Assembly (NCBI GenBank): GCA_009787445.1
Contig: WRFX01000009.1
Coordinates: forward strand, 1 to 32,991
DNA length: 32,991 bases
From: Chitinivibrionia bacterium
GTDB taxonomy: Bacteria; Fibrobacterota; Chitinivibrionia; Chitinivibrionales; Chitinivibrionaceae
Direction: 5' to 3'
The position numbers and the translations under genes were made by a program. Position 1 is the first letter of the stretch. Each line of letters begins with the position of its first letter. The notes below the pieces were generated by a model. That model was not told the origin of the DNA and searched no databases. It saw only the letters and a program-made list of their open reading frames with translations. Below, in pieces: positions 1-32,991 of this stretch.

Positions 1-846
1 GTAAATTCCAAATGGTGGTTTAACGCTATTGATATTGTCGCGATATTGAACGAACAGGACGATTATATAAAGGCGGGCAATTATTGGCGTTGGCTCAAAC
101 GTAAGATGATTAAAGAGAAAAACGAGTCCGTGAGCGCCGCTCACAGACTGAAATTTACCGCCGCCGACGGCAAAAAGTATCTAAACGACGCTTTAGACGC
201 CGACGGCGTAGTTAATCTTGCAAAACAATTTCCAAATAACAAATCAATGCCTTTTTTGGATTGGTTTTTATATAGCGACAATACTATCGACGGACAAAGC
301 AAGAAAAAGGCGTACACGCTTTTTGAAAGCAGCATAATAAACGAAATCGAAGTCGGCACGGTTAAAAGTTTGCAGCAAATACACGCCTACCTATTCGGCG
401 GGTTGTATGATTTTGCCGGAAAAATACGCGGACTAAACATTTCAAAAGGCGGCTTTACGTTTGCGCCGGCTATGTATTTGCACGACAATTTAAAGAAAAT
501 AGAACAAATGCCCGAAAACACGCTTTACGAAATAATAAATAAGTACGTCGAAATGAACGTTGCCCACCCATTTATGGAGGGCAACGGCAGAAGCGCAAGG
601 ATATGGTTTGACCTGATACTGAAAAAAAACCTGAAAAAGTGTGTTGATTGGAGTAAAATAGGCAAGAGAGAATACCTCTGCGCAATGCAAAAGAGCGTAA
701 CGGACAGCGCGGACATTAAAATCCTGATAAAAACCGCCCTGACGGATAAAATAAACGACCGCGAAATGTTTATGAACGGTATTGACTACTCGTATTACTA
801 CGAATTGGAAGAATGGGTAGAGAAAGATGGGAGGGAGCGGGTATGA
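1..846 (+). CDS. fic: Antirepressor-like (Bro-N type) / Fic AMP-transferase fusion, 5' end missing
   Basis: The frame is open from the first base of the window, so the gene starts upstream; a TTG at 46 is only an internal codon. The visible N-terminus ([12 protein letters not shown], then [17 protein letters not shown]) resembles the DNA-binding-like N-terminus of prophage antirepressor/Bro-N proteins. From about codon 100 it becomes a Fic domain with an intact catalytic motif [12 protein letters not shown] near 565-600, the [12 protein letters not shown] segment, and a C-terminal SYYYE that matches the inhibitory helix of class III Fic proteins such as Neisseria NmFic, where the motif is SxxxEG; here the G is L. 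Family knowledge: Fic enzymes transfer AMP from ATP to a protein hydroxyl, and NmFic-like members can modify DNA gyrase. The stop overlaps the hsdS start as ATGA. The Fic call is firm; the target and any regulatory link to restriction are inference. Confidence 0.9.
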
Positions 847-2108
847 AATGTAAATTGGGCGATATTTGCGATATAACATCAAGTAAGCGGATATTTGCCA
901 ACGAATATTGTACTTTTGGCGTACCGTTTTTCCGTGGTAAAGAAATCATCGAAAAGCAAAACGGAAAGCCCGTATCTAATGAACTTTTTATAGAAGAAAG
1001 TCGTTATACTGAAATAAAAAACAAACACGGCGTGCCGCAAAATGGCGATTTGCTCTTAACATCTGTTGGTACATTAGGTGTGCCATATATTGTACAAAAC
1101 GAGCGTTTTTACTTCAAGGATGGTAATATAACGTGGTTTCGTAACTTCCGTAACGCATCAAGCCAATTTATCTATTATTGGCTGCTTAGTCCGTTCGGAC
1201 GGCAACAAATAGACAGTAAAAGCATTGGGTCAACACAAAAAGCGTTGACGATTGACGCTTTACTTGGCTTTGATATCGACCTTCCTCCGCTCTCTGTCCA
1301 ACGCGAAATTGCCGCCATCCTCTCCGCTCTCGACGCAAAAATCGCCAACAACACAGCGATAAATCATAATTTAGAGCAGATGGCTCAGGCGATTTATCGG
1401 GAAGCGCTTATTAAAGGCGATGTCGGCGTTCTTAACGATGTTCCTTTTAACGACGATATTTTTAGAAAACACGTTAAAAATCATAATGCTAAACGGCTTT
1501 TTGAAAACATAGACATAAACGCTTTTGAGAAAGTAAAATTAGGCGAACTTATTAAGGTTCAAACAAAATCCGGAATACCGGTTGAAGCGGCAAAAGCGCT
1601 GGGAGACGCGGGAAAGTACCGTTTCTATACGTCCGGTAAAGCAATTTTAAGTTGGGATAAACCGTTAGTAAACGGCGAAAATATATATTTAAACGATGGG
1701 GGCGCCGCAGACGTCGCTTATTTTAACGGCGACGCGGCGTATTCTACGCATACTTTAGCCATAACCTCCAATGATACCAATAGGTTAAAAACTCTATATT
1801 TATATTGCTTTCTTTACGCCAATATAGAATTTATAAACGACATGCTATTTACGGGAACGTGTTTGAAAAATTTGAATCGTAAGCAATTTTTAAACTGGGA
1901 AATACCCTTGCCTCCGATAGAAATTCAATCTGCGCTGGAAGCGCAGGTTGCTACGCTGGAAGCGCAGGTTGCTGCGCTGGAAGCGCAGAATAAAATTTTA
2001 TCCGGCGTTCGCGATGCCATTTTACCTCGCCTGATGTCAGGCGAGATGTCGGTTGCCGGTTTTGGAGACGACGATTATGGTTTATCAAAGGAGGAGAAAA
2101 ATGCTTGA
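843..2108 (+). CDS. hsdS: Type I restriction-modification specificity subunit HsdS
   Basis: This 421-residue protein has the usual two-half HsdS layout. A first target-recognition domain (about 1-145) ends in [14 protein letters not shown], followed by a conserved helix (about 155-190). A second target-recognition domain (about 230-355) ends in LPPIEIQ, followed by a C-terminal helix ending [11 protein letters not shown]. Each LPP-helix unit is the spacer that sets the distance between the two halves of the recognised DNA site. I chose ATG 843 because GGGAGGGAG lies just upstream and it overlaps the Fic stop by 4 bases; an upstream in-frame start at 813 has no such support. The distal helix carries 21-bp tandem repeats (see the repeat entry). 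HsdS would assemble with HsdM, not in the window, and with HsdR encoded downstream. Recognition sequence cannot be read from the sequence. Confidence 0.95.
1932..1988 (+). repeat. 21-bp tandem repeat (about 2.7 copies) in the hsdS distal helix
   Basis: Two almost identical 21-bp units and a partial third encode the seven-residue pattern [18 protein letters not shown]. Units start at 1932, 1953 and 1974; the first two differ at one base. In the classic EcoR124 family, change in the number of short repeats in an HsdS spacer helix alters the gap in the recognised site. Here the repeat is in the C-terminal rather than the central helix, so an effect on spacing is inference. Confidence 0.85.
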
Positions 2109-2961
2109 TTCAGACGAAATTATACTGGCGAACGAAGAAACAGGTGATTATGAGACTGATTCTCCCCTGCTTGGAAAATACGTAGAGCTTTTTCTCAACA
2201 ACGCACAAATTGCTAATGCCCAAAATGATAAGCGCATTTTATTTTATCGCGGTCAATCAGACAAAATGTATTCATTAACACCAAGTGTTTTTAGAAACGG
2301 GTTACTATCAAACGAACATCTTCTCATACAAGATTTATTGTTAAATTCACCAGATGAGTTCAGTAGTATTGAAAGTAATGTTGAATGTTTAATTAAAATG
2401 CAACATTATGGACTGCCAACCAGATTGTTTGATGTAACTACTAATCCACTAATTGCGTTGTTCTTTGCTTGTAATGATAAATCGGATAAAGATGGAGAAG
2501 TTATTGTATTTTATGATTATATGCAACATCCAAACACTATCGATGTGAAATGTTTAGCGGCATTAGCTGAATACAGCGGGTCATCAGAGCGCCAATTGCT
2601 AAGCTTTTTAACCGATAGAGGGCTGACTAATCTCGAACTTGGAAACTTGACGAAATTGACGCATATTCCGATAGAAGCCCCTCAAAATAACGAGCGTATA
2701 AGACGGCAGCATGGAGCTTTTCTGCTCGTAGGAATTCATGACAATGAAGATGGAAATACTTATCAGAAAGCAAGTTTTGACTTGAGACCATATTTGGTCA
2801 AAGATTTTGGAGATGACATATCGCGCTCAATTATAGTTCCGAAAGAAGAGAAAAAACATTTGCTGGAAGAACTTAATGTATTCGGAATTAATCATTCATT
2901 TCTTTTCCCAGAATTAGAACATCAGGCAATATATATACGAAACAAGTACGAAAGGAGTTGA
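2101..2961 (+). CDS. FRG-domain protein inside the type I R-M operon
   Basis: The 286-residue product carries the hallmarks of the FRG domain: FYRGQ at about 48-52, then QHYGLPTRLFDVTTNP at about 101-116 followed by ALFFACN. FRG proteins are widespread, often found near restriction or phage-defence genes, and their biochemical activity is not established. ATG 2101 is chosen because AAAGGAGGAGA precedes it; the start overlaps the hsdS stop by 8 bases and the stop lies 5 bases before hsdR, so it is co-transcribed and probably translationally coupled. No signal peptide or membrane segment is visible. Its codon use (more NNT, fewer GCG/CGC runs) looks unlike the neighbouring chromosomal genes, consistent with separate acquisition. 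An accessory role in the R-M operon is inferred from position only. Confidence 0.85.
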   Translation: MLDSDEIILANEETGDYETDSPLLGKYVELFLNNAQIANAQNDKRILFYRGQSDKMYSLTPSVFRNGLLSNEHLLIQDLLLNSPDEFSSIESNVECLIKMQHYGLPTRLFDVTTNPLIALFFACNDKSDKDGEVIVFYDYMQHPNTIDVKCLAALAEYSGSSERQLLSFLTDRGLTNLELGNLTKLTHIPIEAPQNNERIRRQHGAFLLVGIHDNEDGNTYQKASFDLRPYLVKDFGDDISRSIIVPKEEKKHLLEELNVFGINHSFLFPELEHQAIYIRNKYERS

Positions 2962-2966
2962 GTTTT

Positions 2967-5189
2967 ATGCCATTCACCGAATCTAACTACGAAAACGCCG
3001 TAATAGAAATATTTCGCGACACTTTGGGCTATAACCATGTTTACGCTCCCGACCTGACACGCGACTACTCCGACCCGCTCTACATAGATGAACTTCTACA
3101 CGCTTTGCAAAGGGTCAATTTGAAATTGCCGGAAGCCGCAATTTCAGAGGCCGTTTACAAACTGCGCAATTTTGAGGGCGGCTCAGAATTGCAGAAGAAC
3201 ATTCGGTTTATGGATTATCTCCAAAACGGCATATCGGTGAATTATTTTGATGACGGCGAGCAACGGTCATCTTTGGTACATCTTGTGGATTATAAAAACA
3301 CGGATAAAAATTCTTTCACGGTAGCCAATCAGTGGACAATGATAGAAAATAGTGAAAAGCGTCTTGATGTTATTGTGTTTTTAAACGGTTTACCAATAGT
3401 CATATTTGAGTTAAAATCACCCTCCCGTCAGGAAACCGACGCAAGCGAGGCATTTCGGCAACTCAGAAATTATATGCGCGAGATACCGTCAATGTTTGTT
3501 TACAACGCTTTTCTTGTGATGAGCGATTTGGCCGTTTCCAAAGCCGGAACCATCACTTCCGGCGAAGACCGTTTTATGGAGTGGAAAACGAAGGACGGCA
3601 GTTACGAAAATACGCAGTATGCGCAATTTGATACTTTTATTGAAGGAATGTTTGACAAGGCTCGGCTGCTTGATATAATCAAAAATTTTATCTGTTTTTC
3701 CGGTGATGTGAAGATTCTTGGCGGGTATCATCAGTATTTTGCCGTGCGTAAGGCTATTGCTTCTACGGTTAAGGCAACCGTAGCGGATGGCAGGGGTGGG
3801 GTATTTTGGCATACGCAGGGCAGCGGTAAATCGTTGTCTATGGTATTTTACGCCCATTTGTTGCCGGAGTCGCTGAACACTCCGACAATTGTTGTGATAA
3901 CAGACCGTAATGACCTTGACGACCAGCTTTTCGGGCAGTTCGCGAAGTGTTCCGAGTTTTTGCGTCAGACCCCGCAACAAGCTGAAAACCGTGCTCATTT
4001 GAAAAAATTGCTCGCCGGGCGGCAGGCCTACGGCATTTTCTTTACAACAATGCAAAAATTTGAGGAGTCTTCGGAACCGCTTTCAGACCGCAGGAATATT
4101 ATTGTTATATCGGATGAAGCTCACCGCGGGCAGTATGGGCTTGAAGAAAAAGTAGACGCGAGAACGGGGCGCATCATGCTCGGTATGGCTCGGATTATTC
4201 GTGACAGTTTGCCGAATGCCACGTTTATAGGTTTCACGGGTACCCCGATTTCAAGCAAAGACCGCTCGACCACGGAGGTATTTGGAAATTATATAGACAC
4301 TTACGATATGACTCAGGCCGTAGAAGACGGCGCAACCCGTCCGGTTTATTATGAAAGCCGTGTTATTCACCTTAAATTGGATGAAAATATATTGCGGCTT
4401 ATTGATGCCGAGTATGACATTATGGCAGAAAATGCCGAAGAGTACGCAATAGAGAAAAGCAAGAAGGAGCTTGGGCAGATAGAAAGTATCCTCGGCGCGG
4501 AGGAGACCATTGCCGCTTTGTGTGAAGACATAGTAAAGCATTACGAAGAAAACAGGCAGTACGAACTTACGGGCAAGGCGATGATTGTCGCATATTCTCG
4601 TGCTATTGCCATGAAGATTTACAGGAAATTGTTGCAAATGCGACCCGAATGGGCAAAGAAGATTGGAGTGGTGATGACCGATAGCAACAATGACCCGGAA
4701 GATTGGCGCAGCATAATCGGTAGCAAGCGCAGACGCGACGAGTTGGCGAAGAAGTTTAAGGATAACGGCGACCCGTTGAAAATAGCGATTGTGGTAGATA
4801 TGTGGCTTACCGGCTTTGACGTGCCGTCGCTTGCCACGATGTATGTTTACAAGCCGATGGCAGGACACAATCTCATGCAGGCTATCGCCCGCGTCAACCG
4901 CGTTTACAAGGATAAAGAGGGCGGATTAGTGGTTGATTACGTAGGCATTGCTTCAGCGTTGAAACAAGCGATGAACGACTTCACAAAGCGCGACAGAAAC
5001 AACTATGGCGATACGGATATTGCAAAAACGGCATTGCCTAAATTCATTGAAAAGTTAGAGGTTTGCCGCGACATCTTCCATGATTTCGATTATTCCGGTT
5101 TTATGGACGATAGCGCGACGGACCTTATTCGAGCCAAAACGATTAGCGGCGGCGTAAATTTTCTTTCAAGCGTTGATAAACAGAAGTAG
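2967..5189 (+). CDS. hsdR: Type I restriction subunit HsdR, N-terminal 740 residues, ended by a premature amber codon
   Basis: HsdR is the ATP-driven translocase and nuclease of type I restriction. Visible in order: the PD-(D/E)XK nuclease with D near residue 134 (RLDVIVF) and ExK near 148-150 (FELKS); Walker A GSGKS near 285-289; DEAH near 383-386; motif III TGTP near 424-427; and helicase motifs V/VI in WLTGFDVPSLATMY and QAIARVNRVYKD. ATG 2967 is preceded by AAAGGAG at a good distance. TAG at 5187-5189 ends the frame after SSVDKQK, but the same frame resumes at once with RESFIKEALLLRQALSLC, which is the normal continuation of this family. The gene is therefore broken by one nonsense codon; the intact form would be 1003 residues. 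This fragment keeps all catalytic motifs but lacks the C-terminal domain that normally docks HsdR on the methylase. A sequencing error is also possible. Confidence 0.9.
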   Translation: MPFTESNYENAVIEIFRDTLGYNHVYAPDLTRDYSDPLYIDELLHALQRVNLKLPEAAISEAVYKLRNFEGGSELQKNIRFMDYLQNGISVNYFDDGEQRSSLVHLVDYKNTDKNSFTVANQWTMIENSEKRLDVIVFLNGLPIVIFELKSPSRQETDASEAFRQLRNYMREIPSMFVYNAFLVMSDLAVSKAGTITSGEDRFMEWKTKDGSYENTQYAQFDTFIEGMFDKARLLDIIKNFICFSGDVKILGGYHQYFAVRKAIASTVKATVADGRGGVFWHTQGSGKSLSMVFYAHLLPESLNTPTIVVITDRNDLDDQLFGQFAKCSEFLRQTPQQAENRAHLKKLLAGRQAYGIFFTTMQKFEESSEPLSDRRNIIVISDEAHRGQYGLEEKVDARTGRIMLGMARIIRDSLPNATFIGFTGTPISSKDRSTTEVFGNYIDTYDMTQAVEDGATRPVYYESRVIHLKLDENILRLIDAEYDIMAENAEEYAIEKSKKELGQIESILGAEETIAALCEDIVKHYEENRQYELTGKAMIVAYSRAIAMKIYRKLLQMRPEWAKKIGVVMTDSNNDPEDWRSIIGSKRRRDELAKKFKDNGDPLKIAIVVDMWLTGFDVPSLATMYVYKPMAGHNLMQAIARVNRVYKDKEGGLVVDYVGIASALKQAMNDFTKRDRNNYGDTDIAKTALPKFIEKLEVCRDIFHDFDYSGFMDDSATDLIRAKTISGGVNFLSSVDKQK

Positions 5190-5213
5190 CGGGAGTCGTT
5201 TATAAAGGAAGCG

Positions 5214-5981
5214 TTGCTTCTGCGTCAGGCGCTGTCGCTTTGCCGTTCGCTATTGGATACCGGGCAACGGTTTGAAGCCGCTTACTTTGAGGCGCTGCGC
5301 ATTCTCCTCACCCGTATTGCAGGAGAGGGAAAACCGCTGTCATTAAAAGAGATTAACGCCCGTATTAATGAATTGTTGAAGGCAAGTATTCAAAGCGATG
5401 GCGTTATAAACCTGTTTTCCGATATGAAAACAAGTTTCTCGTTGTTCGACCCAAAGTTTCTCGAAGAAATATCCAAAATGAAAACGCGCAATATTGCGGC
5501 AATGATTCTAAAAAAATTGCTTGAAGAACAAGTGTCAATTTATAAAAAGACGAATCTTGTTAAAAGCGAAATGTTTTCCGAAAAACTAACTCGCGCAATG
5601 AACGCGTATTTAAACGGTTTAATTTCTAACGAAGAAGTTATTGAAGAACTTTTGACAATAGCAAAAGAAATGGCAAACGCCCATAAAGAAGGCAAAAAGT
5701 TAGGATTAAGCGACGAAGAGTTGGCTTTTTACGACGCGCTAACTCGTCCAGATGCAATAAAAGATTTTTATCAAAACGAAGAACTTATAAATATGACCCG
5801 CGAACTTACCGAAGAACTTCGCAAAAATCGCACTATCGATTGGCAGAAAAAAGAAAGCGCCCGCGCTAAAATGCGACTTATGGTAAAAAATTTATTGCAA
5901 AGATACAAATATCCGCCCGACGGTATGGAAGACGCAATAGACACCGTTATTGCACAATGCGAGCAGTGGGTAGATAATTAG
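5214..5981 (+). CDS. hsdR: Detached C-terminal domain of HsdR (DUF3387-like), same frame as the upstream part
   Basis: This stretch reads in the same frame as hsdR; coding similarity begins at 5190, directly after the amber codon. It is a helical, charged region of the type found at the end of type I R subunits (LLLRQALSLCRSLL, then FYDALTRPDA, MRLMVKNLLQRYKYPPDGME) and ends in a natural TAG at 5979-5981. A TTG at 5214 with AGGA four to five bases upstream could allow reinitiation 24 bases after the stop, giving about 255 residues as a separate polypeptide, but this is speculative. In intact HsdR this domain binds the HsdM/HsdS core. Codon use from about 5480 on looks like that of the host chromosome, whereas the upstream part is richer in GC-ending codons, hinting at a mosaic gene. 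Most simply this is the tail of a pseudogene. Confidence 0.82.
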   Translation: MLLRQALSLCRSLLDTGQRFEAAYFEALRILLTRIAGEGKPLSLKEINARINELLKASIQSDGVINLFSDMKTSFSLFDPKFLEEISKMKTRNIAAMILKKLLEEQVSIYKKTNLVKSEMFSEKLTRAMNAYLNGLISNEEVIEELLTIAKEMANAHKEGKKLGLSDEELAFYDALTRPDAIKDFYQNEELINMTRELTEELRKNRTIDWQKKESARAKMRLMVKNLLQRYKYPPDGMEDAIDTVIAQCEQWVDN

Positions 5982-5988
5982 TCGCTTT

Positions 5989-6999
5989 TTACAACTCAAA
6001 TTTTAGCGAAACCCCATAAGTCCCGTCTAACGCCGAAGAATAAACGTATGCGAAATCGACATAAGCGCGTTCAAAAAGATAAATCCCGCCGCCGAAAGTA
6101 AGTTTGTGGGAATCGCTTAATCCAATTCGTAAAGCGACCATATTTTTAATAAAAAATTCCGCGCCATAGCCCGCGGCAACAAATAAATTTTGCGGATTTT
6201 TAGCGACAGAGCCGCTGTGAATATCGTCTTCAAACGCGCTTTCTTCGCCGAAAGTATTTGCTACGACTCCCGAATTTCCAAACAAATCGGGAGAACGATA
6301 AAGCAAATTAAAACTAATGTTTTCGTTTGCTTTTTTTGAATATCCGTAAGACAAAAAGCACTGCGGAAGCGTGTTTTCGCTGTAATTTTTGCTCCAACGA
6401 GTATAATGAGTCGCGACGTTATCTATCTGAAACGAAACAAAATTTCCGCGATTTGTCGAAAATAAAACTCCCAAATCCGCGCCGATTCCGTATCCAGCCC
6501 ATTCGATAAGTCGTCTGCGCATCATATTTAGAGAACCGCCGACGCTTAAATTAAATCTCTCAAAAGAAAAAATATTTCGCGCAAAAATTAAATTTATCGA
6601 CAATTCGCTGCTCGAAGACGGTATAATTTCGTAATCGGGGGTCGCTCCCTCAAAAGAAATAATTTGTCGCGTGGAATCCGTGTCGGGAATATAAATATAA
6701 CCCACAAAAACGCCCGCGACGTTTGCCGAATCCGCTTTTAACGTCGCGTAAGTATTTCCCGCCCACAAACTATTATTGTAAAAACTCGTATATCCCGCAA
6801 AAAAGGCGGTTTTTTTCGCTAAAATTAAAGAAGCGGGATTATTTGCGGGAATCGGCTCGCTTGAAAGCGCGTTTTTCGCTTCGCCCAGCGCAAAATATTC
6901 GGGAGACGCAAATAAAAAGCGATTCTCATTTCCGTAAATCGATTTTTCCGCATAAACGTAAAAAATCGCAAATATTAGTGTTATTATAAGTTTTTTCAC
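5989..6999 (-). CDS. PorV/PorQ-like outer-membrane beta-barrel protein
   Basis: The 336-residue product begins with a cleavable signal peptide (MKKLIITLIFAIFYVYA) and then shows the FALGEAKNAL...ANNPASL segment that parallels the ALGGA...YNPAGLA opening of PorV/PorQ and related FadL-like barrels. The rest alternates polar and hydrophobic strands and ends in SLKFEL, as expected for a barrel close. Start is GTG at 6997-6999, with AAGGAA upstream on the minus strand. PorV and PorQ serve type IX secretion: PorV shuttles substrates from the SprA translocon to the attachment complex. With sprA 4 kb away in this window the link is attractive, but many PorV/UPF0164 paralogues in these phyla have no known role, so the specific assignment is tentative. 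The 3' end faces hsdR, 7 bases away. Confidence 0.7.
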   Translation of the reverse strand: MKKLIITLIFAIFYVYAEKSIYGNENRFLFASPEYFALGEAKNALSSEPIPANNPASLILAKKTAFFAGYTSFYNNSLWAGNTYATLKADSANVAGVFVGYIYIPDTDSTRQIISFEGATPDYEIIPSSSSELSINLIFARNIFSFERFNLSVGGSLNMMRRRLIEWAGYGIGADLGVLFSTNRGNFVSFQIDNVATHYTRWSKNYSENTLPQCFLSYGYSKKANENISFNLLYRSPDLFGNSGVVANTFGEESAFEDDIHSGSVAKNPQNLFVAAGYGAEFFIKNMVALRIGLSDSHKLTFGGGIYLFERAYVDFAYVYSSALDGTYGVSLKFEL

Positions 7000-7102
7000 A
7001 AAAATTCCTTGTTAAATTTAATGGAAAATACTTTTTTTATTTACCTTGCGGGCAAAAAAATATTATATTTAGTGCGTAAGTTAAAATAAATCGGGAGTTT
7101 TT

Positions 7103-7357
7103 ATGGAAAAGTTCAAAGAAGAAGACGACAAAGAATTCGACGACGAAGAAGAATTTTACGACGAATTTTCGTACGACGACGAAGAAGAGTTTAACGAAGA
7201 AAAGGAAGAAGAACTTTTTTTCGGTTTGAACGACGACGGCGAATTTGTCGATGAAGAAGAAAGCGACGACGAAGAGGAAGAAGGCGAAGATTATTTCGGC
7301 GACGAAAGAACGCGGCGAAATCCTTGGGGCGGCGAATTTTATGTTGAGGAGGAGTAA
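7103..7357 (+). CDS. Highly acidic small protein (84 aa), function unknown
   Basis: By my count 44 of 84 residues are Asp or Glu, in runs such as DDEEEF and ESDDEEEEGED, with regularly placed Phe/Tyr and only seven Lys/Arg. There is no signal peptide, membrane segment or recognised domain; a disordered cytoplasmic polyanion is the natural reading. CGGGAG lies upstream of ATG 7103. It is followed after 3 bases by the DUF218 gene, whose Shine-Dalgarno (GGAGGAG) lies inside this gene's end, so the two are co-translated. The codon bias (GAA, GAC, TTT) matches neighbouring chromosomal genes, which supports real coding rather than a low-complexity artefact. I do not recognise a family. Confidence 0.65.
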   Translation: MEKFKEEDDKEFDDEEEFYDEFSYDDEEEFNEEKEEELFFGLNDDGEFVDEEESDDEEEEGEDYFGDERTRRNPWGGEFYVEEE

Positions 7358-7360
7358 AAA

Positions 7361-8119
7361 ATGTTTCTTGTTTTAAAAATCGTTGAGGCGATGCTTTCGC
7401 CTTTGGCAATTTATGTAGAATTGACGCTTTTCGCGTTATTGTTGCGGCTCTTTGGCAAAAGAATTTTGGCGTATACGGTTTTTACGCTTTCTTTTATTGC
7501 GCTTTTGTTTGTTTCTTACGACATAGGTCAGGATTTATTGGCGACTCCTCTCGAAAAAGAATATGCGGTTTGCGACCCCAGAGATTATCCAAACATAAAA
7601 ACCATAGTCGTTTTGGGCGGCGGGAAATTTCCCGAAAGCGACAAACCGACGTCGGCAAAATTGTCGAAAATGACTCTCGTGCGGCTTGTGGAAGGAATTA
7701 GAATATTCAATATGATAGACGCGCAAAGGTTAATCGTAACGGGAAAAGATTACACCGACGAATCTTCTATTGCGGAGTTAATGAAACGATGCGCTATGGA
7801 GTTAGGCGTCGACGGCGAAAAAATAATTACGGTCGACAACGCCAGAAATACCCGTGAAGAAGCGAAATATACCGCCGAAATCGTTAAAGGCGACACGGTT
7901 TTTTTGGTAACTTCGGCGGTTCATCTTAAACGCGCCGTAAAAAATTTTGGCGACGAAGGCGTGTTTGTGATACCCGTTCCGACGGATTTTCAGGTGCATA
8001 CGAGAAACAAACAATCCGTCGCTTATTATACGCCGGGTCCTCAAAGAATTGCAAATTCGGGCAAATCGATTCACGAATATTTGGGATTATTGGCGGAACT
8101 TCTTAATTTTAAGAAATAG
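7361..8119 (+). CDS. YdcF/ElyC-like DUF218 membrane protein
   Basis: The 252-residue protein has two N-terminal hydrophobic segments (about 1-28 and 34-55), then a DUF218 domain: IKTIVVLGGGK at about 78-88, a RLIVTGKD strand, NTREEAKYTAEIV, and FLVTSAVHLKRA. This is the architecture of E. coli ElyC and SanA relatives. ElyC acts at the inner membrane in peptidoglycan and undecaprenyl-phosphate lipid-carrier metabolism; the reaction is not fully defined. The ATG is set by GGAGGAG at 7348-7354. It sits between the acidic protein gene (3 bases upstream) and the ABC ATPase gene (5 bases downstream), suggesting one transcript, although no common pathway is evident. Confidence 0.85.
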   Translation: MFLVLKIVEAMLSPLAIYVELTLFALLLRLFGKRILAYTVFTLSFIALLFVSYDIGQDLLATPLEKEYAVCDPRDYPNIKTIVVLGGGKFPESDKPTSAKLSKMTLVRLVEGIRIFNMIDAQRLIVTGKDYTDESSIAELMKRCAMELGVDGEKIITVDNARNTREEAKYTAEIVKGDTVFLVTSAVHLKRAVKNFGDEGVFVIPVPTDFQVHTRNKQSVAYYTPGPQRIANSGKSIHEYLGLLAELLNFKK

Positions 8120-8124
8120 CGAAA

Positions 8125-9081
8125 ATGGCGCTTTTGGAAATACGAAATCTGGCGGTCGATTTTGAAATGAAAAAAACGACGATTCACGCCGTCAGAAACG
8201 TTTCTCTAACTTTACAAAAAGGCGAAACTCACTGCGTAGTAGGGGAATCGGGCTGCGGAAAGTCGGTTTCGTCGTTTGCGATAATGAATTTAATCGAACA
8301 GAACGGAAAAATAACAAACGGCGAAATAATTTTTGACGGTCGCGACTTGAGAAAAATCGGCGAAAACGAGTTTCGTAAAATTCGCGGCAAAGAAATTTCA
8401 ATGATTTTTCAAGACCCTATGAATTCGCTAAATCCCGTTTATAGATGCGGCGACCAAATTGCCGAAACGCTGACAAACCATACGGAAATTTCCAAAAAAG
8501 ACGCGCTTGCGGAAGCGGCGAGAGTGCTTGATTTGGTAAAAGTTCCGCTTGTGCAAAAACGTCTTATGCAATATCCGCACGAACTTTCGGGAGGGCTACG
8601 TCAACGAATTATGATTGCCGCGGCAATTATTTGCAAGCCGAAACTTCTTATCGCCGACGAGCCGACAACCGCTTTGGACGTAACTGTTCAGAAAGAAATA
8701 TTGAATTTGCTCGCCGATTTGCAAAAAGAAATGGGAATGGCGATTTTGTTTATTACGCACGATTTAGGAATCGTTCGTAAAATTGCCGACAAAATTTCGG
8801 TGCTTTACGCGGGCGAAGTCGTAGAAAGCGCAACGTCTGACGCGCTTTTTACCTCGCCGAAACATCCTTATACGCAAGGACTTTTGAACGCAATTCCAAA
8901 AATAGACAAAATTAGTGAAAAATTAAAACCCATAAAAGGCGATTTGCCCGACCCGTCAAAAGAAATTTTTTCTTGCGCGTTTGAGCCGAGATGTCCAAAA
9001 AGTAGCGAAATTTGCAAAACGCAAAAACCGCCGACAAACGAAATAAACGGACACAAATTTATGTGTTTTCAAGAGAAATAA
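8125..9081 (+). CDS. Oligo/dipeptide-type ABC transporter ATP-binding protein (OppD/DppD family)
   Basis: At 318 residues it has the normal length of OppD/DppD. Walker A is GESGCGKS at about 40-47, the Q-loop FQDPMNSLNP at 95-104, the ABC signature LSGGLRQR at 154-161, Walker B LLIADEP at 174-180 and the H-loop in ITHDLG. The C-terminal oligo-HPY extension (KHPYTQGLLNAIPK) is followed by a cysteine cluster CAFEPRCP...C typical of the family. It would power uptake of peptides or related solutes together with a second ATPase, two permeases and a binding protein. None of those partners is here: the next gene is convergent. It must either work with components encoded elsewhere or energise a different permease. 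Substrate cannot be told. Confidence 0.9.
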   Translation: MALLEIRNLAVDFEMKKTTIHAVRNVSLTLQKGETHCVVGESGCGKSVSSFAIMNLIEQNGKITNGEIIFDGRDLRKIGENEFRKIRGKEISMIFQDPMNSLNPVYRCGDQIAETLTNHTEISKKDALAEAARVLDLVKVPLVQKRLMQYPHELSGGLRQRIMIAAAIICKPKLLIADEPTTALDVTVQKEILNLLADLQKEMGMAILFITHDLGIVRKIADKISVLYAGEVVESATSDALFTSPKHPYTQGLLNAIPKIDKISEKLKPIKGDLPDPSKEIFSCAFEPRCPKSSEICKTQKPPTNEINGHKFMCFQEK

Positions 9082-9086
9082 CAAAT

Positions 9087-10451
9087 TTATTCGATAACGC
9101 GATTTATCCATTTTCCGCTTTTTACGCGCCAAAATCCGACTATCGTCTTTATAATTTCTTCCGACAACGCAAACATCAAAACTCCCGTGAGCGGCAATCC
9201 TAAAACGTTTTTTGCAAAAAGCGCCATAGGAAGTCCTATTAGCCAAACGCCGCCGATGTCCATTGCGAGTCCGAATTTCGTGTCGCCGCCGCTGCGAAGA
9301 ATGCCGTTTACGGTGTGCAAATTAAAAGTCCTGAAAGGCAAAATTACCGCGTAAATCAAAATTATTAACGTCGCGACTCTCAACGTTTCGCCGTCAAGTC
9401 CGTAAACTTTGGGCATAACGCCGCTTCCGCAAGCCAAAATTATTCCCAAAACTACGGAAATCGCAGGAATAAGTTTATGCACGATTCTTGCGTAAACGTG
9501 CGCGAGCGAAAGGTTGTTTTCGCCGATTTTGTTTCCTATTAAAATTCCCGTAGCCGAACTTGTGCCGAAGAAAATTACAAAAAAGATATTAAATATCGTA
9601 TTCGCCACGCAAAAAGAAGTAAATCCCTGCGTAGAAATCGAGGCGTAAATCTTGTTGAAAAGCACCGTTCCCAAAACCCAGCCCATTTCGTTAAGTAAAA
9701 CGGGATAATTCGTAAGAACGACTTTTTTAACGAATCCGCGAGGAAACGCAAACAGATTTTTGACAGGAGCAAGCGCGATAGAATTTTTTACGCGCATTAT
9801 CGCAAAGAGCAAACTTAATTCTAAAAGTCGCGCAAAAAGCGTCGCCAATGCCGCGCCTTCCACTCCCATAGCGGGAAAGCCAAATTTTCCGAATATAAAA
9901 ATAAAATTGAGCGTCGTATTTGTCGTAAGTCCAAAAACCGAAACTACAAGCGGAATCTTTGCTTTGTGCATAGTTCTTAAAAACCATCCGTACGAAAACG
10001 ACAAGCCGACCAAAGGAAAAGTATAGCCCGTGATTTTAAGATAAACCGTTCCCAATTCGACGACGGCGGGGTCGGGAGAAAAAAACGAAATTATAGGTTC
10101 GGCAAAAATTACCGCGGTAATCGCGAACGCGACGCTTGAAATTACGGTAACAATAAGCGTAAGTCCGATGGTGCGCTGTATTCCTTTTACGTCTTTATCG
10201 CCGAAATATTGGGCGACAAAAATTGCGCTTCCCGAACAAATTCCCACCATCATAAGTATAAATATGAAAAAAAACTGATTGGCAAGATTTACCGCCGCAA
10301 TCGCCGTTTCGTTTATTCTGCCCACCATTATCGTATCGACGATATTTACCATCGACGTTAAAAATTCGTGCAGCGCGACGGGAACGGCAAGCGGCAGCAT
10401 TTCCTTTACGAAATCGCGCACTCTTACTTTTTTATGATGTATTTCTTGCAT
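9087..10451 (-). CDS. MATE-family multidrug/Na+ or H+ antiporter
   Basis: The 454-residue, very hydrophobic protein has about twelve membrane segments in two homologous halves, starting LPLAVPVALHEFLTSMVNIVDTIMVG, the usual opening of MATE exporters (the VDTIMVG motif), with FVAQYFGDKD after the second helix. MATE proteins export cationic drugs or metabolites in exchange for Na+ or H+ across the inner membrane. I chose ATG 10451 over an upstream TTG-started form at 10622, because AAGGAAA precedes it and the upstream extension would be a non-hydrophobic, Asn/Lys-rich stretch overlapping the divergent antitoxin gene. It is transcribed alone and divergently from the toxin-antitoxin pair across 97 bases. 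Substrate unknown. Confidence 0.9.
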   Translation of the reverse strand: MQEIHHKKVRVRDFVKEMLPLAVPVALHEFLTSMVNIVDTIMVGRINETAIAAVNLANQFFFIFILMMVGICSGSAIFVAQYFGDKDVKGIQRTIGLTLIVTVISSVAFAITAVIFAEPIISFFSPDPAVVELGTVYLKITGYTFPLVGLSFSYGWFLRTMHKAKIPLVVSVFGLTTNTTLNFIFIFGKFGFPAMGVEGAALATLFARLLELSLLFAIMRVKNSIALAPVKNLFAFPRGFVKKVVLTNYPVLLNEMGWVLGTVLFNKIYASISTQGFTSFCVANTIFNIFFVIFFGTSSATGILIGNKIGENNLSLAHVYARIVHKLIPAISVVLGIILACGSGVMPKVYGLDGETLRVATLIILIYAVILPFRTFNLHTVNGILRSGGDTKFGLAMDIGGVWLIGLPMALFAKNVLGLPLTGVLMFALSEEIIKTIVGFWRVKSGKWINRVIE

Positions 10452-10473
10452 AGTTTCCTTAAAAAAATTCTCG

Positions 10474-10505
10474 TATTTTCGGCGTTTAATGTTTTTATTT
10501 TCGGC
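10474..10505. promoter_or_regulatory. Paired 10-bp direct repeat upstream of the toxin-antitoxin genes, possible operator
   Basis: TATTTTCGGC occurs at 10474-10483 and again at 10496-10505, with starts 22 bp apart (about two helical turns), in the 97-base gap between the MATE gene and the antitoxin. Toxin-antitoxin pairs are commonly autoregulated by the antitoxin at such sites. No perfect inverted repeat is seen, so the operator role is a guess. Confidence 0.35.
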
Positions 10506-10548
10506 AAATAGTATTTTATTTCGAGTTAATTTTGAAAGGAATAAAAAT

Positions 10549-10770
10549 ATGTTATGCCAATTAGAATTGGATGTGAATAATAAAAAAGAAATTCTTTTTG
10601 CGAAAAGTTTTTTCAGTTCCATTTCTTTTGTGAAAGAAGTGAAAATTTTGAAAGAAAAGGAAGTAACAAATCCTGTAATATTAAAAAGAATAAAAAATTA
10701 CGAAACGGGAAATTCAAAATTGATACCCGTTTCGCTTAAATCGTTAAAAGAAAATTTTGCAAATGCGTAA
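10549..10770 (+). CDS. Putative antitoxin of a YoeB/Txe-type toxin-antitoxin pair
   Basis: A 73-residue, Lys-rich protein placed directly before a recognisable YoeB/Txe toxin and overlapping it by 8 bases, the classic antitoxin-first arrangement. ATG 10549 is chosen because GAAAGGA lies upstream; an earlier in-frame start at 10489 lacks a Shine-Dalgarno and would run into the MATE promoter. I do not recognise YefM, Phd or RelB motifs with certainty: the sequence reads KEILFAKSFFSSISFVKEVKIL, then a basic middle and a PVSLKSLKENFA tail that could be the toxin-binding segment. Function is assigned from position. Confidence 0.65.
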   Translation: MLCQLELDVNNKKEILFAKSFFSSISFVKEVKILKEKEVTNPVILKRIKNYETGNSKLIPVSLKSLKENFANA

Positions 10771-11020
10771 TATATTTTTTGAACCGGACGCGTGGTTAGA
10801 ATTTGGCTTTTGGCTTAAAAACGACGTTAAAACCGCGAATAAAATATACGCGCTATTGGAAAACATAATGAAAACGCCTTTCGACGGATTGGGAAAACCG
10901 GAACCGTTGAAATCAAATTATTCGGGTTATTGGTCAAGAAGAATTTCGCAAGAACACAGATTAGTGTATAAAGTAGAAAACGGAAAAATTGTTGTTATGT
11001 CCGTGAAAGAGCATTATTGA
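10763..11020 (+). CDS. YoeB/Txe-family mRNA interferase toxin
   Basis: The 85-residue protein matches E. coli YoeB (84 residues) almost throughout: PFDGLGKPEPLK, SGYWSRRI, EHRLVYKV and the C-terminal HY. The catalytic residues of YoeB (E46, R65, H83, Y84) align with E47, R66, H84 and Y85 here, all present, so the enzyme should be active. YoeB cuts mRNA in the ribosomal A site during translation and is neutralised by its antitoxin. The start is ATG 10763 inside the antitoxin's last codons; the TTG six bases earlier is less likely. The gene is convergent with sprA, their ends 4 bases apart, with no terminator visible between them. Confidence 0.92.
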   Translation: MRNIFFEPDAWLEFGFWLKNDVKTANKIYALLENIMKTPFDGLGKPEPLKSNYSGYWSRRISQEHRLVYKVENGKIVVMSVKEHY

Positions 11021-11024
11021 TTTA

Positions 11025-14000
11025 TCAGAACGAAATGGTTATTTCCATCGCCATTCTGCCGTTGTGAGAAAAACTTTGCTCTTTGCCCGTAATGCTTTGT
11101 ATTAAATCGTAAAATAGTACCGCGTCTATGTTTTTTGTGAGTTTATATTCCACTTTCGGATAAACGCGTATGGACGTTTCGTCGTAATTACCCTCTTCTC
11201 CCGTATGCTCTTTTAAGTTCGGGTCGACATAATAAGTTTTGGAATGTCCAATGCCGAGAGAATAAATAATATCTCCTTTAATTTCAACAACTTGGTCGCG
11301 GAAAAGTTTTATCGTGCGACCTCTTTTTCCTTCCACTCCGTAACTTGCCGTCCAGTCGTTTGTAAGCACTTTTTTAAGCGTGGAATGAGTTAAAGTATCG
11401 CGCCAAATTCTATTTTCCGTAAAAGACGAATTATAAACCGCAGTCGAATCGAATTTCAAATCGAGCGAATACGAAAGGTCTATGCCCAATTTTTTAAGAC
11501 GAAGCGTGGTTTTTATTAACGGCGAAAATCCCCACGCTATTTTTTGGTCTTGTCTTATGCTGTCGGGAATTCCCGCGCTGTCGAGAGTTCCCGTTTTGCG
11601 ATTTTCTTTGCTGTAATTATAACCCCAATCGAGACGAAATATGGAAAAATTTTGCTTTACGACTTCTAATTGTTCTAAAGCCGAACTGCTCATTCCTATT
11701 CTTATATCGGGAAACGCGACGGTTGTGTCTAATTTGTTTGTTTCCTGCGTAATAGCGTAATTTCTTCGCCAGCCGAGCGAGATTGTGTTTATGGAAATAT
11801 CTATCGGCTGCGGAATTTTAAGCGAAGTCGAAACCGAAATATTTTGCGAAGTATTTCGCGCGTCTTCGCTGTTTTTTGGACTGCCTTCTCTGTTTTCCCA
11901 CCAGTTATTTCTATTTTGCGCACCGCCAAAAGAATTTGCGTCGTCCATATTTCCCGTAACGAAATCCTTAAAAGAACGGTCGTAAAGTCCAAACGAATAA
12001 AGCAAAAGATTTGCGTTTGAACTTTCGAGTCCGTAATTCAAATATTCCATATCCAAAAATCTGTTTCTTAAATCCATAGAAGTCCTGTATGTGAAAGTCA
12101 GGTTTTCAAATCCTACTTTTTCAAATCCTTTGGCGACGTTTGAAAGTCCTTCGGCAAATTTTTCGTTGTTTTTTATTCCCTTTGAAACGTCTTCAAAAAG
12201 TCGGCGAATGTTAAATTGCGTGTTAAAATCAAACGAACTATTTACGCTCGTGTTCATATAAGTCGTATCTTCTTCGGGCAAAGAGGAAGTTCGCTGTTCC
12301 ATATTTTGCGAATAACCGCCGCTTGAATTTGACGAAAACGTAAGCCAGCGCGTAATTTCGGGAGTGAAAGACAGAGTAATATTCTGATTTCGCCGCTGTT
12401 CGCCAAAAAGAACGTTATACGAGCCGTATTCGTCGTCTAAATTTAAGACGGCTTTTTTGGTAAAATTATCTACGCCGCTTTGTCCCCAATCCCTAATAAA
12501 ACGGTCGAAATTTCTATCTATTCCCATATTGTAATTCACTGAAAGAAAAGGATTTATCGGTTTATAGGTAATATTTAATCTATGCGACATTCCGACTCCT
12601 TCGACGGGTTTTTTGTTTGCAAAATATTCTCCCGTCGTATCTATGGCGTCTTGTATGGACGAATAATTTTCGCGTTTGGAATAATTTGCGTCGGCTACGT
12701 CAAAAACTACTCTTTCGGGAAGCAAATTCAAACTCATCGTTTTTATTCTTCTCGGCATAGACGCGCTTTTGTTGTCCTTAAACGGCTGCCACGAAAGAGT
12801 TTGAAGCGCTTTTGCCGACGGCGAAAAATTATAGTCGAGTTTCATATTATGCTGCTGACTTTTATTTATTTCCGCGTGATATACGCCAAAATCTTCTCTG
12901 TTTACCCATTTTTTTTCTACTTCGGGAATTTCTCCCATTCTCGCGAGTAAATCGCTAAAACTCATACGATAATCTATGCCGATTCTGTCGGCAATAAGTC
13001 GCGGCGCAACTTTTTCGGACGTTTTGTTTTTGTGATAACCGATATAGGCACTTCTATTCAGTTCGCGTTTTTCGTATTCTTCGGACGGCGTAATTTCGCC
13101 TTTGTCGTTAGAATTTGTTAAAATTCTTGAAAAATCGCCGCCCATATCGCGCAAATCGTCGGAGGCGTCGCGAGAATTTTGCAATTTTATATCGCTGTTC
13201 GGACGCATTTCAGGACGTTGAAGCGTGGCGTTAATTTGACCTCCCAAAGGAATTTGCAAGCCAAATCTGTCGGGAAAAAATTTGTCTAATTTTATGCTGG
13301 AACTCGCGCTCGAATTTAGTTGCGCGGCGTTTTCCTTAAAAACTTCGTCGGACATACTTCTGAAACCCGCGTCGGTGTACTTAAAATCGGCGGCGTTTTC
13401 TATAAAATCCGACCAGTTTAATTTTGCCGAAGCGCGCAATGCCCAGCCGGAATAATCGGTAATTCCCGTCGCTCGAAATCCGTTTATTCGGATGTCGCCG
13501 TTATATTCGGACGTCGAGCTGTTTTGTATGCCGAAAGCGACCCACATAACGTTTGAAAGCGTGGGAGAAATTCGCGTTTGAGAATAAATTTTTAACGAAT
13601 CGCCGTTTTCGCCGTTGCCGTTAATGGCGATAGCCGTGTCTATAAATCCGTTTCTTTCGCTGTGTTTGTTGAACCAAGCGACTTTGAGTTTTGTTAAATC
13701 CTCTAAATTTATGGTAAATCCTTCGCCGTTCCAACTTCCGCCGCCGCTTCGCGGACCGTTAAGTTTGCGCGTTTTAAATTCGTAATACGTCAGCGAATCG
13801 TTTCCGAAGCGCAAAACAAGCCAAACGCTGTCTTTAGCGTTTATTTTTTCCAAAGAATCCGCCGCCCAAAATTTAATTGCGCGATAATTTGACAAATTCA
13901 TCGCCTGCGAAGCGTCGAATCGCCTGCTTACCAAAACTTCTTTTTTTCGCGGCGTTTTATTGTATTCCAAACGAAGAGAATAATCGACCGACTGTTCGCC

Positions 14001-17000
14001 GTTTATGGAATCCAATCTTTTTAATCGCGGAGTAGTATATCCGGGCGTGGTTCGGCTGTCCAAAATGCTCGCGACGACCGAACCCATTGTGGAAGAATCG
14101 GAATCGTAAGAAGAAGTGGAATCCGAAATATTGACGTTTAGTCGAGTTCTTGCGCCTTCGACGTAAATTTGTTCTCGCCACTGGTTTCCGACGAACTGCA
14201 TTCCTTCAAATTCCAAAGAATCCGCGTGTCCCGCGATTGTCGCGTTTTCCATTCCCGTCCAAAGCATTCTGACGTGTCTTATAGTCCTCCAATCGGGCTT
14301 TCCGTTTGATTTATCGTCGAAAATTTTTTGGCTTGAGTTTTTTGGCTCGGCAATAGTATCGGGTATAAATACGATGGGAATGCGAATATGATACCAACTC
14401 GTATCTCGATTTCTTGACGCAACCGCGCCTGTCAGAACTTCGTTTGCTATTTGCGACTTGTCGTGAAAAGGCGAATTTTCAATATTGTTCAAATCTATCG
14501 TGTATCTAAAATAACTTGATGAACTTTCGGTGGTCATCATACCGTCGCCGTCTATGTCTTTGCGGTCTACGCGACTGTTGCCCTGCGTTCCGTTTGTGTG
14601 TATTCTATTTTGCAAACTGTCGCTGTTGTAAAGTTTCCAATTGTCTTTAGACGGGTCTAATCTCCAATTTCCGAGTCGCGGGTCGTTATAATTTAGAGTG
14701 TCAAAATCGTTTCTTGCTAAATTTGGATATACGTAATATTCGTTTATATCGCTTAACATATCCAAACCCAAATCGAGTTCGGGAGTTATTGTGGTAGAAA
14801 CCGCTTCGGCGTTGTTTGTAAGATTTCCGGAAGGTCTTTCTCCCGCTATTGAAATATCTTCCGACACTTCGCCCAAGTCAATGGTTAAAATCCCTTTCGC
14901 GGTTCTTTTTTTTATCCAAAATTCAAAATATCTGTCTTCGCTTCTATCCATAGACGACGAAGAAAATCCGTAACTTATTCCCGCGTAAGGTTTTACGCCC
15001 GAGGCGTTTGTGCGCAGATTTTCGTTTTCGGGAAGCGGTTGCGCGACAAGACGAAACGTGGTCATTCTGTCGTTGTATGTTTGCGCGCCGTAAGAGGTTT
15101 GTTCGGGCTTATAAATTTCTCTGCGATACGACCTTGAATCGCCTTCCGCCGTTTGATACCAATATTGATGCCATACGGGCGGATTTTGGTTAAAATTTTC
15201 AAGCATTCCCTTATCGGGAGCGGCTTTTTGCCAATTAAACTGCGAAAGTCCCAAAGTGTAAGTTCTTGCCGAAGAACTAAAATTGTCTATAAACGCTTCG
15301 CCGCCCGATTTTGCGGAATTTTTTGTAGACGAATGCGCGACTTCAAAGTCAAAAGACGCGTTGCTTTGCGCTTCTCTTTCAATAAGCGGAATATAATTTA
15401 TCGCCGAAGTCATCCAAAGCGGAGCGAAATCCAAGCGCAAATTGCTGTCGAACAAAAAGCGATTGTACGGCTCGGTTCCTACTCGCGGAGTCATTTTTTT
15501 CGCGTCCATCAACTGCCACATTACGGTCGTACTCCAAAACGAATTTTGCCCGATTCCCGGAAGATTAAGTTTTCCGTTAATTCCTATAAACGTCTTTTTG
15601 TCGAGCAAAAACAGCGATTCTTTTTGATAATTTACTTCTATGGAACTTGCGCCTTTGGCTTTCTCCGAAATTAAAAAAACTTCGCCGTATCCGTATTCTA
15701 TGTTATAATCGATGTTTCTGACAAGCGTGTCCGCGCCAATCCAAAGACGTTCGGAACCTTCCACTACGCCGAAATCCAAATGAAATCTGTCGCTTATTTT
15801 TCTACTTTCCGTCGAAATTCTAAATTTTGCCGTATGAGTTTGAGATTTTGCGTCATCGTAAATATCGGGATTTGTATTGGATTCTCCCATAGTGTTGCCG
15901 AGCGCGGGATTTGTAAAAGCCCAATTCCCATTTGCGGCGTCGTTTTCTCCTACGTTAAAATGCGGAATGTACATATAACCGTTTTCCAAATCAAAAATAT
16001 CGGAGTTTGTTTTGTATAAAATTCCTTTGTCCGAAAGTCCGAGTATATCGGTAAACGCTCTTCCGTTGTTTTCTCCATAAATTTGTCCGTCGCTTGTTCT
16101 TCTGTCAATTTTCAAATCGAAATCCGTCGGGTCTCCCGTTCCGACGTAATAAACGTTTCTAAGCATAAGATTGTAAATCGGGTCGTCTATTCTTGACGTG
16201 CTGTTTTTAAGCGTCCATAAATTCGTAAGCGCGGTAGTGTGCGTAGTGTCGCGAACCGTGATTGGTCTCAGCGTCGGGTCGCCTTTTGGAAGGTTTTGGT
16301 GAGTCGAAATTATACCTATAACGTCGTCGTCGCTCAATCTGCTCGTAAATTGAATCACCCCCGAACGAAAACGCCTGTTGCGATGAATAACGTAATCTTT
16401 GCCGTTTTCTAAAAGCGTAAAATTAAACACTTGCGTTTCGTCTCCGTTAATAAAAGCGTATCTTGTGTTGGGATTCGATTCAAAGCCCGGTATTCGTTTA
16501 TAAATCTGAATGCTGTCGGTGGCGATATTCGGTTCGGTGGCTCCGTTTCTGTATATTTCGTCCAAATAGAAAAATTGATTTCTAATATAATTTAATTCGG
16601 TAGTAGAATCCGTCGTTTTGGATTTATTGCGGTCTATCGTTTTGTGCTGCGCTTCTACGTTTTCTATGCTGGCTATTGTGGTGAGTTCGAGCGGTCCCCA
16701 TTTTGAACGGACTTTTATTCCGAATAAATTTTCGTTGCTTCCCGACGAATATCCCGCCAAACCTTGTCCGGGCATTTGAAAACTTGTTCTTCCAATTTCT
16801 ACTTCCTGAATAATGTCGTCTTCCAATTCGCCCGGCGTTTCTTCGCGATAGTGAATTTTAACCTGACTTAACTGGTCTTTCGCCTGCTGAAAAAAATCGT
16901 CTTCGCTTACGTCGCCTTTTAAGTTTATTTCCAAATGCAACAAACGTCCGACGCTTCCTTTTATGTTAAAATTACTCGTCGGCTTAAAATCGGGAGTAAT

Positions 17001-17540
17001 TTCGGAATATTCGGGATTATCTTTTGTTCCCGTTCCCGTTCTTTGACCTCCGAGATATAATTTTTGCGTTCCCGTTATGGAAAGTTTTGGCGGCTCTTGT
17101 CCCATAATTCTTGTAGCCCAGCGAGGCAAATTTGCGGGAACGGCAAAAGAAAGCGCGGGTTTCGACGCCTTGTTTTCCGCTCGCGTTACTCTTCCTTTTT
17201 CGCGAACTATCTCGCGCCAAAGCGAATAAAGAACGTATTTTTCCATATCGCGCAAATAATCTTCCATTTCGTCGTAATGAAATTCCCAAAGCGACATTCC
17301 CGTAAGTTTGTCCGTTCTCGAAAAAGTTACGTTGCGACTCTCAAAATTGACGTCGAGAGTGTCTTTCATTAAGGACGGCTTGTTGTTGTCTAACAAATCC
17401 GCGCGAAACTCCAATAGCGGCGACCCTAAAAACAAATCGTCGAACATATTTCTGTACGTTCCGCTTCCCAGAGTTGTTTGCGCCGTCGCGAAAAAAACGA
17501 AAGACAAAACCGCTATAATTGAAAAACATATATTTGGCAA
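11025..17540 (-). CDS. sprA: SprA/Sov-family type IX secretion outer-membrane translocon
   Basis: This 2171-residue protein has a signal peptide (VLSFVFFATAQ, cleavage near residue 20) and SprA landmarks: SITGTQKLYLGGQR near 154-167, RTSFQMPGQGL near 251-261 and SNENLFGIKVRSKWG near 268-282. A very long series of beta-strand segments with extracellular loops follows, ending in AMEITISF. SprA in Flavobacterium (about 2400 residues) forms the giant outer-membrane barrel through which type IX substrates leave the periplasm, with PorV capping it; it is needed for gliding and secretion of adhesins and hydrolases. The start is TTG at 17538-17540: AAGGGA lies about 8 bases upstream and a nearby ATG at 17545 is out of frame. 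No gldKLMN/porKLMN genes are in the window. The gene stands alone, divergent from the PAC2 gene. Confidence 0.93.
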   Translation of the reverse strand: MPNICFSIIAVLSFVFFATAQTTLGSGTYRNMFDDLFLGSPLLEFRADLLDNNKPSLMKDTLDVNFESRNVTFSRTDKLTGMSLWEFHYDEMEDYLRDMEKYVLYSLWREIVREKGRVTRAENKASKPALSFAVPANLPRWATRIMGQEPPKLSITGTQKLYLGGQRTGTGTKDNPEYSEITPDFKPTSNFNIKGSVGRLLHLEINLKGDVSEDDFFQQAKDQLSQVKIHYREETPGELEDDIIQEVEIGRTSFQMPGQGLAGYSSGSNENLFGIKVRSKWGPLELTTIASIENVEAQHKTIDRNKSKTTDSTTELNYIRNQFFYLDEIYRNGATEPNIATDSIQIYKRIPGFESNPNTRYAFINGDETQVFNFTLLENGKDYVIHRNRRFRSGVIQFTSRLSDDDVIGIISTHQNLPKGDPTLRPITVRDTTHTTALTNLWTLKNSTSRIDDPIYNLMLRNVYYVGTGDPTDFDLKIDRRTSDGQIYGENNGRAFTDILGLSDKGILYKTNSDIFDLENGYMYIPHFNVGENDAANGNWAFTNPALGNTMGESNTNPDIYDDAKSQTHTAKFRISTESRKISDRFHLDFGVVEGSERLWIGADTLVRNIDYNIEYGYGEVFLISEKAKGASSIEVNYQKESLFLLDKKTFIGINGKLNLPGIGQNSFWSTTVMWQLMDAKKMTPRVGTEPYNRFLFDSNLRLDFAPLWMTSAINYIPLIEREAQSNASFDFEVAHSSTKNSAKSGGEAFIDNFSSSARTYTLGLSQFNWQKAAPDKGMLENFNQNPPVWHQYWYQTAEGDSRSYRREIYKPEQTSYGAQTYNDRMTTFRLVAQPLPENENLRTNASGVKPYAGISYGFSSSSMDRSEDRYFEFWIKKRTAKGILTIDLGEVSEDISIAGERPSGNLTNNAEAVSTTITPELDLGLDMLSDINEYYVYPNLARNDFDTLNYNDPRLGNWRLDPSKDNWKLYNSDSLQNRIHTNGTQGNSRVDRKDIDGDGMMTTESSSSYFRYTIDLNNIENSPFHDKSQIANEVLTGAVASRNRDTSWYHIRIPIVFIPDTIAEPKNSSQKIFDDKSNGKPDWRTIRHVRMLWTGMENATIAGHADSLEFEGMQFVGNQWREQIYVEGARTRLNVNISDSTSSYDSDSSTMGSVVASILDSRTTPGYTTPRLKRLDSINGEQSVDYSLRLEYNKTPRKKEVLVSRRFDASQAMNLSNYRAIKFWAADSLEKINAKDSVWLVLRFGNDSLTYYEFKTRKLNGPRSGGGSWNGEGFTINLEDLTKLKVAWFNKHSERNGFIDTAIAINGNGENGDSLKIYSQTRISPTLSNVMWVAFGIQNSSTSEYNGDIRINGFRATGITDYSGWALRASAKLNWSDFIENAADFKYTDAGFRSMSDEVFKENAAQLNSSASSSIKLDKFFPDRFGLQIPLGGQINATLQRPEMRPNSDIKLQNSRDASDDLRDMGGDFSRILTNSNDKGEITPSEEYEKRELNRSAYIGYHKNKTSEKVAPRLIADRIGIDYRMSFSDLLARMGEIPEVEKKWVNREDFGVYHAEINKSQQHNMKLDYNFSPSAKALQTLSWQPFKDNKSASMPRRIKTMSLNLLPERVVFDVADANYSKRENYSSIQDAIDTTGEYFANKKPVEGVGMSHRLNITYKPINPFLSVNYNMGIDRNFDRFIRDWGQSGVDNFTKKAVLNLDDEYGSYNVLFGEQRRNQNITLSFTPEITRWLTFSSNSSGGYSQNMEQRTSSLPEEDTTYMNTSVNSSFDFNTQFNIRRLFEDVSKGIKNNEKFAEGLSNVAKGFEKVGFENLTFTYRTSMDLRNRFLDMEYLNYGLESSNANLLLYSFGLYDRSFKDFVTGNMDDANSFGGAQNRNNWWENREGSPKNSEDARNTSQNISVSTSLKIPQPIDISINTISLGWRRNYAITQETNKLDTTVAFPDIRIGMSSSALEQLEVVKQNFSIFRLDWGYNYSKENRKTGTLDSAGIPDSIRQDQKIAWGFSPLIKTTLRLKKLGIDLSYSLDLKFDSTAVYNSSFTENRIWRDTLTHSTLKKVLTNDWTASYGVEGKRGRTIKLFRDQVVEIKGDIIYSLGIGHSKTYYVDPNLKEHTGEEGNYDETSIRVYPKVEYKLTKNIDAVLFYDLIQSITGKEQSFSHNGRMAMEITISF

Positions 17541-17678
17541 AACATTATCCCTTTTTTGCGCTTAATTTCGCAAGAAAATAATACATTTTCGCCGTTTGCC
17601 GCAAAGAAAAACGTCAAAGGTCGCGGTTTTTATATTAAAAAAGAAAATTATATTAAAAAATCTCGCTAAAATATACGC

Positions 17679-17705
17679 TTGACAAATCGCAATATAGTAT
17701 ATTAC
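17679..17705 (+). promoter_or_regulatory. Candidate sigma70 promoter for the PAC2-family gene
   Basis: A consensus -35 box TTGACA (17679-17684) is followed 15 bases later by TATTAC (17700-17705), with an overlapping TATATT at 17698-17703. The start codon is at 17737 behind AAGGGGAA. The spacer is shorter than the ideal 17, so the -10 assignment is uncertain. Two 12-bp copies of TATATTAAAAAA (17631 and 17649) lie just upstream in the same divergent gap. Confidence 0.45.
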
Positions 17706-17736
17706 TGCAATTAGCGACTAATTTAAGGGGAATTTT

Positions 17737-18693
17737 ATGAGAATATTCCAAAACGTAAAATTTGAAACGCATCCGACGCTTATCGCTTCGTGGCCCGGAA
17801 TGGGAAACGTCGGGCTTATTGCGACAAATTATTTAAGAAACAAAATGGAAGCGCAACCGCTCGCCGAAATAGATATGAATCCGTATTTTATTCCCGAGGC
17901 GGTTTTGGTTCACGAAGGAGTCGCGGATTTTCCGCGAATGCCGACTTCCAGAATTTATTTTTGCCAAAATCCCGACGTTCTGATTTTTGAATCGGACGTG
18001 CAAATCGTCGGAAAAGAGGGCTTTGCGATAACAAAATCGCTTATGAGATTTGCCGCCGACGTCGGCGTAAGTCGCGTTTTTACGACCGCCGCGCTTCCGC
18101 AAAACATTTCGCACAAAACCGAATCGCAAATTTACGGCGCGTTCACGAGCAAAGAACTTTTAATAGAATTTATAAACTTAAACGTCCATCCGATGAACGA
18201 AGGTTATATCGCGGGACTTAACGGCGTTCTTTTGGGCGTCGCAAAATCGCATTCCATAGACGCAGGATGCTTTTTGGGAACAATTCCGCTTTTTGCCACG
18301 AATTTGAGTTATCCGAAAACTTCGCTTAAAATTATCGAACTCATAGAAGACATATTGAACATAGAAGTGGATAAAACCGAAATTAACGAAAGCATTGCCA
18401 TCGCCGACAATCAATTTACCGCGATAGAAGAGCGAATACGCGAATTTTCGGGCGTAATTTTAGGAAACGTCGAGCAACTTGCCGCAAACGCCGTAGAAAG
18501 TTTATGGGGTCCTCACGCCGACGAAGCGACAAGCGAAACGGTTCCGCAAACGATAATGGAAAAAATTGAGCGGCTTTTTCAGGACGCGCAAAGCGATAAA
18601 TCCAAAGCCCGCGCGCTAAAAAGAGAATTGGACAGATGGAACGTTTATGAACTTTACGAAGACAGATTCTTAAAAATATTCAAACAAAAGTAA
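17737..18693 (+). CDS. PAC2-family protein (proteasome-assembly-chaperone-like)
   Basis: The 318-residue protein opens with PTLIASWPGMGNVGLIATNYL, the hallmark of the PAC2 family, and continues with RVFTTAALPQNISH and NGVLLGVAKSHSI, also typical. Family members in eukaryotes help assemble the 20S proteasome; in archaea and bacteria related proteins are common but their role is unknown, and no proteasome genes are in the window. The C-terminal 90 residues are charged and probably helical, a bacterial-type extension. AAGGGGAA precedes ATG 17737. The gene is convergent with bamA, 10 bases apart. Cytoplasmic, with no signal peptide. Confidence 0.85.
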   Translation: MRIFQNVKFETHPTLIASWPGMGNVGLIATNYLRNKMEAQPLAEIDMNPYFIPEAVLVHEGVADFPRMPTSRIYFCQNPDVLIFESDVQIVGKEGFAITKSLMRFAADVGVSRVFTTAALPQNISHKTESQIYGAFTSKELLIEFINLNVHPMNEGYIAGLNGVLLGVAKSHSIDAGCFLGTIPLFATNLSYPKTSLKIIELIEDILNIEVDKTEINESIAIADNQFTAIEERIREFSGVILGNVEQLAANAVESLWGPHADEATSETVPQTIMEKIERLFQDAQSDKSKARALKRELDRWNVYELYEDRFLKIFKQK

Positions 18694-18703
18694 AAATTTT
18701 AAT

Positions 18704-20983
18704 TTAGAAGCCGCGATTCATAATGAAGTGCAAATTGAATTTCGGCTTATAATCGCTCGACATAAAATTCGCGTTCGGGTTGTCGAGTCCCCAAGCGAAA
18801 TCGAAGCCCAAAAGTCCAATCATAGGAAGCATAAGACGAAAACCGAAGCCCGTTCCGCGTTTCATATCGGTAATGTCGATGTCGGAATATTTTATCCAGC
18901 CGTTGCCCATATCGAAAAACGTTCCCATATAAAACTGCTGGTCGACAATCGGGAAACGAATCTCGCCCGAAACCGTAGCCATATTCAGATTTACGCTAAT
19001 TTCGCCTTCGTCGTATCCGCGAACAATTCCGTCGTAATAAACTCCGCCGACGCTAAATAAATCGCTATATCCTAATTTTGGTCTGTCGATAAAAGAACTT
19101 ATCATACCGAATTTTGTTTTCGCGCCCAAAACAAATTTCCAAAACAGCGGCAAATACCAATCGTAAGAGACGATTCCCTTAACAAAACTGTAAGTTTCAA
19201 GTTCGCTGTTGAAAGGTTCGCCGTTTGTTCCGCCGATAAATCCGCCGATTCTAAAAATTGAACCCTGCGTGGGAAATTGCGGATAATCCGTGTCGTTTCT
19301 GGCAATACCCAAATACCAGCGGCTCAAAATTCCTTTAGTTACGATATCTACTTCGTCTCGCAACTCCGAAGGAAGCGACGCGGCTCCCGTGCGATTGTAA
19401 TCGTAACTTAACAAATGTCGAAGAGTCGCCGAAAAATAGTCGTCGGGCCACTTCAAGCGCCGTCCAGCGCCGTATTCTATACCCGCTCGCGTATAATTAT
19501 AAAATTCGTTTGTGTATTTTACGTCTTCATAAAAAATTTGCGACGAAAAAGAAGTCGGCGTGTTGAACATCCACGGCTCCATAAATCCTATGGAATAACG
19601 CTGTCTTCCTTTGGCGACTTCTATCATAGCGTCGAGATTTTGCCCCGCGCCCCTGAAATTCGGAATGGAAACGCTGAAATTTCCGCCGAATCTGTCCTGC
19701 TGCGAATAAGTTACGCCTGCGGAAAATTGTCCTATGTTTTCTTTTTCTTGGACGTTAAACAGCATATCGACGGTTCCGTCGGGATTCATCGCGATGTCGG
19801 GCAAAACGTTGTCGAAATAATTCAACTGACGAATATCGCGAATAGAACGCTCCATTCCCGACTGGTCGTATTTTTGTCCGGGAAAAACGCGGATTTCTCT
19901 GCGAATTACCTGTTCTCGCGTTTTTTCGTTGCCGCTAATTTCAACTTTGCGAATAATTGCGGGACGTCCTTCGGTTATGGTAAAAATCACGTCTATCGTA
20001 TCGTTTCTATACTTATATCGCGGCTCTGCGTTCGCCCACAAATAACCTTCGTTTCTATAAACGTTGCCGACGGATTGGCGAGTCATTAAAAATCTCGTTC
20101 GCGAAAACGGTCTTCCTCTTTGCATAGTTACAGCCGCCTGCAAATGTTCGGAATCTATAATTTCGTTGTTTAGAAAATAAAAATCGCCGACAAAAAATCT
20201 TTGACCTTCGCTAACTTCAATATCTATTATAATTCCTCTGCCGTCTTCGGTGTTGCGCACGGAATCGCGCACAATTCGGGCGTCCATAAATCCTTCTTCG
20301 TTATAAGATAAAACCAAAGAATCTAAATGCTGGCGAAAAACCGACGAATTAAATTCGCCGCTGCTGAAAATATGACGTTCTTTGGTTTTGAAGGTTCGGC
20401 GCAATTTTCTTTCGGAAAATTCTACGTTTCCGCTGAAATTTATGCTTTCTACGCGAACTCTATCGCCTTCGTTTATGGTAAATTTCAAAATTACAAAGCC
20501 CGGAACTTTCGTTTCAATAAGTTCGGTTATAATTTCAGCGTTCAAATATCCTCTGTCTGCGTATGCGTTTCTTATAATTGTTGTAAGCGAGTGGACTCTT
20601 GCGTCGCTTAAACGTTCTCCGTGCCTGACTTTTAGCAGTTCGGTTAAACGATTTCTTGAAATTCTTCGGCTTCCGCGCAGTTCCAAAACGTCCATATAAG
20701 GATTTTCGACGACGACGATTCTTAAACTTATGGAATTTTCGGTTTCGTTTTCGGGTATAATTTCTATATTTCTAAAACGCTCCGAGCGATAAAGTTGTTT
20801 TATCGCTCTGGAAATGTCTTTGTTGTCTATGCTTTGCCCGACAATAACGGGAAGCATTGAAAGAACCGCTCTTTCACGCTCGTTTTGAAGCCCTTCAATA
20901 GTAATATTTTCCAGTTTTTTCTGCGCAAAAATATTTACCGATAAAACAAACAAAAACGCTAAAATTATGTATAAACGATACAT
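18704..20983 (-). CDS. bamA: Outer-membrane protein assembly factor BamA
   Basis: At 759 residues it has the BamA layout: signal peptide (LAFLFVLSVNIFA), a run of POTRA domains from about residue 23 to 345 (for example KLENITIEGLQ, RVESINFSGNV, IRKVEISGNEKT), and a C-terminal 16-strand-type barrel. The barrel contains VRGYDEGE (the conserved VRGF-loop motif, Y in place of F) and a terminal KFNLHFIMNRGF ending in Phe. BamA inserts beta-barrel proteins into the outer membrane, so it is the likely route for SprA and the PorV-like barrel encoded nearby. GAGG lies just upstream of ATG 20983. It is divergent from the DUF5683 gene across 177 bases. No skp/ompH or other bam genes follow it here. Confidence 0.95.
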   Translation of the reverse strand: MYRLYIILAFLFVLSVNIFAQKKLENITIEGLQNERERAVLSMLPVIVGQSIDNKDISRAIKQLYRSERFRNIEIIPENETENSISLRIVVVENPYMDVLELRGSRRISRNRLTELLKVRHGERLSDARVHSLTTIIRNAYADRGYLNAEIITELIETKVPGFVILKFTINEGDRVRVESINFSGNVEFSERKLRRTFKTKERHIFSSGEFNSSVFRQHLDSLVLSYNEEGFMDARIVRDSVRNTEDGRGIIIDIEVSEGQRFFVGDFYFLNNEIIDSEHLQAAVTMQRGRPFSRTRFLMTRQSVGNVYRNEGYLWANAEPRYKYRNDTIDVIFTITEGRPAIIRKVEISGNEKTREQVIRREIRVFPGQKYDQSGMERSIRDIRQLNYFDNVLPDIAMNPDGTVDMLFNVQEKENIGQFSAGVTYSQQDRFGGNFSVSIPNFRGAGQNLDAMIEVAKGRQRYSIGFMEPWMFNTPTSFSSQIFYEDVKYTNEFYNYTRAGIEYGAGRRLKWPDDYFSATLRHLLSYDYNRTGAASLPSELRDEVDIVTKGILSRWYLGIARNDTDYPQFPTQGSIFRIGGFIGGTNGEPFNSELETYSFVKGIVSYDWYLPLFWKFVLGAKTKFGMISSFIDRPKLGYSDLFSVGGVYYDGIVRGYDEGEISVNLNMATVSGEIRFPIVDQQFYMGTFFDMGNGWIKYSDIDITDMKRGTGFGFRLMLPMIGLLGFDFAWGLDNPNANFMSSDYKPKFNLHFIMNRGF

Positions 20984-21160
20984 TAAAATCCTCGTTAATT
21001 TTTAGAAAGTATCCCAAATTTTGAGTAGAAAATAAATAATAGCGCAACATAAAAAGAAGAAAAACTATAAAATCTTTGTTTTTTCTTATATTATCCGACA
21101 AACGCGGTTTAGGCATAAATTATTTTTGCGTAAAATAATTCGCAAATTATCGAGGGAAAA

Positions 21161-22504
21161 ATGAAGAAATATCTTTTATTCGCCGCTTTTATATTTTCAG
21201 GAATTTGTTTCGCGCAGGAATTGTCTATCGAAGAACAGTTGAAACTTTTGGGCGCCGACGATTTTTTCGTTAGCGACGTTTCGCCCCAGCGCGATACGAA
21301 TGCCGCAAAAACTTCGCAAGAAGACGAAAACGCGCAAAATTCGGATAGTTTAAGTGTTTTTGACGGCGATTCCGTCAGCGCGGGAAACGTTCCCGCAGAA
21401 TCGGGCGGGCGCAGACAGCCGATGTCTTCGTCTTCCGCTATGATGCCGGGAGGAGGACAAGGTAGACCCGCCGCGACAATAGTAGATACGACAATAAGCA
21501 ACTGTCGCGAAATTGACGGCAAAGAAATCTGCGACACGACGTTTTCTATAGTTTCCGCCGCGTCCGCAGAAAAAATTTCGATTTTTGACACGGCAAGCGT
21601 CGCGGAAGAGCGCACAATAGATTTTCATCGCAATTTGTCGCAATATCGTTCGCCGCAAAAGGCGTTTTTGTATTCGCTTTTACTTCCGGGATTTGGACAG
21701 GCGTACAACAAAAATTATTGGCGAACGGGATTATACGCCGCCGTAGAAATAGGAATGATAACGGGCGCGATTTATTTTAGAAAAGACGCGACTAAAATTC
21801 GCAAAGAAGCCGAAACTTTTGCCGAAACGCATTTTGATACTACTCAATTGAGAGATTTTTATAAAAAAATTACCGACAAAGGATATGCTAATTTTCCCGA
21901 TATTATTCGCGATATGGAAGGATTTACGATAGGCAATTTAATTTTCGGTGGTGGTCTCGGCGGAATATTTTCGGACGAATACGAAGTTCTTGTAAACCCC
22001 GAAACGAATGATACAACGTACATTCTTGACCCGAACGGTTACGCTTACAAAGAATATATGAAACAATTTAGCGAAGATTTTTACGGCAACATAAAAAGTT
22101 ATTACGCTACGCAGGGCTGGAAAGACGCAGAATTTAGCGACCCAAATTTTGACAAATACGATATAGATACCGTAGGTTTTCCACCTTATGTAATAATTAA
22201 CGGACAAAGAGGATTTGGAATTTCAAGCAATCAGCGGCATTTCATATCGCTTATGGACGAAAGCGCAAAACAGGGACGGCGCGGTTCGGCTTTTGTTGTG
22301 GGAATATTCGTAAATCACATTGCTTCGGCAATGGACGCTTTTCTTTCGACGATAATTCATAATCGCAAACTTTTGCGAGACGAAAAAGGCGAATCGCCCA
22401 CGAAAACCGACGAAATTTTAAGCAAAATTTCCATAGAAAGCGATATGTATTTAGACAAAAACGGCGAAATTACTTCAAAATTAGGTTTTGTATGGCGTTT
22501 TTAA
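21161..22504 (+). CDS. DUF5683-like exported envelope protein
   Basis: The 447-residue product has a signal peptide (MKKYLLFAAFIFSGICFA), an acidic Ser/Asp-rich and Gly/Pro-containing low-complexity stretch (about 25-110), and then the DUF5683 core: SPQKAFLYSLLLPGFGQAYN, NYWRTGLYAAVEIGMITGAIYF. It ends in LGFVWRF, a possible outer-membrane-type C-terminus. DUF5683 proteins are frequent in Bacteroidota and Fibrobacterota with no defined activity. GAGGG precedes ATG 21161. It overlaps the next gene by 13 bases, and that gene also has a short DUF5683-like core, so the pair probably acts together in the envelope. Confidence 0.75.
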   Translation: MKKYLLFAAFIFSGICFAQELSIEEQLKLLGADDFFVSDVSPQRDTNAAKTSQEDENAQNSDSLSVFDGDSVSAGNVPAESGGRRQPMSSSSAMMPGGGQGRPAATIVDTTISNCREIDGKEICDTTFSIVSAASAEKISIFDTASVAEERTIDFHRNLSQYRSPQKAFLYSLLLPGFGQAYNKNYWRTGLYAAVEIGMITGAIYFRKDATKIRKEAETFAETHFDTTQLRDFYKKITDKGYANFPDIIRDMEGFTIGNLIFGGGLGGIFSDEYEVLVNPETNDTTYILDPNGYAYKEYMKQFSEDFYGNIKSYYATQGWKDAEFSDPNFDKYDIDTVGFPPYVIINGQRGFGISSNQRHFISLMDESAKQGRRGSAFVVGIFVNHIASAMDAFLSTIIHNRKLLRDEKGESPTKTDEILSKISIESDMYLDKNGEITSKLGFVWRF

Positions 22505-23232
22505 CGGAAAAAAAAATATCTATTTTAATTTTATTTTTCTGCGTTTTTGCGTTTTCGCAGGAAATTTCGCTCGATTTGCAAAATATTCAAAAGACAAAGC
22601 AGGAAGAAGTTTCGCTCGATTTGCAAAATATCCGAAAAACAAAGGAAGAATCGGGCGCAAAAGCGGATTGGACTGCAAGCGGACTTAATTTAGTTATGCC
22701 GGGAATAGGACATTTTTATTTGCGCGAAAAAAAAACGGCGATTTCGTTTTTGTCCGCCGATATTGTTCTTTTAAGCGCGTTTTTTTATACGAATTACACT
22801 TCCGTTCAGCGTTCCAAATCGTCTTTGGGATACGCAAAAATTTACGCGCACACGCAAAGTTCTCGTCCATACGACGACGTATATTGGAGTTATTTGGGCA
22901 ATAAAAGTTTTATGCGCGCGCAAGATTTAAACTGGGCTTTTCAAAATAATCGCGAATTTGAAAAAATGTATATTGACGAAAGCGATTTTTGGCATTGGGA
23001 CAGCGAAGAAAACAGAGACGAATACGCGGATATGCGACAAAAAGCGCAATATTTCAAAACGGCTTCTACGTTAGTTTTGGGTTCGCTTGCGTTAAATCGG
23101 CTTGCGGCGTTTGTTTCGGCGAGAGTCGCGACAAAAAAATATAACGAAAAAATGTTTTCCGCGCCAATAATCGCTCCGACCGTTGATACGGAAACAAAGT
23201 CCGTCGGCGTTTCGTTTTTATTCGGAATTTAG
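22492..23232 (+). CDS. Small DUF5683-like envelope protein, overlapping the upstream gene
   Basis: This 246-residue protein has a signal peptide (ISILILFFCVFAFSQ), then a duplicated 15-residue segment (see repeat), then LNLVMPGIGHFYLREKKTAI, which parallels the LLPGFGQAYN segment of the preceding protein, followed by hydrophobic helices. It ends in SVGVSFLFGI, a strand-like terminus. The start lies inside the upstream gene (13-base overlap) with no strong Shine-Dalgarno, indicating translational coupling. The pair looks like a diverged duplication with a shared role at the envelope. Function unknown. Confidence 0.7.
   Translation: MAFLTEKKISILILFFCVFAFSQEISLDLQNIQKTKQEEVSLDLQNIRKTKEESGAKADWTASGLNLVMPGIGHFYLREKKTAISFLSADIVLLSAFFYTNYTSVQRSKSSLGYAKIYAHTQSSRPYDDVYWSYLGNKSFMRAQDLNWAFQNNREFEKMYIDESDFWHWDSEENRDEYADMRQKAQYFKTASTLVLGSLALNRLAAFVSARVATKKYNEKMFSAPIIAPTVDTETKSVGVSFLFGI
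22561..22650 (+). repeat. 45-bp tandem duplication in the small DUF5683-like gene
   Basis: Units 22561-22605 and 22606-22650 encode EISLDLQNIQKTKQE and EVSLDLQNIRKTKEE. The core TTTCGCTCGATTTGCAAAAT is identical in both. The duplication is in frame, just after the signal peptide, so it lengthens the exported N-terminus. Confidence 0.85.
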
Positions 23233-23255
23233 AAAAAAAGACAATATTTTATCTA

Positions 23256-24869
23256 TTATTTAACCGATTTTAACGCGGACATCACTGATTTTTTGCTTAC
23301 GACGTCGTAAAAAATGACGGGATTTGTAAAATCGTTTCCGTCAAAAACAGCCATAAACGGAATACTTTTTGAATTTAATTTTTTTTGCAACTCTTGCGCG
23401 GGAATATTTTCGTTTGTCAGGTCTGCGCTTAAAGCCAAAATGTTTTTTTCGCGCAAAATTCGTTTAATTTCTTTGGTTTCATAAACCGTAATTTTGTTAT
23501 ATTTACAATTTAAGCACCATTTCGCCGTAAATTCTATTATTACGCTTTGTCCGTTTTTTTGCGCTTTTTCAAATAATTCGGGAGAAAATTCCGTCCAAAC
23601 AAGATTTTTTTTGTCTTTTTGAAAAAAATTGTCCAAATGCGCCGAAAAAAGCAAAAAAACCGCAAATAAAAGCAAAATTACGCCTAAAATTCGTTTTATA
23701 ATTATGGAATATTTTCCAATTTTTTGCGAAATTTTTACGCCGCCAAAAATACTTAACAAAATATACGGTGCGCTCATTCCGATGCCTACCGCAGAAAAAA
23801 CCGCAAAAACCGCGTTTGCGGAATTGTCTATCAAAGCCCAAGTGAAAATCGCTCCCAAAAAAGGTCCCGAACACGGAGTCGCCAAAATTGTCGCGCAAAT
23901 TCCGCGAATAAAATTTCCCAAAAGCGCGCTTTTGTCCTGTTTTCTTTCTAAATTTGCAATTTTTTGGCTTGGCGAAAGCGTAAATATGTCAAAAAGAAAA
24001 AGTGCGCCGATTATCATAAATATGGATAGCGCAGTTATGAAAATAGGATTTTGAAACTGCTGCCCCCACCAAATTTTTGTTTGAACGGCGACTATTGCCA
24101 AAATCAAAAACACAAAAATTATTCCCGCCGAAAAAGATAAACTTCTTAAAAACGCCGTTTTTTTGCTTACGTTTTGCGAAAACGACAAAATTTTTATTCC
24201 CAAAACAGGCAAAACGCAAGGCATAAAGTTTAAAATTATTCCCGCAATAAACGCAAAAAATAACGCCGAAAAAAGCGTAAAATTTCGTCTATTTTCTTTA
24301 ATTGAAAATTCCAAAAATTCGCTCGATTCTTCGTCTGAAAATAACGGAAAATTTTCGGCGTTTGCGTAAATTTTCATTAGTTTTTCGCTAAATTTTGCGT
24401 CGTTTGGCGATATTTCAAGTGTCTTAAAAAATGGTACGCACGAAACATCACAATAAACGCCGCTTATTTCTATAAATGTGGACGAAAAATTTTCTCGCAA
24501 AAAAGCAAGAAAAACAATCGCTTCGTTTTCCCAAGCCCAAACCCACTGGTCAGGCGGCTCGTCAAGCGGAAGAAACTTTTTTGGAACGCTTTTTTTTGCG
24601 AATAATATATTATCCGTTTCGTCAAAATTTATACTTAAATTTTTGCCGACTCCCGGACCTTTCGGGTTAGAATAAAGGTGATAATCCTGCGGAATATTTA
24701 TAGTGATTGCGGCTATTATAGTGTCGTCATTATTAAAAAAAGACACTTCAAACGAAAGTTCGTTTTCGTCGGAAAAATTAAAAGATTCAAAAAACGCGAA
24801 TACCGTCGAAAAACAACAAAAAAGCGCAAGAAAAATAATTTTCTGCGCTTTAATTTTTGCGTTTTTCAT
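23256..24869 (-). CDS. dsbD: Thiol:disulfide interchange protein DsbD
   Basis: The 537-residue protein has all three DsbD parts. After a signal peptide comes a periplasmic alpha domain with YCDVSC (cysteines near 140 and 144), then eight or so membrane helices with the redox pair in NFMPCVLP (near 218) and ATPCSGPFLG (near 333), and finally a thioredoxin-like gamma domain with CLNC (near 452-455). DsbD carries electrons from cytoplasmic thioredoxin to periplasmic reductases and cytochrome maturation. I chose ATG 24869; the TTG two codons earlier is weaker, and neither has a clear Shine-Dalgarno. It starts 27 bases after rpmA with no terminator between, so it is probably read through from the ribosomal operon. 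Confidence 0.93.
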   Translation of the reverse strand: MKNAKIKAQKIIFLALFCCFSTVFAFFESFNFSDENELSFEVSFFNNDDTIIAAITINIPQDYHLYSNPKGPGVGKNLSINFDETDNILFAKKSVPKKFLPLDEPPDQWVWAWENEAIVFLAFLRENFSSTFIEISGVYCDVSCVPFFKTLEISPNDAKFSEKLMKIYANAENFPLFSDEESSEFLEFSIKENRRNFTLFSALFFAFIAGIILNFMPCVLPVLGIKILSFSQNVSKKTAFLRSLSFSAGIIFVFLILAIVAVQTKIWWGQQFQNPIFITALSIFMIIGALFLFDIFTLSPSQKIANLERKQDKSALLGNFIRGICATILATPCSGPFLGAIFTWALIDNSANAVFAVFSAVGIGMSAPYILLSIFGGVKISQKIGKYSIIIKRILGVILLLFAVFLLFSAHLDNFFQKDKKNLVWTEFSPELFEKAQKNGQSVIIEFTAKWCLNCKYNKITVYETKEIKRILREKNILALSADLTNENIPAQELQKKLNSKSIPFMAVFDGNDFTNPVIFYDVVSKKSVMSALKSVK

Positions 24870-24896
24870 AAACAAATTTTTTAACTTACGCGGGTT

Positions 24897-25151
24897 TTAC
24901 GCGGGGATAATTCTCGCGTATTTTCTGTCGTCGGCTTTCTTAAAGAAATCAACTTTTCCCGTTATTTTGGCAAAAAGCGTATGGTCTCTGCCCATTCCTA
25001 CGTTTTGTCCCGCGTGAATTTTTGTTCCGCGCTGACGAATAATAATGCTTCCCGCGCTTATCAATTCGCCCGCGTATTCTTTAACGCCCAAACGTTTCGC
25101 GTTGCTGTCGCGACCGTTTTTTGTGCTTCCCTGACCTTTTTTATGCGCCAT
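24897..25151 (-). CDS. rpmA: 50S ribosomal protein L27
   Basis: The 84-residue product is a clear L27: [20 protein letters not shown] at the start and [16 protein letters not shown] and [14 protein letters not shown] in the body. L27 reaches the peptidyl-transferase centre with its N-terminus. The mature sequence begins at Ala2 with no Firmicutes-type N-terminal extension. GGAGAA lies upstream of ATG 25151, 11 bases after the rplU stop, the usual rplU-rpmA order. Confidence 0.98.
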
Positions 25152-25162
25152 AAATATTCTCC

Positions 25163-25477
25163 TTACGCCGCTTTAATCGACGTTATTTTAATTTTCGTAA
25201 AATCCTGACGATGCCCGTTTCTTCTTTGATAGTCCTTTCTTCTGTGTTTTTTGACTACCAAAATTTTTTTTGCGCGTCCGTGTTCTACAATTTCCGCTTT
25301 AACGACAGCGCCCGCAATTTCGGGCGTTCCGACGGTAGTTTTTTTGCCGTCGCTTAAAAGAAGAACGCCGCCAAGCGTTATCTCTTGTCCGACTTTTCCT
25401 TCTACAAGCGGAATGTCAAGCGTTTCGCCTTCGCAAACTTTGTATTGAAATCCGCCTTGTTTTACAACTGAAACCAT
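25163..25477 (-). CDS. rplU: 50S ribosomal protein L21
   Basis: At 104 residues with [15 protein letters not shown] at the N-terminus, [15 protein letters not shown] in the middle and [21 protein letters not shown] at the end, this is L21, a 23S-rRNA-binding protein of the large subunit. I chose ATG 25477 (MVSVV) rather than an upstream start at 25519, since family members begin here and GGAGAAAC lies upstream. It lies 88 bases downstream of rng, as in many bacteria, and 11 bases before rpmA. Confidence 0.97.
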
Positions 25478-25565
25478 TTTTAAGTTTCTCCTTATATCCA
25501 AAAATCTTTTAATTTTCAAAAATTACACGCAAAAAATATTATTTCGCCGCGCAAAAAAGCAAGTA

Positions 25566-27263
25566 CTACAAATGTTTTTCCGTAATATTTTCGTCTTGCT
25601 CGCCCGAATGTATTTCAAATTCGTCTTGTTCCAAACGCGGAGATATTTCAAAAACCAACTTTATTTTGTGATTTTTTTCTAATTGTTCTTTCAAATCGTT
25701 TCTTTCTACGTAATCGAAAAGCGATTTTGAAACCAAAATTTTTATTCTCGACGACTTTCCATCTTCCGCAGCCGCTCTGTGAAGCCAGCGGTCAATTTTG
25801 GAAGCGACGGATTTCGTAGAAAATATTCTTCCAAGACCATTGCACGACGGGCAAATTTCCGTCATAAGTTCGTTAATTCCCGCTCTAACGCGCTTTCTCG
25901 TCATTTCCATAAGTCCAAAACGCGACAAATCGCCGCAAGTTGCGCTTGTGGAATCGTTTTTGAGAAGTTCGCGCATTTTTTGCTCCAAAGCGGTTCTGTT
26001 TTCCGCTTTTTTCATATCGATAAAGTCCACGACAATAATTCCGCCGATGTCGCGCAGTCGAAGTTGACGGGCAATTTCTTTTGCCGCTTCCATATTTACG
26101 GCAAAAACCGTGTCTTCAAGCGTGTTTTCGGAATTGTTTCGTCCCGAATTTACGTCGATGGCAAGTAGCGCTTCGGTTTTGTCGAAATACAAATATCCGC
26201 CGCTTTTAAGCCAAATTTTACGTCTGTGCGATTTATCCAAATCGCGTTCTATATCGTAAGCGTCAAAAAGCGGCGCGCTCTGCTTATAAAGCGTAACGCG
26301 ATTTTTCATTTCGGGCGCGATTTTATTCAAATACGACAAAATTTCCTGATAATCCTGCTTATCGTCGACAATAACTTCTTCCGTGTCTTCCGTAAATAAA
26401 TTGCGAATTGAAGACATTACTATGTCCTGCTCTTTGTAGAGTAGGCACGGTTCGTCGCCTTCTATGGATTTTCGCTGAATTTCATCCCAATCGCCGACAA
26501 GTTGTTTAAGTTCGTTGTAAATCAAATCCTCGTCGACGTCCAAACCTATTGTGCGCACAATGCAACCCATTCCTTCGGGAAGCATATCGCGAAGGATTTT
26601 TTTGAGACGTTTGCGCTCGCGTTTGCCGTGACTCCTTTTGGAAATTCCGATATTGTTGTTATCGGGAACGAGAACGGTAAAACGTCCCGCAAGCGAAATT
26701 TTCGTCGTAACTTTCGGACTTTTGTCGCCAATGGGTTCTTTGGAAATCTGAACAAGAATTTCCTGTCCTTCTTCGAGCAGATTTTCTATCGCAAATTCGT
26801 TAAAAGGTACTTCTTCCTGCGCGACTTCGCCTTCAACTTCGCTTTTTTCGCCTTCGATTTCTTTCTCTATTTTGTCGATATTGGCTTTGTCGCCTTTGTT
26901 TTTTCCGTTTTTACGCTTATTTTTGCCTTTATTTTTGTCGTTTTTGTTTTCGATTTCGGCGACTTTGTCTATTTTTTCGTTTTTCTCGTCAACGTTTTCT
27001 ATCTCGCCTGTTTCGGTCGGCAATTTCGGGACAAGGTCAAGTTCTATGTCGTTTACATTCAAAAACGCATTTTTGCTTATTCCTATGTCTATAAAAGCCG
27101 ATTGAATGCTGGGAACTATCTTTTCTATTCTGCCGCGATAGATGTTTCCCAAAATTCGGCAATCGTCGGGTTGTTCGACAATATATTCAACCACTTTATT
27201 TTCTTCAAGAACAGCCACTCGCTTTTGCGTAGCGGTCGAACTGAACAATAATTTTTTTATCAT
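25566..27263 (-). CDS. rng: Ribonuclease E/G family protein
   Basis: The 565-residue enzyme shows the RNase E/G core: an S1 domain (GNIYRGRIEKIVPSIQSAFIDIG, about 39-61), the catalytic DNase-I-like domain with AIDVNSGRN and VVDFIDMKKAE (the two metal-binding aspartates), and the Zn-link CPSCNGLGR. It lacks the long C-terminal scaffold of E. coli RNase E, so it is closer to RNase G. Unusually, residues about 80-155, within the S1 domain, are a Lys/Glu/Asn-rich low-complexity insertion (NKGKNKRKNGKNKGDK and similar) much longer than in E. coli RNase G. RNase G matures 16S rRNA and degrades mRNA. The gene precedes rplU-rpmA. A purine-rich GAGAGAG stands upstream of ATG 27263. Confidence 0.93.
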   Translation of the reverse strand: MIKKLLFSSTATQKRVAVLEENKVVEYIVEQPDDCRILGNIYRGRIEKIVPSIQSAFIDIGISKNAFLNVNDIELDLVPKLPTETGEIENVDEKNEKIDKVAEIENKNDKNKGKNKRKNGKNKGDKANIDKIEKEIEGEKSEVEGEVAQEEVPFNEFAIENLLEEGQEILVQISKEPIGDKSPKVTTKISLAGRFTVLVPDNNNIGISKRSHGKRERKRLKKILRDMLPEGMGCIVRTIGLDVDEDLIYNELKQLVGDWDEIQRKSIEGDEPCLLYKEQDIVMSSIRNLFTEDTEEVIVDDKQDYQEILSYLNKIAPEMKNRVTLYKQSAPLFDAYDIERDLDKSHRRKIWLKSGGYLYFDKTEALLAIDVNSGRNNSENTLEDTVFAVNMEAAKEIARQLRLRDIGGIIVVDFIDMKKAENRTALEQKMRELLKNDSTSATCGDLSRFGLMEMTRKRVRAGINELMTEICPSCNGLGRIFSTKSVASKIDRWLHRAAAEDGKSSRIKILVSKSLFDYVERNDLKEQLEKNHKIKLVFEISPRLEQDEFEIHSGEQDENITEKHL

Positions 27264-27308
27264 TAAAAAAACTCTCTCTTTTCGTCATTAAAACAATTTC
27301 TTTTTTAC

Positions 27309-27350
27309 AAAAAAGAATAAAAATTTCGGCAAAAATAACTTTTGCCGAAA
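27309..27350 (-). terminator. Intrinsic terminator after the CsgG/LPP20-domain gene
   Basis: A perfect 11-bp stem, TTTCGGCAAAA (27324-27334) with TTTTGCCGAAA (27340-27350), closes a five-base loop. On the minus strand it is followed by a T-rich run. It lies just beyond the stop at 27388 and would separate that gene from rng. Confidence 0.85.
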
Positions 27351-27387
27351 AGATAATGCGAAAAAATATTAAAAGACGCCTTAATTT

Positions 27388-29283
27388 TTATTTGCAACAA
27401 TTACTTCCTATCGCGTTAGGCGCTTCTGGAAGGTTCAATTTTGCCACAAGTTTTTGAGCGATGTCTCTAAAATCATAAACATTTTTTCCGTTTGCCGAAA
27501 CAGAAGCGACAATTTGCGACGTTTTAATATCGACAATTCTTACGTCCGCTTCTATTAAGTTTTGCGCTCTCGTTAATGTTCCGACGACAGCCCATTCGGC
27601 TCCCATAATTTTCGCCTGATTTATTTCTTGCGCTTCGGTAAGTTGTTCGCCGTCTTCGTTTGTTTCGCCCGCGTTTGTTTTTGTTTCGCTATATTTTAGT
27701 TCGCTTTGCGAAAGTTCAAGCATTTGACGTTCCAAAACGATAAACGCATTCGTATTTACAAGCGCGGTCGTAAGCATCGCCGAAAGCGCTTCAAAATTAG
27801 AATACGAATACCATTGTCCTTCAAATCCGCTGTGAATAAGCGGGAAAACCGCGATTTTCTTCTTTTCGCCCTGAACAAAAGCCGCCGCTTTTTGACTTTG
27901 CGCTTCTTCGTAATTTTTTACCGCTTCGTTAATATTTGTCATAGTTGCGCCGAGTTGTATCTTTTTTACTCCGTCGGCGACCGCGCCCAATCTGTCGTTA
28001 GCCGCGCCCAAATTGGTAACGCTTCCCGAATAAATTTGTTTGCCTTTGTCGTCGGATATGGAAATTTGCGCCGTAACGCTTGAGCGCACAAATGTTCTTT
28101 GCTTTGAAAGTCCTTCAATATTTTCTTTTGGATTGTCGGAAATTTCAACTGAAACCTTAAAACAACCGCAATCGTCGTTTAATATTCCGTGACTTGAAAG
28201 CATTTCTTTTGCCGCAGATTCTATTGCCGCCGCGCCTTTTCTCAAATCGTTAGAAAGAGAAATCGAAATTTGCGCGGGCAAATCGCGAATTTTTACCGTA
28301 TACGAAAACGACGCGCTTGCGGAATTTTTTACGCCTTCCAAATCGACTTTCGCCGTATATTTATAAGTTCCGCGCAAAGTCGGCGCTTTTGAGTCCAAAA
28401 AGAAATAAACTGAACCGTTTTCGTCCGAAAAAGCGGTCGCCGTCTTTTTGTTTTTGTCGTCGAAAAGCGAAATAGAAAGATTTTCTATCGCTTGTCCGTC
28501 AGCCGTAACTTTTGCCGAAAGCGGTTCGGTAGAAATTTCTCCCGCAAAAACCGTTTGTTTGTCGCCGCCGCTCGCTACGATTTTTATGGAATTGAGCAAA
28601 TTCGCGAGTTTTCCGTCAATATCTGCGCGGGAAACGGGAATTTCTTCTTTTGCCGTAAGCGCGGTCGCGGCGGAAAGCAAAAGTCGTTCGCTTTGAATTG
28701 CCAAAATTTTCTCTTTCGCCGAGTTCAAAAGCGAAATTGCCAAAGCAATCTTTTTGTCGCTAATCGCTTTATCCGCTTGAGCGTTTATAGTTTTCAATTC
28801 GTTTTGCAATTCCGTGATTTTTGTTTTTTGAAAAGAAATAAACTTTTCTTTTTCTAAAATTGCAAACGCATAATAGTTTTCTCCGCGAACCGAAGTCGCA
28901 AGAATTTCCACTCCCGTAATGTCGCCGACGACGGAAATTCTGTTTCTCGCGCTAAAAAGCGAAGAATCCGTCGAAGCGTTATTCGACGTGATAGAAAATT
29001 CTTTGGAAATCTGCTCCGATTTCACGGTTGTAGAAATTTGTCTGCGAATTTCGATGGTGGCGTTTCTGCGCGCCGAATTTTCATCGTTTCCCATACCGAC
29101 TGCGGTAAAATACTTGTTTACGGGATATCTTATCATTTGCCCGCTTTCGACCCATTCGTCGCCCATTTGCCGCGACGGGGCAGGTTTTGTCGCCGCGTTT
29201 ACGGATTGTTTGTTTGAAGCCGCGCTAACGGATTGCGCCGCAATGATGGCAGTTGCCAGTAAGATAGCCGAAAATTTTTTCAT
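27388..29283 (-). CDS. Exported protein with LPP20-like and CsgG-like domains
   Basis: The 631-residue product has a signal peptide (ILLATAIIAAQSVSA) without a lipobox. Next is an LPP20-type segment (YFTAVGMGNDENSARRNATIEIRRQ) and a helical Gln/Lys-rich linker. An Ig-like middle region follows (about 240-340: EPLSAKVTADGQAIENLSIS, SDENGSVYFFLD). The C-terminal CsgG-like domain starts KKIAVFPLIHSG and includes NAFIVLERQMLELSQSE and AKIMGAEWAVVGTLTR. LPP20 and CsgG-like domains occur in outer-membrane and periplasmic proteins of several phyla; CsgG itself is the curli secretion pore, but pore formation cannot be assumed without the lipidated N-terminus. ATG 29283 is preceded by AAGGAG; an upstream TTG-started form is unlikely. 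The last residues are CCK. Single-gene unit with its own terminator. Confidence 0.75.
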   Translation of the reverse strand: MKKFSAILLATAIIAAQSVSAASNKQSVNAATKPAPSRQMGDEWVESGQMIRYPVNKYFTAVGMGNDENSARRNATIEIRRQISTTVKSEQISKEFSITSNNASTDSSLFSARNRISVVGDITGVEILATSVRGENYYAFAILEKEKFISFQKTKITELQNELKTINAQADKAISDKKIALAISLLNSAKEKILAIQSERLLLSAATALTAKEEIPVSRADIDGKLANLLNSIKIVASGGDKQTVFAGEISTEPLSAKVTADGQAIENLSISLFDDKNKKTATAFSDENGSVYFFLDSKAPTLRGTYKYTAKVDLEGVKNSASASFSYTVKIRDLPAQISISLSNDLRKGAAAIESAAKEMLSSHGILNDDCGCFKVSVEISDNPKENIEGLSKQRTFVRSSVTAQISISDDKGKQIYSGSVTNLGAANDRLGAVADGVKKIQLGATMTNINEAVKNYEEAQSQKAAAFVQGEKKKIAVFPLIHSGFEGQWYSYSNFEALSAMLTTALVNTNAFIVLERQMLELSQSELKYSETKTNAGETNEDGEQLTEAQEINQAKIMGAEWAVVGTLTRAQNLIEADVRIVDIKTSQIVASVSANGKNVYDFRDIAQKLVAKLNLPEAPNAIGSNCCK

Positions 29284-29353
29284 AAATACGCTCCTTAAAA
29301 GTTGATTTTGGGGGTAAAATAATATATTGCGCGAGTAAAAAAGTAAAAATTGC

Positions 29354-29444
29354 AAATTATTTCATCCCTTTTTATACGCTTATTTGATATTCGGTATTTT
29401 ATTTTAGTAACAAAGAAACCTAAAAATCGCGTTTTTATTTTATT
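29354..29444. repeat. Direct repeat, left copy, flanking the Rpn-like nuclease gene
   Basis: This 91-bp copy pairs with 30402-30493. The last 65 bp (29380-29444) are identical to 30429-30493; the first part differs by two substitutions and one base in a T-run. The shared block includes GATATTCGGTATTTTA and AGTAACAAAGAAACC and ends with a small AT hairpin around TCGCG. The copy lies in the 228-base gap between the CsgG/LPP20 gene and the nuclease gene. Confidence 0.93.
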
Positions 29445-29511
29445 TGGTTAATTTGTTTTAGAAACTAAATGTTTTGGCAAATATTATATTTATAATGAAA
29501 AGGAGCAAAAA

Positions 29512-30390
29512 ATGATAATAGCAAACCCTATATACGACGCGACGTTCAAACGGCTTTTGGAAAACGATAACGTCGCAAAATTTCTTATAGGCACAATTTT
29601 AGATTGCAAAATAATATCTCTTGAACCATATATTCAAGAGCGTACCAAATTTGATAAAATAACGGGGCAACTTACGCTTTACCGAAAAGATTTTTCCGCG
29701 ACGATAGAAACCAAAGAAGAAGGCGTAAAAAGAGTAATAATAGAATTGCAAAAAGCAAAACAATTAAGCGACATTTATCGTTTTAGAGAATATTTGGGCG
29801 CGGAATACGTAAATTCAAAACTTCCGATAATAGCAATTTACATTTTGGGCTTTAATTTATCTGTAGACGCCCCCGCTTTTGTCGCTTATCCCGAATGTAA
29901 AGATTTACGGACAAAAGAAAAATTAAACGTTCACGATAGTTTTGTCGAACATTTGACTCACAAGTCGTATTTTGTGCAAACCTGCAAGATAAAACAGAAT
30001 TTAAATACCGAATTGGATACGCTTTTATCCGTATTTGAGCAAGAAAACTTTGTATCTTCGGACAAAACTACAAAAGATTTTCCCGTTGACACTAACTATC
30101 CTGAAATAAAAGAATTGTTGGATATTTTACATTACGTCGCGGTGGATAAGGACGCGCGCAAAGAATTGGACGAAGAATTATATTATCAGCGATATGTAGA
30201 ACAAACATTCGGCGAAAAAGACAAAGAACTTGAAAAAAACAAAAAAACTATTGAAACTCTGCTTCAAGAGAAAAAAGATTTTGAAAATAGAAACAAAGCA
30301 AGCGCAAAAAAAATGAAACAACGCGGAATGTCCGCAGAAGAAATATCCGAATTTACAGGACTTTCCAAGAAAGAAATAGAAAATTTATAA
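29512..30390 (+). CDS. Rpn/transposase-like PD-(D/E)XK nuclease family protein
   Basis: The 292-residue protein opens with NPIYDATFKRLLEND, the standard start of the Rpn/transposase_31-like PD-(D/E)XK family, followed by YRKDFSATIE and RVIIELQKAKQ, which supply the D and E-x-Q of the active site, and RFREYLGAEYV. E. coli Rpn proteins are DNA nucleases that promote RecA-independent recombination; whether this relative acts so is untested. The C-terminal 80 residues are a Lys/Glu coiled coil (FGEKDKELEKNKK) ending in a helix-turn-helix-like GMSAEEISEFTGLSKKEIENL tail. AAGGAG precedes ATG 29512. Direct repeats lie on both sides. Two more nuclease genes of this general type lie at the right end of the window. 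Confidence 0.8.
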   Translation: MIIANPIYDATFKRLLENDNVAKFLIGTILDCKIISLEPYIQERTKFDKITGQLTLYRKDFSATIETKEEGVKRVIIELQKAKQLSDIYRFREYLGAEYVNSKLPIIAIYILGFNLSVDAPAFVAYPECKDLRTKEKLNVHDSFVEHLTHKSYFVQTCKIKQNLNTELDTLLSVFEQENFVSSDKTTKDFPVDTNYPEIKELLDILHYVAVDKDARKELDEELYYQRYVEQTFGEKDKELEKNKKTIETLLQEKKDFENRNKASAKKMKQRGMSAEEISEFTGLSKKEIENL

Positions 30391-30401
30391 AATATCAAAA
30401 A

Positions 30402-30493
30402 AAATTATTTCATCACTTTTTTATACGTTTATTTGATATTCGGTATTTTATTTTAGTAACAAAGAAACCTAAAAATCGCGTTTTTATTTTATT
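30402..30493. repeat. Direct repeat, right copy, flanking the Rpn-like nuclease gene
   Basis: Matches 29354-29444 in the same orientation, with 65 bp of perfect identity at 30429-30493. It begins 11 bases after the nuclease stop and ends 2 bases past the stop codon (30489-30491, minus strand) of the 58-codon gene, so that gene's last codon and stop fall in or at the repeat edge. Confidence 0.93.
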
Positions 30494-30665
30494 GAGATAA
30501 TTTAATTGATTGAGTATTTTTTTGTTTAGCGCATTCCTGTCGTTGCGCTACCAAATAATTAAAGAGCGCGTCTACGGTTGGAAATTCCGCGTCAATTTCA
30601 TCTTTAATCGCTCGCGTACCCTTTATACAATCCCAACGAAAAGTATCGTCGTTATTCATCATCAT
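30489..30665 (-). CDS. Small partner gene of the PIN-domain protein (58 codons)
   Basis: Reading the minus strand from three consecutive ATG codons (30665, 30662, 30659) gives a 56- to 58-residue product: NNDDTFRWDCIKGTRAIKDE, then IDAEFPTVDALFNYLVAQRQ and a Lys/Gln-rich tail. It overlaps the PIN gene end by 8 to 14 bases, so the two are translationally coupled. Small proteins with an N-terminal F-x-x-C-I/V-type segment are often found next to PIN-domain toxins and are suspected antitoxins; this assignment rests on position and size. It would be the downstream gene, the reverse of the usual vapBC order. The stop codon lies within the right direct repeat. Confidence 0.6.
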   Translation of the reverse strand: MMMNNDDTFRWDCIKGTRAIKDEIDAEFPTVDALFNYLVAQRQECAKQKNTQSIKLSQ

Positions 30666-31116
30666 AAACCCCCATATCTTTTGGCGAACGAATTTCTAAT
30701 TGTTTGTATCCGTTTTTTATGTTAATGGAATTATAACCTTTAATTCGCTCTACATTAACAATGTGTTTAAAATTCCAACTTACTAAAAAATCAACGCCGT
30801 TAATTGTTGCCGTCGCTATATGAACGCAATCGTCCGTACTTGTTGCGCCGACTACTTTTTCTTTTATGTATTCACCCGCTAAATCCTTACATTCCTGCGA
30901 TACCTCTACTAACTGATATTTTATGTCTTCCAAAAGATTTTTTACGTTTTCGGGCGCCTTTTTCAGTTCGTTTTTCGTTAGTTCAGAGATAAAAACATTA
31001 TATTTTCCCGATTTTATTTTTTCAAAAAGCAAGCGGGTATCCTGCATAAATATATCGTCGTAGTATCCGCCGATTACAGACGTGTCCAAATATAAGGATG
31101 ATTTTTTATTTATCAT
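30652..31116 (-). CDS. PIN-domain ribonuclease, VapC-like toxin candidate
   Basis: The 154-residue protein has the PIN acidic set: D11 in YLDTSVIGGYYDD, E45 in FISELTKNE, D95/D96 in TSTDDCVHIATA, and WNFKHIV near 114-120 where the fourth site lies. Many PIN proteins of this form are toxins that cut tRNA or rRNA, though solitary PIN proteins also exist. ATG 31116 is chosen because GAGGGA lies upstream; an earlier in-frame start at 31140 would put the conserved strand eight residues further in. A small gene overlaps its 3' end. It is divergent from the pilin gene across 285 bases. Confidence 0.85.
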   Translation of the reverse strand: MINKKSSLYLDTSVIGGYYDDIFMQDTRLLFEKIKSGKYNVFISELTKNELKKAPENVKNLLEDIKYQLVEVSQECKDLAGEYIKEKVVGATSTDDCVHIATATINGVDFLVSWNFKHIVNVERIKGYNSINIKNGYKQLEIRSPKDMGVYDDE

Positions 31117-31227
31117 TTTTCCCTCTCGTTTCTCTTTCAATTTATAATTAAAATACTATATTGCCGCATACAAATTTCAGTGTTTTTCAATCTCCCCAAA
31201 AAATTTTCACTTTTTTCACTTTTACTA

Positions 31228-31256
31228 TTGACATTTTAAAAAAAATGTTGCATAAT
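31228..31256 (+). promoter_or_regulatory. Strong sigma70 promoter for the pilin gene
   Basis: TTGACA (31228-31233) and CATAAT (31251-31256) are separated by exactly 17 bases: perfect -35, one mismatch in -10. Transcription would start near 31263, giving a leader of about 139 bases before the pilin ATG. Confidence 0.8.
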
Positions 31257-31272
31257 ATATATGAAAGGGAAC

Positions 31273-31317
31273 AATGCGGCGAATTTTTATAAAAAGAACC
31301 GCGTTTTTAAATTTTTT
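31273..31317 (+). promoter_or_regulatory. Terminator-like hairpin in the pilin leader, possible attenuator or stability element
   Basis: AATGCGG (31273-31279) pairs with CCGCGTT (31299-31305), with one T-G wobble. An inner TTTTT/AAAAA stem lies between, and TTTTTAAATTTTTT follows directly. The element starts about ten bases after the predicted transcription start. It resembles a weak intrinsic terminator, or a 5' hairpin that protects the mRNA. I found no known riboswitch core in the leader. Confidence 0.45.
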
Positions 31318-31325
31318 GTTAATTT

Positions 31326-31336
31326 AAAGGAGGAAA
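31326..31336 (+). promoter_or_regulatory. Orphan Shine-Dalgarno-like sequence in the pilin leader
   Basis: AAAGGAGGAAA is a near-perfect ribosome-binding sequence but lies 66 bases upstream of the pilin ATG, which has its own AAAGGAG at 31390-31396. No ATG, GTG or TTG follows at a usable distance; only a CTG at 31340 opens a six-codon frame. It may be a ribosome standby site or a relic. Confidence 0.4.
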
Positions 31337-31401
31337 TAACTGCAAGCAGCAGAATTCTAATAGTAGAGTAACTTGTTCAACATTTAACAAAGGAGTATGT
31401 T

Positions 31402-31881
31402 ATGAGCAAGAAAAACGGTTTCACACTGGTTGAACTGATGGTTGTTATTGTAATCATCGGTGTTTTGGCGGCGGTTGCCATCCCTAAAATGATGGCGGCG
31501 ACGAATAAGGCGAAAGCGGGCGAGGGTCCGCAGTTGTTACGTTCCATAGCAAGTATGGAAGCGGCGTACAAGGCAGAAAACGACACGTACATCTCTGCAG
31601 ATGCAGCGGAAAAAGGTCCCGCAGAAGGAGCGTGGAAAGGGCTTGGTTTTGACCAAAATCCTTTTTCAAGGTATTTTACGTTTTCCGTTACGGGTGGAGC
31701 AACCTACAAACCTGATGGCGATTATGCAGTGAGTGAGTATAAGAATGAATTTCTTGCTACTGCTGCGTTGAGCGCTGGACTTGGCGATGCGGTTGCAGGT
31801 ACAGACAATCTTACTATCAATGAAAAAGATGAAAGAGTAGGAACTGATAATATCAAGAAATTAGTTCCGAATTGGAAGTAA
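31402..31881 (+). CDS. Type IV pilin / pseudopilin-like major subunit
   Basis: The 159-residue protein begins with a class III prepilin signal, MSKKNG|FTLVELMVVIVII, with the cleavage Gly, Phe+1 and Glu+5 that prepilin peptidase and pilus assembly need. The helix continues to AAVAIPKMM. The globular part is small, has no cysteine pair and is rich in Ala, Gly and charged residues, ending NIKKLVPNWK. The short leader and MAATNKAKAGEGPQ stretch resemble pilins of Fibrobacter and relatives. AAAGGAG precedes the ATG. A near-consensus promoter and a strong terminator bracket the gene, so it is a highly expressed single-gene unit. Codon use is less A/T-biased than in the neighbouring genes, as expected for high expression. 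No pilB, pilC, pilD or pilT is in the window. Confidence 0.92.
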   Translation: MSKKNGFTLVELMVVIVIIGVLAAVAIPKMMAATNKAKAGEGPQLLRSIASMEAAYKAENDTYISADAAEKGPAEGAWKGLGFDQNPFSRYFTFSVTGGATYKPDGDYAVSEYKNEFLATAALSAGLGDAVAGTDNLTINEKDERVGTDNIKKLVPNWK

Positions 31882-31910
31882 GCGTTCAGGTTTTTGCTTT
31901 GAATTTTTGA

Positions 31911-31950
31911 AAAAAGAGAGTCGGAGAGGTTTCTTCGGCTCTCTTTTTTT
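31911..31950 (+). terminator. Intrinsic terminator after the pilin gene
   Basis: A 12-bp stem, AGAGAGTCGGAG (31915-31926) with CTTCGGCTCTCT (31933-31944) and two G-T wobbles, encloses loop AGGTTT and is followed by a T tract to 31950. An A tract on the other side means it could also stop minus-strand transcripts from the nuclease gene ending at 31964. Confidence 0.92.
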
Positions 31951-31963
31951 GGGGGTTATTTTT

Positions 31964-32788
31964 TCATTGCGCGAATGCAAATTTCTTTTTGGCTTCTTCG
32001 AGGGTGTGTCCGCTTTCTAGAAAAGCAAATATTTCCTGCCTTTCTTCTTGTCTTCCTTCTTGTCTCCATTCTTTGGCTCTACCTGTTTTAATCGCCCAAT
32101 CGTCCAAAAATTTCATCGCTTTTCTCTCTTCTATCGTCATCTCGTCTACCTCCTTCATTATATCTATATTCGCCGTCCACAGCGAAAACATTACTTCTCT
32201 TAACAAATCGTTATCGCGAGTATCCTCAAATTTTTTTACTATTTCTATTCCCTCCGGAATAGTCCAGTTGTCCCGTATAGAACTAATAAGCCAATCGCTT
32301 TGCGCAAGTTCGGAATTAACCGCCAACTGCATTGCGGGAATTTTACCCGACGACTTAATATAATAAATTCCACTATGCTTTGCCGATACTATTTTATATT
32401 TTCTTTCATTTTTTAATATCTCAAACAATTTTTCAGGTCTCTTTACCGTAACAAACGTTATAGTTGCATCGTCAAATTTTACAGAATTTTTTGACAAATA
32501 TGCGTAAAAATAACTCAAAACTCTGTCAAACGCTTCTATATTTAAAATATCCGTCGGTCCTTTGAACTCCAAAATATTATGTTTTCTGAAAAATTTCATT
32601 ACCGCGTTTTTAATAACAACGTCTTCCAAAAGTTTTATAACTACAATATCGATTCTCATCGGTTCTTTGTATAATTGATACTCGAAAATTATTTCCGTTT
32701 TGTAGTCGCGAAGAATAAATTCAACTATTTTTACAAACCATTGCGTCCATTTGTTACGCTGTTTTCTTTGTTTTGTTTCTTTTTTCAT
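31964..32788 (-). CDS. PD-(D/E)XK nuclease-like protein of the Rpn/transposase-related type
   Basis: The 274-residue protein has MRIDIVVIK followed by HNILEFKGPTDILNIEAFDR, the D and ExK of a PD-(D/E)XK nuclease fold, and ends in WAIKTGRAKEWRQEGRQEERQEIFAFLESGHTLEEA-type basic/acidic helices, a common tail in these families. It is related in fold, but not closely in sequence, to the nuclease at 29512. ATG 32788 is chosen because AAAGG lies upstream; a TTG six codons earlier is less likely. It follows another nuclease-family gene by 23 bases on the same strand, so the two are probably one operon. Function unknown; mobile or recombination-linked roles are suspected from family context. Confidence 0.7.
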   Translation of the reverse strand: MKKETKQRKQRNKWTQWFVKIVEFILRDYKTEIIFEYQLYKEPMRIDIVVIKLLEDVVIKNAVMKFFRKHNILEFKGPTDILNIEAFDRVLSYFYAYLSKNSVKFDDATITFVTVKRPEKLFEILKNERKYKIVSAKHSGIYYIKSSGKIPAMQLAVNSELAQSDWLISSIRDNWTIPEGIEIVKKFEDTRDNDLLREVMFSLWTANIDIMKEVDEMTIEERKAMKFLDDWAIKTGRAKEWRQEGRQEERQEIFAFLESGHTLEEAKKKFAFAQ

Positions 32789-32811
32789 ATTAAAACCTTT
32801 GCGCAAAAAAA

Positions 32812-32991
32812 TTATTTTTTCATTTTTTCTATTTGCTTTTTCAAGTTTTCTATTTCTTTGTTTTTTTCTGCAAGTTCTTTGTCCTTTTCAAAGAGTTTTT
32901 TGTCTTTTTCCGCAAGTTTTCTGTCCTTTTCGCCAAACATTCCTTCCATCGCTTCCTGATAATATTCTTCCTTGTCCAACTCATCCCGCGC
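32812..32991 (-). CDS. C-terminal 59 residues of an Rpn-like nuclease family protein, cut by the window edge
   Basis: The minus-strand frame is open to the last base of the window and ends TAA at 32812. RDELDKEEYYQEAMEGMFGEKD matches the corresponding part of the 29512 protein (RKELDEELYYQRYVEQTFGE), so this is the tail of a paralogue. The rest is a Lys/Glu coiled coil made of four seven-residue repeats (EKDRKLA, EKDKKLF, EKDKELA, EKNKEIE). Only 60 codons including the stop are visible. It is followed after 23 bases by the next nuclease gene. Confidence 0.75.
   Translation of the reverse strand, partial: ARDELDKEEYYQEAMEGMFGEKDRKLAEKDKKLFEKDKELAEKNKEIENLKKQIEKMKK
32848..32931 (-). repeat. 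Four 21-bp units encoding a coiled-coil heptad
   Basis: Four in-frame 21-bp units of the form GAAAARGACARARAACTY-NN-like sequence encode the EKD(R/K)(K/E)L(A/F) heptads of the partial nuclease tail. Units are similar but not identical, so recent expansion is possible but not certain. Confidence 0.7.

Follow-up and report, generated by a model that had tools for sequence, protein, structure and literature searches.

An accessory gene for a Rpn-like nuclease lies between two long direct repeats, and the locus is the scar of a local duplication around that gene. The DNA analysed here (the window, 32,991 nucleotides in all) comes from contig C9 of the draft genome G000 (2.69 Mb, 231 contigs), which belongs to an uncultured gut-type bacterium. 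The reading that we favour for the repeat, designated R, has in our judgement an even chance of being correct: R would be local target DNA duplicated when the nuclease gene was inserted, that is, the mark of an insertion with a long target duplication of variable length.

The two copies of R occupy window positions 29354–29455 and 30402–30503, both on the forward strand, and align over 102 columns with 94.1% identity (E ~1e-38). They share an exact core of 65 nt (29380–29444 and 30429–30493, spacing 1049) with 0/65 differences, mismatches being confined to the edges of R. Exact direct repeats were never longer than 17 nt in 100 random sequences of matched dinucleotide composition. The initial annotation had reported long direct repeats with 65 identical bp, situated outside the gene on both sides and in the same orientation, and this description holds: the left copy ends ~57 bases 5′ of the ATG and the right copy begins 11 bases 3′ of the stop. 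It had also placed the end of the right copy in the stop of the PIN gene. The right edge does extend over a stop codon and the last codons preceding it, but these belong to a 58-aa ORF positioned after the PIN gene (30489–30665, reverse strand; stop at 30489–30491), the PIN gene itself ending at 30652. Comparison with the second PIN module of the same island suggests a natural end for the 58-aa ORF, and R therefore did not truncate it. On the other side, left R is located in the upstream region of a gene for a CsgG/LPP20-type lipoprotein (csgG-like; 27388–29283, reverse strand), just upstream of its likely promoter. Both the csgG start and the small post-PIN ORF are intact beside R. No inverted repeat brackets the nuclease gene, and neither an integrase nor a transposase is encoded between the R copies.

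When the genome was searched with R, four strong places were obtained, two on C9 and two on contig C30. The copies on C30 were considered as a second locus and rejected: C30 is 100% identical to window positions 21454–32991 (11.5 kb) and runs past the right end of C9. As C30 is an overlapping duplicate of C9, the genome holds two R copies. The further copies of the 65-mer for which a genome search had been suggested were not found in the 2.69-Mb assembly beyond the C9/C30 overlap. R had no significant match over its length in 40 relatives, and an exact 36-mer used as a probe had no match in viral contigs. Other overlapping or duplicate contigs are present in the assembly (C8/C19 and C11/C107), and copy counts in this draft are inflated because of such contigs.

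The locus lies in an accessory island with many duplications. Its order is R, Rpn, R, small ORF plus PIN, pilin, 280-aa ORF, second Rpn-like gene, PIN, pilin and sigma factor. The PIN-domain gene (30652–31119, reverse strand) is one of many in the genome, with PIN matches below the curated cut-off, and the 58-aa ORF, antitoxin-like by position, is kept with PIN in paralogous modules. They are followed by a type IV pilin-like gene (31402–31881, forward strand), the second pilin lying further right on C30; a 280-aa ORF with no Pfam match (31964–32806, reverse strand), between the pilin and the second Rpn-like gene; and the 3′ end of this latter gene (272 aa; 32812–32991, reverse strand), which continues on C30 and is inverted relative to the first. 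The Rpn and PIN copies inside the island are inverted duplicates (72–74%). Reading on into C30, the distance between the csgG-like gene and the sigma-factor gene is ~5.8 kb. In the sister genome G001, the one other genome of the genus compared here, the RNase E/G, csgG-like and sigma-factor genes are consecutive, the last two 130 bp apart. The Rpn/PIN/pilin island is absent at this orthologous site as judged by gene order, the intergenic DNA being too diverged to align. The nuclease gene is accessory. The PIN gene and its small conserved downstream ORF form a multi-copy module (window 30489–31140 and contigs C4, C30, C77, C177 and C21), with tandem copies on C4.

The gene between the R copies (29512–30390, forward strand) encodes 292 aa, with a coiled coil and a short helix-turn-helix-like C-terminal tail, and is a putative PD-(D/E)XK nuclease gene. 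It is preceded by a core promoter-like motif, GGCAAATATTATATTTATAATG, and a ribosome-binding site (29473–29511), the sole flanking DNA common to its paralogs. No Pfam or NCBIfam family matched the product above cut-off, and PF12784 misses it, though detecting other genes of the same genome. Because no curated Rpn or PDDEXK_2 model matches, the gene is named Rpn-like only. Among 72,556 plasmids, homologs were confined to proteins annotated as Rpn or PD-(D/E)XK transposase (24–25% identity across 99% of the length, E 3e-3 to 1e-2). The predicted structure is of low confidence (pLDDT 60); its best Foldseek matches include nuclease structures such as CinB, ACE1, cap-snatching endonucleases and MspJI, all at E 0.02 or above. 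With moderate confidence the product may be described as a Rpn-like nuclease, a prediction that agrees with the invariant residues of the alignment and with the weak PD-(D/E)XK fold matches. No methyltransferase accompanies the Rpn-like nuclease; the cargo is not a restriction-modification gene. Roughly a dozen paralogs, complete or broken, are present in G000; G001 has two, and a small number of other genomes from the order have 2–11 each. When contigs were searched with the protein sequence, a single relative turned up, in a Chitinispirillales MAG, and no repeats flank it. Contigs C2, C41, C34, C131 and C157 break off within Rpn-like genes. This would be expected if the assembly had failed at near-identical copies, and the true Rpn copy number may be higher than counted.

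We compared the extent of the homology among these paralogs with the position of R. It is confined to ~29473–30391, i.e., to the promoter motif, the ribosome-binding site and the ORF. The paralog on C114 has 90.6% DNA identity, yet its flanks diverge immediately outside this interval. Thus, the common unit starts ~15–20 bp after left R and ends ~10 bp before right R. The remaining complete Rpn loci that were tested, both in G000 and in relatives, had no direct repeats on both sides within 0.8–1 kb, and the idea that R generally flanks Rpn genes was rejected. To judge from these alignments, R belongs to the site and not to the nuclease gene's own unit. As the paralogs share the ORF and the core promoter and not the flanking R, a role of R as a general end of a Rpn cassette or as a Rpn substrate is unsupported.

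A scan for intergenic direct repeats 0.2–6 kb apart, covering ~1.7 of the 2.7 Mb of G000, recovered the window R pair and other repeat pairs besides. The cleanest parallel is at C13:27947–28602, where a YafQ toxin-antitoxin operon (PF15738, E 2e-31) is enclosed by two perfect direct repeats of 64 bp that consist of upstream DNA from a neighbouring ABC gene; in G001, a PIN ORF stands before the orthologous ABC gene in place of the YafQ operon. In G001 itself (L271, 15289–16791), ispG and ssb are separated by two hypothetical genes; on either side of this pair there are 76-bp repeats, 93% identical, which span the promoter-like motifs of both ispG and ssb. The corresponding genes of G000 (C12, 14259–15948) are directly divergent, ~150 bp apart and with no insert. 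By gene order this is an empty site, found for the ispG–ssb case only. A similar, more diverged pair in G001 (70 bp, 80%) surrounds an 86-aa gene. Repeat lengths thus vary in the genus (64, 76 and 102 bp), and their sequences are unrelated. With a YafQ operon and hypothetical genes as non-Rpn cargo between long repeats, the cargo is not always Rpn. Other pairs were left out of the comparison: the 45-bp repeats on C28 include the last codons of an apparent second cargo gene and were unusable to separate the models, and lower-identity pairs on C15, C47, C81 and C32, several of which bracket methylase, MNT-HEPN-like or YhcG genes, were set aside as partly promoter-like.

We infer for the window locus a single insertion event, with a break or template switch as its route. 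The ancestral site would have consisted of ~90–100 bp of intergenic DNA between the csgG-like gene and the PIN module. Following a break or template switch at this target, a gene-sized segment, namely the bare nuclease gene with its ORF and core promoter, would have been copied in, and rejoining ~100 bp upstream of the departure point would have left the target stretch on both sides of the insert with the neighbours intact. Later RecA-dependent loss or tandem amplification of the nuclease gene through the R copies would be possible. Several observations argue for such an insertion: R occurs at a single site, the paralogs share only the unit delimited above, the neighbours are intact, csgG and the sigma-factor gene are adjacent in G001, and the same geometry is found elsewhere in the genus. 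The varying length and the unrelated sequences of the repeats are moreover unlike the product of a fixed-stagger transposase. Against it, most Rpn paralogs are without flanking repeats, which means either that this is not the usual way in which the family spreads or that the scars decay. Furthermore, a core with 0/65 differences between diverged edges fits one event followed by neutral drift only by chance, or if the copies were later homogenised.

A further argument against a simple insertion comes from a Rpn paralog on C31, close to which there are long repeats of 174 and 95 bp. This locus was considered as a second clean Rpn insertion and rejected upon comparing it with C63 and with itself. 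The regions C31:13298–17710 and C63:3634–4559 of G000 carry a plasmid-like backbone with ParA and a replication-initiator-like ORF, and on C31 this backbone is tandemly duplicated in the layout U-X-R1-cargo-R2 / U′-Rpn-R1′-cargo-R2′, Rpn having replaced most of gene X in the second half. The long repeats around the C31 paralog hence come from tandem duplication and replacement, and because of this case we hold our confidence in a simple insertion at the window locus to one half.

The same history, transferred to the window, is the main rival explanation, one that we regard as possible, if on the doubtful side. A local tandem duplication (e.g., of R plus the PIN module) would have been followed by replacement of the material between the R copies with the nuclease gene. 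In addition to C31, where the 174-bp and 95-bp repeats are the remains of such a process, this explanation can draw on the other internal duplications of the island, in which Rpn, PIN and pilin are each present twice, and on the right edge of left R, which resembles the end of the small post-PIN ORF (AAATTAACCAAATAA vs. AAATTATCTCAATAA). The literature on Rpn also favours tandem direct duplications for arrays (PMC10327210). However, no second PIN module or other gene remnant is recognisable between left R and the nuclease gene, and the clean YafQ and ispG–ssb cases require no replacement step. Among the options offered by the initial annotation, the footprint of an ancient tandem duplication comes closest, and it stands in so far as a duplication event took place around an accessory, multi-copy gene.

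The remaining explanations fare less well. One reading, in part already put forward by the initial annotation, takes the R copies for the places where a mobile or amplifiable nuclease cassette would recombine, through Campbell-type integration or excision as a circle; we consider it improbable. A layout of repeat, gene and repeat does allow homologous excision or amplification, and 65 identical bases may suffice for RecA. Nevertheless, R is found nowhere else in the genome and lacks the matches in relatives and viral contigs described above, no integrase or transposase gene separates its copies, and the Rpn paralogs, which have no two-sided repeats at the other complete loci tested, move without R. 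An equally low probability is given to R being a functional regulatory element (e.g., an operator or a terminator) that was duplicated and is kept on both sides by selection. The 65-base core, identical while the edges differ, and the position of left R next to the likely csgG promoter would suit such an element. R is, however, not found near other genes, and neither of its strands is predicted to form a stable RNA structure (z-scores −0.4 to 1.5).

Very improbable, in our view, is that the Rpn-like enzyme itself made long-stagger breaks from which the duplication resulted. The predicted PD-(D/E)XK-like fold, weak as the matches are, would be compatible with this, and RpnA has been reported to promote RecA-independent recombination (PMC5350276). 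But the same type of scar surrounds the YafQ operon and the hypothetical genes, without Rpn, most Rpn copies have no scars, and a 2023 study of Rpn argues against transposase activity (PMC10327210). The suggestion that R is a substrate of the Rpn enzyme is not supported in view of the same non-Rpn cases, in G000 and G001. The least probable proposal of all is that toxin nucleases of this genus, Rpn-like and others, spread by a dedicated route, through widely spaced nicks or breaks of their own making, the gene being inserted upon repair and the 60–100 bp between the cuts duplicated; if true, a toxin would thereby be mobile in the manner of a transposon with no transposase involved.

As to systems already described, the initial annotation had judged R far longer than a target-site duplication. 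This is correct for ordinary transposons, but target duplications of ~100 bp are described for restriction-modification genes in PMC3874152 and PMC1643837. According to these two papers and PMC3031569, some restriction-modification systems insert with long, variable target duplications on the order of 100 bp, the source given there being Nobusato et al. (2000, Gene 259:99). The resemblance to that mode lies in a selfish, toxic-type gene unlinked to a transposon and in ~100-bp direct repeats of local target DNA with variable length; the difference lies in the cargo, Rpn-like here and a YafQ operon or hypothetical genes elsewhere in the genus. The window locus is accordingly filed under long target duplication by the structure of its scar and not by its cargo. 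With a transposon target-site duplication it shares the presence of target sequence on both sides of the insert, but R is far longer than is typical of transposons, the repeat length varies between loci, and there are neither terminal inverted repeats nor a transposase.

The Rpn family (YhgA-like, recombination-promoting nuclease) has been described as scattered, multi-copy, single-gene units with patchy presence, a PD-(D/E)XK fold and a variable coiled-coil/C-terminal tail (PMC5350276; PMC10327210), and the window gene is similar in its distribution and tail and, tentatively, in its predicted fold. The 2023 study states that rpn genes are without target-site duplications or terminal inverted repeats (PMC10327210). 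Unlike the family as described there, the window copy has long direct repeats and no significant PDDEXK_2 or NCBIfam match, and the locus looks like an exception to the rule of no target duplications. Transposed genes of Arabidopsis (PMC2869330) are comparable in being non-transposon genes between repeats of host target DNA, with the same two competing explanations; they differ in that they are eukaryotic and that their repeats are often genic and tied to tandem arrays. The favoured mode of arrival is ordinary in kind, known before for restriction enzymes and reported absent for the Rpn family. It bears on the question by what means individual toxin, antitoxin and nuclease genes relocate when they have no transposase. 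A long target duplication at a rpn-like gene, together with the cleaner YafQ and ispG–ssb parallels, would link Rpn and toxin-antitoxin genes to the way in which restriction-modification systems insert, and a genus with several fresh scars is a place to study such insertion.

Some further observations concern the nuclease genes and their surroundings. The tail of the window gene (30303–30392, the last 30–35 codons, of the MKQRGMSAEEISEFTGLSKKEIENL type) has 76–87% DNA identity to the tails of other nuclease genes, L106, L107, L108, L109 and L110 (on C13, C31, C63, C84 and C77). The bodies of these genes cannot be aligned with the window nuclease, and profile comparison aligns just 34 residues, those of the tail, which appears from this comparison to be a module common to different nuclease families. 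Another Rpn paralog of G000, at C12:15957–16853 (L043, 3958–4854), starts ~25 bases downstream of a tRNA-Pro (cgg) gene encoded on that strand too, and is without the usual promoter motif. In the window, the promoter-like motif GCAAATAGTATTTTT is located at 29478–29493; it is also found a short distance before many start codons of G000 and gives rise to spurious short repeats.
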